DNA from: an uncultured delta proteobacterium
GTDB taxonomy: Bacteria; Desulfobacterota; Desulfobulbia; Desulfobulbales; Desulfocapsaceae
Assembly (NCBI GenBank): GCA_903875445.1
Contig: CAIQWD010000101.1
Span: 1-64,000, forward strand
Direction of reading: 5' to 3'
DNA length: 64,000 bases
A model generated the notes under the pieces. It was not told where the DNA came from and did no database searches. It saw only the letters and a list, made by a program, of their open reading frames with translations. How positions within the stretch are numbered: position 1 is the stretch's first letter; every line of letters starts with the position of its first letter. Position numbers and translations under genes: made by a program. Below, one piece after another: positions 1 to 64,000 of this stretch.

Positions 1-115
1 AATTCGAAATGAAGCAACGCAACAAGCTCTGGATAAAACAGCGGTGCAAAATCGGAAACAAAGAAAGCACCTTAAACGATTAAAGAAACCACATGCAATT
101 TCCTGACCGGATATT

Positions 116-511
116 ACTGAGATTGAGTACCATTTTGTATGGGTAACCAAGTATCGTTACCATGTTCTGTAAGGAGATGTTTCTTTGCGAGTACGAGAAT
201 TTGTACGGCAAACGTGTGAGCAGTTTGAGATCAAAATATTGTGAGGTGTTGTCAGTCAAGATCATGTGCACATTCTGGTTTCAGCTCCGCCTGATATCTC
301 GGCATCGGATATCATGCGTAGGATCAAAGAGAGGGTATCTCGGAAGATTTTCGAGGAATTCCCTCAGCTCAAGAAACGATATTGGGGGCGTCATTTTTGG
401 GCCAGAGGGTATTTTTGTGTCACCTCTGGGGAAATCACAAAAGAAATGATTCAGGAGTATCTGGCGCATCATTTCGAAAAAGATCCCAATGATCGTTTTG
501 ACATCGAATAA
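116..511 (+). pseudogene. tnpA: IS200/IS605-family TnpA (Y1 HUH transposase), decayed
   Basis: One frame reads as a Y1-type single-strand transposase: an N-terminal stretch EIEYHFVWVTKYRY, the His-hydrophobic-His metal motif in DHVHILV, and a C-terminal helix QEYLAHHFEKD carrying the likely nucleophilic Tyr. The frame is broken by TAA at 170-172 and TGA at 242-244, and another TGA sits at 104-106 just before the recognisable part, so no full-length product can be made. The last 81 codons (from ATG 266) are still open. Family members are about 130-150 residues long. No tnpB accompanies it. It lies directly upstream of the polysaccharide locus and probably marks an old insertion at its edge. 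Confidence 0.85.
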
Positions 512-515
512 CTCA

Positions 516-583
516 ACCGGCTGAAGCCGGTATCGCTGGACTTTCAGTCCGCGAATGTAAACCCACCTGCTTCTAGCAGGTGG
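516..583 (+). repeat. IS200/IS605 right-end hairpins
   Basis: Three small hairpins follow the transposase stop: CCGGCT/AGCCGG (517-530), GGACT/AGTCC (538-550) and CCACCTGC/GCAGGTGG with a TTCTA loop (563-583). Subterminal hairpins of this kind are what IS200/IS605 transposases bind and cleave beside. The last one resembles a right-end recognition hairpin. The cleavage position itself cannot be fixed from sequence alone. Confidence 0.6.
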
Positions 584-614
584 TTGTTTAGTTTTAACGT
601 GGCAAGGATAAATA

Positions 615-1691
615 ATGAGAAAAAGTTCCGTAATCGATATTAACGGTAATTTTATAGGTGATGATGCTCAATGTTTCATTACTTTCGAAGCTGGGCCAAC
701 TCACCAAGGGCTCGAGTCAGCAAAACGTCTAGCTAAACATGCGAGGGATGCCGGTGGAAATGCTATTAAGTTTCAGGTTTTCGACCCACTGAGATTGGTT
801 GCAGATTCAACCTTACCCTTTTCCTATGGAATACTGGTAGATGTGACAACCGGGAAAATGGAAACTATTACTGAACCTCTCCGTGACATTCTTTTCCGTC
901 GACAAATGAAATTGGAAGAATGGCGTGACCTGAAACACTATTGCGACAGTATTGGCATAGCGTTTTTTGCCACTGCATGCTTTCATGAGGATATTGATTT
1001 CTTGCTCGAAATTGGATGCTCATCTATCAAAATTGCGTCTGCAGACGTTAATCACCTGCCCTTAATTCGTTATGCTGCAAGCAAAGGTTCCTGCATCCAG
1101 TTGGATACAGGAATGGCTTCTATCGGAGAAATTGAGCTTGCCGTAGATGCTATACAAGCGGAGGGCAACAACCGCATAATTATTCATCACTGTCCATCAG
1201 GTTATCCTGCCCATTTAGAAAGTATCAACCTGAGAGTCATTCCGACTATAAAACAGCTATTTGGCTGTCCTGTAGCCTTTTCCGATCACAGCGTGGGATG
1301 GAATATGGATATTGCCGCTCTAGCTGTTGGTGCAAATATGCTTGAAAAAACCATAACAGAAGATCGCACTACTCGATCTGCTGAACATATTATGTCTTTA
1401 GAGCCACAAGATATGCGCAAATTTGTAGAAATAATTCGTGAGATTGAGGTGGCACTGGGAAACCACAGGCGTGTGTTATCGGATGATGAGCGTAATAAAC
1501 GAAATGCTGTTCGTCGTAGCCTGCACGTAGTATGTGATTTGCCAATTGGTCATATTTTAACGGAAGCTGACATTGATTATCGCCGTCCGGGGACAGGCAT
1601 TGCGCCAGAAAGATTGCCGGAAGTGCTCTTTAGGCCACTTAAAGCGAAAAAAGCCGCTGGCCAAAGATTGGAATGGGATGAACTAGGATAA
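615..1691 (+). CDS. NeuB-family nonulosonic acid synthase with SAF domain
   Basis: 358 residues. A TIM-barrel NeuB domain (about 20-260) condenses phosphoenolpyruvate with an N-acetyl hexose to make a nine-carbon acid; the C-terminal SAF/antifreeze-like domain (about 290-358, starting RRSLHVVCDLPIG) closes the active site. Visible family signatures are AIKFQVF, STGMA-like DTGMASIGEIE, HHCPSGYPA and AFSDHSVGW. The ATG at 615 follows AAGGA at 604-608. It is the first gene of a tightly spaced run and overlaps the next gene by one base. It differs clearly from the second synthase at 7272 (PseI), so the locus carries two such enzymes. Whether the product is a sialic, legionaminic or another acid cannot be told. 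Confidence 0.88.
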   Translation: MRKSSVIDINGNFIGDDAQCFITFEAGPTHQGLESAKRLAKHARDAGGNAIKFQVFDPLRLVADSTLPFSYGILVDVTTGKMETITEPLRDILFRRQMKLEEWRDLKHYCDSIGIAFFATACFHEDIDFLLEIGCSSIKIASADVNHLPLIRYAASKGSCIQLDTGMASIGEIELAVDAIQAEGNNRIIIHHCPSGYPAHLESINLRVIPTIKQLFGCPVAFSDHSVGWNMDIAALAVGANMLEKTITEDRTTRSAEHIMSLEPQDMRKFVEIIREIEVALGNHRRVLSDDERNKRNAVRRSLHVVCDLPIGHILTEADIDYRRPGTGIAPERLPEVLFRPLKAKKAAGQRLEWDELG

Positions 1692-2314
1692 TGGTTTCGC
1701 AAAATATTGCTATTGTCGATTACGGAATGGGCAATTTGCGCTCAGTGCAGAATGCTATAGAACATTTAGGCGGTAAGCCTGTTATTGTGGCGAATCCTTT
1801 GGAATTGACAGCCTATGGCAAGATCATTCTTCCGGGCGTTGGGGCTTTTGGTCAAGCTATTGGCTGTTTACATCGAACTGGTCTTGACGTAGCTCTAAAT
1901 CAATGCCGTGAGGCTGGTGCACACATTTTAGGTATATGTCTCGGTATGCAATTGATGTGCAGCTTTTCTGAAGAAGACGGAATTCATGAAGGACTAAATT
2001 GGTTTGCCGCACAAGTAACTCGGTTTTTACCGGATCTGGGTCTGTCTATTCCACATATGGGATGGAACAGCGTGGATTTTATATCCGAAGATCCTATCCT
2101 CGCAGGACTTACCTCAGGTAGTGATGCTTATTTTGTGCATAGTTATTATGTGCATTGTGAAGATCCAACTGATGTTCTCGCCAGCACGGAGTACGGCCTT
2201 CGATTTAGTTCTATGGTTCGATGTGGTAATGTGCTCGGTGTGCAATTTCATCCGGAAAAAAGCCAGGAATTCGGCCTAGGAATTATTCGCAACTATCTTG
2301 AGATGCCGTGCTAA
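1691..2314 (+). CDS. hisH: HisH-type glutamine amidotransferase of the sugar-amidation set
   Basis: 207 residues, a class I glutaminase. The nucleophile Cys lies in GICLGMQLM and the His-Glu pair in GVQFHPEKSQ; the N-terminus YGMGNLRSVQNA is typical of HisH. In histidine synthesis HisH supplies ammonia to HisF. Here there are no other his genes and the next two genes are HisF-like and a PP-loop sugar amidotransferase, as in Pseudomonas O-antigen clusters where HisH2/HisF2 serve WbpG. I infer it feeds ammonia for converting an acetamido group into an acetamidino group on a surface sugar. Its stop overlaps the GTG start of the next gene. Confidence 0.88.
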   Translation: MVSQNIAIVDYGMGNLRSVQNAIEHLGGKPVIVANPLELTAYGKIILPGVGAFGQAIGCLHRTGLDVALNQCREAGAHILGICLGMQLMCSFSEEDGIHEGLNWFAAQVTRFLPDLGLSIPHMGWNSVDFISEDPILAGLTSGSDAYFVHSYYVHCEDPTDVLASTEYGLRFSSMVRCGNVLGVQFHPEKSQEFGLGIIRNYLEMPC

Positions 2315-3099
2315 AAAAACGTCTGATAGCAGTATTGATCTTGCGTGATGGTCAGGTTGTACAGAGCGTTCGATTTAAACATACGAATGTCATTCACTAC
2401 GATGCTGTTCACGCAATGGAAACTTTCAATAAATGGGCAGTGGATGAGATCGTTATTCTCAATGTTAGTAGAGATGTTGCCAGCCGTGAAAAATTTGCCA
2501 AAGTAATTGAAAGAATTTCCTGCCATTGTTTTGTGCCACTTACTGCCGGGGGATGGATTACTAACGATGCTTATGCACAGAAACTATTACTAAGTGGTGC
2601 GGATAAATTAGTTGTCAACACTGCACTAGCAGATGACAAGCAACTTGTCTGCCGTTTGGCTTTGCGCTATGGTAGACAGTGTATTGTCGCCTCTATGGAT
2701 ATGAAGCGGGATTCATCAGGACACACGAAAATTGCAGTTGATCGAGGTAGTCGCCTTATTGATGTTAGACCCGAGGCATGGGCCTGTATGGCGGTCGAGT
2801 TAGGGGCTGGAGAAATTCTGTTTAATTCTGTTGATCATGACGGTGCTCGGAAAGGCTATGATCTCGAATCGTTGAAAAAAGTTTGTGAAGCAGTGACGGT
2901 GCCCGTGATTGCGTTTGGCGGTGTGTTTACTTGGAGTCATCTGGTTGAGGGTATCAAGGCTGGTGCGTCAGCTGTTGCCGTCGCCAACCTTTTTCACTAC
3001 ACCGAGCAAAGCACCCGTAAAGCCAAAACATATCTTGCTGACTCAGGCGTTTTTGTCAGGAAACAAGGGCAATGTCTTGCACCAATGAAGGCTAAGTAG
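2308..3099 (+). CDS. hisF: HisF-like cyclase subunit for sugar amidation (WbuZ-type)
   Basis: 263 residues of HisF-type TIM barrel, starting at GTG 2308 and overlapping hisH by seven bases. HisF landmarks are the first-strand LILRDGQVVQS, the central ASMDMK strand and the phosphate-binding end segments KLVVNTALAD and VIAFGGVFTW. Because the pair sits in a surface-sugar operon with an N-acetyl sugar amidotransferase, it is best read as the ammonia-channelling partner of that enzyme and not as part of histidine synthesis. A true histidine enzyme duplicated into the cluster is less likely but not excluded. Confidence 0.87.
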   Translation: MLKKRLIAVLILRDGQVVQSVRFKHTNVIHYDAVHAMETFNKWAVDEIVILNVSRDVASREKFAKVIERISCHCFVPLTAGGWITNDAYAQKLLLSGADKLVVNTALADDKQLVCRLALRYGRQCIVASMDMKRDSSGHTKIAVDRGSRLIDVRPEAWACMAVELGAGEILFNSVDHDGARKGYDLESLKKVCEAVTVPVIAFGGVFTWSHLVEGIKAGASAVAVANLFHYTEQSTRKAKTYLADSGVFVRKQGQCLAPMKAK

Positions 3100-3149
3100 C
3101 CTTCATAATCCATGAATTCATCCTAACTATCTAAATTTATGGGGTTCAT

Positions 3150-4442
3150 ATGAGATATTGTGCCCGATGCCTTTATCCTGAAAACGCTCGTCCTACTATT
3201 ATTTTTGATGAAGAAGGTGTGTGCAGTGGTTGCCGTTACCATGAGAGTCGCATCAAGCTCGAGGTTAATTGGGAAGAACGCTCAGTAATGCTTGAAAGGA
3301 TTCTTGAAGAGGCTAAACGAATAGCCAAAAGAAATGGCAACAGCCATGATTGTATCATACCCGTCTCCGGTGGCAAAGATTCGCACTATCAAGTGTGGCT
3401 TCTTAAGAAGAAATATGAAATGAATCCGCTACTGGTTACTTTCAATCACGCTTATAACACACCAGCTGGTAATAGAAATCTTTACAATCTCGTTGAGAAA
3501 TCGGGGTGTGATTTTGTACGCTACACAGCAGGAGTCGATTCAGTTCGACGTGTTTCACGGTATATGCTTCAAACGGTGGGTGATTTAACTTGGCACTATC
3601 ACGCCGGAATCCGTACATATCCATTTCAGGTCGCAATTGAGCGCAATATTCCTCTTGTCGTATGGGGAGAACATGGTTTCGCAGAACTTACCGGGATTGT
3701 GTCTCTGGAGGATTTTGTCGAATTTACGCGTTGGACGCGTAAGGAACATGATATGCGTGGTTACGAGCCACATGATCTGATTGGTAAAGGAGGTATCACT
3801 GAGAGGGATATTGCCCCATATATATACCCGACGGATGAAGATATCGCACGCGTCGAAGTGCGTGGGATTTATCTGTCAAATTTCATTTACTGGGATGCGA
3901 AAAAGCAAGCAGAAATAATGATGAAAGAATGGGATTTTGCGCCAGTAACCTATGAACGTGAACGTACTTTTAATTTGCATGGAAAAATTGAAGATCACGC
4001 AAACGATGTGCATGACTATCTTAAATATATCAAATTTGGTTATGGACGTGCTACAGATGATGCCAGCATGGAAATCAGGCATGGGCGAATGTCAAGAGAG
4101 GAAGGAATGGCAATGGTTAATCGCTATGACGCCAGGGAACCATCAACTCTTGGAACCTATTGTGATTTCCTTGGTATTTCAAAGCAGCGATTTTACGATT
4201 GGATGGAACCAATGCGCGATAAAAGGCTCTGGCAGAAAAATAAAATTGGGATATGGCAGCCTCAGGATGAAGTGTTTCGACACGAAATTGGCGATTTAGA
4301 GGAGCATGCCAGAGTCTTACCATCTAAGGATCGAACAATGTCTGACTCGAATCGGCGCATGTATTATAATCCTAACAACCCGCCACTCAAGACCGGTATT
4401 CAGGCACTGGATCAGCCAAGTGTTTCATTCATGGTTATATAA
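3150..4442 (+). CDS. N-acetyl sugar amidotransferase (WbpG/PseA family)
   Basis: 430 residues. The N-terminus holds two CxxC pairs (CARC and CSGC, residues 4-27) likely to bind zinc, followed by a PP-loop ATP-pyrophosphatase motif PVSGGKDSHY near residue 70. This family activates a sugar acetamido oxygen with ATP and replaces it with nitrogen, giving acetamidino groups such as on pseudaminic or mannosaminuronic derivatives. HisH and HisF immediately upstream would provide the ammonia. A 50-base gap separates it from hisF and it is followed at once by the cytidylyltransferase. The exact sugar substrate is inferred only from context. Confidence 0.87.
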   Translation: MRYCARCLYPENARPTIIFDEEGVCSGCRYHESRIKLEVNWEERSVMLERILEEAKRIAKRNGNSHDCIIPVSGGKDSHYQVWLLKKKYEMNPLLVTFNHAYNTPAGNRNLYNLVEKSGCDFVRYTAGVDSVRRVSRYMLQTVGDLTWHYHAGIRTYPFQVAIERNIPLVVWGEHGFAELTGIVSLEDFVEFTRWTRKEHDMRGYEPHDLIGKGGITERDIAPYIYPTDEDIARVEVRGIYLSNFIYWDAKKQAEIMMKEWDFAPVTYERERTFNLHGKIEDHANDVHDYLKYIKFGYGRATDDASMEIRHGRMSREEGMAMVNRYDAREPSTLGTYCDFLGISKQRFYDWMEPMRDKRLWQKNKIGIWQPQDEVFRHEIGDLEEHARVLPSKDRTMSDSNRRMYYNPNNPPLKTGIQALDQPSVSFMVI

Positions 4443-4447
4443 TACAA

Positions 4448-5125
4448 ATGTCTATAATTGGGCTCATTCCAGCACGTGGGGGCTCCAAACGGCTACCCCG
4501 AAAAAATATTCTGGAAATTGGAGGGATACCCGTATTAGCTTATCCCATCCTGGCCTCGCGCGCATCAGGTCTATTTAGCCATATCTATGTTTCTACTGAA
4601 GATAGGGTGATTGCAAAGATCGCGAGAAAATATGGTGCAGAAGTCATTGAACGACCACCAGAAATCGCACAAGACAGTTCAACAGTTGCACAAGTCTGCC
4701 TCCATGCACTTGAAATCTGTCCTGAGATAGACCTCTTCTGCTGCATTTACGCTACAGCAATTTTTTTAACACCTGCAACGCTTATAGCTGCGTACGAACA
4801 ACTTTTTGGTGAACCTGAAACGGATTTTGTGATGGGGGTATCGGAATTCGAACACCCCCCTTTACAAGCGTTGATAACGGATGGTAATGGTTACCTCTCC
4901 TATATGTGGCCAGAATATAAGGGGGTACAATCTCAGTTCCAGCCTCGTCTTTTGGTAAGTAATGGGACTTTTTACTGGGCAAGAAGGCAAGCTTTCATTG
5001 AAGAAAAGACATTTTATGGACATCGGTTAAAAGGTTTTGTTGTTCCACCTGAGCAAGTTACTGATATAGATACTCCCGAAGATATGGAAAAAATTATATC
5101 TCGATTTTCGAGTAAACATCCATAA
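4448..5125 (+). CDS. pseF: CMP-nonulosonate (pseudaminate) cytidylyltransferase
   Basis: 225 residues. The opening IPARGGSKRLPRKN is the CTP-binding loop of the NeuA/PseF/KdsB family, and the C-terminal VTDIDTPEDME is typical of PseF. The enzyme couples a free nonulosonic acid to CMP so that a glycosyltransferase can use it. It starts five bases after the amidotransferase stop and is followed by the pseudaminate-associated methylase and PseG-PseH, which supports pseudaminate over sialate as substrate. Confidence 0.85.
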   Translation: MSIIGLIPARGGSKRLPRKNILEIGGIPVLAYPILASRASGLFSHIYVSTEDRVIAKIARKYGAEVIERPPEIAQDSSTVAQVCLHALEICPEIDLFCCIYATAIFLTPATLIAAYEQLFGEPETDFVMGVSEFEHPPLQALITDGNGYLSYMWPEYKGVQSQFQPRLLVSNGTFYWARRQAFIEEKTFYGHRLKGFVVPPEQVTDIDTPEDMEKIISRFSSKHP

Positions 5126-5138
5126 AAAAAATATTGCC

Positions 5139-5762
5139 ATGACGAACAGGAGTGAACAAGAGAGGTTCTGGACTGAGAAATACGCTAAAGAATACATTAA
5201 AAAAAATAGTCAGTTTGATAATACGTTAGGGATTGAAGCATGGAGGAAAATGTTAAGCAATGTTAAAGATCAAGTGCGTAATTATCTTGAGTGTGGCTCA
5301 AACATTGGCCGCAATATTGGTCAGTTAAGCATACTAATACCTAGCGCGAAACCCTCGATTATCGAGATTAGTGAGCCGGCATTCAATTATGCTTCAGTTC
5401 AATATAATCTTGAGTATGCTTTTAAAGGTGCAATATTAGAATCTTCATTTGAAATTGATTCTTTTGATTTGGTTTTTACTATTGGAGTTCTCATCCACAT
5501 CAATCCTGATCAATTGCTGGCGAATATGGAGAAAATGTATAGGTATTCACGAAGATTTGTCCTGTTCGGTGAGTATTTCAATCGCACTCCAACCTCTATT
5601 GTGTACCAAGGGGAAACGAATAAATTATTCAAGCGGGATTTTGGCAAGCTTTTCATTAATAGTTTTGATGTGAAGCTAGTTGATTACGGTTTTCTTTGGG
5701 GTCACCTCTATGATGCGGCTGGCTTCGATGATATCACATGGTGGTTATTTGAGAAAAGTTGA
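5139..5762 (+). CDS. Pseudaminic acid biosynthesis-associated methylase
   Basis: 207 residues, matching the small methylase family (TIGR03587 type) found beside pse genes. The SAM-binding region is LECGSNIGRNIGQL (about 50-63), with a later strand FDLVFTIGVLIHINPD corresponding to motif IV/post-II. The product presumably methylates a pseudaminate or a precursor; the actual position is unknown. The 3' end overlaps the likely start of the pseG-pseH gene, so the two are translationally coupled. Confidence 0.78.
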   Translation: MTNRSEQERFWTEKYAKEYIKKNSQFDNTLGIEAWRKMLSNVKDQVRNYLECGSNIGRNIGQLSILIPSAKPSIIEISEPAFNYASVQYNLEYAFKGAILESSFEIDSFDLVFTIGVLIHINPDQLLANMEKMYRYSRRFVLFGEYFNRTPTSIVYQGETNKLFKRDFGKLFINSFDVKLVDYGFLWGHLYDAAGFDDITWWLFEKS

Positions 5763-7275
5763 GAAAAAAATTGCCTTCCGTACTGACGCTTCTGATCAAA
5801 TCGGTACTGGTCACTTCATGCGTTGTCTGACTTTGGCGGATGCGCTGAAACAATACGGTGCACATATTCGTTTTATAAGCCGAAACCTACCTGACCATTT
5901 GCATACTATGTTGTTAAACAAAGGGCATGAATGTTTGATGCTCAACAACTTTGAAAACAATTATAGATTTAATGTATTAGAACACAAACTCAACCTTGGT
6001 GTTTGCCAAGAACAGGATGCTGTAGACACCATTAAATTAGTTTCTAACGAGAAATGGGATTGGATAGTTGTTGACCATTATGCACTCGATGCTAGTTGGG
6101 AAAAATCACTTCGGAAAGTGGTGAAAAACCTTATGGTGATCGACGACCTTGCTGACCGCGATCACGACTGCAATGTGCTCTTGGATCAGAATTTTTATAT
6201 AGACATGAATTCACGATATATCGATAAAGTTCCTGCACATTGCCGATTATTGCTCGGACCACGGTATGCATTGCTCCGTGAAGAATTCTGTAAATTACAT
6301 GACCAGGTAAAACCACGCACGAAGGCACTTGGACGTATATTGGTTTTTTTCGGAGGTGTGGATATTGACAACTATACAGGCAATGCTATTGAAGCTTTGT
6401 CAGATCTTGGTATTGAAAACCTGTGTGTCGATGTTGTGATCGGAACATTGCATCCATTTCGTGATGAGATCAAGTCTGCATGTGAAAAATATAAATTCGA
6501 TTTCCATCTTCAAACAGATCGAATCGGAGAATTAATGGCAGCAGCAGATTTAGCAATTGGAGCTGGGGGTTCTTCAACGTGGGAGCGTTGTTGCGTCGGA
6601 TTGCCTACATTTGCTATCTGCACTGCTTTTAACCAGATCCATCAAATTGCTGATGCAGCATCTGAAGGCTTGTTGTATGTACCGGAAATTAAGGATGACT
6701 TGACTCAAGCAATCAAACGGCATACTGGAACGCTATTGGAAAACAGCTTCTTGAGGCAGGCCCTGTCGAGAAAATCAATGCAAATAGTAGATGGTCGAGG
6801 CGTTTTTCGTGTTATTGGAAATCTTATTCACAACTGCATCAAAATTCGAATTGCATGTCAGGATGACATGGAGCAATTGTTCGAGTGGCGTAATCATCCA
6901 ACCATTAGGGAAGCATCCCGCACTCAAAAAGTAATAAATTGGGAAGAACATAAAAATTGGTTTGCTAAGGTGTTGTTGTCATCTGATAAGAAGCTACTTA
7001 TTTGCAGTCATGATGGAGTAACAGTTGGGGTTGTGCGTTTTGATATACAAAGTGATGCCGCAGAAGTATCTATCTATCTAGATCCAAATATCAAAGAATC
7101 AGGTCTGGGACATGACGTGTTGTTGAATGCAGAATGTTGGCTTGCAGCCAATCGACCAGAGATTTTCAAGGTTCGCGCTGAGGTACTCATGAATAACAAA
7201 AAGTCTCAGCATTTTTTTTTAGAAGCTAGCTATAAGGCCGAGATCACCCGTTATTCTAAGAGGATACGAGTATGA
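5749..7275 (+). CDS. pseG: PseG-PseH fusion: UDP-sugar hydrolase plus N-acetyltransferase
   Basis: About 508 residues. The N-terminal part (FRTDASDQIGTGHFMRCL, then GGVDIDNYT and GAGGSSTWERCCVGLP) is PseG, a GT-B-fold hydrolase that removes UDP from the 2,4-diacetamido-6-deoxy-altrose intermediate. From about nucleotide 6840 a GNAT acetyltransferase domain follows (IRIACQDDMEQLFEWRNH, HKNWF, GVVRFD), the PseH step that precedes PseG in the pathway. The start is uncertain: TTG at 5749 has GGTGG a few bases upstream; an in-frame ATG at 5728 would overlap the methylase more. The stop overlaps pseI as ATGA. In Campylobacter and Helicobacter these are two separate proteins. Confidence 0.87.
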   Translation: MRKVEKKIAFRTDASDQIGTGHFMRCLTLADALKQYGAHIRFISRNLPDHLHTMLLNKGHECLMLNNFENNYRFNVLEHKLNLGVCQEQDAVDTIKLVSNEKWDWIVVDHYALDASWEKSLRKVVKNLMVIDDLADRDHDCNVLLDQNFYIDMNSRYIDKVPAHCRLLLGPRYALLREEFCKLHDQVKPRTKALGRILVFFGGVDIDNYTGNAIEALSDLGIENLCVDVVIGTLHPFRDEIKSACEKYKFDFHLQTDRIGELMAAADLAIGAGGSSTWERCCVGLPTFAICTAFNQIHQIADAASEGLLYVPEIKDDLTQAIKRHTGTLLENSFLRQALSRKSMQIVDGRGVFRVIGNLIHNCIKIRIACQDDMEQLFEWRNHPTIREASRTQKVINWEEHKNWFAKVLLSSDKKLLICSHDGVTVGVVRFDIQSDAAEVSIYLDPNIKESGLGHDVLLNAECWLAANRPEIFKVRAEVLMNNKKSQHFFLEASYKAEITRYSKRIRV

Positions 7276-8327
7276 AAAGCGGCTACAAAATCGCTGGCAA
7301 GTTGATAGGGAGAGATTATACGCCTTTCATTATTGCTGAGATGTCTGGTAATCACAATCAGTCTTTGGATCGGGCATTGGAGCTTGTTGAAGCAATTGCA
7401 AAAACCGGAGCTCATGCATTAAAACTTCAAACCTATACGCCAGAAACGATGACTATTGATTTGGATGAGGCTGAGTTTCATATCAGCGATCCAAATAGCT
7501 TATGGGCAGGTAAATCTCTTTACAAACTATATCGGGAGGCCTATACTCCATGGGACTGGCATAAACCAATTTTTAATCGCGCTCGAGAACTGGGTATTGT
7601 TCCATTCAGCACGCCTTTTGATCGTACCGCAGTGGATTTGCTGGAAAGTTTGGATGTCCCATGTTACAAGATCGCGTCGTTCGAGAATACCGACCTGCCG
7701 CTGATCCGTTATGTGGCATCTACCGGTAAACCATTGATTATCTCCACCGGTATGGCCACCGTGACCGAACTAGATGAAACCGTACGTGCTGCACGAGAGG
7801 CAGGCTGTAAGGATTTGATCTTGTTAAAGTGTACTAGTTCTTACCCCTCCTCAGCAGAAAACACCAACCTCAGTACCATTCCACATCTGCGTGAGTTGTT
7901 CGGCTGTGAAGTAGGCTTGTCCGACCACACCATGGGCGTGGGCGTGTCGGTAGCAAGTGTTGCACTGGGTGCTAGCGTCATTGAGAAACACTTCACTCTC
8001 AAACGCTCTGATGGTGGTGTGGATAGTCTGTTTTCGATGGAACCAGATGAAATGGCTCAGCTGGTAGTCGAGTCCAAGAGGGCTTGGCAGGCACTTGGTA
8101 AAGTGAGTTATGGGCCTCTAACGACCGAAAAAGGTTCCCTTCAATTTCGTCGCTCTCTGTATGTAGTGCGAGAACTCAAGAAGGGTGATGAGCTCACATA
8201 CGAAAATCTACGAGCAATTCGGCCTGGTTTGGGACTGCCGCCAAAATATTTAGAAATACTGGTGGGCAAGCACGTATGCCGGGACATCCGTCGAGGCACC
8301 CCTTTCTCCTGGGAATTACTAGATTAA
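7272..8327 (+). CDS. pseI: Pseudaminic acid synthase PseI
   Basis: 351 residues. It condenses the PseG product with phosphoenolpyruvate to give pseudaminic acid. Signatures are FIIAEMSGNHNQSLDRAL, ALKLQTYTPETMT, KIASFENTDLPLIRY, LKCTSSYPS, GLSDHTMG and IEKHFTL, with a C-terminal SAF domain from about residue 290 (FRRSLYVVRELKKGD). ATG at 7272 overlaps the preceding stop. PseB and PseC, needed for the first two steps from UDP-GlcNAc, are not in this window and may lie to the left. Confidence 0.93.
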   Translation: MKSGYKIAGKLIGRDYTPFIIAEMSGNHNQSLDRALELVEAIAKTGAHALKLQTYTPETMTIDLDEAEFHISDPNSLWAGKSLYKLYREAYTPWDWHKPIFNRARELGIVPFSTPFDRTAVDLLESLDVPCYKIASFENTDLPLIRYVASTGKPLIISTGMATVTELDETVRAAREAGCKDLILLKCTSSYPSSAENTNLSTIPHLRELFGCEVGLSDHTMGVGVSVASVALGASVIEKHFTLKRSDGGVDSLFSMEPDEMAQLVVESKRAWQALGKVSYGPLTTEKGSLQFRRSLYVVRELKKGDELTYENLRAIRPGLGLPPKYLEILVGKHVCRDIRRGTPFSWELLD

Positions 8328-8334
8328 ACATATC

Positions 8335-10113
8335 ATGGAAACCATTCCATCAAGACTAGCTGTCGTGGGAATCCTTTGCTGGGATGAGTACGTCAATATT
8401 TATGCTGAGACACTTAGATTTGTAGCATGGAAACTGAATCGCACAGGGTGCGATGTTATCCGGTTTGGATGCGCAGGTGCGCTTGCTACATGTACGTCTA
8501 TCAACTCCACAGGTGCTCGTGAATTGACCAACAACGACCGAGCCAAAATCTGTACGTCTTGCATGATCGCACAAAAGCTTATATCAGTACAGGCGGTTTT
8601 TGAAGCAAATTCCAAGAGAGTAACGGAAGTCGAATCTGCCGCTTTGTTCATTAATACTTTACAACAACGCCTAGCTATTAATAACAAAATCTCCGATGTG
8701 TTGGATATGGAATATGCAGGCTTTAAGCTTTGTCGGATCGCTTTCTTTGATTTTGCGATGGTTCATAAACTTGGCGTTGAATCTGAATTAGTGGCCTATA
8801 CTGCAGGACGATTTGTTGCGGGTGTTTCTGATTTAATAAAACTTTTGCACTTATTTGAACTCTTCCAGAAAAACAATCGAATTACCCATCTGATTTATGT
8901 GAATGGGAACTACAGTCAAAATTCATTAGCATGTCAATTCTTTAATAAATATGGTGTGATTTGTCTGAGTGTTGAGCCTCAATTGACCTCGCAGCATATT
9001 CTTAATCGTATTTTATTCAAATTGCATAGAATTGAATTACAGCCAGAAGGAATCTGTTCCGTAATCGATGCATCTGAATCTTCAGTACTTCGAAACGCAG
9101 TGGCTTGTTCTAGTGTCTTCAGAAATTTTGGAGCAAGGATTAATGGTGGCGATTTTAATGCTTATACGTCGCTTTGTGAAGATGATATTTCGTCTAAAGA
9201 GGCGCAGGACCTTAATCAGTTTATGAAAGGTCATCATAGAATCCATTCTTTTTTCCTTAGCAGCGAGGATGAATTGATCCCCCATGTTGTGACACATGGT
9301 TTTTTGGGAGACATCGGGAACAACAAGCTAGGAAACTACAAGTCGCAGTATGAATTCACTGTTTATTTATTAAAAGAAGCCGCAAGAAAACCGAACATTG
9401 GATTTATAGTTCGAATTCATCCTCGCATGGCGATTAATAAACGTGATATGTTTGAGTCGGCAGAGCATAGAAGATACAGAAGCCTTCTGTCTGAAAATGA
9501 GATCCCTCGGAACGTATTAATACTTTATGGCGACAACAAGATTTCGTCCTATTTCATCATTAGTATATCAGACTTAGTTTTGGTTTCCTGGTCAACAATT
9601 GGTCTGGAGGCATTGTTACTAGGGGTTTCTGTTATTTCAGTTTTCCCGAGTCATCTGATGTATCCCATTACTAGTTTTTCTCTTCAACCCACAACTCAGG
9701 AAGAGATGGAGCAAGCTCTGTTTTGTGAATCGAATTTCGGTGTACCTCAAAACAAGAAACTTATGAACTGGATTAGCTTCGCATATGAAGGCCAATTCTT
9801 TGCAACTGCAGCCCAAAGAAACAGAGAGGGAACTCTCGGTCGACTGTTTAGAATAGTTTATCGTATTTTTACAAGTATAGGGGAATACGGCACACTCGCC
9901 TGGACAATTGATGCCATCTTCCTGCGTTCTGTTAAGTTTGATTATGATCGGCTTTTTGTTAAAAATTATAAGTGGTCAAATTTGATCAGATCTCCACGAG
10001 ATCCTTCAGCGAAGATGCTGGATAAATACAGAAAAAGAAATCATGCTTTATTGGCTGAGTATGGCCATAAAATTAATATCTCAAAAGAAACAGGCCGATC
10101 TCCTCGCTTTTAA
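8335..10113 (+). CDS. Surface-polysaccharide protein, possible GT-B nonulosonate/capsule transferase
   Basis: 592 residues, not firmly recognised. The C-terminal half has the look of capsule-type GT-B transferases: VRIHPRM near residue 360, then an ISDLVLVSWSTIGLEALLLGV segment like the nucleotide-binding part of CDP-glycerol/Kdo-type enzymes. The N-terminal half has an unusual CTSTN-like cysteine cluster (CAGALATC, KICTSCMIAQ, residues 42-80) that could bind metal. It starts seven bases after pseI, so a role in transferring or handling pseudaminate is plausible. Function is inferred from context only. Confidence 0.6.
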   Translation: METIPSRLAVVGILCWDEYVNIYAETLRFVAWKLNRTGCDVIRFGCAGALATCTSINSTGARELTNNDRAKICTSCMIAQKLISVQAVFEANSKRVTEVESAALFINTLQQRLAINNKISDVLDMEYAGFKLCRIAFFDFAMVHKLGVESELVAYTAGRFVAGVSDLIKLLHLFELFQKNNRITHLIYVNGNYSQNSLACQFFNKYGVICLSVEPQLTSQHILNRILFKLHRIELQPEGICSVIDASESSVLRNAVACSSVFRNFGARINGGDFNAYTSLCEDDISSKEAQDLNQFMKGHHRIHSFFLSSEDELIPHVVTHGFLGDIGNNKLGNYKSQYEFTVYLLKEAARKPNIGFIVRIHPRMAINKRDMFESAEHRRYRSLLSENEIPRNVLILYGDNKISSYFIISISDLVLVSWSTIGLEALLLGVSVISVFPSHLMYPITSFSLQPTTQEEMEQALFCESNFGVPQNKKLMNWISFAYEGQFFATAAQRNREGTLGRLFRIVYRIFTSIGEYGTLAWTIDAIFLRSVKFDYDRLFVKNYKWSNLIRSPRDPSAKMLDKYRKRNHALLAEYGHKINISKETGRSPRF

Positions 10114-10147
10114 TTATTAAGGAAGTGGTCACTGATCGCCACCTTAT

Positions 10148-10972
10148 GTGTTTTCGTTATTGGGTAAATGCAAAAAAATATTTATATTTATGCTCTGGGC
10201 ATATAAAATTTTAATTCTGTTTGTGAAAAGGAGTAGTAACTTGAGTTTCTTGAATATTTTTATTTCAAAAATAATACATAAATTCAATTATCTTGAGATA
10301 ATTGGACTACGTAATCGACCTCAGTATGAGGGTGAAATAGATCGATATTCATATCAATCTAAATACTTCGATTTTGATATAAAATCAGAAGACAAAGTAC
10401 TTGATGTGGGGAACGGTGCCTATCCATTCCCACTCGCCACAATGCTGGTGGATCTCTACACCGAGAAAACTCGACACCGAAGCGAAACTTTGAAAACAGA
10501 TGGTAAATTATTCAAAGTAGCCGATATTAATCATCTTCCGTTTGAGGACAAATCATTTGATTTTGTCTATTGCTCACACGTTTTGGAACATGTTGATGAT
10601 CCTCATCGTGCTTGTGAAGAATTAATTCGTGTTGGTCGTCGCGGCTATGTCGAAGTACCTTCATTTCTTACAGACGCCCTTTTTGCCTGGGCTAAGGGTA
10701 TGCACAAATGGTACATAATCCGAATCGCTGATAGGCTTGTTTTTTTTGAATACGATCCAAGATTAGTTGATGGTGTTCGAAATCCATATTGGGAAAAATC
10801 TATCTTCTCTAAAAAACACCATCCATTGCAAGATGTTTTCTTTGACAATATGGATATTTTCAACAACGGCATGATCTGGAACGATTATTTCAATCACACT
10901 GTTTTTTACTTGGACGGACGTGTTGAGCAAATCAATCACACTATCCAAGATTTCCAAGTAGATAAAGCATAA
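10148..10972 (+). CDS. Class I SAM methyltransferase with N-terminal hydrophobic segment
   Basis: 274 residues from GTG 10148. A hydrophobic segment at about 10-28 (FIFMLWAYKILILFV) suggests membrane association. The SAM motif is VLDVGNGAYPFPLA, and SFDFVYCSHVLEHVDDPHRA is the post-motif region typical of Methyltransf_11. The target is unknown; its location suggests a sugar or lipid-linked intermediate. If translation instead starts at ATG 10190 most of the hydrophobic segment would be lost. Confidence 0.72.
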   Translation: MFSLLGKCKKIFIFMLWAYKILILFVKRSSNLSFLNIFISKIIHKFNYLEIIGLRNRPQYEGEIDRYSYQSKYFDFDIKSEDKVLDVGNGAYPFPLATMLVDLYTEKTRHRSETLKTDGKLFKVADINHLPFEDKSFDFVYCSHVLEHVDDPHRACEELIRVGRRGYVEVPSFLTDALFAWAKGMHKWYIIRIADRLVFFEYDPRLVDGVRNPYWEKSIFSKKHHPLQDVFFDNMDIFNNGMIWNDYFNHTVFYLDGRVEQINHTIQDFQVDKA

Positions 10973-10976
10973 TCAA

Positions 10977-11891
10977 ATGCTTATTTCACAAATTCCCATC
11001 GTCCTTTTCGTTTACGCTCGACCAGACCACCTCCAGAGGACATTGGACTGTCTTCAAGATAATCAGGTCCCACTAGTCTATGCCTTCAGCGATGGTCCGC
11101 ATACGCCGGAAAAAACTTCTGCTGTGGTCCAGGTACGAAAAATGCTTCGGGCCATTGACTGGTGTGAGGTTATCCTCTGCGAACGAGAAAACAATCTGGG
11201 GCTTGGGCGCTCCATCCTTGCCGGGGTTACGGAAGTGCTTGACAAGCATGAAGCTGTAATCGTCTTTGAGGATGATTTGATCTGCGTGCCTGGAACATAT
11301 AGGTATCTTTGTGCGGCATTAGATCAGTACAGGAATGATGAGCGTGTTATGAGCGTTACCGGATGGACACATCCGCTCGTTACACCAGGCGATGTGACCG
11401 ACCTGCCATACTTTGATGGTCGTGCCGAATGTTTGGTCTGGGGCACTTGGGCCAGATCATGGCGTGGTATGGGAATAGACGCTAGGACGTTAATGGAGCA
11501 ATGTAAAAATCGAGGTATTGATATTTACGGGTACGGTGCAGATCTGGTTAATATGGCTAAAGTAGAACTTCGTCAAAACATCTGGGCGGTGCGATTGCTA
11601 TACTTACATATTCTCAAAAGTGGACTATGCCTACGGCCGCCGTGGAGTATGGTTGAGCACATCGGCTTTGATGCCAATGCGACTAATGCAAACACTGAGT
11701 CCTGGATAAAGAATCCACCTCTTAAGCCTTGTCCACCTCTTCCAACACAGTGGCCCGTGCCGGTGGAAAATATAGAATGCACACAATTGCATCAGAAAAT
11801 GTGTGGTATGCGTCCAACTGTTTCTGGTTATCTGTATCGCTTTGCCAGCCGTTTGGTTTCGAAAGCCTTACGCGCTTTTTCCCTGAGGTGA
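10977..11891 (+). CDS. Family 2/13-like glycosyltransferase
   Basis: 304 residues with a GT-A fold: PIVLFVYARPDHLQRTLDCL at the N-terminus, FSDGPH, then the metal-binding VFEDDLICVPG around residue 97. Similar proteins are annotated as sugar transferases related to GlcNAc-transferase I. It transfers a sugar from a nucleotide donor during assembly of the surface glycan. It begins four bases after the upstream methyltransferase. Confidence 0.75.
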   Translation: MLISQIPIVLFVYARPDHLQRTLDCLQDNQVPLVYAFSDGPHTPEKTSAVVQVRKMLRAIDWCEVILCERENNLGLGRSILAGVTEVLDKHEAVIVFEDDLICVPGTYRYLCAALDQYRNDERVMSVTGWTHPLVTPGDVTDLPYFDGRAECLVWGTWARSWRGMGIDARTLMEQCKNRGIDIYGYGADLVNMAKVELRQNIWAVRLLYLHILKSGLCLRPPWSMVEHIGFDANATNANTESWIKNPPLKPCPPLPTQWPVPVENIECTQLHQKMCGMRPTVSGYLYRFASRLVSKALRAFSLR

Positions 11892-11898
11892 GGTGCCT

Positions 11899-12726
11899 AT
11901 GGTATTGACTCCGAAAGAAATTATCAGCTTGGTAACACCGCCTCTGTTCATTCATCTGGCAAAGCTTCTTCAAAAAAATCAATACGGACTATCTGGTGAC
12001 CACCGAGATTGGGCCGAAGCGATAGCAGCGAGCACAGGCTATGATAGCGACATTATCCTAGAACTGACCACAGCAGCTCTAATGAAAGTTAAAAACGGTG
12101 ATGCGGTCTATGAGCGTGATTCGGTCTTGTTTGACGAGATTCAATATTCTTGGCCGCTTTTAGCCGGCCTGATGTGGGTGGCCGCCCGTTACGAGGGAAG
12201 ACTCAACGTATTAGATTTTGGTGGTTCACTGGGCAGCACTTTCTACCAGAACTTAGCGTTCCTATCAGATCTACCTATGGTACGATGGAATATTGTAGAG
12301 CAATCTAGTCATGTCAAAATCGGCAAGGAATATTTTGAGGACCACAATCTAAGGTTCTATACTTGTATTGAAGAGTGCCTAACCGACACCAAGCCCAACG
12401 TCTTGCTCCTCAGCAGCGTTCTGCAATATCTGGAACACCCCGACATACTTTTCAATCAGATGCTGAAACTTCCCTGTGGCTATATTATCATCGACCGCAC
12501 GCCATATTGGGCAGGTCCAACCGACCGTCTATGCGTGCAAACCGTACCGCCCAGTATCTACCCAGGCAGCTATCCCAGCTGGATTTTTTCTCGGTCTCGG
12601 TTTCATTCCAACATACCTGATGACTGGCATATCATAGTGACATTTGACAATTCAGACAAGTTGGCTGGACCAGTCGATTTTGCGTATCAAGGAGTAATCA
12701 TCGCCAGGAACAATTATGTATCTTAA
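11899..12726 (+). CDS. TIGR04325-type putative methyltransferase
   Basis: 275 residues from ATG 11899, preceded by GAGGTGAGG (11885-11893); a GTG at 11893 is a possible alternative. LNVLDFGGSLGSTFYQ is the SAM-binding glycine loop, and LLLSSVLQYLEHPD and IIIDRTPYW are typical of this polysaccharide-associated family. Role is unknown beyond likely methyl transfer. It overlaps the next methyltransferase gene by 11 bases, which points to coupled translation. Confidence 0.72.
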   Translation: MVLTPKEIISLVTPPLFIHLAKLLQKNQYGLSGDHRDWAEAIAASTGYDSDIILELTTAALMKVKNGDAVYERDSVLFDEIQYSWPLLAGLMWVAARYEGRLNVLDFGGSLGSTFYQNLAFLSDLPMVRWNIVEQSSHVKIGKEYFEDHNLRFYTCIEECLTDTKPNVLLLSSVLQYLEHPDILFNQMLKLPCGYIIIDRTPYWAGPTDRLCVQTVPPSIYPGSYPSWIFSRSRFHSNIPDDWHIIVTFDNSDKLAGPVDFAYQGVIIARNNYVS

Positions 12727-13576
12727 TCTCGGCTGTGGTAGTCGCTATCACCCTGATTGGATCAATATTGACATCGCCCCGCAGGGACCGGGAGTCATTT
12801 GTAATGACCTTAGCCGTGGAATACCATTTCCCGATACAAGTTGTGAGGTCGTATATCATGCAGCGGTGCTTGAACATCTCCGACGTTCAGACGCTGCATT
12901 GTTTATGGGTGAATGCTATCGAGTGTTAAGACCTGGTGGAATTGTACGGGTGGGTGTTCCCGATCTCGAAAAAATCTGCAGGCTCTACTTAGCTAAACTG
13001 ACTGCAGTTTTGAATGATGACAAATCGGCTGCTCATGACTACGACTGGATTATGCTTGAGCTATTCGACCAAATCGTACGTGAAAAAAGCGGTGGCGGTA
13101 TGCTAGATTATCTTCGTCAGGAATCGCTGCCTAACGAAATATTCGTCTATGAACGAACGGGAGAAGAAGGGCGAGAATTGGTAAAGGAGTTGCGCTGTAG
13201 TTCCAGCCAGTTAGGGAGGAAGCGGCAACTACTTCCTTTATTACTCTACAAGCTCCGGAGGGGATTCCGCACCCTTCCGTGTTTAGTAAAAAGTCGCATA
13301 CTTTTTTGGATGTTGGGGACGGAGGATAAGCGAGCACTTGAGATTGGTCGTTTCCGTTTGGCTGGCGAGGTACATCATTGGATGTATGATCGTTACTCGC
13401 TTGCACGATTGTTGAGCCTAACAGGATTCAGAGATCCTCAATTACATGAAGCACATAGCAGCTCAATTTCCAATTGGACAGATTTTCACCTCGACACATT
13501 GCCTGATGGGCAGGCCATAAAACCAGATTTGTTTTTTATTGAAGCCATTAAGCCAGAAGATCTCAGCTATGATTGA
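12716..13576 (+). CDS. SAM-dependent methyltransferase
   Basis: 286 residues. The protein starts directly at the SAM strand (MYLNLGCGSRYHPDWINID), with CEVVYHAAVLEHL and YRVLRPGGIVRVGVPDL as later motifs; these give a Methyltransf_11 fold for the first 90 residues. The remainder (from about 100) has no motif I recognise, apart from a basic stretch near 165-200. It is part of the run of methyltransferases in the locus. Confidence 0.75.
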   Translation: MYLNLGCGSRYHPDWINIDIAPQGPGVICNDLSRGIPFPDTSCEVVYHAAVLEHLRRSDAALFMGECYRVLRPGGIVRVGVPDLEKICRLYLAKLTAVLNDDKSAAHDYDWIMLELFDQIVREKSGGGMLDYLRQESLPNEIFVYERTGEEGRELVKELRCSSSQLGRKRQLLPLLLYKLRRGFRTLPCLVKSRILFWMLGTEDKRALEIGRFRLAGEVHHWMYDRYSLARLLSLTGFRDPQLHEAHSSSISNWTDFHLDTLPDGQAIKPDLFFIEAIKPEDLSYD

Positions 13577-13736
13577 AAATCCTGGTCTGGCTGTAATGAA
13601 TATCCTTATCACCCGCGAGATGACTTCATCAGATCTAATATATAGAGCCAGGTGGCCTGTTGATATAGGTATTGATACCATCCTGATATAAAATCAACAA
13701 AATCATTTAGAGTCAAATTAAAAGATTGAGCTATCA

Positions 13737-14519
13737 ATGATAAGGATATTACACAAAATCAAGAAATATATAGGCAAGATGGTCCCGAAGTGCCTTTATG
13801 AAACATTGTCAGAGGCGGAATGCGCAATAGCAAGACGATGGGTGTCAAGTGCACACCGCCGCTTGATGGCTATTCAGTGGTCTTTACCACCACAACCGGA
13901 ATTTTTTGATCACAATATTGATCTCTTTTATCTTTGGCTCGCCAAAAGAAATTCTTTATGGCTGGAAAGAGGTGTGTTCGGCAGCCTTGCACTAAGGGAG
14001 AGACGCGTCTTGGAATTAGCCTGCGGCGATGGTTTCAATGCGCGGAATTTTTACAGCTTACGTTCTGAACATATCATCGCCTGTGATTTCGACCCCAAAG
14101 CAATAAAAACTGCACGAGGAAAGAACGGTGCATCCAACATTGAATATCTACTGGCAGATATTCGAACAGAGATGCCAGGGGGGAAATTTGAAAACGTCAT
14201 TTGGGACGCAGCGATTGAACACTTCACTCCTGATGAAATTATGAAGATCCTGGATGATATAAAATCAAGGCTAACTGATGATGGCATATTGAGCGGTTAC
14301 ACTATTGTAGAAAGGGCTGATCGTGAAAAATCGTTATCTCATCATGAATATGAATTTAAGAGCAAGGAGGATCTTCTACGCTTTCTCACTCCTCATTTCA
14401 GGAATGTGATGGTGTTCGAGACTGAATATCCTGAGCGACACAACCTGTATTTTTGGGCCACGGATGGGATATTGCCATTTAGTCCTAGTTGGTCGAAGGC
14501 TGCAATTCATCGTTGGTAG
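13737..14519 (+). CDS. Class I SAM methyltransferase
   Basis: 260 residues. RRVLELACGDGFNARNF is motif I and AIKTARGKNG, then VIWDAAIEHFTPDE mark later motifs. The basic N-terminus (IRILHKIKKYIGKM) lacks a clear membrane span. A 160-base gap without a gene separates it from the previous gene. Substrate unknown; presumably a sugar or a glycan intermediate. Confidence 0.75.
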   Translation: MIRILHKIKKYIGKMVPKCLYETLSEAECAIARRWVSSAHRRLMAIQWSLPPQPEFFDHNIDLFYLWLAKRNSLWLERGVFGSLALRERRVLELACGDGFNARNFYSLRSEHIIACDFDPKAIKTARGKNGASNIEYLLADIRTEMPGGKFENVIWDAAIEHFTPDEIMKILDDIKSRLTDDGILSGYTIVERADREKSLSHHEYEFKSKEDLLRFLTPHFRNVMVFETEYPERHNLYFWATDGILPFSPSWSKAAIHRW

Positions 14520-14527
14520 GAACATAC

Positions 14528-15511
14528 ATGGAAAATTTTTTTTCCGAAAAAAAAGTGATTATCACCGGCGGACTTGGTTTCATCGGCTCTAATCTTGCCC
14601 GGCGGTTGGTGGAGTTAGGGGCAAATGTCACTCTGGTGGATAGTTTGATTCCTGAATACGGCGGCAACCTTTTTAACATTGCGGGCATCGAGAACAGGGT
14701 TCGAATCAATGTCTCCGATGTGCGAGATGAACACAGCATGCGGTATCTCGTGCAGGGGCAGGACTACCTCTTTAATCTTGCTGGGCAAACCAGTCATATG
14801 GATTCCATGCAGAATCCATATACTGATCTTGAGATTAATTGCCGAGCTCAACTCTCAATTTTGGAAACTTGTCGTCATTACAACCCAAAAATCAAGATCG
14901 TCTTCGCCAGTACCCGTCAAATCTATGGCAAGCCGGACTATCTCCCGGTAGACGAGAAACATCTGTTGCGCCCCACAGATGTCAATGGTGTAAATAAGAT
15001 GGCGGGTGAGTGGTATCATATCCTTTATAATAACGTCTACGGGATTCGGGCCTGCGCCCTGCGCCTGACGAATACCTACGGCCCACGAATGCGTGTCAAG
15101 GATGCCCGCCAGACCTTTTTGGGGATCTGGATCAAGCTGCTTGTTGAGGGAAAGCCTTTTGAAGTGTGGGGTGGGGAGCAGTTACGGGATTTCACGTATG
15201 TAGAAGATGCCGTCGACGCCTTACTACTGGCTGCAATTAAAGAGAAAGCTAATGGCCAGATCTACAACTTGGGTGGTAGTGAGGTGATCAGCCTCAGGGA
15301 GTTGGCGAAATTGCTTGTAAAAGTGAATAGTACAGGTGAATTTGAGGTGCGCGAGTTTCCAGATGATCGCAAACGCATTGACATAGGAGACTATTACGCG
15401 GACAACAGTCAAATACATTCAGAATTGGGATGGACGCCCAAAGTGAAATTGGAAGAAGGGTTGATCCACTCATTGGAATTCTACCGGCATTATTTGCAGG
15501 ACTACATCTGA
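14528..15511 (+). CDS. NAD-dependent epimerase/dehydratase (extended SDR) with Asn in place of catalytic Tyr
   Basis: 327 residues from ATG 14528, with GGTAGG upstream. GGLGFIGSNLARRLVE (about 14-29) is the NAD-binding Rossmann loop, FASTRQIYG carries the catalytic Ser/Thr region, and RLTNTYGPRM and RDFTYVEDAVDALL are typical of nucleotide-sugar 4-epimerases/4,6-dehydratases. In the YxxxK motif the Tyr is Asn153 (codon 14984-14986) while Lys157 is kept (VNGVNK). It is followed by an aminotransferase, so it may make a keto sugar for amination. Confidence 0.85.
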   Translation: MENFFSEKKVIITGGLGFIGSNLARRLVELGANVTLVDSLIPEYGGNLFNIAGIENRVRINVSDVRDEHSMRYLVQGQDYLFNLAGQTSHMDSMQNPYTDLEINCRAQLSILETCRHYNPKIKIVFASTRQIYGKPDYLPVDEKHLLRPTDVNGVNKMAGEWYHILYNNVYGIRACALRLTNTYGPRMRVKDARQTFLGIWIKLLVEGKPFEVWGGEQLRDFTYVEDAVDALLLAAIKEKANGQIYNLGGSEVISLRELAKLLVKVNSTGEFEVREFPDDRKRIDIGDYYADNSQIHSELGWTPKVKLEEGLIHSLEFYRHYLQDYI

Positions 15512-15513
15512 GC

Positions 15514-16653
15514 ATGGATCAACCGATTGAAGTGCCACAGTCCAACCCCAAGGCAGGCTATCTGGCCCATCAGGCTGACATCGATTCGGCAATTCAGAGG
15601 GTGCTGAATAGCGGTTGGTACCTCCTTGGAAAAGAAGTGGAATTGTTCGAACAGGAATTCGCAACCTACATTGGGGTCAATCATGCTATCGGTGTGGCAA
15701 ATGGTACCGATGCCTTAGAATTATCTTTACGGGCTTGTGATGTTGGATCCGGTGACTTGGTGTTCACTGTTTCCCATACAGCCGTAGCGACTGTAGCAGC
15801 AATTGAGTTAGCCGGTGCAACCCCCGTGCTGGTGGACATTGATCCAGCTAGCTTTACAATGGATCCACAATGCCTGGAGGATGCATTAGCCCATCCACCG
15901 GCGGGCACGCCAAAGGCCATTATCCCCGTGCATCTCTATGGACATCCTGCCGACATGTCTTCGATTCTCGAACTAGCTAATTGTCATGGATTATCTGTGA
16001 TTGAAGATTGCGCTCAGTCTCACGGTGCAGCCATCGGAAGTCGTAGGACAGGGACTTGGGGCGACATAGCGGCTTTCAGTTTCTACCCAACCAAAAACTT
16101 GGGTGCACTGGGTGATGGTGGTATGGTTGTGACTAATAGACCTCTGCTTGCTGAACGAGTGCGACTCTTGCAGCAATATGGCTGGCGAGAACGGTACATC
16201 AGCGAAATCCCTGGCGGCAATTCACGATTGGATGAAATTCAAGCAGCTATCCTCCGCGTAAAACTAAGAAACCTTGATAAAGAGAACAAACAGCGTCAAA
16301 AACTGGCACAGACATACAACGCACTTCTGCGAGATTTGGAAATGACCCTGCCGGAAACCCGTTCAGGGGTGAGCCATGTTTACCACCAATATGTTATACG
16401 CCCTCCTCGACGCGACGCACTTCGAAACTATTTGCGGCAGGTTGGGATTGGCACACTTATCCACTATCCCGTACCTGTCCATTTGCAACCAGCCTATCAA
16501 GGCCGTCTGACTGTGGCGGCACTGCCTTGGACAGAACAGACAACTCAACAAGTACTCAGCCTACCCATTTTTCCTCAACTCAATACTGACCAAATTCAAC
16601 ACATAGTTGAATGTATTAACTTTTTCTACAAAGATGGCATGGTAAAAACCTGA
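15514..16653 (+). CDS. DegT/DnrJ/EryC1/StrS-type PLP sugar aminotransferase
   Basis: 379 residues from ATG 15514, three bases after the preceding stop. GVANGTDALELSLRA binds the cofactor phosphate, VIEDCAQSHGA stacks on the ring, and SFYPTKNLGALGDGG contains the Schiff-base Lys. The enzyme transfers an amino group, normally from glutamate, to a keto nucleotide sugar. Its position after the SDR suggests a two-enzyme amino-sugar module. Its stop overlaps the next start as TGATG. Confidence 0.9.
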   Translation: MDQPIEVPQSNPKAGYLAHQADIDSAIQRVLNSGWYLLGKEVELFEQEFATYIGVNHAIGVANGTDALELSLRACDVGSGDLVFTVSHTAVATVAAIELAGATPVLVDIDPASFTMDPQCLEDALAHPPAGTPKAIIPVHLYGHPADMSSILELANCHGLSVIEDCAQSHGAAIGSRRTGTWGDIAAFSFYPTKNLGALGDGGMVVTNRPLLAERVRLLQQYGWRERYISEIPGGNSRLDEIQAAILRVKLRNLDKENKQRQKLAQTYNALLRDLEMTLPETRSGVSHVYHQYVIRPPRRDALRNYLRQVGIGTLIHYPVPVHLQPAYQGRLTVAALPWTEQTTQQVLSLPIFPQLNTDQIQHIVECINFFYKDGMVKT

Positions 16654-17672
16654 TGTACTATTTTTGCACATACTTTGATAAAAATTATTTGCCCCGCGGT
16701 CTAGCTCTGTATTACTCGCTCCAAGAGCACTGCCATGAATTTACGCTCTGGGTGCTGTGCATGGATCATGCATCCTTCGAGATACTGGAAAAGCTCGCTC
16801 TTCCTATGGTAAATCCGATCTCGCTGGAGAAATTCGAACAGGATGATAAATTGTTGTTAACCGCGAAACAAAATCGTTCCAAAATCGAATACTATTTCAC
16901 ATGTACTCCTTCCCTGCCGTTATTTATCCTCAACAACTGGCCTGAAGTTGGTCTAATCACGTATCTTGATGCGGATCTTTTCTTTTTCGCCTCTCCGTTA
17001 CCACTATTTGATGAGTTTGGGAAGAAATCAATCGCTATTATCGGCCACCGTTTTCCTCCACACCTACAAGGGAGAGAGAGATACGGCATTTATAATGTCG
17101 GCTGGCTATCCTTTAGGCGCGATGACAATGGCCTCGATTGTCTCAAATGGTGGCGACACCAATGTATTGAATGGTGCTATGATCGCGAAGAAGATGGTCG
17201 ATTTGCAGACCAGAAATATCTGGACGACTGGCCGAGCCGTTTTAAGGATGTAGCTATCTTGGAGCATAAAGGGGCCAATCTGGCCCCATGGAACCTATGC
17301 AACTATAACCTTCGATCTCTGAATTGGAATGAGGTAATGGTAGATGAAGAGCCGTTAATCTTCTTCCACTTCCATGGTCTAAAAAAAATCAGAGATTGGT
17401 TATACAACCCTAGTTGGGGAGAATACGGCATCAATACATCAAATGTGTTGCGTAGAACAATCTATTCGCCTTATCTGCGATCATTGTCTTATGCCAATCG
17501 CCAAATATTGGCAATAGATTGTATTGATCTGGACTATAATGTCAGAATTGGTATGGAAGACCAAAGAAGAAGGCTTTCGCTGCTCAAAAGAAAAGCCTTG
17601 CAAATCATAGCACTGGGATTATTTGTCCGGGATTTATTTGCGCGTAAACTGATTTTTTTTATAAATGAATAG
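16653..17672 (+). CDS. Putative glycosyltransferase with DAD motif
   Basis: 339 residues. The layout resembles GT8-like or nucleotide-diphospho-sugar transferases: an N-terminal YYFCTYFDKNYLPRGLALYYSL, a DxD metal site DAD at 106-108 (TYLDADLFFF) and FADQKYLDDW, common in such proteins. A basic and hydrophobic tail (about 300-339) may be membrane-proximal. Donor and acceptor are unknown. Confidence 0.68.
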   Translation: MYYFCTYFDKNYLPRGLALYYSLQEHCHEFTLWVLCMDHASFEILEKLALPMVNPISLEKFEQDDKLLLTAKQNRSKIEYYFTCTPSLPLFILNNWPEVGLITYLDADLFFFASPLPLFDEFGKKSIAIIGHRFPPHLQGRERYGIYNVGWLSFRRDDNGLDCLKWWRHQCIEWCYDREEDGRFADQKYLDDWPSRFKDVAILEHKGANLAPWNLCNYNLRSLNWNEVMVDEEPLIFFHFHGLKKIRDWLYNPSWGEYGINTSNVLRRTIYSPYLRSLSYANRQILAIDCIDLDYNVRIGMEDQRRRLSLLKRKALQIIALGLFVRDLFARKLIFFINE

Positions 17673-17743
17673 GACTATGTTGTTTGAAAATGTTACTACC
17701 GCAAAAACCAAATTTTTCGAAGTTGTACTAAATAAACAATTAT

Positions 17744-18481
17744 ATGAATTCAATTATTTCGAGAACCATCAGAATTCTTAATTACCTTTTGAAACCTGTT
17801 GGCGCTAAGATTATAGGTCGAAGTAAAGACAATTTTGATATGTGTTCAGCAATTAAACGCATACATGATCATGGTATTTTAATTAACAACGTTATTGATA
17901 TTGGCGGTTCAAATGGGATTTGGAGTATTAATGCAATGAAGATCTTCCCTTTTGCGTCTTTTGTTGCCATTGAACCCCTCGTAGAAAGAGAAAAATCTCT
18001 TCGTAACCTTGCACAAAGATTTACAAATTTTTCTTTTGAATTATGTGTCGCTGGAGAGACTAACGGCGAAACAGCCATGCTCAACATTTCAGACGACTTG
18101 GATGGCAGTACAATTAATGGGTGTGGTGGAGAGTTAAGGCAAGTTCCAGTAAAAACGATTGATGCAATTGTTTCAGAGAGAAGCATGGACGGAACATTTT
18201 TATTGAAATTTGATACCCATGGTTATGAGTTGCCTATTCTTAAAGGTGCAAGACATACTCTTAATAAAACGTCAGTATTAATAATTGAAGCCTATAATTA
18301 CCAAGTTTCTGACAACTCTCTTCGCTTTCACGAGATATGTGCTTATTTGGAGTGCTTGGGTTTCCGCTGCTATGACATTGCTGATCTTATGCTCAGGGAA
18401 TATGATAAATCCTTGTGGCAAATGGATTTGTTTTTTTGCAGGAATGACGAAAATATTTTTAAATACCCTCATTACAAATAA
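17744..18481 (+). CDS. FkbM-family methyltransferase
   Basis: 245 residues. NNVIDIGGSNGIWSINAM is the SAM loop, AIEPL the acidic strand end, and LLKFDTHGYELPILKGA is a hallmark of FkbM-type enzymes, which usually O-methylate sugars or polyketides. It is the sixth predicted methyltransferase of the locus. Neighbouring intergenic sequence (17673-17743) shows no clear ribosome site. Confidence 0.8.
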   Translation: MNSIISRTIRILNYLLKPVGAKIIGRSKDNFDMCSAIKRIHDHGILINNVIDIGGSNGIWSINAMKIFPFASFVAIEPLVEREKSLRNLAQRFTNFSFELCVAGETNGETAMLNISDDLDGSTINGCGGELRQVPVKTIDAIVSERSMDGTFLLKFDTHGYELPILKGARHTLNKTSVLIIEAYNYQVSDNSLRFHEICAYLECLGFRCYDIADLMLREYDKSLWQMDLFFCRNDENIFKYPHYK

Positions 18482-18519
18482 GTGGAACCTATTGTGGTTT
18501 CCTTTCAGACGGGAAAATA

Positions 18520-19422
18520 ATGAGTGTTATTAAATGGCCAAAAATCAGTGTAGTGACACCATCATTTAACCAAGGGCAATATCTTGAAGCAGCTATACGA
18601 TCGATCCTTTCTCAAGGATACCCAAACCTGGAATATATTATTATTGACGGGGGATCTACTGATAATTCACTAGAAATAATTAAAAAATATTCTCGACACT
18701 TACACTTTTGGTGTAGTGAAGCTGATAATGGTCATTACTCTGCCGTTAACAAAGGATTTATAAAAGCTAGTGGTGACATTTTTGCGTGGCTTAACAGTGA
18801 CGACATGTATTGCCCGAATGCCTTCACAACTGTGGGAACCATCTTTTCTCATTTTCCGAAATTAGCGTGGCTTACGACCTTAAAACAATTAGTTTGGGAT
18901 AGACATGGTCATTGCAAGTTAATAAAGACTATCCCTGGTTATTCTAAAGAAGCTTTCCTTGATGGGTGTTACTTTACTCGCAAATTCTCCGGACTCGGTT
19001 TTATACAGCAAGAATCGACTTTTTGGAGACGTGAATTGTGGGAGAAAGTTGGGGGGATAAGGACGGAATTCAATCTCGCCGGTGACTTCGATCTATGGGC
19101 GCGATTTTATAATCATGAAGGTTTGTATGGTGTGGATCACCCAATAGGCGGCTTTCGTAGTCATAGCGAAAATCGCAGCCTTCAAATAAATAAATATATT
19201 CGTGAAGCAGAACAGTCCCTTGAAGAAATTCGCCTACTATCTCATTGGACTAGAAAAAATGATCTTTCTACTCTCTGGAATAACATAAGATTGCCCTCGA
19301 CAATTCTTTTTCTAACAAAGTTGTGCAATATATCCCCAAAAAAGACATATTCTTCAACCATTATTTCGCAATCTGATCCACAACAAGTAAATCAATGGCA
19401 TATGACGACTACAAAATTCTAG
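18520..19422 (+). CDS. Family 2 glycosyltransferase
   Basis: 300 residues. Classical GT2 start ISVVTPSFNQGQYLEAAIRS, donor-site IIIDGGSTDNS and metal-binding WLNSDDMY. WRRELWEKVGG and DFDLWARF are acceptor-side motifs of the same family. Last gene of the plus-strand half; its stop faces the end of the minus-strand half 29 bases away. No signal or membrane spans are visible. Confidence 0.85.
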   Translation: MSVIKWPKISVVTPSFNQGQYLEAAIRSILSQGYPNLEYIIIDGGSTDNSLEIIKKYSRHLHFWCSEADNGHYSAVNKGFIKASGDIFAWLNSDDMYCPNAFTTVGTIFSHFPKLAWLTTLKQLVWDRHGHCKLIKTIPGYSKEAFLDGCYFTRKFSGLGFIQQESTFWRRELWEKVGGIRTEFNLAGDFDLWARFYNHEGLYGVDHPIGGFRSHSENRSLQINKYIREAEQSLEEIRLLSHWTRKNDLSTLWNNIRLPSTILFLTKLCNISPKKTYSSTIISQSDPQQVNQWHMTTTKF

Positions 19423-19451
19423 GAAAAAATATCGCAATTGTCGTAAAGCTG

Positions 19452-20297
19452 TTAATTTTTATTGATCGTGCTTTTTTCTTTTGAGTGATTTGATTTAATT
19501 CTTAACAAATAATGATAAATCGTAACAGCAACTTTCTCAAATCTTAATTTATTTAAAGTCGTTAAGAGAAATAATCGGATAACAATTAGTAGATATATCC
19601 AAAGAGGGAATTTATTCTTTATCAGGGCTAATTTGTCTTTTTCAAACACAGTATCTACTTGTGTTGGGCTGACGCCACCTTCATCCCAGAAGATAGCAAT
19701 TGACACCGGTACATACTCAAATTTTATGTCAGAATCGGCAAAACATCGCAAATTCAATTCATAATCAGCAAGAATCGGATACTTCAAATTGTAAGAATAT
19801 TTTTCCCATATATGCCTCGGATAAAATATGCCTTGATGGCATATATTTCTGCATGCTAATTTATAAGCTGAAAATTTTCCATCATAGATTCTGTTAATGA
19901 TGGGGCGATAAACATTACCATAGTAGAGAGTCTTTTCATTTTTTAGATAATCTACTGCCGTTGCAAATCCCTCTAGTAAATGATCGTCTGCTCCCAAAAA
20001 ATAAATCCACTTTCCACGAGAAAGTGGCACTGCTTTGTTCATTGCATCGTATATACCTTTATCAGGTTCACTAATCCAACAGGCCAATTTTGATTCGTAT
20101 TTCTTTATTATTTCGATACTTCCATCTACCGAATTTCCATCAACAATGATATACTCGTAATTTTTAAATTTTTGATGAATGACACTCTTTATAGCCTTCT
20201 CCAGAGTTTTAGCCCCATTAAGTACTACTGTAATAATGCTGACTAGTGGTTGGCTATGTGTTGCCACTACGCGATTGTTCAATGTCTTTAATTCCAC
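19452..20297 (-). CDS. Family 2 glycosyltransferase, membrane-tailed
   Basis: 281 residues. VSIITVVLNGAKTLEKAI, YIIVDGNSVDGS and FLGADDHLL are GT2 donor and metal sites, close in style to colanic-acid and PGL-type transferases. A hydrophobic stretch near the C-terminus (LWIYLLIVIRLFLLTTL) suggests membrane attachment. It is the last gene of the minus-strand operon, 15 bases after the gene at 20313. Confidence 0.83.
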   Translation of the reverse strand: MELKTLNNRVVATHSQPLVSIITVVLNGAKTLEKAIKSVIHQKFKNYEYIIVDGNSVDGSIEIIKKYESKLACWISEPDKGIYDAMNKAVPLSRGKWIYFLGADDHLLEGFATAVDYLKNEKTLYYGNVYRPIINRIYDGKFSAYKLACRNICHQGIFYPRHIWEKYSYNLKYPILADYELNLRCFADSDIKFEYVPVSIAIFWDEGGVSPTQVDTVFEKDKLALIKNKFPLWIYLLIVIRLFLLTTLNKLRFEKVAVTIYHYLLRIKSNHSKEKSTINKN

Positions 20298-20312
20298 CGA
20301 TTGTACTCAAAA

Positions 20313-21365
20313 TCACCGCAAATTCGGCATTCCATAAATAAACAACATTCTCATTTTGTGTGGAAAGAAAGTGAAAGTCGATAGAAATAGAGATGTACTG
20401 CACCGACGATCATGTTGAACAACACGCCTCTGCTCCACCCACAACATACGTTTTTTCCAAACTTCTCTCAGACAGAACCAGTAAATCTGCAACCAAACAC
20501 GCTTATCCTGCTTTATTACCGTAAGCAATAGCCCCTCAAAAATGAGTAAAACCAAATGCAAAGGAATGAGCAGATAAACCAATAACGATGGATAACAAAT
20601 GAGCATAACAAAGGTTTTATTACGCTCACTCAACGATCTTCTCGATAATTTAGTAGAGAGTTTTTTATTACTAAGAATTCTCCCCCCACCAAAACTTTGA
20701 CCGACCCAATGATAAAACCCAGAAGTTGCAATAGCCTTTACGGGAAACCCTCTCAATCGAGCATAAGAGCAGAGATACAAATCCTCAGACAACGAGCCAA
20801 ACCATTCAGGAAACCCTCCAAGAGTTTCCCACAGATGTTTCGGCAAGAATAAGCACGCACCTATTATCATTCCAACATCAGTTCTATCTAAATTTTTATT
20901 TGGAATAGGGTTGAGAAACGGGTCAAAAACACTGCCAATGTCTATTAATTCTCCAGTTGAGGCATCATATTGCGGCAATCCGTAAATTCCATCACCGTGT
21001 GCGACAGACGCCTCGTATAAAGTTCTTAAAGCATCCGCATGGAGTGTAGCATCATTATTCAGCAGTAAAATAAATTTACCTTTTGCCATAGCTACCATTC
21101 TATTGTTGCTTATACAAAACCCAAGGTTTTCTTTACTTTCGAGCAACAGAATTTCCGGGTATCTGCTTCGGATTAAAGCAACTGAATCGTCTTTAGAGGC
21201 ATCATCATGAACTATAATTTCAACCGCCCCAGTAACGTTTTCCTGTTTTAGTATCGATTCGATACATTTTTCGATAAATCGTTCTCCATTGTAATTAGCA
21301 ATGCAGACTGAACATAGTGGTGCAATTGTTTCATTTATGCTTGATGTGAACGAAACCATTCCCAT
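20313..21365 (-). CDS. Family 2 (rhamnosyl-type) glycosyltransferase
   Basis: About 350 residues. SVCIANYNGERFIEKCI opens the domain; VHDDASKDDS and LLNNDATLHADAL are the donor and metal motifs. A C-terminal hydrophobic region (LICYPSLLVYLLIPLHLVLL) would place it at the membrane. I chose ATG 21365; a TTG at 21407 would add 14 residues. It acts in glycan chain assembly with its neighbours. Confidence 0.82.
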   Translation of the reverse strand: MGMVSFTSSINETIAPLCSVCIANYNGERFIEKCIESILKQENVTGAVEIIVHDDASKDDSVALIRSRYPEILLLESKENLGFCISNNRMVAMAKGKFILLLNNDATLHADALRTLYEASVAHGDGIYGLPQYDASTGELIDIGSVFDPFLNPIPNKNLDRTDVGMIIGACLFLPKHLWETLGGFPEWFGSLSEDLYLCSYARLRGFPVKAIATSGFYHWVGQSFGGGRILSNKKLSTKLSRRSLSERNKTFVMLICYPSLLVYLLIPLHLVLLIFEGLLLTVIKQDKRVWLQIYWFCLREVWKKRMLWVEQRRVVQHDRRCSTSLFLSTFTFFPHKMRMLFIYGMPNLR

Positions 21366-21431
21366 ATCTTTATTAAACCTTTCAGCAAATCGGGTTGGGG
21401 TGTCCAATGAAACCTACTGTTGATTCGAGAA

Positions 21432-23288
21432 TTATCTAACACTATACGTTTGCCGCCATAACAAATACACATAGATCAGCCACAACCGATAACCGTGATC
21501 TCGATTCCTGGATTCATGAGATTTTTGCAAACTGCGAACAAAGCCAGGTTGCAGAGGACCAGGATCATTAGCTAGTAACTCGCTAAGTTTTGTCCCCAGT
21601 GAACCACGGAACCATTCATGTAAAGGCACCCCAAAACCCTGTTTGCGGCGACGCCATATCGAGGATGGCAACAATGTGTTGAACGTATTGTGCAGCATAC
21701 GTTTTCCTTCGAAACCATTCCGGTGCCACTGGCTTGGCAAACTAAAGGCCAATTCGACGACTTCACGATCCAGAAATGGCGCTCTTGTCTCAAGAGACTG
21801 GGCCATACTGGCTCGGTCAACCTTTACTAGAATATCCTGAGGCAGATAAATACAGGTATCTGCCAGCATCATACGTTGCAGGTCATCAGGGGTTGTAGCC
21901 TCAGGAATATTCGGCGGCTGATGACCAAGTCCGACTGTATCGGGAGCCAGCTCCTGCAACCAGGCAGGGCTAAACATAAGCGGAGCAAAATATGGCGTCT
22001 CGGCAACCAACCTATCTGCTACATCTGCAAACAGATGGGCTTTTTTGAGCAAGCTGCGACTATGATGATCCATCGGTTCAGGGAGTGAGCGGATAAGACG
22101 AGCCACATTATTGCGTAGAAATTTGGGGAGTCGTGTATACCAACGCAACATCATCCGAGCTTGATAGCGCTGATACCCACTAAAGAGTTCGTCGCCTCCA
22201 TCCCCGGATAGAACCACTTTGACGTACCGCGAGGCGACACACGAAACAAGTGCCGTGGGAAGAAGAGAGGCATCGGCAAAAGGCTGGCCTAAATGACCGA
22301 GAATCAATTTTTCCAGATCATTTTCATTCCATTGGCCCAATATCTCTTCGTAATGATCTGTGCCGAAGATATCAGCGACTATACGGGCATATTTACGTTC
22401 ATCATAGGATTGCTCTTCGAAACCAATAGTAAACGTTTTGAGAGCAGAACCAATTTCCTGCCGCACAACCCCAACAACCAACGAGGAGTCTACGCCACCG
22501 GAAAGGAAAGCACCGACTTCCACATCCGCAACTAATCTTCGTTTAACAGCAGTAATGAATGTTTCGCGCAATTTTTCGGTAGCCTGTTTCGGAGTCCCGG
22601 TAAACTTCTCGGGAGAAAGGCTCCAGTAAGGACGTTCTTTGATTTCTCCGTACTTTGCTGACCATTTAAGGTAATGTCCCGGTAAAACTTCTCGAATGTT
22701 CTCATAAACTGTAAAACCGGGCAGGCAATAGCCATAGCGCAGATAATCGGCAGTACTATGTTCATCTTCATGCCACGGTTTGTCGCTCAGGAGGCGCAAC
22801 GCAGGCAGTTCCGAAGCACAACAAAACTCATCTTCATGGCTAGCATAATAAAGCGGTTTCTTACCCATCCTATCGCGACAAAGCAATAATGTTTCGTCGA
22901 GTGTATCCCATAGGGCAAAGGACCACATACCTTCCAGTTGTGAAATGAAATCGACGCCTTCCAACATTAGCCCGGCGAGCAACACCTCTGTATCCCCGTT
23001 GGTAAGAAAATTCCAGCGTCCTGCGAGTGATGATCGAATTTCCCGGTATGTATATATTTCTCCGTTAAAGGTAAGTAGGTAACGCCCGTCTGGAGAACGC
23101 ATCGGTTGGTGACTGGCAGCGAGATCAATGATAGACAGGCGACGATGTCCACAGATGGCCGGACCTTCCATGATCAGGCGTGAATCATCCGGACCTCGAT
23201 GCGCCATGCATTCGAGCGCTCGATTCATAGAGAGCCGGCGCTCCTCTGAATGGCGCCTGGGGGCGTAAAGAAAGGCTATTCCGCACAT
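21432..23288 (-). CDS. asnB: Glutamine-hydrolysing asparagine synthase-like amidotransferase
   Basis: 618 residues, the normal length for AsnB. Cys2 (MCGIAF) is the glutaminase nucleophile of the N-terminal Ntn domain (1-210); the C-terminal half has the ATP-binding LSGGVDSSLV. Such AsnB-like proteins are common in exopolysaccharide clusters, where they may amidate uronic acids instead of making asparagine. It is one base from the upstream glycosyltransferase, so clearly co-transcribed. A housekeeping asparagine synthetase displaced into the cluster is possible. Confidence 0.87.
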   Translation of the reverse strand: MCGIAFLYAPRRHSEERRLSMNRALECMAHRGPDDSRLIMEGPAICGHRRLSIIDLAASHQPMRSPDGRYLLTFNGEIYTYREIRSSLAGRWNFLTNGDTEVLLAGLMLEGVDFISQLEGMWSFALWDTLDETLLLCRDRMGKKPLYYASHEDEFCCASELPALRLLSDKPWHEDEHSTADYLRYGYCLPGFTVYENIREVLPGHYLKWSAKYGEIKERPYWSLSPEKFTGTPKQATEKLRETFITAVKRRLVADVEVGAFLSGGVDSSLVVGVVRQEIGSALKTFTIGFEEQSYDERKYARIVADIFGTDHYEEILGQWNENDLEKLILGHLGQPFADASLLPTALVSCVASRYVKVVLSGDGGDELFSGYQRYQARMMLRWYTRLPKFLRNNVARLIRSLPEPMDHHSRSLLKKAHLFADVADRLVAETPYFAPLMFSPAWLQELAPDTVGLGHQPPNIPEATTPDDLQRMMLADTCIYLPQDILVKVDRASMAQSLETRAPFLDREVVELAFSLPSQWHRNGFEGKRMLHNTFNTLLPSSIWRRRKQGFGVPLHEWFRGSLGTKLSELLANDPGPLQPGFVRSLQKSHESRNRDHGYRLWLIYVYLLWRQTYSVR

Positions 23289-23289
23289 C

Positions 23290-24465
23290 TCAAGCTTTCT
23301 CGTTATTGCAGAATTGTCGGAATTCCCGCATATATCTATCAGCCGTGTTTTCCCAGGTTAGACCATGCTCTATAATAAATTGACGTCCACCATCTCCAAG
23401 GCGAAGCCGCATTTCCCGGTTAGCTAGCATAAGCAAGCAGGCAGCAAGAGCCTCATAATTCCCAAAAGGGAAAAGCATACCGCTTGCGTCTGGAATAACC
23501 AATTCGCGAAGACCAGGAATGTCAGTCCCTACCACGGGAACCCCTGCAGCGAAGGCTTCGAGCACAACATTAGGACGTCCTTCGCTCTTACTGGTAATCA
23601 ACAGTACATCAGCTTGAGCAAACCAGAGTGAAACCTCGTCGGGAGGGACATGTCCTTCGAAATCAATTCTGCCCTCGAGACTAAGATCAGTAACGAGTGA
23701 TTGTAAATTAGCTCTTTCAGGCCCGTCACCTATGATGGTTAACGCAAATTTTGGAGGGAGAAGACTCAAAGCGTGCAGAGCTGTCGATACGGATTTTCTG
23801 GAGATCAGACTACCGACAATAAGCAATCGAATTTTTCCATCTTCATTTGATTTTTCATGTTTTTCCATCTTTGGAATGAAATCAACTCCATTAGGAATCA
23901 TCACAATCTTGCTTGCCATAGTGGGAAATACTTTTAATAAGCCGGTGGCAATATCATCGCTCACTGTAACGACACGTTCATTCAACCGAAAACAAAGATT
24001 AATTAGGGTACGGTGTACCCGCGATACTTGAGTACGATTACCATCTTCCCCCCGGATTGTCGTTATTACTGGTCGCCCAAGGACACAACCGACGAAACCG
24101 GCTATCACACCGCAAATAGACCAATTTGCAAAAATAATATCAGCCTTGCCAGCATGCCTGAGGCAATTTACAAACATTGAAACGAGAAAAAAAGGCAGCA
24201 ACAACAGGGTGAAAGGATAAGCTGCAAGCGTTGCCGGAATTCCTCCCCCCTTATGAGCAAGTATCTGCCATTTCATTGGTGCATACTTAAAGGCAAACAG
24301 AACATAGGGCTTGTTGTTCGATTTTTTAAAAGGAATATCAGATGCGGGTGCAAGAACTGTGAGTTGGCAATTACGCCCTAAACGTTGAGCCAAGCGCTCA
24401 ACAAACACCCCACTGGAAGATCCTTCCTTTACAGGAAAGGATGTAGTTAACAAAAGAACTCTCAT
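23290..24465 (-). CDS. Family 4 glycosyltransferase
   Basis: 391 residues, GT-B fold. MRVLLLTTSFPVKEGSSSG is the usual GT4 N-terminus of exopolysaccharide enzymes; MIPNGVD, LLIVGSLISRKS and the E-x7-E motif in SEGRPNVVLEAF give the retaining GT4 signature. A hydrophobic stretch at about 90-110 (FTLLLLPFFLVSMFV) may bind the membrane. It sits between the polyprenyl-phosphate transferase and the AsnB-like gene. Confidence 0.87.
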   Translation of the reverse strand: MRVLLLTTSFPVKEGSSSGVFVERLAQRLGRNCQLTVLAPASDIPFKKSNNKPYVLFAFKYAPMKWQILAHKGGGIPATLAAYPFTLLLLPFFLVSMFVNCLRHAGKADIIFANWSICGVIAGFVGCVLGRPVITTIRGEDGNRTQVSRVHRTLINLCFRLNERVVTVSDDIATGLLKVFPTMASKIVMIPNGVDFIPKMEKHEKSNEDGKIRLLIVGSLISRKSVSTALHALSLLPPKFALTIIGDGPERANLQSLVTDLSLEGRIDFEGHVPPDEVSLWFAQADVLLITSKSEGRPNVVLEAFAAGVPVVGTDIPGLRELVIPDASGMLFPFGNYEALAACLLMLANREMRLRLGDGGRQFIIEHGLTWENTADRYMREFRQFCNNEKA

Positions 24466-24485
24466 CAGGTAACTATGTAATTTTA

Positions 24486-25358
24486 TTATTCACGGACCCG
24501 ATCATATCGCATTTGTGATATCTGTTCAGAAACCAACCCAATCATGAAAATGATCACAGATATCGACAGGAGCATAGCCGACATATTAGTGAAGCGGCTG
24601 GCGGTAACAAAGGTGTAAAAATAATAAAAGAGACCGGTAAGAAAGAACAATAGACTGATGGGGAGAAAAATCCGAAATGGAGAGAAAAGAGTTGCAACCT
24701 TAGTGATAATAAGAAAAAATCTGGTGCCGTCCTGTATGAGTTTAATTTTGCTCTTGCCCAGGCGTTTTTTTGTCTCAATAGGAATATATTTGACACTTCG
24801 GCCACTACGCAGGTACGCCATGGTCAAAGTCGATGGGTAGGAAAATGTATTGGGCAACAAATAAATGAATTGTCTAGCTGTGTTTATGCGTAACATTCTA
24901 AAGCCGGAGGTAAGATCCTCAACTCTAAATTGTGTTACATAGGAAGCAAACCAATTATAAACCAAATTGGCGATATTCCTGTGGAGAGCTGTCTCCGATG
25001 AACTGCTCCTCGCTCCCACCACCATATCGTATGTGTCTTTAAATTCCAGCATCCTGGCAATATCTTCGGGGTTATGCTGGTTGTCCGCGTCCATCATGAT
25101 AACCCATTCGCCCTTGGCTATCCGCAATCCCGATTTTATCGCCGCACCATTGCCGATATTATAAGGATGCGGCCACACATTGGCCCCGGCATCCATGGCC
25201 ACACGAAGAGTATTGTCCGTTGAACCGTCATCAACTACCAGAACTTCAAAATCCGGATAGAGTTCCTTTATTCTTGCTATGGTGTTGCCGATGCTCTGTT
25301 CTTCATTGTAAGCGGGCAGCAAAATGGTGACTGGAACTTGTTTGGTGTTTTCTTTCAT
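24486..25358 (-). CDS. Polyprenyl-phosphate (DPM-like) glycosyltransferase
   Basis: 290 residues. PVTILLPAYNEEQSIGNTI, VVDDGSTDNT and the metal-binding MMDADNQHNPED are those of dolichol/undecaprenyl-phosphate mannose or glucose synthases. Two C-terminal membrane spans (about 222-245 and 253-278) anchor it. It is the first gene of the minus-strand operon and probably loads a sugar on undecaprenyl phosphate at the inner membrane. Confidence 0.87.
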   Translation of the reverse strand: MKENTKQVPVTILLPAYNEEQSIGNTIARIKELYPDFEVLVVDDGSTDNTLRVAMDAGANVWPHPYNIGNGAAIKSGLRIAKGEWVIMMDADNQHNPEDIARMLEFKDTYDMVVGARSSSSETALHRNIANLVYNWFASYVTQFRVEDLTSGFRMLRINTARQFIYLLPNTFSYPSTLTMAYLRSGRSVKYIPIETKKRLGKSKIKLIQDGTRFFLIITKVATLFSPFRIFLPISLLFFLTGLFYYFYTFVTASRFTNMSAMLLSISVIIFMIGLVSEQISQMRYDRVRE

Positions 25359-25524
25359 GATAGTTCTTCCGCATCTTTCAATTTTGAAGCAAATTAATGC
25401 AATGGTTTGGAAAGGTTTGCAGGGTGTGTGTGATTAGTTTATAGCTTTTATCTCCTCAGGAATGAAGATTACTTGGCCCAAAACCTGCTCAAAAACACAT
25501 TCAATGTAATGTGATCTTAATAAG

Positions 25525-25893
25525 TTACAAAATTCTCACCATACTCTGCCGCACATGGTGCCAGAATCCTGTTTTTTCCTGTAGAAGGATAGCAAATTCA
25601 TCAGAAGTATAAACCAGGATATCTATAGGAATATTAAGATCGAAGAGATCGAAAAAGTCCCGGGGTCTTTCGACAAACACTTTATCGCAGGCCTTTACGA
25701 TGATGAGATCGATATCCGACCACACATGGGATGTCTCGGTAGCAAATGAACCAAAAATATAGGCAGCATCAACATTTTTATTTTCAAGTTTCTGCAGAAT
25801 ACGATCAATGAGACTCTGTCGATCAAAATCAAGAATGGAAGTATTCGGTCGGCTGTTAAAAAGAACCCCCTGAGCTGATTGTTTATATGGCAT
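25525..25893 (-). CDS. MNT-type nucleotidyltransferase (antitoxin-like partner of HEPN)
   Basis: 122 residues. AYIFGSFATETSHVWSDIDLI is the GS-x10-DxD core of minimal nucleotidyltransferases, and IDILVY carries the third acidic residue. It overlaps the HEPN gene by 11 bases, the usual HEPN-MNT arrangement, in which the MNT protein can AMPylate the HEPN RNase toxin. Which role this pair plays is not shown by sequence, and its HEPN partner is damaged at the N-terminus. Confidence 0.83.
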   Translation of the reverse strand: MPYKQSAQGVLFNSRPNTSILDFDRQSLIDRILQKLENKNVDAAYIFGSFATETSHVWSDIDLIIVKACDKVFVERPRDFFDLFDLNIPIDILVYTSDEFAILLQEKTGFWHHVRQSMVRIL

Positions 25894-26269
25894 GAATCAG
25901 ACCATTTACCAGCACACACAATCTTTCTGCTGCGGCAAGTGCTCGTTCCGCCTGTTCAATAGTAAACATTTCGAAAGGAGCTCCTGCCGGAAAAGCATCG
26001 GGATATCTGCCACTGATATAATAGAGATCCAACTCCTTAGCGATCTTTTCCCTTTCTCCATTGACACCAAGTGCTCGGATAATCTGGACCTGTGAATGTG
26101 TTTTAATTATATCAAAACCTTTGCGATAGCAAAGCGCTTTTAGAGCTTTTACTCCTGCTTGCTGGGAAATGAAACAGGTTTGCGAGTAGAAACCACCGCT
26201 AAGGGAATGCCGTGCCCATGTTAGATCATTTTCTGCTTGTATCATTTTCTGCTTGTCGTAGCCAATCAA
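25883..26269 (-). CDS. HEPN-domain protein, N-terminus disrupted by a 16-bp duplication
   Basis: The body (AENDLTWARHSLSGGFYSQT, FISQQAGVKALKALCY) is a classic HEPN domain. The natural start seems to be ATG 26285, reading MTDRYLDWLRQAEND, but a perfect tandem duplication of 16 bases (26225-26256) shifts the frame and stops that reading after 19 codons. The present open frame uses TTG 26269 or ATG 26245, replacing the first 10-15 residues. So it is either a pseudogene, a weakly translated variant, or a reversible slippage switch. No clear RX4-6H RNase motif is visible. Confidence 0.75.
   Translation of the reverse strand: MIGYDKQKMIQAENDLTWARHSLSGGFYSQTCFISQQAGVKALKALCYRKGFDIIKTHSQVQIIRALGVNGEREKIAKELDLYYISGRYPDAFPAGAPFEMFTIEQAERALAAAERLCVLVNGLIHAI
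26225..26256 (-). repeat. Perfect 16-bp tandem duplication in the HEPN gene
   Basis: On the minus strand ACAAGCAGAAAATGAT occurs twice head to tail. Sixteen is not a multiple of three, so the duplication moves the start of the HEPN gene out of frame with its body. Removing one copy restores a continuous reading from ATG 26285 through QAENDLTWARH. Confidence 0.95.
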
Positions 26270-26298
26270 GATATCGATCCGTCATAAAAGCCTCGGTC

Positions 26299-26391
26299 TT
26301 ACAGAGTACCAACCACACCTTCACAATACTTACGCAGAGAATCAGTTAGTTCCCGGCAACGATTACGTATCAAATCATGATTAAGACTCAT
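26299..26391 (-). pseudogene. 30-codon remnant resembling the N-terminus of a HepT/DUF86 protein
   Basis: The frame MSLNHDLIRNRCRELTDSLR then KYCEGVVG resembles the first helix of HepT-type (DUF86) HEPN toxins and stops at TAA 26301-26299. An AGGAG lies 11 bases upstream of the ATG. The rest of a HepT domain is missing, so this looks like a leftover of a third HEPN gene. At 30 residues the assignment is tentative; it could be a real small protein. The stretch 26392-26572 shows no other gene. Confidence 0.4.
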
Positions 26392-26572
26392 GGTAAAAAC
26401 GACTCCTTTATTGCTCTACAACCTATCGGTTTCATAAGTGAAGTTTCCAAAAATAAGCGAAGTCGATGTTTTTATCCGCCTTAAGGATTTCAGGAAGAGT
26501 TTTTTTTATTGGTTCTTTCTGGTCAACTCCAGCTTCAAAGAATTTTTTTCCGCCGGTGTGGATGGCTGATGG

Positions 26573-26896
26573 TTAGAAAATTCTTTCACCATATTTCAAT
26601 ATCTCGCCGGCAACTGGATTACTCTCATTGAATTGGGAAATCAGATATGGATGCGGTTCTATATCCGAGTCAATATTTCTTGCCAGTTTTGTCAGCATGA
26701 AGCGGAAATCGAAGCTATCTCCAATAAACTCATTGGTGACAAGTGCCAAATCTATATCACTCCATTGATCTGCAGTTCCTTTGACATATGAGCCAAAAAG
26801 ATGTGCCTGAAGAATATGAATGTTTTTATCTTCTAAGAGCGAAATATACTGTAGCACTTTCCTAAGTATTAGTTTTTTATTTTTTCCAGCAGCCAT
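26573..26896 (-). CDS. MNT-type nucleotidyltransferase
   Basis: 107 residues. AHLFGSYVKGTADQWSDIDLA gives the GS-x10-DxD catalytic core; DIEPHPYL provides the later acidic residue. It overlaps the upstream HEPN gene by 28 bases. This is a second HEPN/MNT module, not closely similar to the one at 25525-26269. Likely toxin-antitoxin or regulatory AMPylation pair. Confidence 0.85.
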   Translation of the reverse strand: MAAGKNKKLILRKVLQYISLLEDKNIHILQAHLFGSYVKGTADQWSDIDLALVTNEFIGDSFDFRFMLTKLARNIDSDIEPHPYLISQFNESNPVAGEILKYGERIF

Positions 26897-27261
26897 TCTC
26901 GCAGCCCTTTTATCTTCGTGATGTTATGTTCTGTAAAATCTTTGGTACACTTCTTGTGGAATTCTCGCTTATATTCTTCGTATCGCGCTTCGATGTTAAA
27001 CAAGGTAACATACTGCAGAGCATCCATCTGATCCTCAGACATTTCAAGGTTGCACCTCATAGCGAGTTTATAAAGATCGTGGACCCTTGGAGCTACGGAA
27101 TCAATCTCTTTAACATAACAGGCTTTCAGTAGTTTCTCTATACAGAGATGTCCTACAAACAATGCCCACACATATTCCTTGTTGGCGTACATATTTTGCA
27201 TGGATTCGTGGTTCAATTCCGATGATTCCACCCAGTATGCAATAAGGTCATCTTTTGTCAT
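26869..27261 (-). CDS. HEPN-domain protein (partner of MNT)
   Basis: 130 residues, all helical by composition. YVWALFVGHLCIEKLLKACY is the typical second HEPN helix, with AMRCNLEMSEDQMDALQY and NIEARYEEYKREF following. HEPN proteins paired with MNT domains act as RNase toxins or as substrate-binding subunits. It starts 11 bases after glmM's coding end on the same strand, so it may be transcribed with glmM read-through. Confidence 0.83.
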   Translation of the reverse strand: MTKDDLIAYWVESSELNHESMQNMYANKEYVWALFVGHLCIEKLLKACYVKEIDSVAPRVHDLYKLAMRCNLEMSEDQMDALQYVTLFNIEARYEEYKREFHKKCTKDFTEHNITKIKGLREWLLEKIKN

Positions 27262-27271
27262 AGGAACATCT

Positions 27272-28624
27272 CTATCCCCGATCCCCCTTGCGGATCACCT
27301 CGCAGAGTTCATCGGCCATGGCGGTTATCTCACCCTGGTCCTGTCCCTCGACCATCACCCGGATAACCGGTTCGGTGCCGGAGGCACGGACAAGTATACG
27401 ACCACCTTTGCCAAGTTTTTGCTCAAGTTTTTTCACCGTCTCGGGGAAATCGGCGATGGTTTCCACCGGTATTTTGCTGGACATCCGGACATTTTTCAGG
27501 ATCTGCGGAAAACTCTCCATCAAAGTGGCAAGTTCCGACAGGGGCTTTTTCCGCTTTTTCATGATCGCCAGCAGTTGCAGCGCGGCGAGTATCCCGTCAC
27601 CGGTGGTGATATGTTCGAGAAACACTAGATGTCCCGATTGTTCACCACCGAACGAATACCCCTTGCGCCGCATGCATTCGACCACATAGCGGTCGCCGAC
27701 ACCCGTACGGACCAGGGTCCCACCCATGCGTTCCATCGCTAGCTCCAGCCCAATATTGGACATGACCGTAGCGACCAGGGTCTTCTTTTTCAATCGCCTT
27801 TGATGCATCAGTTCTTCGGCGCAGATCGCCATGATATGGTCACCATCGACGATCTTGCCATGTTCGTCGCAGACAATCAGCCGGTCGCCGTCACCATCCA
27901 AGGCAAGACCGATGTTGGCCCCAACTTCCTTCACTTTTTTAGCCATGACCTCGGGGTGTAAAGCGCCGCAATCCTGGTTGATGTTTCTGCCGTCCGGTTC
28001 GATCCCCAGCTTGGTAACTTTGGCTCCCAGCTCTTGAAAAACATGGGGCGCCACCCCATAGGTTGCGCCATTGGCACAGTCGAGGACGATATGAAAACCA
28101 TCCAGGGTGTATTGTTTTGGGAAGGTGTTTTTTAAGAAAACAATATATCGCCCCTTGGCATCTTCGATCCGAGTGGCCTTGCCAACTTCTTCGGCGACCG
28201 GCCGGAGAGCCGCCATTTTCTGGGAAAATATCAGGTCTTCAATGTCCAGTTCCACCTCATCCGGCAGTTTAAAACCGTCGCTTGAAAAAATTTTGATGCC
28301 GTTATCCTGAAAGGGATTATGGGAGGCGGAAATTACCACGCCGGCATCGGCGCGCATCGAGGTGGTGATGAAGGCAATGCCGGGTGTCGGCAAGGGACCG
28401 ACCAGAAGAACGTCTACACCCATCGAGCAGATGCCGGCAGCAAGGGCGTTTTCGAGCATGTAGCAGGACTGTCGTGTGTCCTTGCCGATAACAATTCTGT
28501 GCCCTTTGACCTTATCTTTGACAATAAAGGCAATTGCCCGCCCCACCTGCATGGCGATTTCTATGGTCATTGGGTAGACATTGGCTACGCCACGTATTCC
28601 GTCGGTTCCGAAAAGTTTTCTCAT
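27272..28624 (-). CDS. glmM: Phosphoglucosamine mutase
   Basis: 450 residues, full family length. [11 protein letters not shown] opens the protein, the phosphoserine loop is [15 protein letters not shown], the metal loop is LDGDGDRL, and the C-terminal phosphate-binding loop [12 protein letters not shown] is intact. It converts glucosamine-6-phosphate to glucosamine-1-phosphate for peptidoglycan and LPS. It ends the cdaA-cdaR-glmM order found widely in bacteria, where c-di-AMP synthesis and cell-wall precursor supply are linked. Confidence 0.96.
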
Positions 28625-28658
28625 TGATTTAGTGTGTTATCTTTGACAGTTTTTCTGA

Positions 28659-29801
28659 CTAATTGAGTTTGTAAACCTTCTCTTTATTTCTTTTAATACT
28701 TTTAACCGGTGTTATCCTGCCCACATCCACCTGTCTTGCACTCCTTTCCTCTGCCGTCTTCGGCGGTACGACAAGAGAATCGGAGGTAACTTGTGTGTCG
28801 TCAAGCTGCTCTGTTCCCGTCTCGCCAATGTTTTGCACGGTTGCGCCGCCATCCCCCACTACCCGCACCGTATCGGGTACCAAGGAAACAATCTCAATCG
28901 GCATATCAAGACCGGCATTTGGAACAATTTTTACTTTCAGATTGGCTTCACCTTCTTTTTTGATTGCCACTGCCGAGAGAAGGCCTTTAAGGTCGACTTT
29001 TTTATCAAGAAGCAGCTTAGGAACATTGGCAACGATCTTGACCTGATCAGGTTGAATTTCTCTTTTTGGCCCATCCCCTGCGGCATTCACCTTAAGCCCA
29101 TCAATATTTACGGCCACCGTCTCCAGGCCGATTGTAAGCTCTGCCGTTACCGAAGTTTCACCGATTAATTCGACTATCGCCGGCTCCAATTCCAGCGGCA
29201 CTTGCAACTGCATCGATTGTTTGACACCGTCCAGGTTGATCACTTTAGTGAAGAAATGATCGACCTGCGAAAGGGTGGTGTACGGTCCGGTGATGGTAAT
29301 GATCTCGGGATCGGTCTTCAGGCCCTTTACATAATAGCCATGGGTGACTCGACCAATGGTTCGCGCTTCGACCGGAAACTGTTTCTGAATGAGCTTGTCG
29401 AGCGAAAGAATTATCGAAGAAGGCTGCACCCGCTGAACGGTAATGCCGCGCAGAACCGGGATGTGCTTGTTATCGTTTTCAATAACCAGTGTTCCTGGAG
29501 ACGCGGTCGACAAATCGACCTGACGAGTCACTGCGCGATTGGCCATTTCGACGATCAACGACCGAGGGCCACTGACCGTTACCTCTATCTCCTTTTTAAA
29601 CTGATTGGAAATAACCAGATCGCGGGGAAGATTGATAATTTCAATCGGCACCATGACGTTTTTATCTATCCTGTCCTCGCCGCCGACAAAGTACCAGAGA
29701 ATAACCGCCAAGACCAGTGAGATAAACTTCAGGAGCCAGTCCTTCGACATAAGTCGGGTCAGTTTCTTCTTCTCGAAGAGTTTGGTAAAAATCTCTTTCA
29801 T
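28659..29801 (-). CDS. cdaR: YbbR/CdaR-domain regulator of diadenylate cyclase
   Basis: 380 residues. A single N-terminal membrane span (LLKFISLVLAVILWYFV, about 24-40) precedes several YbbR repeats with the recurring pattern of V-x-V-x-G-P (for example EVTVSGPRSLI, IITITGPYTTL). In Firmicutes CdaR binds and tunes CdaA at the membrane. ATG overlaps the cdaA stop as ATGA. The tail after residue 320 is polar and low complexity. Confidence 0.88.
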   Translation of the reverse strand: MKEIFTKLFEKKKLTRLMSKDWLLKFISLVLAVILWYFVGGEDRIDKNVMVPIEIINLPRDLVISNQFKKEIEVTVSGPRSLIVEMANRAVTRQVDLSTASPGTLVIENDNKHIPVLRGITVQRVQPSSIILSLDKLIQKQFPVEARTIGRVTHGYYVKGLKTDPEIITITGPYTTLSQVDHFFTKVINLDGVKQSMQLQVPLELEPAIVELIGETSVTAELTIGLETVAVNIDGLKVNAAGDGPKREIQPDQVKIVANVPKLLLDKKVDLKGLLSAVAIKKEGEANLKVKIVPNAGLDMPIEIVSLVPDTVRVVGDGGATVQNIGETGTEQLDDTQVTSDSLVVPPKTAEERSARQVDVGRITPVKSIKRNKEKVYKLN

Positions 29802-30589
29802 CGTCTACTCAGCAAATTTTTCCAGGAATGCGACAGCCCGTTATTAACTATAAATATTGCTCTCAGGCTGTTGGTTAAGCTGATTTCATCCTCTATTGTT
29901 GTCAATGCCCCATGCCGAACTATGGATATTTCCTGGGTCTCCTCCGAGACAACCATGACGACGGCATCGGTTTCTTCCGTCAAACCGATAGCGGCTCTGT
30001 GCCGTGTTCCATAACGTTTATTGATATAGGGGTTTTGGGTGAGGGGGAGAATACAACCGGCGTGCTGTATTCGACCTTTACTGACAATCACCGCCCCATC
30101 GTGGAGGGGGGAGACCGGCATAAAGATGGAAATAAGCAGTTCCTTTGAAAGACGAGCATCGAGTTTAAAGCCGGAGTCGATAAAATCTCCGAGATTTGTT
30201 TCCCGTTCAATGACTATAAGGGCACCGATACGCCTTTTGGCAAGATAAAACAGGGTGCGAATAATTTCTTCAAGATCCTTTTCGGCAACATCGGTATGTT
30301 TCAAAAAAGGGGATTTGCCCACCTGAGTGAGAGCCCTGCGGATATCATGCTGAAAAACGATGATGACAATCAACAGGATAGAACTGAGAAACGTCTGCAT
30401 GACCCACTTCAAGGCCGCCAGGTCGAGGGCACCGGCCAGGAAGTAGACAATGGTGAGAATCCCGAGACCCAGCACCATTTGCACAGAACGCGTACCCCTG
30501 ATAATGGAGATAAGCTGGTGGATGACAAAAGCCACCACCAGAATATCGACAAAATCCTGCCAGCGCAGATAGCTGAGAAAATCGAGCAT
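29798..30589 (-). CDS. cdaA: Diadenylate cyclase CdaA
   Basis: 263 residues. Three hydrophobic N-terminal segments (about 10-80) are followed by the DAC domain with both catalytic signatures, HDGAVIVSKGRIQHAG and RHRAAIGLTEETDAVV. It makes c-di-AMP from two ATP at the inner membrane. First gene of the minus-strand operon with cdaR and glmM. Confidence 0.93.
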   Translation of the reverse strand: MLDFLSYLRWQDFVDILVVAFVIHQLISIIRGTRSVQMVLGLGILTIVYFLAGALDLAALKWVMQTFLSSILLIVIIVFQHDIRRALTQVGKSPFLKHTDVAEKDLEEIIRTLFYLAKRRIGALIVIERETNLGDFIDSGFKLDARLSKELLISIFMPVSPLHDGAVIVSKGRIQHAGCILPLTQNPYINKRYGTRHRAAIGLTEETDAVVMVVSEETQEISIVRHGALTTIEDEISLTNSLRAIFIVNNGLSHSWKNLLSRR

Positions 30590-31125
30590 GGGGTTTCAGT
30601 TATTTCTTATAGTTTGTGTCTCGTCTTGCACCCATGAAATCCGGGCGCTGTGACTTCGCATCCGGCAGACATTGTTCCTACACTTTATATGTACGAATAA
30701 TGACAAGATATTTAAAGATATTTTTTTAGAAAAACGCTATTGCAAGCCACACAATTGCATAATTTTGCCGCATACAGGTGCGACAGCGGCTGATCTAGAG
30801 GCAGGACGGAAAAAAAATAGCACAGCTGTTTTCATTATGAAGAGTGTTTTCCGGTCTGCTTTGATAGATATTTTTTATGTTTTAAAGCTTTTGACTCTTG
30901 AAAAATATGAGCAGTCAGTGCATATCTTCAATTTACAGATTCGTACCAATGCGATAAATATGCTAGCCCAAATTTTCCTGAGGTCCATACCAGGATTGCC
31001 TTGCTCCTCTGTAAATAACCCCGATAAACGGGATAAGTCCCCACACGTATTTTTTTTATTATTGCCGTGTGAATATTTTTTCTCAGGGACTAAAGAACAT
31101 CTTCCGCTATTTGGTTTCAACTGAT
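30590..31125. other. Intergenic region between divergent cdaA and DUF748 gene
   Basis: About 535 bases upstream of two divergent genes. It is AT-rich with several T and A runs, consistent with promoters. An open stretch of about 150 codons on the plus strand (30672-31124) has no motif, so I do not call it a gene. I see no RNA gene, repeat or clear promoter hexamer pair. Confidence 0.5.
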
Positions 31126-34100
31126 ATGCCTGATCGTTTCGGAAAAATATCCATCCCACACGTCGTTCCCGGCACCCCTGTCGTTGAAGAAGTGAAAAAG
31201 CCTCTCCCGCCACCACCTCCGAAAGCGCCAAAGATAAAAAAACGATCTTCTTCTCGGAAAAAAAACGTCGCCTTCATCTGGCTGGGCGCTATTGCAGCGA
31301 TCTTTGGATTGTACAATGCCCTCGGGTTCCTCGGTATCCCCTACTATTTGACCAGTGCCTTGCCTGCTAATTTCAACAAAAAGACCGGAATGGTCTTTGA
31401 TCCAGGGCACATTTCCTTCAATCCCTTTACCTTTCATTTTGCCACCGACAATGCAAAGATATTATCAGAAAGCGGAACATCTCTGGCGACCCTCCGATCC
31501 CTATCCGCCGATCTTGCCCCATTTTCTCTCTTGCGCCTGGATCTGGTGTGCAACACGGTAACTCTCTCCGAGCTTACTCTTAATATTACCAGGGAAAAGG
31601 ACGGGACCTATAATTTTGCTAAACTGCTTCGCCAAAAACAAGACGGTAAGCCCTCGGAAATCTTGAATTTCAGCGACCTCCCCTTCTTGTTCTCCCTCAA
31701 CAATATTGCCATAAAGGACGGTAAGATACTTTTCCTCGACGCGCCCACCGGCAAAACTCATACCATGGAGAAAATTCATCTGGAGTTGCCGACCTTTTCC
31801 AACATTCCCTTCCAAACCAATCAGTATCTGCACCCGAGCTTTTCGGCGGTGATCAACGGCAGTCCTGTTGAACTTACCGGGCAAGCGCAGATGGGTGACT
31901 CTGCTTCCGAAGCCACCACTCTCACCTGTAATCTCCACGCCCTCGATCTTCCGATCTATGCCGAGTATCTCCCCTTAAACCTTCCGCTCCTCTTGACCGG
32001 CGGCAAAGCGGATGGAAAAATAAACCTGCTCTTCGATCCCGCATCCCTGCAAGAGGACAAGCTCTCTATTGATTTTGAACTGCAGCTTACCGATACCGAG
32101 CTGCAAACCGCCGACGAAACGGTTTTTATCACCGCACCGGCGACAGAGGTTAAAGGAAAATTGAAACCGGTTGCCAAAACCATTGTTTTTTCTACAATTT
32201 CAACCAAAGAGCCGGTCTTGCAATCGGTTGGCAGCTCTCTTCTTGCAAGTCTTGAAACCCTGTTCAAAAAAGAAAAAAAGGCTCCCCCAATCGGTACGAT
32301 TCCAGGACCAGCGACGGCTTCAGGTACTCCTTTTTCACTCACCATTGACGATCTGCTCATTAAAGACGGTGCCTTCCATCTCTGGAAAGAGAAAGGGGCA
32401 AAACAGCCGGAAGCCTCTTGGAAAGCGTTGCAATTGAACGTTAATAACTATTCTTCAACCGAGCCTGCGGAGAGTAAAAAAGATCCCGGAACGTTTCTTC
32501 TAAGCGGTGAAAAAGTTGGAACCGCCTCTCCATTTTCCTGGCAGGGGGACATGACTTCGGTCGAAAATCCCAGTGGCACATTAACCATTAGCAATATGGA
32601 TTTTAAGGAACTCTTGCTTTCTCTCGGTGCCGATCAGAGCCTTGGAGTCAAAGGACTTGCCGGCCTTAAAGGGCAGCTTACCCTCTCCCTGCCGCAAGAT
32701 TCCGCTTCAACCATTGCCTACAAGCTTGCCGATGCCGAACTCATGGTACAGAACTTCCAGCTCATAGATGACAAATTGACCGTTCTCTCCGCCCCCTCCT
32801 TAAAAATTACTTCTCTCGGTACGGCCTATAAAACTATCAATTTTGGCAATGTAACCCTGGAAAACGGATCTGTGCTTCTGACTGCCAGTCATATACCTGA
32901 TATTTTCAAACAATTTACCGCCGCCAAATATCTCATCCAAGATATCGATTTTACGGGTCAAATAACTTTGATTTCCGACGAAAAAGGCAAACATAAGACC
33001 ACCTATTCCGATATTTCTTTGAAAGCCAAAGATCTTACATCCCCGGAAAAGGCCAAAGACAATTTTTCTCTTTCGGCGAAAACTGCAAGCGGAGGAGTCA
33101 TTGAAGGTAACGGCGATGTACGGATTTCACCCTTCTCCCTCACCTTCAACACCGAATTCAAAGGCCTGGTCGCCACAGAGGTCTTTCCGATCATAACCCA
33201 TTCTTCACTGCTGAACAGCCTTACCGGGATCGTTGCCGGAAAAGGCTCCCTCAGTTTACCGAAGACGAGTTTTGCCGGAGACCTGCAACTCACCAAGGCC
33301 AACGTCCGTAGAGCACCGGACTCAATTATTTCATGGAATGACATGCTGTTGCAGGGAGTAAACTACACCTCCGAACCGTTTCATATGGGAATCGCCGCAA
33401 CAATCATTAAGCAACCGCAGTTTTCCTGGCAGATAAAAGAAAATGATCCTGGTCCGATGCAGCAGCTGGCTTCTTTTTTCCAGCAGCATTTTCCAACAGT
33501 TGAATATGAAAAACCGACAGGAGAGAAAACGAAAATCGCTCTTTCTCCGGTTGATATAGAAGAAATTCAAATACAGCAGGGTAACATCCTCATTCAGGAC
33601 AATCGATTGAAACCAAAATGGAAGGGTGATGTCACGGAATTTGCCGGAAATATGAAAGATATTCATTGTGCAGCTTCAGCCGGCAACAGTGAATTCTCTT
33701 TTAGCGGCAAGCTTCAAGATGTCCCGTTCACCCTTACCGGTGCGCTGGATGTCTTCGCCAAGGAAGCGAATGGCCTATTCCACTTAACCCTTGATGGCTA
33801 CCCCCTGGTATCTTTTCACCAACAACTGGCCCCCTTGACCGATGTCGACAGCAACAGTGGCTTTTTCGACCTGCGGCTCGACTCTTCGGTAAAAGACGGC
33901 CAATTCCTCAACACTGGCTCCCTCTTGTTCTCCAAGATAAAACCGATTTCCGAAAAATCCGATTCAGCACTTACTCTGGCACTCCTCACCGATCCGGATA
34001 ATAAGTTCCGACTCGATTTTGATTTTGCCCGAACAGCCCCTCTCGGCAAAACGATTTTTCTCGAAGAGATTCTCAGTTTTTTCCAAACTAAAGTGGTTAA

Positions 34101-34698
34101 AGCCGCCGTATCTCCCCTGCTTCTCGCATCCGGGGATTTTACCGATCTCATCGGCAATGAATTTGCCGAATTCGAACCGGGACAATCGACTCTTACGGAA
34201 AAAGGCACAGAGGTTCTTTCCCGCTATGCCTCATTGCTCACCACCCATCCCCAGCTCGGTTTGGAACTCTCCGGCGATATCGACAGGGATGTCGATGCTC
34301 CCGCCATGAAAGAACAACTTGAGGCGCTGGAACAGAAACGGGTTGAGGCGGAGAACCAAAAACGCCTGGCAGCCTGGCAACAGGAAAAGGCAATATTTGA
34401 CGAAAAGGTGGCAGAGCAACAGAAGAAACAAGCCGTAAAAGGAAAAATAATTGAAAACAACATCCCACTCGCTGTGTTGAAGGATTACATCCCGGTGCAA
34501 CCGAAACAGGTCGTCATCAACGACGGCATGCTTCTCGAACTGGCTAAAAAGCGTAGCCAATGGCTCTCTCAGTATCTGACCGAACAACTGGCAGTCGAAA
34601 CCGGACGCCTCACCATTTCTCCATTAAAACGACTTTCCAATACTCAACCGGGTCAGGCAGTAAGAGGAGTGAAGATAACGCTTACAGCGATCAAATGA
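31126..34698 (+). CDS. DUF748/AsmA-like envelope protein
   Basis: About 1190 residues. A proline-rich basic N-terminus (KKPLPPPPPKAPKIKKR) precedes one membrane span (AFIWLGAIAAIFGLYNALGFL), then a very long beta-rich region with AsmA/DUF748-type repeats, likely in the periplasm. Near the end FEPGQSTLTEKGTEVLSRY resembles an OmpA-like start, and a charged coiled coil with many Glu, Gln and Lys follows (about 1065-1130). AsmA-like proteins bridge the envelope and help lipid or protein traffic. The start is unsure: GTG at 31069 would add 19 residues; neither has a strong ribosome site. Confidence 0.75.
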   Translation: MPDRFGKISIPHVVPGTPVVEEVKKPLPPPPPKAPKIKKRSSSRKKNVAFIWLGAIAAIFGLYNALGFLGIPYYLTSALPANFNKKTGMVFDPGHISFNPFTFHFATDNAKILSESGTSLATLRSLSADLAPFSLLRLDLVCNTVTLSELTLNITREKDGTYNFAKLLRQKQDGKPSEILNFSDLPFLFSLNNIAIKDGKILFLDAPTGKTHTMEKIHLELPTFSNIPFQTNQYLHPSFSAVINGSPVELTGQAQMGDSASEATTLTCNLHALDLPIYAEYLPLNLPLLLTGGKADGKINLLFDPASLQEDKLSIDFELQLTDTELQTADETVFITAPATEVKGKLKPVAKTIVFSTISTKEPVLQSVGSSLLASLETLFKKEKKAPPIGTIPGPATASGTPFSLTIDDLLIKDGAFHLWKEKGAKQPEASWKALQLNVNNYSSTEPAESKKDPGTFLLSGEKVGTASPFSWQGDMTSVENPSGTLTISNMDFKELLLSLGADQSLGVKGLAGLKGQLTLSLPQDSASTIAYKLADAELMVQNFQLIDDKLTVLSAPSLKITSLGTAYKTINFGNVTLENGSVLLTASHIPDIFKQFTAAKYLIQDIDFTGQITLISDEKGKHKTTYSDISLKAKDLTSPEKAKDNFSLSAKTASGGVIEGNGDVRISPFSLTFNTEFKGLVATEVFPIITHSSLLNSLTGIVAGKGSLSLPKTSFAGDLQLTKANVRRAPDSIISWNDMLLQGVNYTSEPFHMGIAATIIKQPQFSWQIKENDPGPMQQLASFFQQHFPTVEYEKPTGEKTKIALSPVDIEEIQIQQGNILIQDNRLKPKWKGDVTEFAGNMKDIHCAASAGNSEFSFSGKLQDVPFTLTGALDVFAKEANGLFHLTLDGYPLVSFHQQLAPLTDVDSNSGFFDLRLDSSVKDGQFLNTGSLLFSKIKPISEKSDSALTLALLTDPDNKFRLDFDFARTAPLGKTIFLEEILSFFQTKVVKAAVSPLLLASGDFTDLIGNEFAEFEPGQSTLTEKGTEVLSRYASLLTTHPQLGLELSGDIDRDVDAPAMKEQLEALEQKRVEAENQKRLAAWQQEKAIFDEKVAEQQKKQAVKGKIIENNIPLAVLKDYIPVQPKQVVINDGMLLELAKKRSQWLSQYLTEQLAVETGRLTISPLKRLSNTQPGQAVRGVKITLTAIK

Positions 34699-34732
34699 TG
34701 GACTTCTCTTGCCTTCCCCTATCCGGCTCTCG

Positions 34733-35974
34733 TCAGGGCTTCTCTTGTGCCGGCTTAAAGGGTTGATACATGGGGTCTCCGACCAAAACCATCTGCCAGG
34801 ACAAATATGGCAAAGAAGTAAGATATGCCTCGCCAAGACTCATATTTCCTTCAATCAATTGAGAAAAAAACAACTCGGGTAGAGGGAAACCCTGGATATA
34901 CGGTTCATATACCGGCCCAATGGTGGCAGCAACACCTTTTTCGAGCATCTTCAAACACCAGACAGAACTGTTCTTGTCCCTGAGAGTCGTACATTCGGCA
35001 CTGGCAAGGTGATAGCCAATGGAACCTCTCTGCCAAACAAAACTGTCAATATATTTCCCCAGAGAATACCAGCCGCAGTACAGGGCCGCTTCGGAACAGC
35101 ACTTCTCGGCAAAGAGTTCTTCCCTCTGGTCGACAACAGTTTCCATCCGCGTTGCTACAGCATCGGCCGCCAAGTGCAATGAAAGATCATATCGCTGGTA
35201 ACCTCCTAAGACCCCAACCCCCTCGGGACGCGGCCAGCGAGCATCGAAATATGCCTTGCCTTGCAGCCCTTCTTTTTCGACCTGCAGGGTATCGTTGATA
35301 ATTCTGTATACCGTCGCGGCATCGGGGCCATCCAGACGACTGACCAAGAGTACCTGATCTTTACTTATTTCCGATGGCATCCCCTGAAAACCAAGAAAAT
35401 AGGGGTTCTTAATCCATCCCTGCAAGTTATACTGCCCCTTCTTAACAAGGGTGAGTTCGGAATCCACAGCAGCCCTTTGGTCAGTTTTCAGCAATTTGTC
35501 AATGTTCTGAAGCAATTCATTTTTTTTCCTTTCGATCTCCTCATTCTTTCCCAGCGAATCGGCAGCCATGCTGTCGAGCCGACTCTTATCTTGCCGAAGC
35601 AGTTCGCTTTCCTCCCAAGACAACTCCGGAGGATCAACCTTCAGAGGAATTCCATAGATGAGAACTATCGCGGCGATACGCTGGGAAGATAGTCTGTCGA
35701 GGGCATGAAGAATTGCGACTTTCAATACATTGTCATATTCATCCCGAGACATGGTCTCATTCAAAGTGAGAGCAACCGAGACCAGATGGGTTGCGGGAAT
35801 TTCTCTTTTATCCATATAGTAACGGGCTATTGCAACACTTTCCGCCATTCTTGTGTTTGCCACTACAAGAATTTCCTCTTTTGTCAGACCGTAGACTGCC
35901 TTTGAGTCCCCTATTACGGAAAGCAAAATGGCAAATATAACTAACTGAATATAATTGTATTTAATAATTTTCAA
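34733..35974 (-). CDS. TIGR03790-family exported protein
   Basis: 413 residues with a signal peptide (IQLVIFAILLSVIGDSKAVYG). VVANTRMAESVAIARYYMDK and IVLIYGIPLKV match the family found in many sulfate and metal reducers, and MLEKGVAATIGPVYEPYIQGFP with MVLVGDPMYQPF closes it. Function unknown. Four Cys occur in CCSEAALYCGW, suggesting disulfides or metal. It converges on the DUF748 gene with 34 bases between stops. Confidence 0.8.
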   Translation of the reverse strand: MKIIKYNYIQLVIFAILLSVIGDSKAVYGLTKEEILVVANTRMAESVAIARYYMDKREIPATHLVSVALTLNETMSRDEYDNVLKVAILHALDRLSSQRIAAIVLIYGIPLKVDPPELSWEESELLRQDKSRLDSMAADSLGKNEEIERKKNELLQNIDKLLKTDQRAAVDSELTLVKKGQYNLQGWIKNPYFLGFQGMPSEISKDQVLLVSRLDGPDAATVYRIINDTLQVEKEGLQGKAYFDARWPRPEGVGVLGGYQRYDLSLHLAADAVATRMETVVDQREELFAEKCCSEAALYCGWYSLGKYIDSFVWQRGSIGYHLASAECTTLRDKNSSVWCLKMLEKGVAATIGPVYEPYIQGFPLPELFFSQLIEGNMSLGEAYLTSLPYLSWQMVLVGDPMYQPFKPAQEKP

Positions 35975-36088
35975 AGAGACCTCACCCGGAAAAAGTTCAG
36001 AAAAGAGAATTTTTTCGTATTTCAGGAAAAAACTATCCTTTTCTTTTCACACATTATATAATACCACGAAATTAGCTCCATCAACGGG

Positions 36089-37621
36089 ATGGTTTGGCAA
36101 AATCACTTCCCCCAAGATTTCACACGTTGCGATTTTATGGAAGGAACACTTCAAGACATAGAAAGGGTAGTCTCCAACCAGAGGAGCCTCCTTGAAACCA
36201 TTCCGGAAATGGTTCTTCTGGTCAAGGATAGTCATTGGGTGGAATATATGAACCCAAGCGCCAAACATTTCTTTGGCGACCTTTGTCCCCAGGGCTTGAA
36301 TGGCGCTCCGGAAAGACAAAGTACCGCCTCCGCCCTCCTGCAAATCGTTGCGCAAACAATTCACGACAAGCATGTCGGCGACACCCTTGAGACAACATTT
36401 GGTCAATCGCACCTTGAATATACCCTGGCCCCCTTCAAGGGCTATAAAGGGGATTCCCTCTTTTGGTTTTTTATCAGGGATCTCACCGATTATAAAAAGC
36501 AGCTGGAGGAACTCTCCCGCTTCCATAACAGTATCGAGACCATTCTGTCACACAAGATCAGCGAATTAAAGGAAAGCGAGCGCACACGACAAAAACTTGC
36601 CAGTGAGTTGAATTCCTTGAAAGAACACCTCAAAGAACAACCGGCAGAGGGGAAAATGATAGGTTCGAGCCGGGCACTGACTGAATTACGCGACATGGTT
36701 TTTCAGGTGGCAAAATCGGATGCTACAATTCTCATAACCGGTGAATCGGGAACAGGCAAGGAACTGGTGGCCAACCTGATCAGGGAAAAAAGCAGCAACC
36801 GGAATAATAAACCCTTCCTCAAAATCAACTGCAACACCATCAATGACTCTCTTTTGGAAAGTGATCTTTTCGGCCATGAAAAAGGCGCCTTTACCGGAGC
36901 GGATAGCAAGAGAAAAGGCAAGTTTGAGGTAGTCGATGGCGGCACCATTTTTCTCGATGAAATTGGCGACATCAGCCCGAGAATGCAGGCAGCCTTGCTC
37001 CGAGTTCTGCAAGACGGAGATATAATTCGGGTTGGCGGAAATTCGCCGACAAAAGTAGATGTCAGAGTTATCGCCGCAACCAACTTGGATCTCGCTTCAA
37101 TGGTGCAGAACGGCACTTTCCGACTTGATCTTTATTATCGGTTGAATATCATCAATATTTCCATTCCTCCCTTGCGAGAACGCAAGGAAGATATAGTCGA
37201 TCTCACAACCCATTTTGTCAGAAAATATCGTCAGGCCTTCAAAAAGGAAATAAATTTTCTGCCCCAGTCGATCCTTGATCGCCTCCTCCTCCATGACTGG
37301 CCGGGTAATGTCCGAGAGTTGGAAAATGTTATTCAACGAGCCGTTCTCATGGCAAAAAACAATATCATAACCGAGAACGAACTGTTTTTCGACAGCCCGC
37401 CGGGCAACAAAAAACAGACCCCGCAAAAAAACTATTTACAGCGGATTGACGGACGAACACTGAAAGACATGGTTGCCGATTTTGAAAAAGATATCATTCT
37501 CTATGCCCTGGAAAAAAACCATGGTAATGTCCCCCAGACAGTGAAACAACTCGAAATCGGGAAAACTGCCTTCTATGATAAAATGAAGCGCCACAGCATC
37601 TCGCCGAAGGCCCTCAAATAA
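36089..37621 (+). CDS. PAS-domain sigma-54 dependent transcriptional activator
   Basis: About 510 residues. An N-terminal PAS-like region (about 25-130, with IPEMVLLVKDSHWVEYMNPS) is followed by a short coiled coil, the AAA+ sigma-54 interaction domain (GESGTGKELVAN, GAFTGA, FLDEIGDISPRMQAALLRVLQ) and a Fis-type helix-turn-helix (NVPQTVKQLEIGKTAFYDKM). It would remodel RNA polymerase-sigma-54 at target promoters on a signal sensed by the PAS domain. The start could be ATG 36137. Its targets are unknown; the PilZ gene is directly downstream. Confidence 0.9.
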   Translation: MVWQNHFPQDFTRCDFMEGTLQDIERVVSNQRSLLETIPEMVLLVKDSHWVEYMNPSAKHFFGDLCPQGLNGAPERQSTASALLQIVAQTIHDKHVGDTLETTFGQSHLEYTLAPFKGYKGDSLFWFFIRDLTDYKKQLEELSRFHNSIETILSHKISELKESERTRQKLASELNSLKEHLKEQPAEGKMIGSSRALTELRDMVFQVAKSDATILITGESGTGKELVANLIREKSSNRNNKPFLKINCNTINDSLLESDLFGHEKGAFTGADSKRKGKFEVVDGGTIFLDEIGDISPRMQAALLRVLQDGDIIRVGGNSPTKVDVRVIAATNLDLASMVQNGTFRLDLYYRLNIINISIPPLRERKEDIVDLTTHFVRKYRQAFKKEINFLPQSILDRLLLHDWPGNVRELENVIQRAVLMAKNNIITENELFFDSPPGNKKQTPQKNYLQRIDGRTLKDMVADFEKDIILYALEKNHGNVPQTVKQLEIGKTAFYDKMKRHSISPKALK

Positions 37622-37712
37622 ATGAAATTCACCATAGGCGCGTTTTTTGCATACTAATAGACAAGAGTGGTACCGAAGCAAGACATTTCTTGTTCAATGA
37701 AAAGAGCGTGAT

Positions 37713-38273
37713 ATGGCCACCAAGGATCCTAAATTTATAGAAAACTGCCCGTTCTGGTCAGAACTGTCGATGAAATGTCGAATGTGTAAGGGTGGTCTCT
37801 TCATACCTTTGGATGACCACGTTGAGGTGTATTGCAAAACCCTTGATTACCCCCAATGTTTGCAATACGCACTTCATCCGGAAAAGCAGCTGGAAATTGT
37901 TGCAAGGGCTGAGTGCAACAAAAACCGAAGAAAATTTGCTCGCGTCGAAGCCTGTTACAAAATAACCTTGGTTAGGCTTATTCACTCGGGTGCGGTTGTA
38001 TCCCATTTTTCCACCTTGGCCAGGACCCTTGACCTCAGTAGCGGCGGCATGCGTCTGACGACCGACAAACCCCTTATTAATGACTCCGTAGTGCAGTTTT
38101 CCTTTGGCCAACCCTTCCCGGAAAGCCTGCAGGAAGGCAACGGTCAGGTGGCCTGGTGCAACAAAGAGATCGATGCCCCTGGTTATCAGGCAGGAATATC
38201 GTTTCAGGATGACCAGACAATCGAGGCTATGGGCCTCTACCTCGGCTTACATCATCACGACATTATTTCCTAA
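37713..38273 (+). CDS. PilZ-domain protein with Cys-rich N-terminus
   Basis: 186 residues. The C-terminal PilZ domain has the c-di-GMP motif pair: RRKFARVEA near residue 71 and DLSSGGMRL near 110. The first 50 residues carry several cysteines (NCPFW, MKCRMCKGG, YCKT, PQCLQY) that could bind a metal, a combination I do not recognise as standard. It would act as a c-di-GMP receptor in the cytoplasm, possibly sensing redox or metal. It overlaps the convergent permease gene by 11 bases, inside a repeat half-site. Confidence 0.83.
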   Translation: MATKDPKFIENCPFWSELSMKCRMCKGGLFIPLDDHVEVYCKTLDYPQCLQYALHPEKQLEIVARAECNKNRRKFARVEACYKITLVRLIHSGAVVSHFSTLARTLDLSSGGMRLTTDKPLINDSVVQFSFGQPFPESLQEGNGQVAWCNKEIDAPGYQAGISFQDDQTIEAMGLYLGLHHHDIIS

Positions 38274-38282
38274 CGGCTCCTA
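38263..38282 (+). repeat. Half-site of a dispersed REP-like palindrome
   Basis: TTATTTCCTAACGGCTCCTA matches one arm of the palindromes at 61131-61186 and 43365-43415. Both stop codons of the convergent PilZ (38271-38273) and permease (38263-38265) genes fall inside it. The second arm is not seen nearby. Confidence 0.6.
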
Positions 38283-39825
38283 AAAGCCTTTGCACCACAA
38301 GTATCAGGAAAAGAACCGGAATCCCCAGCAAGGCAGTCATCAGAAAAAACTTCTCATATCCCAACCCTGAAACCATTGTGCCGGAATAACCACCGACCAT
38401 TTTAGGGAGAAGGGTCATCATCGAACTGAAGATCGCATATTGCACAGCCGTAAAAGAAACACTGGTAAGACTTGACAGGAAAGCGACAAAAGCGGTGGTG
38501 GCAATTCCCGCACTCAGATTATCGGCGCCAATTACCAGGGTCAGAAGTGTGATATTCTTTCCGGCAGCAGCAAGCAACATAAAGAGAAGATGCGTCGCCA
38601 CTGAAAGAGAGGCTCCTAAAAACAAGATTTTTTGCAGCCCGAAACGGATTGTCAACAATCCGCCCAGAAAACCACCCGCGAGAGTCATGCCCAGGCCAAA
38701 GGACTTGGTAATGCCGGCAATAACGGTTTTACTGTAGCCCATATCCAGATAAAAAACATTGGATACAACCCCGAGAACAATGTCAGAAAGCCGATAACAA
38801 CCAATCAGCACCAATATAAGGCCGGCAGTTTTTCCGCTATAGCGGATAAAGAAATCCCGTATTGGCGCATAATAGGCCCGCGTGACCATTTCTTTGTCCA
38901 CAAGGCCGATCTTGACAAAGCCGCAAGCAACCAAAAAACCTACGGTAACAGCCAGGCCGAATCGCAATATTTCAATGAAAAATGCGCCAATTTTACCCTC
39001 GGCGAGAAAAAAGAGTGGGAAATTTTTACTCAATTCCGCAACCCCGGAACCTGCCTTAAAGAAGGTCAAAGCAAAAGCCAGCATAACAAAAATAAATACC
39101 ATTACAAATCGCAGATATTCCCTTGCAGAATAGCTATGCCTGTTGAGATATCTCGAATCGTCGGGCTCGGCGACACACAGGGTGGTGATAAGCCCGCAAC
39201 CCATTATCGCGGCCATTGCCATGTAGGTTATCTGCCAGGCATGATAACTGTAGCCACTGTTACCACCAATAAAATCAGCGAGAAACAGCGATCCGGCACC
39301 TGCCACCAGCATGCCCATACGGTACCCGGCGATATACATGGAGGAGAGCAGGGCCTGCAGACTCAGTTCGGCACTTTCAATCCGATAGGCGTCTATGACG
39401 ACATCCTGGCTGGCCGATGAAAAACCAAGCAATACAGCCGCCATGGCCATGAGGGTCAGGTCCTTTGGGTTTTTCGCCGGATCGATCGAGGCCATCCACA
39501 ATATTGCTATAATTATACAACACTGGGCGATTATCAACCACGCCCGCCGACGCCCGAGCCTGCGGGTGAGAAAGGGCAACGGCAACATATCAATTATTGG
39601 TGCCCATAGGAATTTAAAGGAATAGGCGAGTGCTGCCCAACTGAAAAAGGTTACCGCCGCCCTGTCCACCCCCGCTTCCCGCAACCATACGGACAAAGTT
39701 GAGAAAATCAACAGAAGAGGTATCCCCGCAGAAAACCCAAGAAAAAGCATGGCAATGGCTTTGGGTTGCATCCAAGTCCTGAAACTGTCGCTCCAGGATC
39801 GTATTTCCGACCCTTCTCGGCTCAT
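38263..39825 (-). CDS. ampG: AmpG-like MFS permease
   Basis: 520 residues with about 12 to 14 hydrophobic spans. AMLFLGFSAGIPLLLIFSTL at the start and LGFSSASQDVVIDAYRIE are close to AmpG, which imports anhydro-muropeptides for recycling. A mpl gene, which re-uses muropeptide tripeptides, is also encoded in the window (52185). A related transporter with another substrate is possible. The end of the gene is built from half of a dispersed palindromic repeat. Confidence 0.82.
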   Translation of the reverse strand: MSREGSEIRSWSDSFRTWMQPKAIAMLFLGFSAGIPLLLIFSTLSVWLREAGVDRAAVTFFSWAALAYSFKFLWAPIIDMLPLPFLTRRLGRRRAWLIIAQCCIIIAILWMASIDPAKNPKDLTLMAMAAVLLGFSSASQDVVIDAYRIESAELSLQALLSSMYIAGYRMGMLVAGAGSLFLADFIGGNSGYSYHAWQITYMAMAAIMGCGLITTLCVAEPDDSRYLNRHSYSAREYLRFVMVFIFVMLAFALTFFKAGSGVAELSKNFPLFFLAEGKIGAFFIEILRFGLAVTVGFLVACGFVKIGLVDKEMVTRAYYAPIRDFFIRYSGKTAGLILVLIGCYRLSDIVLGVVSNVFYLDMGYSKTVIAGITKSFGLGMTLAGGFLGGLLTIRFGLQKILFLGASLSVATHLLFMLLAAAGKNITLLTLVIGADNLSAGIATTAFVAFLSSLTSVSFTAVQYAIFSSMMTLLPKMVGGYSGTMVSGLGYEKFFLMTALLGIPVLFLILVVQRLLGAVRK

Positions 39826-39827
39826 TG

Positions 39828-39856
39828 TTGTCTTTTCCTCATAAGAAGATTATGCT
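39828..39856 (+). promoter_or_regulatory. Candidate sigma-70 promoter for cysS
   Basis: TTGTCT at 39828-39833 and TATGCT at 39851-39856 are separated by 17 bases, about 100 bases before the cysS start in the gap between divergent genes. Only sequence fit supports this. Confidence 0.4.
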
Positions 39857-39954
39857 ATTTTATTAAATACAAAACGCAATCTCGAAACAATTTCATTGCC
39901 CGAGCAGTACTTAATACATGATTTCCGAACTGTCTACATCCAGTTCCACTGAAG

Positions 39955-41427
39955 ATGACTATACAAATCCACAACACCTTATCCGGAAAGAAAGAAGCCT
40001 TGCTGCCCATCGAAAAGGGTCAAGTCAAGCTCTACGTCTGCGGCATCACGTCCTATGATTATTGCCACATTGGCCATGCCCGCTCGGCACTCGCTTTTGA
40101 CATGATCGTCCGCTATCTGAAATACCGAGGCTTCAAGGTCACCTATGTACGAAATTTTACCGACATCGATGACAAAATCATTACCAGAGCCAAGGAGCAG
40201 CAAACCACCTCGGAGGAACTCGCCAACCGGTTTATTGTAGAATTTTATACAGACATGGATAAACTTGGGATTGATCGCCCGGATATCGAGCCCAAGGCTA
40301 CCAAGCATATAGACGAAATGATCACCCTCATCGGCGAACTTATCGACCAGGGCAAGGCCTATCCATCGGGTGGTGACGTTTATTATATCGTCGACAGTTT
40401 CCCCGAGTACGGCAAACTATCGAAAAGAAATCTCGATGACATGCAGGCCGGCGCCCGCATTTCCGTGAACGAGCAAAAACGCCATCCCATGGATTTTGTC
40501 CTGTGGAAGGGCTCCAAGCCCGGTGAACCTACCTGGGACAGTCCTTGGGGGCCCGGCCGTCCCGGCTGGCATATCGAATGCTCGGCGATGAGCCGAAAAT
40601 ATCTTGGCGAGAACTTCGATATCCATGGCGGCGGGCAGGACCTCATCTTTCCCCATCACGAAAATGAGATAGCCCAGAGTGAAGGTGCCAACCACAAACC
40701 CTTCGCCAATTATTGGATCCATCACGGCTTTGTCACTATTCGCGATGAAAAGATGTCTAAGTCACTCGGCAATTTTCTCACCATCCGAGACATTCTTGAC
40801 CACTATCATCCGGAGATACTGCGCTTCTTTATCTTTTCCACTCACTATCGCAACCCTCTGGATTTTTCCGAAACGGCGATGCAGGATGCCACCGCCGGAC
40901 TGGAACGGCTCTATGAATGTATTGCGGCCATTGATGCACTGCAACCTCTAACAAGTGTGGCGGATACTGCAAGTGTGTGCACCGACAAAGATATTCAGCA
41001 ACTCGAAGGACTCGAGACTCGCTTTCAACAGGCGATGGACAATGACTTTAATACCGCTCAGGCACAGGGTATCTTCTTTGATTCAGTCAAAGCGATAAAC
41101 CGAATTCGCGGTAAGTTGCCAGCCGTACCTGCAACCGATGATCTTTACCTTCTGAAAAGCAGCATAGAAATCCTTAAGAAACTGGCAAATATCATGGGCT
41201 TACTGCGAGAGGATGCAGGACAGTTTCTGACCGCTAAAAAAAATAAACTGGTCTCTGAAGGCGATATCGATATTGCAAGTATCGAGTCCCTCATCGCCGA
41301 ACGGTACCAGTGCCGTCGGGCGAAAAACTGGGTGAGAAGCGATGCCATCCGCGACCAACTCCTGGAAAAAAACATCGAACTCATGGATGGACCCGATGGC
41401 ACGACATGGTTGGTAAAAGGTAATTAA
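39955..41427 (+). CDS. cysS: Cysteinyl-tRNA synthetase
   Basis: 490 residues. [20 protein letters not shown] carries the zinc Cys and the HIGH motif; [11 protein letters not shown] is the KMSKS loop. Zinc ligands in ECSAMS and [11 protein letters not shown] are present. It charges tRNA-Cys in the cytoplasm. Standard length and fully intact. Confidence 0.97.
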
Positions 41428-41502
41428 AAAAGCTTAACCATTGCCGGTTTCAGCTTTACCCCGAACGTATTTTGATCTTTGTGCGAATGGAGGTGGATGA
41501 CA

Positions 41503-42306
41503 ATGAGACAACCTGCGGTTGCCGACCGCTTCTATCCCGGATCGCCTGAGGCACTCGCCCTTGCGGTAAATGAACTCATGCCGACCGGCCTCAGCACCGG
41601 CAAACAAAAAGCTTTGGCCGTTGTCTCGCCGCATGCCGGTTATATCTATTCGGGCGCCCTCGCCGCCCAGACCCTCAGTAGTGTCGAGATTCCCGAGACC
41701 GTCATTATTATCGGTCCAAACCACCATGGCCAGGGAGCACCTGTTGCTCTGTCAACGATCACCTGGAACATGCCCCTTGGCAAGGTTCCGGTAGACCAGG
41801 AGATCTGCGACCTCATTCTTACCCATTCCACGAACATAAAGGTTGATGAACTGGCTCACAAATATGAGCACTCGCTGGAGGTTCAGATACCCTTCCTGCA
41901 GATACTGCAAAAAAAACTCAGCATAGTTCCCTTGGTAGTTTCCCGAATTTCCTACCCGCTTTGTGAAGAGGTTGCCAATGCTCTTGCCGAGGCGATCCGC
42001 GTCACCGCCAAGAACATTCTCATTGTCGCCTCAAGCGATATGAGCCACTACGAACCTCGCAAGACTGCCGAGCAAAAAGACCTGCTGGCACTGCAATGTA
42101 TAGAACAGATCGACCCTCATGCTCTTTACCTCACGGTAAGAGACAAGCGAATATCCATGTGCGGAGTGATTCCCGTGGTCATTGCCATCCTTGCGGCCAA
42201 AGCCCAAGGCGGCAAAAGGAGCCGTCTGGTCGGTTATACCGACTCAGGCTATGTATCTGGAGATACAGGACAGGTGGTCGGCTATGCCGGGGTCGTTATC
42301 GACTGA
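41503..42306 (+). CDS. MEMO-family protein (AmmeMemoRadiSam system protein B)
   Basis: 267 residues from ATG 41503; GGAGG at 41489-41493 gives a 9-base spacer, which favours it over ATG 41497. The start MRQPAVADRFYPGSPE, the metal-site VVSPHAGYIYSGA, GPNHHGQG, EHSLEVQIPFLQ and SSDMSHYE are family signatures. MEMO homologs bind a metal and may be dioxygenase-like; in bacteria they occur with radical SAM and AMMECR1 proteins, which are not adjacent here. Function unproven. Confidence 0.88.
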   Translation: MRQPAVADRFYPGSPEALALAVNELMPTGLSTGKQKALAVVSPHAGYIYSGALAAQTLSSVEIPETVIIIGPNHHGQGAPVALSTITWNMPLGKVPVDQEICDLILTHSTNIKVDELAHKYEHSLEVQIPFLQILQKKLSIVPLVVSRISYPLCEEVANALAEAIRVTAKNILIVASSDMSHYEPRKTAEQKDLLALQCIEQIDPHALYLTVRDKRISMCGVIPVVIAILAAKAQGGKRSRLVGYTDSGYVSGDTGQVVGYAGVVID

Positions 42307-42313
42307 AATTTGC

Positions 42314-42342
42314 TTGACAGTGCTCTGTAAATCTTTTATAAA
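42314..42342 (+). promoter_or_regulatory. Sigma-70 promoter of tRNA-Gln
   Basis: TTGACA at 42314-42319 and TATAAA at 42337-42342 with exactly 17 bases between them, starting 22 bases before the tRNA. A near-consensus stable-RNA promoter; the -10 to tRNA distance fits a short leader. Confidence 0.75.
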
Positions 42343-42363
42343 CTCGCCACGCTTCTAGCGAAT

Positions 42364-42437
42364 TGGGGGATGGTCTAATGGTAAGGCGGCGGACTCTGAC
42401 TCCGCTTATCGAGGTTCGAGCCCTCGTCCCCCAGCCA
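42364..42437 (+). tRNA. tRNA-Gln (anticodon CUG)
   Basis: Acceptor TGGGGGA (42364-42370) pairs with TCCCCCA (42427-42433). The anticodon arm GCGGA-CTCTGAC-TCCGC shows CTG, and the T arm is GAGGTTCGAGCCCTC. Discriminator G and an encoded CCA follow. All arms pair well, and tRNA-Gln often starts with U1. Confidence 0.95.
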
Positions 42438-42446
42438 TATAAATTC

Positions 42447-42480
42447 AAGCACTTATCGATTATTCGGTAGGTGCTTTTTT
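42447..42480 (+). terminator. Intrinsic terminator after tRNA-Gln
   Basis: AAGCACTTA (42447-42455) pairs with TAGGTGCTT (42468-42476) with one G-T pair, followed by a T run. It lies between the tRNA and the end of the convergent hutC gene and may serve both. Confidence 0.75.
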
Positions 42481-42492
42481 ATTTTGTTAAAA

Positions 42493-43242
42493 TCAGGCAA
42501 TGCGGATGGTTTTCGCCGCGTCCGGCTTGAATCTGCCGCCGATACTATGCCGCGAACCGGGATAATAGAAGGTGCTCTGGGTCGCAATGTTCTCTCCCAC
42601 CCAGGTCCGACGGTGCAAAACCAGGCAGGGTTCGGCCTCATTGATGGCAAGATGCTTTCTTACCCAGTGCTCCGGGATGATGGCTTCAATGACATGTTCA
42701 ACCTGGGAAACCGGAAACAGGCTAAGCAGATAGGCGCTGGGAGTGATACTCTGAAAATCCTGCTGCAGAAAATCTCCGGCGACCAGAGGGTTGATGTAAC
42801 GGTCGGCCAGTTGGATCGGTTTACCGTTCTCTTTGTGCAACAGCAGGGCATGGTAGACCGGGGCGTAAGCGGCAAGTTCCAGTTCAACCGCCAAATTGGG
42901 CTGCGCCCGTTCTTGCCGCAGCAGAAGGACCTCACAGCTGTGTTGTCCACCTCGTTGCTCGATTTCTTCATTGATGGGAATAATCTCAAACATCGCCGAT
43001 TGCGGCTTACGGCCGGCCACGAAGGTGCCGACGCCTTGCTGACGAAGGAGACTGCCTTCGCCGGTGAGTTCCCGCAGCGCCCTATTGACGGTCATCCGCG
43101 ACACCCCCAAAGCCTGCACCAGTTCATTTTCCGAATCAATGCGCATCCCCGGCTGTAATTCTCCGGAGCTGATTCTCTTGCTGATACGCTCTTTCACCTG
43201 CTGGTAAAGTGGTTGTGACTGCTGTTTCTTCTCTGTCGTCAT
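42493..43242 (-). CDS. hutC: Histidine utilisation repressor HutC (GntR family)
   Basis: 249 residues. The N-terminal winged helix has PLYQQVKERISKRISSGELQ and ENELVQALGVSRMTVNRALR; the C-terminal UTRA effector domain follows (about 90-249, with EPCLVLHRRTW). HutC represses hut genes until urocanate binds. It is divergent from hutU, and TGTA-type operator sequences lie in the shared region. Intact. Confidence 0.93.
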   Translation of the reverse strand: MTTEKKQQSQPLYQQVKERISKRISSGELQPGMRIDSENELVQALGVSRMTVNRALRELTGEGSLLRQQGVGTFVAGRKPQSAMFEIIPINEEIEQRGGQHSCEVLLLRQERAQPNLAVELELAAYAPVYHALLLHKENGKPIQLADRYINPLVAGDFLQQDFQSITPSAYLLSLFPVSQVEHVIEAIIPEHWVRKHLAINEAEPCLVLHRRTWVGENIATQSTFYYPGSRHSIGGRFKPDAAKTIRIA

Positions 43243-43280
43243 AGTTTTGCTGTTGATCCGGGGTGGTAAATACCGCTTCT

Positions 43281-43321
43281 GTTGTATAGATATGTAGCGT
43301 TAAATATTTATACAATTGTAT
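43281..43321 (-). promoter_or_regulatory. Candidate HutC autoregulatory region
   Basis: The motif TTGTATAGATAT (43282-43293) shares the TTGTATA half of the hutU operator, and a palindrome ATACAATTGTAT lies at 43310-43321, both upstream of hutC. On the minus strand TTGTAT and TATCTA sit 17 bases apart, which could be the hutC promoter. HutC is known to regulate itself in other bacteria; the sites here are inferred. Confidence 0.45.
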
Positions 43322-43364
43322 CTCGCCTACCTGCAACGAGAAAAGGAAATTCCAAGCTATATTT

Positions 43365-43415
43365 AGGGCCGTTAAGAAATAACTCCTACTATTTTCACCA
43401 TTTCTTTACGGCCCC
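43365..43415. repeat. Dispersed REP-like palindrome, copy in the hut intergenic region
   Basis: Arm GGGCCGTTAAGAAAT (43366-43380) pairs with ATTTCTTTACGGCCC (43400-43414), with a 19-base loop. The arms and loop resemble, in inverted orientation, the element at 61131-61186, so this is one family and not a chance hairpin. Confidence 0.75.
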
Positions 43416-43475
43416 TTATGCCGTTCACGACATTGAAACGGATTACTTATTGTTGAACGACGGCTTAGTTTTTCG

Positions 43476-43519
43476 TTGGCAGGAAAAAGCACCTATGCTA
43501 TACTTACTTGTATATACAA
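43476..43519 (+). promoter_or_regulatory. hutU promoter with HutC operator
   Basis: TTGGCA (43476-43481) and TATACT (43499-43504) are 17 bases apart. The perfect palindrome TTGTATATACAA (43508-43519), of the TGTA-N2-TACA type bound by HutC, begins four bases after the -10 box and covers the expected transcript start. Binding there would block transcription directly. Confidence 0.7.
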
Positions 43520-43557
43520 CAAGAACCGGCGTGCCGTCACCGCCCCCAGGAGAAACT

Positions 43558-45597
43558 ATGCTCAATAATGTTGAAATCGCCCAGGCGATGAAGATATATC
43601 TGGGTGAGGACCTCCCGCAACCACCGGTCTTCCAGGAAGATATCAGAAGAGCCCCCGATCGCGGCTTTCGCCTTAATCGCCAGCAGACGGCAACCGCCCT
43701 GCGCAACGCCCTCCGCTACATCCCCGAACGTCATCACGCCCTGTTGCTCCCTGAATTTCTAAAAGAATTACGCAGTCGCGGACGGATTTACGGTTATCGC
43801 TTTCGACCGGAGGGCAGAATTATGGCTCGGCCGGTGCAGGAATATCAGGGTAAGTGCCTGGCAGGTAAGGCCTTCCAGCTGATGATCGACAACAATCTCG
43901 ATTTCGAGATTGCCCTCTACCCCTACGAACTGGTGACCTACGGGGAAACCGGCAGTGTCTGTCAGAACTGGATGCAGTACCGGCTGATCAAAAAATACCT
44001 GCAGGTGCTGACGGACAACCAGACCTTGGTCATGCAATCCGGTCATCCTCTCGGCTTATTTGCTTCATCTCCCGACAATCCCCGAGTCATCATCACCAAC
44101 GGCCTGATGGTCGGCCTTTACGATAATCCGAGCGACTGGGAAATCGCCGCGCAGATGGGCGTCTCCTCCTACGGCCAGATGACCGCCGGCGGCTGGATGT
44201 ATATCGGTCCTCAAGGCATCGTCCATGGCACCTACAACACCCTGCTCAATGCCGGGCGAAAAATGTGCGGCGTCGGCGCCTGTGCCGATTTGCGCGGACT
44301 GCTCTTTGTATCTTCCGGTTTGGGCGGCATGAGTGGCGCCCAGCCCAAGGCGGCGAAAATAGCCGGGCTGGTATCGATAACCGCGGAGGTCGATCTTTCA
44401 AGAATTACCACCCGCCAAAAGCAGGGTTGGGTCGATCTGGTGACCGACAATCCTGCAGGAGCGGTCGCCCTTGCCGAGGCGGCACGGCAGAAAAAAAAAG
44501 CAAGCTCCATCGCCTTTCACGGCAATATCGTTGATCTTATCGAATATCTGGTTGCGCAAAGGGTGAAGGTCGACCTATTGTCCGACCAGACCTCCTGCCA
44601 TGTGGTGTATGACGGCGGCTATTGTCCGCAGGGTCTCAGTTTTGCCGAGCGCACCCGGATGCTGGCCAGTGATCGCCTGAACTTCACCCAGCTGGTGGAT
44701 ATCAGTTTAAAACGGCACTACCTCGCCATCAAGGAAATCACCGCCCAGGGCACCTTCTTTTTCGATTACGGCAACGCCTTTCTCAAGGCGGTATTCGATG
44801 CCGGAGTACGGGAGGTGGCGCGCAACGGCGTCGATGCCAAGGATGGCTTTATCTTCCCCTCCTATTGCGAAGATATCATGGGGCCGATCTTTGACTACGG
44901 CTATGGCCCTTTTCGCTGGGTTTGCCTGAGCGGTTTGGCGGAAGATCTGCACCGCACCGACCTGGCGGCTCTATCCTGCATCGATCCCGAGCGACGCTGT
45001 GAAGATCGCGACAACTACCTGTGGATCAAGGATGCCGAACGCAATAACTTGGTGGTCGGCAGCCAGGCGCGTATCCTCTATCAGGATGCCGGGGGACGGG
45101 TCAAGATTGCCTTCCGCTTTAATGCAATGGTCCGCAACGGCGAGGTCGGACCGATTATGCTCGGTCGCGATCATCATGACCCCGGCGGCACCGATTCACC
45201 CTTCCGGGAAACCGCCAATATTCTCGATGGCTCCAACGTCTGCGCCGATATGGCGACCCACTGCTTTGCCGGCAATGCCGCCCGTGGCATGACCATGGTG
45301 GCCCTGCACAATGGCGGCGGCACCGGCATCGGCAAGGCGATCAACGGCGGCTTCGGCCTGGTCCTGGACGGCAGTAAACGAGTCGATGCCATTATCCGTA
45401 GCGCCATGAGCTGGGATGTGATGGGTGGGGTCGCCCGCCGCAACTGGGCGAGAAATGCCAATGCGGTGGAGGTGGCTGCCGGCTATAACCGGGACAATAC
45501 CAATGGCGATCAGATCACCCTGCCCTTTCTGGTCGATGATGGCCGGCTGGCATCAGCTCTTGACACACTCTTCGCCAAAGAGGGGGCCAAGCCGTGA
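43558..45597 (+). CDS. hutU: Urocanate hydratase, long form
   Basis: 679 residues from ATG 43558, with AGGAG at 43548-43552. The hut promoter and operator lie just upstream, ruling out the longer open frame back to 43282. SSGLGGMSGAQPKAAKI is the NAD-binding loop, and FPSYCEDIMGPIFDYGYGP and DVMGGVARRNWARN are conserved active-site segments. It adds water to urocanate to give imidazolone propionate. The usual bacterial enzyme is about 555 residues; this is the longer type, close in size to the animal enzyme UROC1. It overlaps hutI by four bases. Confidence 0.93.
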   Translation: MLNNVEIAQAMKIYLGEDLPQPPVFQEDIRRAPDRGFRLNRQQTATALRNALRYIPERHHALLLPEFLKELRSRGRIYGYRFRPEGRIMARPVQEYQGKCLAGKAFQLMIDNNLDFEIALYPYELVTYGETGSVCQNWMQYRLIKKYLQVLTDNQTLVMQSGHPLGLFASSPDNPRVIITNGLMVGLYDNPSDWEIAAQMGVSSYGQMTAGGWMYIGPQGIVHGTYNTLLNAGRKMCGVGACADLRGLLFVSSGLGGMSGAQPKAAKIAGLVSITAEVDLSRITTRQKQGWVDLVTDNPAGAVALAEAARQKKKASSIAFHGNIVDLIEYLVAQRVKVDLLSDQTSCHVVYDGGYCPQGLSFAERTRMLASDRLNFTQLVDISLKRHYLAIKEITAQGTFFFDYGNAFLKAVFDAGVREVARNGVDAKDGFIFPSYCEDIMGPIFDYGYGPFRWVCLSGLAEDLHRTDLAALSCIDPERRCEDRDNYLWIKDAERNNLVVGSQARILYQDAGGRVKIAFRFNAMVRNGEVGPIMLGRDHHDPGGTDSPFRETANILDGSNVCADMATHCFAGNAARGMTMVALHNGGGTGIGKAINGGFGLVLDGSKRVDAIIRSAMSWDVMGGVARRNWARNANAVEVAAGYNRDNTNGDQITLPFLVDDGRLASALDTLFAKEGAKP

Positions 45598-46838
45598 TAC
45601 GAAAACTGGTGCGCAACGCCTCCCTGTTCACACCGCTTGACGGCGGTCGTCCGGCGGCCGGCCGGCAGCAGGGAGAGCTGCTGCATCTTCCCCGTGCGGC
45701 GATCCTCATTGAAAATGGCCTGATCGCTAGCCTTGGCGCGGAAGATGAGGTGTTGCCGACTTTGCAAGATGCGCCGATTGACGAAGAGATCGATGCCGCC
45801 GGTTCGTGCATGGTCCCCGGCTTTGTCGATCCGCACACCCATCTCTGTTTTGTCAGTCCCCGCGAAGCCGAATTTACCCGGCGTTTGCGGGGAGTTGCCT
45901 ATCTCGACATCCTGCAGCAAGGTGGGGGCATTCTTGCCTCGGTTGCGGCTATTCGGCAAACTTCCGAAGAAGAACTCTATCGGCTGACCCGTGAGCGGGC
46001 GCTGCAAGCCCTGTCTTTCGGCAGTACGACGCTTGAAATCAAGAGCGGCTACGGCCTTGACACCGAAAACGAGATGAAGATGCTGCGCGTTATCAAAAGA
46101 GTCGGGCGCAGCACGCCCCTTGATGTGGTGCCCACCTTTCTCGGCGCGCATGCCGTCCCCCCCGCCTATGCCGGCCGGGAAGATGCCTATCTCGACCTCC
46201 TTATCGAAGAAATGCTGCCGCGAATCAAGGCCGAAGAACTTGCCGAACAGTGCGATATTTTTTGCGAGAATGGGGTGTTTTCCCTCGAACAAAGCCGCAG
46301 GCTGTTGACCGCCGCAAGAGATATCGGATTCCATGTGAAAATCCATGCCGATGAGGTCAATGATCTCGGTGGTGCCGGTCTTGCCGCCGAACTGCAGGCC
46401 CTTTCCGCCGATCATCTGCTGGCGGCAAGCGATGTCGGCCTTGCCCGGATGGCCGCCGCAGGCATAGTGGCAACTCTCCTGCCGGCTACCGCCTACAGTC
46501 TGAGAAAGCCCTATGCCAGGGCGAAAGACATGCTGGCCCACGGAGTTGCCCTGGCTCTTGCCACCGATTGCAATCCCGGCTCGTGTTTATGCGAATCCAT
46601 GCCCTTCGTCATCGGTCTGGCGGTTTTGAATATGGGCTTGACACCGGCCGAAGCGCTGACCGCCGCCACCCTCAATGCCGCCTATGCCATTGGCATGGCG
46701 GAGAAAGTCGGCAGTCTCCAGGTCGGCAAACAGGCCGATTTTCTCCTGCTCGATGGTGAAAGCCCGGCGATTCTTGCCTTTCATGCCGGCGTCTCGCCCG
46801 TTTGCGCCGTCTACAAGCGTGGCGAAAAAATCTTCTGA
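45594..46838 (+). CDS. hutI: Imidazolonepropionase
   Basis: 414 residues, starting at GTG 45594 inside the hutU stop (GTGA). Amidohydrolase metal sites are FVDPHTHLCF, VKIHADEVNDLG, SADHLLAAS and ATDCNPGSC. It opens the imidazolone ring to give N-formimino-glutamate in the third step of histidine breakdown. Length and motifs are normal. Confidence 0.95.
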   Translation: MIRKLVRNASLFTPLDGGRPAAGRQQGELLHLPRAAILIENGLIASLGAEDEVLPTLQDAPIDEEIDAAGSCMVPGFVDPHTHLCFVSPREAEFTRRLRGVAYLDILQQGGGILASVAAIRQTSEEELYRLTRERALQALSFGSTTLEIKSGYGLDTENEMKMLRVIKRVGRSTPLDVVPTFLGAHAVPPAYAGREDAYLDLLIEEMLPRIKAEELAEQCDIFCENGVFSLEQSRRLLTAARDIGFHVKIHADEVNDLGGAGLAAELQALSADHLLAASDVGLARMAAAGIVATLLPATAYSLRKPYARAKDMLAHGVALALATDCNPGSCLCESMPFVIGLAVLNMGLTPAEALTAATLNAAYAIGMAEKVGSLQVGKQADFLLLDGESPAILAFHAGVSPVCAVYKRGEKIF

Positions 46839-46857
46839 TCTCAGTGAGTGTGGAGCT

Positions 46858-48483
46858 ATGAAAAAAATAGTCGAATGCGTCCCTAATTTTTCCGAAGGTC
46901 AGGATCAACAGGTCATAGAGGCCATTGCCACTGCCATTCGCGAAACCAGCGGCTGTAGCCTCCTCGATGTCGATGCCGGCCAGTCCACTCATCGCACGGT
47001 CTATACCTTTGTCGGTGATCCGCAGGCGATTGTCGAAGGCGCCTTGGCTGCGGCCCGGACAGCGCGCCGGCGCATCGATATGCGCCGGCACCACGGCGAA
47101 CACCCGCGCATGGGAGCACTCGATGTCTGTCCCTTTATCCCGGTTGCCGGGGTGAGCATGGCGGAATGTGTTGCCATTGCCGGAGAATTTGCCATGCGCC
47201 TGGCAAAAGAACTGCAAGTTCCAGTTTATCTCTATGAAGAGGCGGGCCGGCAGGACTTTCGCAGGCATCTAGCCGATATCCGCGAGGGCGAATACGAGGG
47301 CCTTGCCAAAAAACTGACTGATCCCCGCTGGTTACCGGATTTTGGTCCTGCCGCATTTGTCCCCGAGTGGGGCGCTACCGTCACCGGGGCGCGGAGGTTT
47401 CTCATTGCCTATAATGTCAATATCCTCGGCACCGCCAACCAGGCGCACCGCATCGCCCTCAATCTGCGGGAAAGCGGTCGGGGCGAGGGGCAACCGGGAC
47501 GTCTGCCGGCGGTTCAAGGGATGGGCTGGTATGTGAACGAATACCAAATGGCCCAGGTCACGGTCAATCTCACCGATTATAAAACAACGCCGCTCCATGT
47601 CCTCTACGAGGAAGTAAAAAAGGAGGCGGCAGCCCTCGGCATCGGGGTCGCCGGCTCGGAAATCGTCGGCCTGGTGCCGCGCGAGGCCTTGCTGGCGGCG
47701 GCTGATTACTACCTCAAGCGGGAAAAGATCTTTCTTTACCGGGAAGAGCAGAAGATCCGCTTAGCCGTCGAACGGCTGGGCCTGAATTCTATCACTCCTT
47801 TTCTTCCGCAAAAAAGAGTTATTGAGTATCTGGTTACCGAGCCGCCGGCGGAACCGCTTGCCTCGCTTTCGGTGCGCGGCTTTATTGAAGAGGTGGCGGC
47901 TCGCAGCTCGGCCCCCGGAGGCGGCTCGGTGTCCGCCATGCTGGCGGCGGTCGGCGCCGCCCTGGGAGCGATGGTGGCGCAGCTGACCTACGGGGTGCGC
48001 AAGTTCGAACAGGTGGGACCGCAGATGCAGCAGGCCTTGCCGGTCCTCGATGCCCTCAGTCGGCAGCTGATTCCCATGATCGATGCCGACACCTCAGCTT
48101 TCAAAGAATATATGCTGGCCCTGCAGCTGCCGAAAAATACGGCAGAAGAGAAAACCATCCGCCGGGCAGCCATGCAGACGGGCCTGAAAACCGCCGTTGA
48201 AGTACCTCTAACCACCATGCGCCTGGGCGATTCAGCCTGGGAGGCGCTTACCCTTGTCGCCCGTCACGGCAATCCCGCTTCCGCCTCCGATGTGCAGGTG
48301 GGGGTGCGAGCCATGGAGACCGGTATTTGGGGTGCCTGGCAGAATGTCCTGATCAATCTTCGCGGCATTGATGACCAAGGATATTCTGATGCAATACGCC
48401 GGGAAGCAGACGACATAGCCGCCAGGGCTGCGAGCAGTTGCGGCGAAATTCTAGCCATTATCAACCAACGCCTGACAAATTGA
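46858..48483 (+). CDS. ftcD: Bifunctional glutamate formiminotransferase / formimino-THF cyclodeaminase
   Basis: 541 residues from ATG 46858 (MKKIVECVPNFSEG), preceded by a GGAG at 46851. Residues 1-300 are the formiminotransferase (HRTVYTFVGDP, RHHGEHPRMGALDVCPFIP); from about 340 comes the cyclodeaminase FchA domain (SSAPGGGSVSAMLAAVGAAL). It moves the formimino group to tetrahydrofolate and releases ammonia, leaving glutamate and methenyl-THF. The fused layout and length match animal FTCD. Last gene of the hut operon. Confidence 0.94.
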   Translation: MKKIVECVPNFSEGQDQQVIEAIATAIRETSGCSLLDVDAGQSTHRTVYTFVGDPQAIVEGALAAARTARRRIDMRRHHGEHPRMGALDVCPFIPVAGVSMAECVAIAGEFAMRLAKELQVPVYLYEEAGRQDFRRHLADIREGEYEGLAKKLTDPRWLPDFGPAAFVPEWGATVTGARRFLIAYNVNILGTANQAHRIALNLRESGRGEGQPGRLPAVQGMGWYVNEYQMAQVTVNLTDYKTTPLHVLYEEVKKEAAALGIGVAGSEIVGLVPREALLAAADYYLKREKIFLYREEQKIRLAVERLGLNSITPFLPQKRVIEYLVTEPPAEPLASLSVRGFIEEVAARSSAPGGGSVSAMLAAVGAALGAMVAQLTYGVRKFEQVGPQMQQALPVLDALSRQLIPMIDADTSAFKEYMLALQLPKNTAEEKTIRRAAMQTGLKTAVEVPLTTMRLGDSAWEALTLVARHGNPASASDVQVGVRAMETGIWGAWQNVLINLRGIDDQGYSDAIRREADDIAARAASSCGEILAIINQRLTN

Positions 48484-48965
48484 TGATATTCCGCTTGGAG
48501 AAAACAACAAAGCACAAAGACCGGGCAACCTTGCCGAGACGAGACATTCACCGACACAATTGAAGGCTTCACCGGCAGAAGGTTGACCGCATTTCCCTCT
48601 ACCCCCTTATTTCTTTTATACATTTTGAATGAAAGCCTAAACAAGAAAGTACCTGGTAGCCGCTCAGGGTAAACGTCAAAACCGAAAAATCTTGTCATCT
48701 TCTAAGCCTGACCCTCTCTCCAATATTTAGCCATCATATCCAGTCACTGCTTCCTAAATATGGGGAGTGTCCTTTGTTATTCCTAGTTACCGGTTGCCAT
48801 GATGGCGACCGTTGATGAGATATTGTACTGAAGAAGATGCTCGGTTTTCTTGGTCAGATTGGGGGACTGCTGAAATAATGGGTGAGGGACGATGCGTTTG
48901 TTCAAGAGGGCACGGAGGGTGGCTTTTTCCGCGTAGCGGTTTAGTTCAACTAATATTATGTGAAT
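48484..48965. other. Gene-poor stretch between the hut operon and the recoded gene
   Basis: About 480 bases. The first part (to about 48720) has host-like composition. A near-perfect palindrome CGGTTGCCATGATGGCGACC lies near 48790-48810. A short open stretch of 60 codons (48812-48994) has several Cys and Trp but no motif I recognise. Composition turns AT-rich from about 48945. No terminator for the hut operon is evident. Confidence 0.5.
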
Positions 48966-49850
48966 CTAATTGTTCTTTGGGAGTTGTTTTTTAATATCTC
49001 ATATCACTTTGTTCATATCATTTCCAGCATCCACAGTCTCTTGCAATACTTTATTTAATTCTCTTAATTGAGCAAGAGTCTCAGTTTTTTGAGTAAGAGT
49101 CTCAGTTTTTTGAGCAAGAGTCTCAGTTTTTTGAGTAAGAGTCTCAGTATTTATTTTTTCTCTGTTTGCAAAAGTTATAGTAACATCTCAATCAAGTCTT
49201 TTTCCTACTTCAATAATATTTTCAGGAAGTCATTCTTCATTTGTTATTACAAGTCATTTTATATAATCTGAAGCTCATGGAAATCAGCTATTTACTCAGT
49301 CAATATATGCCATAATTGATCATTGTAGATTTGAAGTATCTGCTCAAGCAGTTTTTACTATAACAATGGATGAATATATATTATTTAAAAACGATATATA
49401 AGCTGCTAATCCTCATGATAATTCTTTTTCATCAAAAGTTCACTTTTTTCAAGTGTTATAATATTCTTGTGCAAGTTCTTTAAAATTTTCAGGTAATAAT
49501 TTAAAGGTATTAATAGTATCATTTAGATATTTTTGACCTCTTTTTGAAGAACTAAAAGCTTTTTCTAGGATTTTTGTTATTTCATCTTGAGACATTATTA
49601 TTGATTCTTTAGACCTCTCAATTTCTTGAGGAAGCTGCTTTGCGTTGTTTTTCTCGATACTGGGGTTGTTTGAATTTTGTGAAGAGTTCGACAAATCCCC
49701 TGCTTGAGCAGATTGAATACCAATTATAAGAGTTGTAAGTAAACAAACAGCGTTCCCTATTTGTTTAAATCTAACAAATATCGATTTTTCTACTTGATAG
49801 TTTTTGGATATGTTAACTAATGAATTCTGATTACTACCGGTTCAGTGCAT
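48966..49850 (-). CDS. Secreted coiled-coil protein gene with UGA read as sense (probably Gly)
   Basis: Read on the minus strand, one frame from about 49835 to a TAG at 48968-48966 has no TAA or TAG but 12 in-frame TGA codons (49451 down to 48999). The sequence is about 30% GC and uses only AGR for Arg. With TGA as Gly it reads sensibly, for example FPGASDYIKGLVITNEEGLP. It starts with a signal peptide (FVRFKQIGNAVCLLTTLIIG then QSAQA), followed by a polar region, and ends with a coiled coil of four TETL(T/A)QK heptads. UGA=Gly is the code of Absconditabacteria and Gracilibacteria; UGA=Trp would give 12 Trp and no TGG codon. The natural start is unclear: the only in-frame ATG (49850) lies in GC-rich flanking DNA, so the 5' end may be truncated. 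Function unknown. Confidence 0.75.
49068..49151 (-). repeat. Four 21-bp tandem repeats encoding coiled-coil heptads
   Basis: The plus-strand unit TTGAGYAAGAGTCTCAGTTT plus one T repeats at 49068, 49089, 49110 and 49131, the Y alternating C, T, C, T. In the recoded frame each unit encodes one heptad, TETLAQK or TETLTQK. The length of three codons times seven keeps the frame, so copy number could vary without disrupting the protein. Confidence 0.85.
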
Positions 49851-50263
49851 TTTGGCTTTCCCTTGGTTCCGGGTCGGTCGAGTCTTTTTTTACCTTTCCA
49901 TGACTTCAGAGCCTCCATCGACTGCCCCATCCGGTTGCGCCTTCTGAATACCCCAGCCATTGAGGACCTACGCTTGCAGGGCTTATTTGAGGGTGTCCAT
50001 CCCCGTTTCCAGGGCACCAACTTTCGTCCACTACCTGCGCAGATCTCGTCTGCGGTATCATTTGCCAGTCCAACCTTACCGGGATCTGCTCTCCCCATAA
50101 CGGAAACCCGGAAATGAACCGGTACCGTTACGGACAGGAGGGTGAAATACGGATGAAGGTTACATTTCCCTTCCGCCGTGGGCAAACGTTTATTCCGTTT
50201 GCCGATTAACGATTAAAATCATCTTGATGAAAAGCATTTTTCTCCATTGATGTCAATAGAAAA
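49851..50263. other. GC-rich block between the recoded gene and the UCA tRNA
   Basis: About 410 bases. Between 49851 and 50180 the sequence is GC-rich and sharply different from the AT-rich gene beside it. Open stretches exist on both strands (about 90 and 120 codons) but neither resembles a protein I know; the low-complexity basic reading on the minus strand could be part of an intron or mobile element. An 8-bp hairpin GGCAAACG/CGTTTGCC lies at 50181-50203. No clear identity. Confidence 0.4.
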
Positions 50264-50356
50264 TGGAGCGGACAACGGGATTCGAACCCGCAATACGGGG
50301 GTGGCGCCCCCTACCAGGCTCTGAAGGCCTGCGTGTTGCCATTACACTATGTCCGC
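50264..50356 (-). tRNA. UGA-decoding tRNA (anticodon UCA), glycine-like identity; alternative: atypical tRNA-Sec
   Basis: 93 bases with encoded CCA. Acceptor GCGGACA/TGTCCGC (7 bp), D arm GTGT-AATGGCA-ACAC, anticodon arm CAGGC-CTTCAGA-GCCTG with anticodon TCA, a 23-base variable region with a GGGGG/CCCCC stem, and T arm GCGGG-TTCGAAT-CCCGT. G1-C72, C2-G71, U73 and C35 are bacterial tRNA-Gly identity elements, and removing 18 bases of the variable arm leaves a normal tRNA-Gly. Against tRNA-Sec: acceptor is 7 not 8 bp, D stem 4 not 6 bp, discriminator U not G. For tRNA-Sec: UCA anticodon, long variable arm, and selB in the window. Base 37 is G, unusual after A36. No strong promoter is seen upstream. 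Confidence 0.85.
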
Positions 50357-50391
50357 GTTGTATTCATATTTGCGCTCAAGATGAGATTTGT

Positions 50392-50457
50392 TTTTCGTAG
50401 GGTGCACTCTGTGCACCAACAAAACCAGGATGGTGCACAGAGTGCACCCTACGAAAA
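50392..50457. repeat. Perfect 27-bp inverted repeat
   Basis: The arm 50392-50418 (beginning TTTTCGTAGGGTGCAC) is repeated exactly in inverse orientation at 50431-50457, with a 12-base spacer. Each arm itself contains the smaller palindrome GGTGCACTCTGTGCACC. There is no T run on either side, so it is not a typical terminator. It resembles REP/MITE-like elements mobilised by RAYT transposases. It separates the UCA tRNA from the hypothetical gene to the right. Confidence 0.9.
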
Positions 50458-50460
50458 GCG

Positions 50461-51192
50461 TCAATTTGAAAGCTCATCGGAATTATTAGGGGTGTTTTCC
50501 GGTAGATGCTTCCCTTGGCTCAACTCCTCCAGCAAACGTTGATAGGTTGCAATGCGGGTGGGCTTGAGCCGTTCTCCTTCTTCGCTGAGCAGGGTAATCC
50601 ACGCCTTCCCAGGGGGTTTGATGCGCAGAGAGAAGAACACCCTTTCTTGTTCATCGGTCTTAAAGGATTCCTTCAGTTCCGTGCCAAGCCCCCATCTTTT
50701 ATTTAATCGCACCTGAGCCCTCTGGCGCAGTTGCTCGGGTGGCGCGAACCTCGATACCGAACTTTTAGGATACAGACCGAGATAGTGATGATACAGAAAT
50801 CTGTATGTTGCAAGCTCGAAGAGTTGTTTGTTTGGTTCGCCGTGCAGACTGTGCAGCAAGATGCAATAGGCGGTATAAGCCCAGCGCTCCGGCTCGGTCC
50901 CAACAGGAAGAACAAGCCATTGAAAAAGGCCGATTCTTTGGGCGAGATCAAGAACGTAGCCACCTTTTTCGACCAATTGCTCCCACAATTCAAGTTGACG
51001 CCCGTGATCGGTGTGGCCCAGTTTCTCCATCATATCGAAAAATTTCAACAACAAATAGGCTTCGCCGCAACGCCTCGCCACCTCCAGTGGCGGCAGCAGT
51101 TGCCCGCCGGCGCTGGTGGGGAGTCTGATGCGCTTTCTGTCGGCCAGATGGTCAAGCAGTGGAGCGGTTATATGCTCAAGATGACGGGCCAT
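50461..51192 (-). CDS. Hypothetical protein
   Basis: 243 residues, soluble, helix-rich, no motif recognised. Features are a Trp- and Tyr-rich middle (RWAYTAYCILLHSLHG, ATYRFLYHHYLGLYP) and a charged C-terminus. It begins MARHLEHITAPLLDHLADRK. It is separated from neighbours by the inverted repeat and a 120-base gap. Composition is host-like and the length of open frame supports a real gene. Confidence 0.65.
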   Translation of the reverse strand: MARHLEHITAPLLDHLADRKRIRLPTSAGGQLLPPLEVARRCGEAYLLLKFFDMMEKLGHTDHGRQLELWEQLVEKGGYVLDLAQRIGLFQWLVLPVGTEPERWAYTAYCILLHSLHGEPNKQLFELATYRFLYHHYLGLYPKSSVSRFAPPEQLRQRAQVRLNKRWGLGTELKESFKTDEQERVFFSLRIKPPGKAWITLLSEEGERLKPTRIATYQRLLEELSQGKHLPENTPNNSDELSN

Positions 51193-51313
51193 TGCCTTAG
51201 GTGGAGTGTCGTGTTTTTGCGGATCGTCTCTGGCTTAAAGGTTACAATATAGACTCCGGAGCAATTCCCTACCACATAAAAACAATACAATCCGGCAAAG
51301 ATCCAGGCATCCT

Positions 51314-51634
51314 TCAAATCGGCGGAGCGATCGTTACCACAATGCGCATATCGGTGGTCGCTCGAACCCCGTGCGGTTCTCTGATCTCCGAGATGAGGAT
51401 ATTGCCGGTTTTCGCCGGCATTTGCGCTCCATTCGCCCCGAGGAAAAAACCTTCCCCCTCAATCACTTGGATCGACAGTTCGCCGTCAAGATCGTGGGAA
51501 TGGACGGGGAAGGTGACCCCGGCGCGCAGGTTGAAATTGATGATTTTAAAGAACTCGGAATCTTCCACGAGAAAAAAACGTTTCATTGCGCCTTCGGTAA
51601 ATTCCCTGGTTGTATTGAGATCAAGCAGTTTCAT
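51314..51634 (-). CDS. Small cupin-domain protein
   Basis: 106 residues, a single cupin barrel. Motif 1 is FPVHSHDLDGELSIQVIEGE with two metal-binding His, and motif 2 near residues 80-90 (EIREPHGVRA) supplies another. Such small cupins bind a metal and may sense or convert small molecules. A palindrome of FNR/CRP type lies about 120 bases upstream. Confidence 0.82.
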   Translation of the reverse strand: MKLLDLNTTREFTEGAMKRFFLVEDSEFFKIINFNLRAGVTFPVHSHDLDGELSIQVIEGEGFFLGANGAQMPAKTGNILISEIREPHGVRATTDMRIVVTIAPPI

Positions 51635-51993
51635 AGTGCCTCCATCCTGGTTAAGAAAAAAAGAGTCAGGCTTACTTTTGCTTCAAGAAGCGGCGGGAGT
51701 TGGTGGCTCCTAACGCTTCTTTATATATAACAATGCCCTGTTAATGCGCCTTGACCTCAGTCAAGATTCCGGCAATATAGCCAAAATAATTCCGGCAAAT
51801 TATGTTTTCGCCGTAACCTTCCGATAACATTTTCTGGAAAAAAAACTCCATTTGCCGTATTAGTGTTGCTGCAGCAAGGATGGCTTAACCGGTTATTCTT
51901 GATCTCAACCCGCGCCTCCGCCGCTTCTATGACGAATTGGCCTTCTTCATGCGACGGAGGCGTCTTTCTTTTAGCTGAATCAAAGGACACATA
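51635..51993. other. Intergenic region between cupin gene and mpl operon
   Basis: About 360 bases between divergent genes. It holds the TTGAC palindrome at 51751-51764 and otherwise no open frame with support. No strong promoter hexamer pair was identified. Confidence 0.5.
51751..51764. promoter_or_regulatory. CRP/FNR-family operator-like palindrome
   Basis: TTGACCTCAGTCAA is a perfect TTGAC-N4-GTCAA inverted repeat. This form is typical of CRP/FNR-type regulators, and similar sites are proposed for the nitrosative-stress regulator HcpR in sulfate reducers. It lies upstream of the cupin gene on its strand. Confidence 0.5.
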
Positions 51994-52188
51994 ATGGTCG
52001 GACAGGATAAAACATCGCGGGTAGCAGACAGCCCGGAAAAGATGAGCGACGAAACAATTCTGAAAATCGCCAAAGAGATTACGGTCAAATTCATAGAGGT
52101 CGGCAGGATAACCCCAACGACCTTTGCTTCGGCTTTTGCCGGCATCTACAGCACCATCGATAAAGCAGTCCGAGGCAACAAATCATGA
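51994..52188 (+). CDS. Small conserved-looking hypothetical protein
   Basis: 64 residues, start ATG 51994. The sequence DETILKIAKEITVKFIEVGR then ITPTTFASAFAGIYSTID is a helical domain with an amphipathic pattern. It overlaps the mpl start by four bases, so it is translated with mpl. No function is recognised; its close coupling to mpl suggests a regulatory or accessory role. Confidence 0.72.
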   Translation: MVGQDKTSRVADSPEKMSDETILKIAKEITVKFIEVGRITPTTFASAFAGIYSTIDKAVRGNKS

Positions 52189-53630
52189 CGGTTCTTGAGG
52201 CGGACCGCAATTACCCTCCGGCAGAAATCAAACATGTGCACCTGATGGGGATCTGCGGCACCGGCATGGCGGCCCTTGCCGGTATGTTGCAACAATCCGG
52301 CTATACAGTCACCGGCAGCGACAACCATGTTTATCCGCCGATGTCGCTGTTTCTCGATTCTCTTAACATCCCCGTGCACAACGGTTATGCTGGGGGCAAC
52401 CTCAAACCGGCTCCGGATCTGGTGATCGTTGGCAATGTCATCACCCGCAAAAATCCCGAGGCAGAGGCCCTGGCCGAACTGAAAATCCCCTATCTCTCCT
52501 TTCCCCAGGCCCTGGACCATTTTTTCATCCGCTCGCGGACCTCCTTGGTCGTCGCCGGGACCCACGGCAAAACCACAACCTGTTCGTTGCTTGCAACCGC
52601 CCTGTATACAGCTCGACTCGATCCTTCTTTTATGATCGGCGGCATTGTTCGCCAGTTCAACAGCAATTTCCGTCTTGGTGGTGGCAAGTACTTCGTTGCC
52701 GAGGGTGATGAATACGATACCGCCTTCTTCGACAAGGGATCAAAGTTCCTTCACTACCGGCCGCATGTCGCAGTCATCACCTCCTTAGAATTCGATCATG
52801 CCGATATCTTTGCCGATCTGGAGGCGATAAAAAGATCTTTTAAAAAATTCGTAGCGCTCCTGCCGCAAGACGGTCTGTTGATTGCCAATCTCGACGATCC
52901 GAATGTTGCCGAGGTTGCTGCCGAAGCACCATGCGCCGTCCAGGGCTACGGCTTGAATCCCGCAAATGTTTGGGCTCTTGCCGATTTCCGAACCGCAGGG
53001 GAGGCCACCCGTTTTTCGGTCCTGAAAAACGGCAACCCCTGGTCCACCATGACGGTAAAGCTTTCCGGTCGCCACAACTGTCTCAATAGCCTGGCGGTTT
53101 GTGCGGTACTGCATCATCTGGGAGTAAGTCCGGCAACAATCGACAAGGGACTCGGCAGTTTTCAGGGAGTAAAACGGCGACAAGAGGTCCGGGGAATCGA
53201 GAAAGGGATCACCGTGATCGATGATTTTGCCCATCATCCAACGGCGGTGAAAGAGACCCTGGCCGGACTGAAACAGGCCTATCCGAACCGTCGACTCATT
53301 GCCGTTTTTGAACCACGCACCAATTCATCGAGACGGGCGGTATTTCAGAGAGACTATGTGGTCGCCTTCGATGCAGCCGACATTATTCTCTTACGGGAGC
53401 CCCTTCCCCTTGACGGACTGCCGAGCGAAGAACTTTTTTCATCCGTTCGTTTAGCAAAAGATTTGGTGCAGGAGCGGAATCTTGTAGCGGAGGCCCTGGC
53501 CGATACCGACAGCATCCTGGCGAGACTCGGTGCCATCCTTCGTCCTGGGGATGTAGTGGCTATTCTTTCCAACGGGGGTTTTGACAATATTCACGTCCGC
53601 CTGCTGGAACAGATCAAGACGCTTGCCTGA
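52185..53630 (+). CDS. mpl: UDP-N-acetylmuramate:tripeptide ligase Mpl
   Basis: 481 residues. HVHLMGICGTGMAALAGML is the Mur ligase N-terminal loop, VVAGTHGKTTTCSLLATAL the ATP P-loop, and SLEFDHADIF and DDFAHHPTAVKET are Mur ligase signatures. Mpl attaches recycled L-Ala-gamma-D-Glu-mDap to UDP-MurNAc. It matches the AmpG-like permease elsewhere in the window, both being muropeptide recycling steps. MurC is the nearest alternative. Confidence 0.92.
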   Translation: MTVLEADRNYPPAEIKHVHLMGICGTGMAALAGMLQQSGYTVTGSDNHVYPPMSLFLDSLNIPVHNGYAGGNLKPAPDLVIVGNVITRKNPEAEALAELKIPYLSFPQALDHFFIRSRTSLVVAGTHGKTTTCSLLATALYTARLDPSFMIGGIVRQFNSNFRLGGGKYFVAEGDEYDTAFFDKGSKFLHYRPHVAVITSLEFDHADIFADLEAIKRSFKKFVALLPQDGLLIANLDDPNVAEVAAEAPCAVQGYGLNPANVWALADFRTAGEATRFSVLKNGNPWSTMTVKLSGRHNCLNSLAVCAVLHHLGVSPATIDKGLGSFQGVKRRQEVRGIEKGITVIDDFAHHPTAVKETLAGLKQAYPNRRLIAVFEPRTNSSRRAVFQRDYVVAFDAADIILLREPLPLDGLPSEELFSSVRLAKDLVQERNLVAEALADTDSILARLGAILRPGDVVAILSNGGFDNIHVRLLEQIKTLA

Positions 53631-53652
53631 GATGCAATGCGAAAGATGCCTT

Positions 53653-54024
53653 TTATTCAAGAACCGGCTTGATCAGCAAACGCAGGTCTTCGACAAGTTT
53701 TTTGAAATCTGTTAGGCTGCCGCCCTGCCGTCCCTTTTCCTCAATCGTCAGAGCGATCTGCGCGCAATCCGGCAGTCCGAGGTTAAGAAAGGCGCCTTTT
53801 ATGGTATGCCCGACCTTGCCAAGGAGAACCGGATTGTTTTCCGCCAACGCCTTCTCCAGATTGCCCATATGCGTCCCGAGGGTTGCAATGAATGTCGGCA
53901 GTAACATATCAATCTGCTCCAAGGGCAGATTGAACTGTTGAGTGAGATGCAGTCTGATACTCTCAATGCTCTTTTTCTGATTGACACTCTTGCCGATCAT
54001 AGGTTTGTCCACCGATTCATACAT
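53653..54024 (-). CDS. HPt phosphotransfer protein
   Basis: 123 residues. KVGHTIKGAFLNLGLPDCAQ carries the phosphorylatable His of the HPt four-helix bundle, with IALTIEEKG following. It would shuttle phosphate in a multistep phosphorelay. It overlaps the response-regulator gene at its 5' end by eight bases, so the two are co-translated. No histidine kinase is adjacent. Confidence 0.85.
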   Translation of the reverse strand: MYESVDKPMIGKSVNQKKSIESIRLHLTQQFNLPLEQIDMLLPTFIATLGTHMGNLEKALAENNPVLLGKVGHTIKGAFLNLGLPDCAQIALTIEEKGRQGGSLTDFKKLVEDLRLLIKPVLE

Positions 54025-54448
54025 CCTCAGCCCCCTGCTCGATCAATTGCAAGTCGCGGAGCTGTTCTTCAAGTCTCGTCCGGCTCACCGGTTTGGTTAA
54101 ATATGCCTCACAACGACCGACGACCAGCGCTTCCATGATATTCTTCGCATCGTCCAGGGCGGTTATCATAAACACTTTGGTTGTATCCGCACCCTGGATG
54201 CCTTTACTTATCTCTATCTGCCGAAGTTCCTTGAGAACCTCATGACCGTTTTTCCCCGGCATCATGATATCCAGGCAAACAAGATCGTATCTGCCGTTCG
54301 GTTCGTCATAGGAGTGCCGCAACACATTGACGGCATCGTCACCATTCGTCGCCGTGTGGCAGTCGCCGAAGGGGGCGAGCATCTCTTTCAGCAGGGTTCT
54401 GCTGATAAACTCGTCTTCGACAATAAGAAATTTCAATTTCTTGGTCAT
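54017..54448 (-). CDS. CheY-like response regulator
   Basis: 143 residues from ATG 54448, with GGGGAG about ten bases upstream. The receiver domain has LIVEDEFISR at the acidic pocket, the phospho-Asp in LVCLDIMMPGKNG, and YLTKPVSR with the conserved Lys. There is no output domain, so it probably acts through the HPt partner or by protein contact. Upstream is the divergent tilS gene. Confidence 0.88.
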   Translation of the reverse strand: MTKKLKFLIVEDEFISRTLLKEMLAPFGDCHTATNGDDAVNVLRHSYDEPNGRYDLVCLDIMMPGKNGHEVLKELRQIEISKGIQGADTTKVFMITALDDAKNIMEALVVGRCEAYLTKPVSRTRLEEQLRDLQLIEQGAEDV

Positions 54449-54537
54449 GCGCTGCAAACTCCCCGGAATAGAGGCGTGCCGGATATCCCTCTTTATGGTA
54501 GTATTTAATCAAATAATAATGCAAATCCAAGAATTAA

Positions 54538-56004
54538 ATGAAAACTATGACGGTAAAATATAAAGGTCATTCTTATTCAGCAGATACGTCGCTTCTTGGC
54601 CGCGTCTCCTTTCTTCTTCACGACTATAACCTGGTCATGCGTGGAGACAAAGTGGTCGTTGCCGTTTCCGGCGGAGCCGATTCCCTGGCTCTCCTCCACC
54701 TCCTCCAGGCAGTTGACCTGCAACTGCACCTCCTGGCGGTCTATATCGACCATGGCCTGCGCCCCTTGGAAACCCCGCATGAGCAAAGGCTAATCGAATT
54801 GTGTTGTAAGTCCCTCGGAGTTCCATTTATGGTCCGAGCCGTCAATGTGCAGCAACTGGTCGCCCTGGAAAAACGTTCGCCGGAAGAGGCCGCACGAATT
54901 CTTCGATATGCCGCCCTGGAAGAAATCCGTCTGGAGCACGGGGCCAAAATTATCGCCCTTGGCCACACCGCCGATGATCAGGTTGAAGAATTTTTTCTCC
55001 GCCTCATCCGCGGCAGCAGCAGAAAAGGCTTGTCGGGCATGCAGTTGCACTGTGACCGGATCGTTCGCCCCCTGCTGAAAGAAAACAAGGCAAGCCTCAT
55101 GGATTACCTTAAGTCTCTTGCCATTGCCTGGTGTCAGGACTCCTCCAATCTTCAGCGACAATTTCTCCGTAACCGCGTGCGCCTTGACCTTTTGCCCTTC
55201 TTGGAACAGGATTTCAACCCGGCCATCCGGCATACGGTCCTCAAGACCATGGATATTCTCGGAGAAGAAGAGAGTTTGCTCGACGACCTGACGGTTGCCG
55301 CCTTTTCCAGGTGTGTTATGCCCGGGGAACAGGTGGTTGATGGGTCGCAACGACCACAGCTGGCAATCGACATGACCCTTGTCGAGTGTCAGCCGGCAAT
55401 TCGTCGCCGGGTGATGGAGAAGTGTTTCTGGTACATGGCAATACCTCCGACCTATCAGCAGATCTGTACATTGCTTGATTTTTTGCAGGAAGGAGAAAAT
55501 GGCGGGGAAATCCATCTGGCAGACGGGGTGCGGGCAGAAAAGCGCGGTCCGCACCTGCTCCTTTCGCGACCACTGGAAAAGGGTCGGATTCGCGGCTCAA
55601 GGGCGTCAGGCCAAGACATTTATCTCCCCATTCCCGGCCCCGGTTGTTATTCCGTGCCCGAGGCAGGAAGGGACTTGGTCCTCAAAGAAGTGCCTGTTTC
55701 CTCATACCGCAAAAAGAATGAAAATCAGCTTTTTCTTACACGGGAAAAGGTTATTTTCCCACTCCTGCTGCGCACAGCACTGCCGGGCGAACTGTTTCAC
55801 CCCTGCAACGGGCCGGGGCGGAAAAAGATCAGCCGGTTTTTGAACGAGCGGAAAATCCCGGCCAAAAACAGGCCATCCTGGCCTGTTCTCGTGTCAGGAA
55901 CGGAAATCCTTGCCTTGCCCGGGCTGCAAATCGACCATGCGTACCGGATTACCGAGGAAACTGTCACTGTCCTGGAAATCATCTGGAGGGAGAAACAAGA
56001 CTGA
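54538..56004 (+). CDS. tilS: tRNA(Ile)-lysidine synthase
   Basis: 488 residues. VVVAVSGGADSLALLHLL is the PP-loop, GHTADDQVEEFFLRLIRGSS and a C-terminal TilS domain (about 410-480, ISRFLNERKIPAKNR) identify it. It makes lysidine at position 34 of the AUA-reading tRNA-Ile, so that tRNA is not mischarged. ATG 54547 is a close alternative start. Intact. Confidence 0.93.
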   Translation: MKTMTVKYKGHSYSADTSLLGRVSFLLHDYNLVMRGDKVVVAVSGGADSLALLHLLQAVDLQLHLLAVYIDHGLRPLETPHEQRLIELCCKSLGVPFMVRAVNVQQLVALEKRSPEEAARILRYAALEEIRLEHGAKIIALGHTADDQVEEFFLRLIRGSSRKGLSGMQLHCDRIVRPLLKENKASLMDYLKSLAIAWCQDSSNLQRQFLRNRVRLDLLPFLEQDFNPAIRHTVLKTMDILGEEESLLDDLTVAAFSRCVMPGEQVVDGSQRPQLAIDMTLVECQPAIRRRVMEKCFWYMAIPPTYQQICTLLDFLQEGENGGEIHLADGVRAEKRGPHLLLSRPLEKGRIRGSRASGQDIYLPIPGPGCYSVPEAGRDLVLKEVPVSSYRKKNENQLFLTREKVIFPLLLRTALPGELFHPCNGPGRKKISRFLNERKIPAKNRPSWPVLVSGTEILALPGLQIDHAYRITEETVTVLEIIWREKQD

Positions 56005-56037
56005 AGGGATTTTTTGACAGGGTAATTCTGATATAAC

Positions 56038-57969
56038 CTAACTTCTTTTCCTGAGAATCCTTCTATCGCCGATGCGCATGGTGATTTTTACCCGATCGAG
56101 ATACTCAAGAATAGGTATGGAGAATTTCCGGGTCAACCCGATCAAATCCTTGAAGGCAGGGGCGTCAATCTCGCCGTTTTTCTCCATATATTGCAAAACC
56201 GAAGCAATGAGCGGCTCGATGAGTTCCCTGTCATAATAAAGCGTCTCACTGATTTTGAACAACCGGCCGTCACGCAGCTGCAGATCGAGCACCTCCTTGA
56301 CCAGCTGCGGCGGATACTCGGCAAATTGCTCCATCGTCTCCCTTATGGTCGGCGTCGAGAGACCTTTCGAGCGGTACCACTGGCCGAGATCACTACGGAG
56401 CTTCTCTTCATCGGCCTTCAGGGCAACTTGATGTGCCGCCAATCGGACGACGGATTCCTCCTGCACCACGACCACCTTGCGAAGCAGTTCATTGAGACAG
56501 TAGCCAAACACCTTCGGATCGACTTTCCTGCCAAGGCCGGTGCGCAACTCTTCTTTGGCTATGCCCTGCTGCAAGGGGTTGTTTTTATGGTAGGCAGTTA
56601 GATGTGCCACCAGCATTTCTTTCATTTTTTCGGCAATTGCAAGAGAAACATAGCGCTGGGAAGCCGAATCGACAACCACCATCTTCTTCGTAGATAGAGG
56701 GTCGCTAAGAGCTTTTTTCAGGTGCTTTCCGAACAAGCCGAGGCGAATCGCCAGGTCATCGGCGGTGAGTCCCTGTTCTCCACTCTCGCGAAGGAAAAAG
56801 AGCACTTTGTCCTCTACCGTGCCATCCTTGAGGATGGACAGTATCTTCCGGTTATACTCCCGATCATGTTCCAACAATCGCTTGCGTTTGCGCGGCGAGA
56901 CATTGCCAAGCACCATGCCGCCGCCGATGGTTGCCACCGGCGAATAGCTGCGCACCACATAGCGGTCGCCGGGCCAGACCGAGGCGGTATTTTCGAGAAG
57001 CAATTGGACGGCAGCCTCGTCGCCGGGCTGCAACTCGTCCCGGTCGAGCAGCGACACCCGACCGAGTATCTCCGAGGTACCCAGATGGACACGAATCCTG
57101 GTTCGGTGTTTCAGTGGCTTGGCGTTTGCCGCCAGGTAGAGAAATTGACAATCGAGGATATAGTGTGCCTGCAGGGAGCCCGGCGGGGCGAGGACCATGC
57201 CCCGTTCGATGTCGGCCAGATCAACGCCCTGAAGATTGATTGCCGTCCGGTGTCCGGCTTCAACCTCGGTTACCGCCTGGGAATGCACCTGAATGCCGCG
57301 GATCTTCGCCACCTGTTCCGTCGGATAGATGCGCAGATCCTCACCAACCGCGGTTCGCCCGGAGATCGAGGTGCCGGTAACGACGGCCCCGAATCCCTTC
57401 ATTGCAAAAACCCGGTCGACCGATAGCCTGAACGGCCCGAAAACCTCATGGAAGTCATGCTTTTTGACGATGCCGTCGAGGGTTGCGCGCACCAGATCGA
57501 TCCCTTCGCCGGTAGTGGAAGAGACATGGATGATCGGCGCCCCTTCAAGAAAACTGCCGGCACAAAACTCGGCAATCTCCTCAGTCACCATCTCCAGCCA
57601 TTCGGGTTCCACCAGATCCTTTTTGGTAACTATCACCACCCCCTGCTTCACCCCCATCAGGCGACAGATCTCGAAATGTTCGATGGTCTGGGGCATTATT
57701 CCTTCGTCGGCGGCGACGATAAAGGCAAGGATATCGATGCCGGAGACACCCGACACCATGGTTTTCACAAACTTTTCATGGCCCGGCACATCGACAATGC
57801 CGATGCGGTGGCCGCAGGGCAGATCGAGGTAGGCAAAGCCGAGTTCAATGGTAATGCCGCGCTGAATCTCCTCCTTCAGGCGATCGGTCTCAAAACCTGT
57901 CAGGGCACGGATAAAACTGGTTTTGCCATGGTCAACATGTCCGGCGGTACCAAGAACAATTTCGCGCAT
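56038..57969 (-). CDS. selB: Selenocysteine-specific elongation factor SelB
   Basis: 643 residues. GTP motifs AGHVDHGKTSF, DVPGHEKF and TKKDL are intact, followed by EF-Tu-like domains 2 and 3 and C-terminal winged helices (last about 250 residues) that bind the SECIS hairpin. It delivers Sec-tRNA(Sec) to UGA codons next to SECIS. Its presence means the organism should have selA, selD and a tRNA-Sec somewhere. The start overlaps nothing; the metallo-hydrolase lies upstream by nine bases. Confidence 0.95.
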   Translation of the reverse strand: MREIVLGTAGHVDHGKTSFIRALTGFETDRLKEEIQRGITIELGFAYLDLPCGHRIGIVDVPGHEKFVKTMVSGVSGIDILAFIVAADEGIMPQTIEHFEICRLMGVKQGVVIVTKKDLVEPEWLEMVTEEIAEFCAGSFLEGAPIIHVSSTTGEGIDLVRATLDGIVKKHDFHEVFGPFRLSVDRVFAMKGFGAVVTGTSISGRTAVGEDLRIYPTEQVAKIRGIQVHSQAVTEVEAGHRTAINLQGVDLADIERGMVLAPPGSLQAHYILDCQFLYLAANAKPLKHRTRIRVHLGTSEILGRVSLLDRDELQPGDEAAVQLLLENTASVWPGDRYVVRSYSPVATIGGGMVLGNVSPRKRKRLLEHDREYNRKILSILKDGTVEDKVLFFLRESGEQGLTADDLAIRLGLFGKHLKKALSDPLSTKKMVVVDSASQRYVSLAIAEKMKEMLVAHLTAYHKNNPLQQGIAKEELRTGLGRKVDPKVFGYCLNELLRKVVVVQEESVVRLAAHQVALKADEEKLRSDLGQWYRSKGLSTPTIRETMEQFAEYPPQLVKEVLDLQLRDGRLFKISETLYYDRELIEPLIASVLQYMEKNGEIDAPAFKDLIGLTRKFSIPILEYLDRVKITMRIGDRRILRKRS

Positions 57970-57977
57970 AGGTTAAT

Positions 57978-58604
57978 CTAAAAATATGGATTTGATTGTT
58001 TTTCCTCACCGATGGTCGAGCGACTGCCGCCATATCCATGGCCGGGCCAAACCACCGTTTCGGCAGGCAAGACCAGTAGCTTAGTTTCTATCGACCGCAG
58101 GAGTTCTTCGTGGGAACCGCCGGGAAAATCGGTACGCCCCAACCCGCCGACAAAAAGGGTGTCGCCGGTGATCAGGTCGGGGGCATTGTACAGACACATG
58201 CCTCCCGGTGTATGCCCAGGGGTATGGATCACCTTAAGAGAGACGGTACCGATGTCGATGCTGTCCCCCTCCTCCACCTCCCGGTCTGTTGGCGGCGACG
58301 CTTCGAGGCCAAGCATAGAGAAATAGTTGTGCACCTCCGGTTTATTGAAAAAGAGCGAGTCCAACCTGTGCATGACGATCTTCGCTCCGGTCGCCTCCTG
58401 GATGATGCGGTTACCGCAGACATGATCGGGATGGCCATGGGTGGCAATGATGTACTCGACCGCATAACCCTTGTCCTTGATCTCGGCAAGGATCTTCTTT
58501 TCGTCGCCACCCGGATCGACAACAGCGGCCTTGCCTGTTTTTTCACAGGCGACGATGTAGCAGCAAACTGCCATGGACCCGACTATTATCTGTTTTATTA
58601 TCAT
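57978..58604 (-). CDS. MBL-fold metallo-hydrolase (glyoxalase II-like)
   Basis: 208 residues from ATG 58604. ATHGHPDHVCG is the HxHxDH zinc motif, HTPGHTPGGM and TGDTLFVGGLGR give further ligands. Such proteins hydrolyse thioesters or related substrates; small glyoxalase II-like enzymes of this size are common. It is nine bases from selB on the same strand and likely shares its transcript. Confidence 0.88.
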   Translation of the reverse strand: MIIKQIIVGSMAVCCYIVACEKTGKAAVVDPGGDEKKILAEIKDKGYAVEYIIATHGHPDHVCGNRIIQEATGAKIVMHRLDSLFFNKPEVHNYFSMLGLEASPPTDREVEEGDSIDIGTVSLKVIHTPGHTPGGMCLYNAPDLITGDTLFVGGLGRTDFPGGSHEELLRSIETKLLVLPAETVVWPGHGYGGSRSTIGEEKQSNPYF

Positions 58605-58743
58605 AGCCTTTTTCTCTTTATTGAAAGGGGGTTGACCAGCCTGTGCCGGCAACCCCCTTGTGCTTCATACGCTAAAACAACAGACTTTTTTCGCACGTTT
58701 TTTCTTAGTAATTACTTTTATCTCACCGGAAAAACGCAGATGT

Positions 58744-59700
58744 TTATCCTTTCACATGGGACGGACAACTGCCGCCACAGGCGCAGCCACCGTCGCTTGG
58801 TGCCACCACTTTCAGAGATACGGGTGCAGCGGCAACCGCCGGCAAGCGCATCTCAATAGCATTGACCACCTTGGCAAAAGCAAGGCTGGCCGGGCTCTCA
58901 TTATTGGTGGTCAGATAGGGTGCACCCTCGTCTCCGGCCATGACAACTTTCGGATCCATGGGGATTTTCCCGAGAAAGGGTAAATCCAGCTCGCGGGCCA
59001 GGGCTTCTCCGCCCCCGGCTCTAAAAATATCGACGGTTTCTTTGCAATGTGGACACACAAATCCCGACATATTTTCAATAACTCCGGCAATTTCCACCTT
59101 GAGGGTCTTACAGAAGTTGATCGATTTGCGGACATCGGCGAGCGCCACCTTCTGGGGTGTCGTCACGACAATGGCCTTGACGTGGGGAATGGTCTGCGCC
59201 ACGGACAAGGGTTCATCGCCGGTACCCGGAGGTGCATCTATTATCAGATAATCCAGCTCGCCCCAATCCATGTCGGAAACAAACTGCCTGATTGCCTGGA
59301 TTTTCAGAGGACCGCGCCAAATAATCGCTTCATCCCTGTCGCGCATCATATACTCAAGGGAGACGACTTTCAGGTTATCGTTATATTTGAGGGGAGGAAC
59401 CAGGGCGTCCGGTGAATCCGGAGGCTCAAGGGTTCCGGTCATGTTGAGCATGCGCACCACATCGGGGCCATGGAGGTCCACATCCATAAGGCCGACCTGA
59501 TACCCTTTCTGGGCAAGGCCGAGGGCCAGGTTGACGGAAACGGTGGACTTGCCTACCCCACCTTTGCCGCTCATCACCAAAATTTTATTCTTAATCTTTC
59601 CAAGAGACCTGTTTATCGCAAGTTCTTTCTGGGCAGCAGCAGCCTGCTGCGATTCCTTGGTTGTTGTTCCACAGGATCCACCACATGATGATCCGGCCAT
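58744..59700 (-). CDS. mrp: Mrp/NBP35-type Fe-S cluster carrier ATPase
   Basis: 318 residues from ATG 59700; AGGAGG lies seven bases upstream. ILVMSGKGGVGKSTVSVNLA is the deviant Walker A, LIIDAPPGTGDEPLS is Walker B region, and FVCPHCKE holds the CPxC cluster ligands. Unusual Cys-rich ends (SSCGGSCG at the N-terminus and GGCACGGSCPS at the C-terminus) may bind an additional cluster. It moves Fe-S clusters to target proteins. Confidence 0.92.
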   Translation of the reverse strand: MAGSSCGGSCGTTTKESQQAAAAQKELAINRSLGKIKNKILVMSGKGGVGKSTVSVNLALGLAQKGYQVGLMDVDLHGPDVVRMLNMTGTLEPPDSPDALVPPLKYNDNLKVVSLEYMMRDRDEAIIWRGPLKIQAIRQFVSDMDWGELDYLIIDAPPGTGDEPLSVAQTIPHVKAIVVTTPQKVALADVRKSINFCKTLKVEIAGVIENMSGFVCPHCKETVDIFRAGGGEALARELDLPFLGKIPMDPKVVMAGDEGAPYLTTNNESPASLAFAKVVNAIEMRLPAVAAAPVSLKVVAPSDGGCACGGSCPSHVKG

Positions 59701-60004
59701 TTTCAATCCTCCTTAATTTCACCAAAATATACCTATTACTCTTCGAACAGACTGTTGACCAGTCGTGTATTTATACTGTCCGAAAACGACACCCACTACA
59801 GTAATGCCGTTGCCCGGAATTGCAATCACTTTCCTGAAGCAGGAGCGGAGACAGAACAGTCCGCAAACAATTGGCTCTTACGAGGGCACGGTAAAGCTCG
59901 TGACTTTTTATTGCTTTCTTATCCATCTCTACGTAAGATGAAAGGTTCGATACCACTGTTTGCCTTATCTTGTAAAAAATCGCATAAAACTCCAGGGACA
60001 TACA

Positions 60005-61072
60005 ATGCTAGGATGGTTTAAGAAAAAATTTAAAAAACAAGATGATGCCCCTCCCCGGCAGGAAACACCGATTGCTGAACTGAGCACTGATACCCCTGAA
60101 TCGGAGCTGCCGGCGATAAAAGAAAAAAAGAAAAAATCGCTGGTTTCCCGGCTGGCCGAAAAACTCAGTAAGACCCGGGAATCCTTTACCTACCAGATAG
60201 ATGCCCTGTTCCTCGGCAAGAAAGAGATCGATGGCGAAATGCTCGACAATCTCGAGGAAATCCTCATAACCGCCGATCTCGGTGTGGAAACCACTATGGA
60301 ACTCCTGGAACACGTCCGCCGCAAGGTCAAGCGCCACGAGTTGTCCGATCCGAATTCCCTGAAAGAGGTGCTCAAGGAAAAGATCAAGTCTTTCATAACT
60401 GAAAACGACAGGGATGCCTCTCTGGTTATGCCCGACGATGGCCCCTTTGTTATCATGGTCATCGGCGTCAACGGCGTCGGCAAAACCACCACCATCGGCA
60501 AAATCGCCCACAAATTCCAACAGGCCGGCAACTCTATCCTCCTCGTTGCCGCCGACACCTTTCGGGCGGCGGCCGTTGCCCAACTGCAGATCTGGGGAGA
60601 AAGAAACAAGGTACAGGTGGTCGCCCACAAGGAAGGCGCCGACCCGTCGTCGGTGGTTTTCGACGCCCTCGGCATCGCCCAATCGAAAAAGATCGATATC
60701 GTTCTTGTCGATACCGCCGGTCGCCTGCATACCAACAGCAATCTCATGGAAGAATTGAAAAAAATCAAACGGGTTATGGATAAAAAAATGGCCGGTGCCC
60801 CCCATGAGGTGCTGCTGGTCATTGATGCCACAACCGGCCAAAACGGCATATCGCAGGCCAAGCTTTTTAATGAGGCAATCGGGGTAACCGGCTTGACCCT
60901 TACCAAACTGGACGGGACGTCCAAGGGCGGTATCGTAGTCAACATCTGCCGCGGTATGCAGATCCCCATCCGTTTCATCGGTATCGGCGAACATATCGAC
61001 GATCTCCGTGATTTTGACGCCGGGGAATTTGCCGACGCTCTCTTCCAGAGCCGCAAAGAACAAAAAAAGTAA
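60005..61072 (+). CDS. ftsY: Signal recognition particle receptor FtsY
   Basis: 355 residues from ATG 60005. A short charged N-terminus (MLGWFKKKFKKQ) precedes the NG domain: GVNGVGKTTTIGKIAHK is the P-loop, DTFRAAAVAQL, DTAGRLHTNSNLM and TKLDGTSKGG follow. It receives SRP-ribosome complexes at the membrane for cotranslational export. The gap upstream (59707-60004) shows no gene. Confidence 0.96.
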   Translation: MLGWFKKKFKKQDDAPPRQETPIAELSTDTPESELPAIKEKKKKSLVSRLAEKLSKTRESFTYQIDALFLGKKEIDGEMLDNLEEILITADLGVETTMELLEHVRRKVKRHELSDPNSLKEVLKEKIKSFITENDRDASLVMPDDGPFVIMVIGVNGVGKTTTIGKIAHKFQQAGNSILLVAADTFRAAAVAQLQIWGERNKVQVVAHKEGADPSSVVFDALGIAQSKKIDIVLVDTAGRLHTNSNLMEELKKIKRVMDKKMAGAPHEVLLVIDATTGQNGISQAKLFNEAIGVTGLTLTKLDGTSKGGIVVNICRGMQIPIRFIGIGEHIDDLRDFDAGEFADALFQSRKEQKK

Positions 61073-61130
61073 GAATCTCTGTAAGCCGTCGTCCATGAAT
61101 AACTTGGTCATTTCACGGCCGGAAACGGCA

Positions 61131-61186
61131 TAAGGAGCCGTAAGGAAATGGTAAGAATGTTCAAGTTATTTCCTGACGGCTCCTAA
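61131..61186. repeat. Dispersed REP-like palindrome, copy downstream of ftsY
   Basis: Arm AGGAGCCGTAAGGAAAT (61133-61149) pairs with ATTTCCTGACGGCTCCT (61168-61184), one mismatch, with an 18-base loop. The same family occurs at 43365-43415 (inverted) and as a half-site at 38263-38282. No transposase gene for it is in this window. Confidence 0.8.
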
Positions 61187-61202
61187 CCTCGCGGAGCATG
61201 TA

Positions 61203-62030
61203 ATGCAATATCAACGTCGTCAACAACCCGGCTGTGGCGGTTGTCTTCTTCTCGTCCTTCTCTTCGTCTTTATTTCCGGAGGTGCGCCAGCCCTGATTTC
61301 TTTTCTCGGCACCCTCATTTACAGCGGGCTGGCCGGCGTCCTGCTGTTTATCGCTTTGTTCTGGGGTTTCACTTTCTGGATTCAAAGAAAAGTCGCCACC
61401 TACGAACAGTCACAAACCGACAGCCATAATCGCTTTGTCTCGCTTCTCGTGCAAATTTTGATTCATATCGCCAAAATCGACGGACGGATCAGCCGCGAGG
61501 AGATCCAGACCATTCACCGTTTCTTCCAGTATAACCTGCACTACAACCAAACCCAGATGCTCTGGGTGAAGGAGCTGATCAAAGAGGCGACCAACTCCCG
61601 GCAGTCCCTTGAAACTTTATTGCTGGAGTTTAAATCGACCTTTGCCTATGAACCGCGCATCATCCTTCTGGAACTGGTTTATCAGGTGCTCTTCACCAAG
61701 GCAAGCGTCCCGGAAAACGAATTGGAGATTGCCCGACGGATCGCCGCCTTTCTCGACATTCCTCTCTACGATCAGCGGACTATGGAGGCCAAATACCGCT
61801 ATCGCGGACATCAACCGGGGGCAACCGGTCGGGATATGGCCGAACAGCATTATGCCACCCTAGGCCTTGCAAAAGGGGCCGATATGGAAGAGGTAAAGAA
61901 GGCCTATCGCAAACTCAGCATGCAGTATCATCCCGACAAGGTGCGGCATCTGGGCGATGAATTCCGAGCGGTAGCCGAGGAAAAGATGAAGGAAATCAAC
62001 CAGGCTTACGATTATTTCAAAAAACAGTAA
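61203..62030 (+). CDS. Membrane-anchored TerB/J-domain protein (DjlA-like)
   Basis: 275 residues. Two hydrophobic segments at the N-terminus (about 14-60) anchor it; a TerB-like helical domain follows ([20 protein letters not shown]). A C-terminal J domain begins near 210 with [20 protein letters not shown] and the HPD motif in YHPDKV. Such proteins recruit DnaK at the membrane. The cysteine pair GCGGC near the start is notable. Confidence 0.88.
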
Positions 62031-62046
62031 CTCCCTTTTTGTGACT

Positions 62047-64000
62047 ATGCGTAAGCAAATGGCGGTTTCGTCCGAAGAACGATCACAACGTATTTATCAA
62101 TGCCTTTTCAGGCCGCTAAGCATCGCGGTTGTCGGGGCGAGCGGCGACCCCTTGAAACCCGGCGGTCGGGTCTTAAAGAATATCCTGGAGAACGGCTACA
62201 GCGGCATTCTCCGGCCGGTGAACCGGAAGGCCGCCGAGATCCTCGGCATCCCGGTCTGTTCGTCGATTGCCGCCCTGCCCGAGACCCCGGATTTGGCCAT
62301 TGTCGCCATTCCTGCCACCATGGTGCCGGCAGCAGTGACCGAACTGGCCGATCGCGGCACCGGGGCGACCATCATCCTCACCTCGGGCTTTGGCGAAAAG
62401 GACGCTGCGGGCAAAGAGATCGAGGAGAAGATGAAGGGTATCGCCGACGCCGCCGGCATGGCCCTGATCGGCCCGAACTGCTCGGGTTTTCTCACCGCTG
62501 CCTACAAGGGCAAGTTCGCCGGTATGATCCCGAAACTGCCCGGCGGCGCGGTCGATTTCATCAGCGGCTCGGGGGCGACGGTCGACTACGTCATGGAGTG
62601 CGCCGAGGGCCGGGGCCTGTCGTTCGGCACGGTTATCAACCTCGGTAATTCCGCCCAGATGGGGGTCGAGGACCTGGTGCAGCTGTACGATGACAACTAC
62701 GGCCCCGACTGCGCCCGCATCCTCCTTCTGTATATGGAGGCGATAAAGAAACCTCGCCTCCTCCTCCACCACGCGAAAAGTCTGGCGAATAAAGGCTGCG
62801 TCCTGGTCGGCATCAAGTCCGGGGCCACCGCCGCCGGCTCGCGGGCTGCCGCCAGTCATACCGGGGCCATGGCCACCAGTGACACGGCGGTTCAGGCTCT
62901 GTTCGAAAAAGCTGGGATCATCCGGGTGACCGGCCGCGAGGCTTTGATCGACGTCGCCTGCATCCTCCGGGCGGCAAGGGGGCGGCTTACCGGCAAACGC
63001 CTGGCAATCGTCACCGACGCCGGCGGCCCGGGGGTGATGCTCGCCGATGAACTGGCTCGGGGCGGGCTGGAATTGCCGCCACTTGCCGAGAAGACCCGCC
63101 TGGAACTGGCGAGAATCCTGCCGCCGGAAAGTTCGCTTGCCAACCCCATCGACGCCCTGCCGTCACGGACCGCCGAGCAGATCGAGACGATCCTCCGGAT
63201 CTTAGGCGAATTCGAGAAAGGCCGACTCGACACCATTGCCGTCCTCACCGGCGATTCAGGTTTGTCGGACAACGCCGCCATCTACCGGGTTATCGGTGAG
63301 GCTATTGACAAGAGCCCCATCCCCGTCCTGCCGATGTTTAGCTCGCTCACCTCTTGCCGGGGAAAAATCGACGACTTCACCCGAGGCGGCAAGGTCTTCT
63401 TCCCAGACGAGGTGGCACTGGGCCGGGCTTTGGGCCTTGTTGCCCGCCATGCTCCGCCCGCAGAAGACCAGAGCGTTATCCAGGCCAGCCACCCCGGCTA
63501 TGATAAGGAAAATATTGGCCAGGCCCTCGCCGGACACCACGGCACCCTCGATCCGCAAACGGTGCGCCGAATTTTGCTCGCCGCTGGTTTCCGGTTGCCG
63601 GAGGAACTGGTGATACAAGATGAAAACCATCTGGCCGAGGGTTGCCGGTGCCTGGGCTTTCCCTTGGCGATGAAGGTCATCGGTCCCCTGCATAAAACCG
63701 ATGTCGGCGGCGTTCGCCTCGGCATCAAGAACCCGGAGGAAGCCATTGCCGCCTGGGAGGCGCTCATGGCCATCCCGGAGGCACGGGGAGTCCTCCTCCA
63801 GCCGATGATCGACGGCCTTGAGGTCATCCTCGGTGCCAGTCGCGAGGATGATTTCGGCCATCTGGTGATGTTCGGCCTCGGCGGCATCCACATCGAGGTA
63901 TTAAAGGATGTCCGGTTTGCCCTGGCGCCTCTCAGCGGAGTGGAGGCTAAACGGTTGATCGACGGGATCCGCGGTCGAGCATTGCTGGACGGCGTCCGCG
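62047..64000 (+). CDS. ADP-forming acyl-CoA synthetase (fused alpha/beta), cut by window end
   Basis: 651 codons are present from ATG 62047, without a stop before the end of the window; alternative ATG at 62059. The CoA-binding domain (IAVVGASGDPLKPGGRVLKN) and the CoA-ligase domain with the phosphohistidine loop (ASHTGAMATSD) precede the ATP-grasp domain (GFPLAMKVIGPLHKTDVGGV, GHLVMFGLGGIHIE). It makes acetate or another acid plus ATP from acyl-CoA, or the reverse, in one fused chain as in many anaerobes. The 3' end of the gene is missing. Confidence 0.9.
   Translation, partial: MRKQMAVSSEERSQRIYQCLFRPLSIAVVGASGDPLKPGGRVLKNILENGYSGILRPVNRKAAEILGIPVCSSIAALPETPDLAIVAIPATMVPAAVTELADRGTGATIILTSGFGEKDAAGKEIEEKMKGIADAAGMALIGPNCSGFLTAAYKGKFAGMIPKLPGGAVDFISGSGATVDYVMECAEGRGLSFGTVINLGNSAQMGVEDLVQLYDDNYGPDCARILLLYMEAIKKPRLLLHHAKSLANKGCVLVGIKSGATAAGSRAAASHTGAMATSDTAVQALFEKAGIIRVTGREALIDVACILRAARGRLTGKRLAIVTDAGGPGVMLADELARGGLELPPLAEKTRLELARILPPESSLANPIDALPSRTAEQIETILRILGEFEKGRLDTIAVLTGDSGLSDNAAIYRVIGEAIDKSPIPVLPMFSSLTSCRGKIDDFTRGGKVFFPDEVALGRALGLVARHAPPAEDQSVIQASHPGYDKENIGQALAGHHGTLDPQTVRRILLAAGFRLPEELVIQDENHLAEGCRCLGFPLAMKVIGPLHKTDVGGVRLGIKNPEEAIAAWEALMAIPEARGVLLQPMIDGLEVILGASREDDFGHLVMFGLGGIHIEVLKDVRFALAPLSGVEAKRLIDGIRGRALLDGVR

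Follow-up and report, generated by a model that had tools for sequence, protein, structure and literature searches.

The UCA tRNA gene and its relatives

The window considered here, that is, the whole stretch of 64,000 nucleotides that was analyzed (contig CAIQWD010000101.1 of an uncultured Desulfocapsaceae bacterium), carries on its minus strand a tRNA gene with a long variable arm, the anticodon UCA, and an encoded CCA (50264 to 50356). About 100 bp from it on the same strand lies a gene for a 243-aa protein with a TGA stop (50461 to 51192), hereafter the partner gene, for whose product we predict an RNase III-fold domain (about residues 2 to 140) followed by a dsRNA-binding domain (about residues 152 to 225). 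The tRNA belongs to the Rfam tRNA family RF00005, with 61.2 bits against a gathering threshold of 29 and a complete cloverleaf, and is labeled tRNA-SeC by ARAGORN. Its minimum-energy fold comprises a 7-bp acceptor stem, a 4-bp D stem with a 7-nt loop, a 5-bp anticodon stem, a 5-bp variable-arm hairpin, and a 5-bp T stem, giving a 7/5 acceptor/T architecture with no bulge; the z score of the folding energy is -2.0, and 9 of 200 shuffled sequences fold equally well or better. The anticodon, placed by ARAGORN at position 33 of the gene (50322 to 50324, minus strand), stands in the loop C32-U33-UCA-G37-A38, and the discriminator, from the RF00005 alignment, is U73 (50267, minus strand), with the encoded CCA after it (50266 to 50264). 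The variable region (50292 to 50314, minus strand) is 23 nt long, against about 5 in class I tRNAs, and forms a GGGGG/CCCCC stem with the loop CGCCA. Thus, the complete cloverleaf with a TCA anticodon (50324 to 50322) that a first-pass annotation had read from the sequence is borne out by ARAGORN, RF00005, and the minimum-energy fold, and its count of 18 inserted variable-arm bases was right. A covariance model of our own (R1), trained on 21 sequences that include the tRNA of the window, scores the latter at 99.6 bits.

Several features surround the gene. Directly 3' of the CCA, folding recovers a weak 10-bp hairpin (50240 to 50263, minus strand; z score, -1.9), a possible terminator or processing end of the tRNA. 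A perfect 27-bp inverted repeat with a 12-nt spacer (50392 to 50457) lies between the end of the partner gene and the start of the tRNA; it is not known as a part of the module and may represent a mobile repeat or serve as a terminator. To the right, positions 51313 to 53994 hold a cupin-like open reading frame (ORF) by an mpl-like gene and response-regulator-like ORFs, as named by eye. Some part of the 2-kb cupin-mpl stretch matches all 15 genomes of the genus, the window's own included. The match starts at the cupin (51313) in seven of the eight loci compared, with nothing further left aligning in these seven, and at 51834 in the eighth; the comparison revealed no readable insertion site. 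BLAST with the tRNA did not find it in any of the 14 other genomes of the genus; within the class of the window, the same search recovered it in 4 of 257 genomes, again counting the window's own.

We built a degenerate pattern from the BLAST relatives and scanned it over a collection holding one genome per species. It returned 48 stretches, comprising 27 intact UCA tRNAs by ARAGORN, 1 remnant (L105), and 20 pieces of unrelated DNA, which were dropped; three loci (L076, L077, and L089) duplicate the contigs of L065, L064, and L066, and each such pair entered the counts a single time. The loci come from Bacteroidales, many of them rumen Prevotella-like organisms, Bacteroidota labeled Flexibacter and Draconibacterium, a Lamellibrachia tubeworm endosymbiont with two copies, Gallionella, Desulfocapsa, Desulfobulbaceae, and one contig labeled Akkermansia muciniphila (L104), whose neighboring genes look proteobacterial by eye and which is probably mis-binned. 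The tubeworm symbiont additionally carries a degraded extra UCA tRNA (L085:3193-3279, minus strand), about 1 kb from an intact copy and with a similar flank. The remnant (L105:595-690), for which ARAGORN makes no call, is cut within the T arm and is not accompanied by a partner gene; the 678 nt of this locus up to the cut match L071, a locus with the complete module, at 99.4% identity, and the remnant probably represents a natural loss of the module. In IMG/VR, the only such find of the pattern was a class I tRNA with a UCA anticodon and no long arm, on a viral contig (L115:5122-5193).

The secondary structure is conserved by compensation. Among 21 distinct sequences, that of the window included, 17 of 27 pairs changed on both sides, 97.9% of the cells pair, and none of 500 shuffles reached the covariation score of the family. 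Covariation was seen in four of the five stems, and all six pairs of the variable arm covary, each having changed on both sides among the relatives. The loop of that arm mostly ends in CCA (e.g., CGCCA, CUCCA, and CACCA), with exceptions in L085 and L087. The acceptor end stands out by its constancy: G1-C72, C2-G71, and G3-C70 are invariant in all 21 distinct sequences, each of which also has U73. Every intact member seen has U33, a 7-nt anticodon loop, exactly UCA, G18-G19, and a normal T loop. Because CTTCAG in the anticodon loop, as well as parts of the D arm, was prescribed by the scanning pattern, the presence of UCA and G37 throughout is partly a product of construction for the pattern loci; independent evidence comes only from the BLAST hits and from two genomes (G418 and G474) recovered with a covariance model that does not require UCA, both of which have it.

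The partner gene and its predicted product

An all-against-all comparison of the ORFs around the tRNA yielded two large neighbor families, both adjoining it, such that 25 of 29 loci have a partner gene beside the UCA tRNA, the relative orientation of the two differing among loci. The loci with no intact partner are two with little downstream flank (66 bases in L098 and 274 in L104) and no partner in the upstream sequence analyzed, the remnant L105 (none in 7.3 kb downstream), and L066, where the gene is broken. Of these 25 genes, four (L070, L079, L087, and L091) run off the end of the stretch and two (L081 and L107) are frameshifted. The latter two (L081:1377-2361, plus strand; L107:688-1671, minus strand) are both of the non-Bacteroidales Bacteroidota; the L107 frameshift falls at the run A AAA AAG, which we take to be a classical -1 frameshift site, and sequencing errors in these metagenome-assembled genomes are as likely as -1 frameshifting. 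The partner is divergent from the tRNA in L064, L065, and L111 and follows it in L085, L087, and the Bacteroidota loci. In Bacteroidota, the order is tRNA, in most loci a second tRNA, and the ORF, whose ATG can start 2 nt after U73 (in L074, genome G260, the tRNA ends at 66179 and the protein starts at 66182), suggesting that the tRNA and the mRNA are very likely made as one transcript. Other recurrent ORF clusters near the module reach at most 7 of the 29 loci (7, 5, 5, and then 2).

The two parts also co-occur across genomes. Among the 257 genomes of the window's class, the UCA tRNA and the proteobacterial partner profile were found in the same four, one of which (G172) has a broken gene matching only over residues 2 to 35 of the partner. 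Among 399 genomes of the Bacteroidota family to which the L074 organism, the cultured Prevotella sp. tf2-5, belongs, the tRNA covariance model and the partner profile likewise recovered the same four; two of these (G260 and G262) were known beforehand from the pattern, and the other two (G418 and G474) were new. Hence, the module is rare, with 1 to 2% of the genomes in either sample carrying it, and its parts go together. The partner dN/dS ratio was 0.03 to 0.11 in six of the seven pairs tried, the seventh (window versus L077) being saturated; these sequence ratios indicate that the gene is under purifying selection. As far as comparison of genomes goes, the tRNA is shown to be the RNA component of an accessory module with two parts, a class II UCA tRNA and a linked protein, and the two almost certainly constitute one functional unit. 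The first-pass account of the locus was incomplete in this regard, neither the partner gene, at a distance of about 100 bp, nor the second tRNA of Bacteroidota having been noticed.

This second long-arm tRNA, with the anticodon UCG, G73, and a very similar D arm, stands beside the UCA tRNA in 15 of 20 Bacteroidota loci by ARAGORN (leaving L105 out); its start is seen in a 16th (L098), and it is absent from L074, L078, L079, and L094. It covaries in its own right, with 12 of 26 pairs changed on both sides among 11 sequences, and scores 54 to 76 bits with the UCA covariance model; the ordinary tRNAs of the window's genome reach no more than 52. ARAGORN did not find it in the window, nor was it seen in the proteobacterial loci examined, and the ARAGORN calls on the Rfam tRNA hits of the window's genome include no second long-arm tRNA. 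A putative arginine identity (R1-U72, C2-G71, and G73) was considered for it.

The proteobacterial and Bacteroidota partners show no detectable sequence similarity to each other (hhalign probability, 0.2%), and we infer that they form one family from their predicted fold and common tRNA neighbor. The window protein had no match in Pfam, NCBIfam, PADLOC, or PHROGs at E values up to 1. Its AF2 model, made from six sequences (pLDDT, 80.6; pTM, 0.57), consists of a helical domain followed by an alpha-beta-beta-beta-alpha unit. A Foldseek search with it recovered Aquifex aeolicus RNase III as the best hit (E = 6.8e-6), and all 16 hits at E values up to 0.001 were RNase III or Dicer-type chains, with low whole-length TM-scores (0.32 to 0.49 over these 16, query normalized). 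VIA-align superposed it on Entamoeba RNase III (Z = 11.4; rmsd, 3.2; 138 residues) and, across both domains, on a mouse mitoribosomal chain (Z = 10.7; rmsd, 11.7; 183 residues), Z scores below about 13 being a range in which helical folds can match by arrangement alone.

In the Bacteroidota partner, the Pfam domain PF14622 (Ribonucleas_3_3) was found in 16 of 16 members at E values up to 0.1 (best, 5.9e-7; the first Bacteroidota member falls below the curated cutoff) and the dsRNA-binding domain PF24995 in 14 of 16 at the same limit, while proteobacterial partners gave neither a Pfam RNase III match nor a Pfam dsRNA-binding match. The AF2 model of this family, from 16 sequences, has a pLDDT of 75.9 and a pTM of 0.44, and its best Foldseek hits are a human mitoribosomal chain, presumably mL44, and RNase III (E of about 2e-7); the protein ends in a long Lys/Arg-rich helix. 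A profile search against PDB sequences gave one weak match for the Bacteroidota partner (ribosomal protein L24; E = 0.86) and none for the other. Both partners are thus predicted from their models, which are of moderate confidence, to combine an RNase III fold with a dsRNA-binding domain.

In RNase III, catalysis depends on the NERLEFLGD motif and a second acidic pair. The NERLEFLGD of Escherichia coli RNase III (Rnc; NC_000913.3) corresponds to NSRYVFAGM in six aligned Bacteroidota partners, and the second acidic pair is lost in the same six, one residue falling in a gap and the other aligning with Tyr. With the motif changed and the pair gone, the Bacteroidota partner is very unlikely to be a nuclease. 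The proteobacterial partner, that of the window included, gave no sequence alignment to Rnc (hhalign probability, 0.1%), and a loss of catalysis is probable there.

Acceptor identity and the use of UGA

The bases G1-C72, C2-G71, G3-C70, and U73 are the identity elements of glycyl-tRNA synthetase (GlyRS), which also prefers C36. Among the 45 tRNA sequences of the window's genome, the three acceptor pairs together with U73 are otherwise found only in tRNA-Gly. The ordinary set of tRNA-Gly is present beside it, as three genes with the anticodons GCC, UCC, and CCC, and there is one tRNA-Cys(GCA). The UCA anticodon departs from the NCC of tRNA-Gly in having A36 instead of C36, with C35 kept, and its G37 contrasts with the A37 of each of the ten further A36 tRNAs that were located in the genome. 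Since A36 departs from the C36 favored by GlyRS and G37 is unlike other A36 tRNAs, both glycylation and UGA decoding are put forward here conditionally. On balance, the acceptor end makes charging with glycine the probable outcome.

The first-pass annotation had held that the tRNA has the identity bases of tRNA-Gly and becomes a standard tRNA-Gly once 18 bases are deleted. The first part holds for the acceptor end and discriminator, which are Gly specific in this genome; the second was too strong, as the body, compared after removal of the 18 variable-arm bases with those tRNAs of the genome that are up to 80 nt long, has 52 positions identical to tRNA-Trp(CCA) and 50 each to tRNA-Gly(UCC) and tRNA-Glu(CUC). 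A tryptophan identity, suggested by this slightly closer body, was rejected on the acceptor end and discriminator, since Trp identity needs A1-U72 and G73. The proposal of a new class of opal tRNA-Gly survives in outline, with UCA, a Gly-type acceptor, and U73 kept across phyla beside ordinary tRNA-Gly genes, and is qualified by A36 and G37 as regards charging and decoding. The assertion that a long variable arm is not known in tRNA-Gly needs amendment in view of the nematode nev-tRNA-Gly(CCC), with a variable arm of 15 to 20 nt, which, however, is described in the excerpted account as charged with leucine in vitro (PMC4300185).

UGA is the commonest stop in the 96 kb of the window's genome that were sampled, where, by crude ORF calls, it ends 36 of the 76 ORFs that reach 150 aa; it ends 6 of 20 ORFs in the Desulfo relatives and 25 of 80 in the Bacteroidota loci. 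A tRNA reading UGA therefore cannot be an efficient general suppressor here. Furthermore, the modifying enzyme MiaA needs A36-A37, so that G37 after A36 may make UGA decoding by this tRNA poor.

Proposed functions of the module and its closest known systems

The reading that we prefer, with a probability of roughly 40%, is that the UCA tRNA reads UGA under the control of its partner. The tRNA would undergo normal processing, and the ordinary GlyRS would recognize its G1-C72/C2-G71/G3-C70/U73 end and charge it with glycine. The partner, judging from its linkage and its dsRNA-binding domain, would bind the tRNA, with the long variable arm as the distinguishing feature, and would control its use, such that glycine is inserted at UGA only occasionally or conditionally and UGA stays a normal stop codon. 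The division of labor would be like that of tRNA-Sec with SelB, without a GTPase. That the tRNA is used at UGA on the ribosome at all is suggested by its anticodon, and we put this at somewhat less than an even chance. The UCG tRNA of Bacteroidota does not fit a purely opal function of the module. A more specific version includes it, as a natural recoding apparatus distinct from those for selenocysteine and pyrrolysine, with a pseudo-RNase III protein escorting the class II opal tRNA-Gly, and in Bacteroidota the UCG tRNA, to chosen UGA (and CGA) codons, perhaps through an mRNA hairpin bound by the dsRNA-binding domain, so that glycine would be inserted with no SelB; in this detail, the proposal is unlikely to be right.

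Alternatively, the pair may act outside decoding. A tRNA, perhaps glycylated, would be held by an inactive RNase III-like protein, either as a stable ribonucleoprotein that donates glycine or as a regulatory or structural RNA. This is tentative, and the standing of UGA as the commonest stop, taken with G37, makes it nearly as likely as UGA decoding. UCA pairs with no sense codon, which would keep the tRNA out of normal translation; its G37 is unlike that of other A36 tRNAs, and UGA is fully used as a stop. The partner has an RNA-binding fold with no enzyme signature found, a dead RNase III domain with a dsRNA-binding domain being also the make-up of mL44, a top fold match, and in most Bacteroidota loci another long-arm tRNA, with an anticodon other than UCA, accompanies the first. 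However, the decoding end of the tRNA is well kept (U33, the 7-nt loop, the exact UCA, G18-G19, and the normal T loop), and no transferase or other enzyme that would use the charged tRNA was recognized beside the module, the other ORF clusters being confined to 7 or fewer of 29 loci.

A conflict or defense element, in which the long-arm tRNAs would be decoys or effectors in phage defense or in a toxin-antitoxin-like pair, would explain the patchy spread. The module is sporadic (4 of 257 and 4 of 399 genomes) and reaches distant phyla, the remnants in L105 and L066 suggest loss, and integrase, transposase, or conjugation genes lie near L065, L071, L085, and L064. We nevertheless think this improbable. 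PADLOC-DB (2023 library) assigned no family to five partner proteins, the best PHROGs match had an E value of 0.025, and Pfam scans of 19 neighbor proteins identified no defense gene. The Bacteroidota partner has no match in plasmids, phages, or IMG/VR, and the window protein and tRNA have none in plasmids, the one set searched with them. In addition, the strong purifying selection on the partner is unlike that of a decoy arms race.

The UCA anticodon and the Gly-type acceptor end would also suit a general opal suppressor, one that offsets UGA nonsense mutations or, as in Gracilibacteria, assigns UGA broadly to glycine. Suppressor tRNAs are reported from 0.3% of standard-code bacterial genomes in the excerpted account of PMC13092985, some of which could belong to the present family, and UGA-to-Gly recoding is described for a BD1-5/SN-2 bacterium in that of PMC4032931. 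UGA being the commonest stop in the sample argues against this possibility, as does its leaving the linked partner and the UCG tRNA unexplained, and we regard it as quite improbable.

The first-pass annotation had also offered an unusual tRNA-Sec that evolved away from the standard fold. A diverged tRNA-Sec, or a selC*-type tRNA used by SelB, is suggested by the UCA anticodon, the long variable arm, and the ARAGORN label, and the only selB of the window's genome (4.89 Mb in 117 contigs, 95% complete) above the curated cutoff of TIGR00475 lies at 56038 to 57969 of the window, about 6 kb from the tRNA. The genome has one selA match, and a second selB (selB*) was not found in it, the next best selB match being 32% identical over residues 5 to 356. 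In the excerpted account of PMC5330540, canonical tRNA-Sec has an 8/5 fold with an 8-bp acceptor stem, a 6-bp D stem, and G73; the RF00005 alignment and the fold bear out the earlier remark that the present tRNA differs in its 7-bp acceptor stem, 4-bp D stem, and U73. With the tRNA-Sec model RF01852, it scores 43.2 bits, below the gathering threshold of 47, while a canonical G73 tRNA-Sec on another contig of the same genome scores 72; as an ordinary tRNA-Trp of this genome reaches 47.3 bits, the cutoff alone is not decisive. The separate tRNA-Sec, for which the earlier annotation had advised looking, favors the Gly reading over the Sec one. Only 3 of 27 module genomes have selB above the cutoff (G000, G165, and G233, the window's own among them), and in the two relatives it is on a different contig from the UCA tRNA; no selB above the cutoff was found in the other 24, namely, the 23 reached through pattern loci and G172, which is 55% complete. 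Hence, rather than being the sole UCA tRNA beside selA and selB in its relatives, the tRNA occurs where selB is not found. The selC* tRNA-Cys was likewise rejected, with the 7/5 fold lacking the A51a bulge of the 8/4 form and no second selB having been found in the genome. As far as sequence can do it, the identification with the selenocysteine tRNA is ruled out. A pseudogene or assembly artifact, which might be suspected from the 117 contigs of the assembly and the degraded family copies in L105 and L085:3193-3279, is refuted by the covariation, with stems compensated in many species, and by the co-occurrence with a selected protein gene.

In distant bacteria, a stop-matching tRNA is thus linked with an RNase III-fold protein that is apparently devoid of catalysis. 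To our knowledge, no known system pairs a tRNA with a pseudo-RNase III, and we found no description of a module of a UCA tRNA with an RNase III-fold partner in the open-access full-text literature. Dedicated tRNA-protein pairs are few, namely, tRNA-Sec/SelB, tRNA-Pyl/PylRS, and tmRNA/SmpB, and each opened a field. If the UCA tRNA decodes, it would be a new way of inserting an amino acid at UGA under the standard code, and if it does not, a new kind of tRNA-based ribonucleoprotein. In either case, genes called tRNA-Sec by ARAGORN in genomes with no selB above the cutoff (23 via pattern loci) receive a testable explanation, and with two or three genes the module would be easy to move into a laboratory strain.

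Of the known systems, mL44 and RNase III share with the partner the order of an RNase III fold and then a dsRNA-binding domain. mL44, a dead RNase III with a dsRNA-binding domain, is a non-nuclease and a ribosomal protein, and RNase III is an active nuclease, whereas the partner is linked to one or two unusual tRNA genes and lacks the catalytic acids wherever an alignment is possible. The tRNA-Gly(UCA) of Gracilibacteria/SR1 shares Gly identity and the UCA anticodon. In SR1 it is an ordinary class I tRNA, and these lineages recode UGA genome-wide; in the module, UGA is an ordinary stop and a class II tRNA comes with a partner. The nematode nev-tRNA-Gly(CCC) combines a Gly anticodon with a long variable arm but differs in being eukaryotic, in its CCC anticodon, and in its charging, and the excerpted text of PMC4300185 mentions no partner protein. 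The selC* tRNA-Cys(UCA), which the excerpted account of PMC7609411 places with SelB* and CysRS* in deltaproteobacteria, by selB* (and cysS*), resembles the present tRNA in U73, UCA in some members, the long variable arm, a partly shared bacterial group, and a protein, a SelB copy, with which it is thought to act; its modified 8/4 acceptor/T fold with an A51a bulge differs from the bulge-free 7/5 fold, and the Gly-type G1-C72/C2-G71/G3-C70 end and the partner are different too. The tRNA-Sec/SelB pair shares the UCA anticodon, the long variable arm, and the principle that one UGA-matching tRNA has a protein of its own. The Sec tRNA has an 8/5 fold, a 6-bp D stem, and G73 as excerpted from PMC5330540, against the 7/5 fold, 4-bp D stem, and U73 of the module, and where SelB is a GTPase elongation factor, the partner in the module is a predicted RNase III-fold/dsRNA-binding protein.
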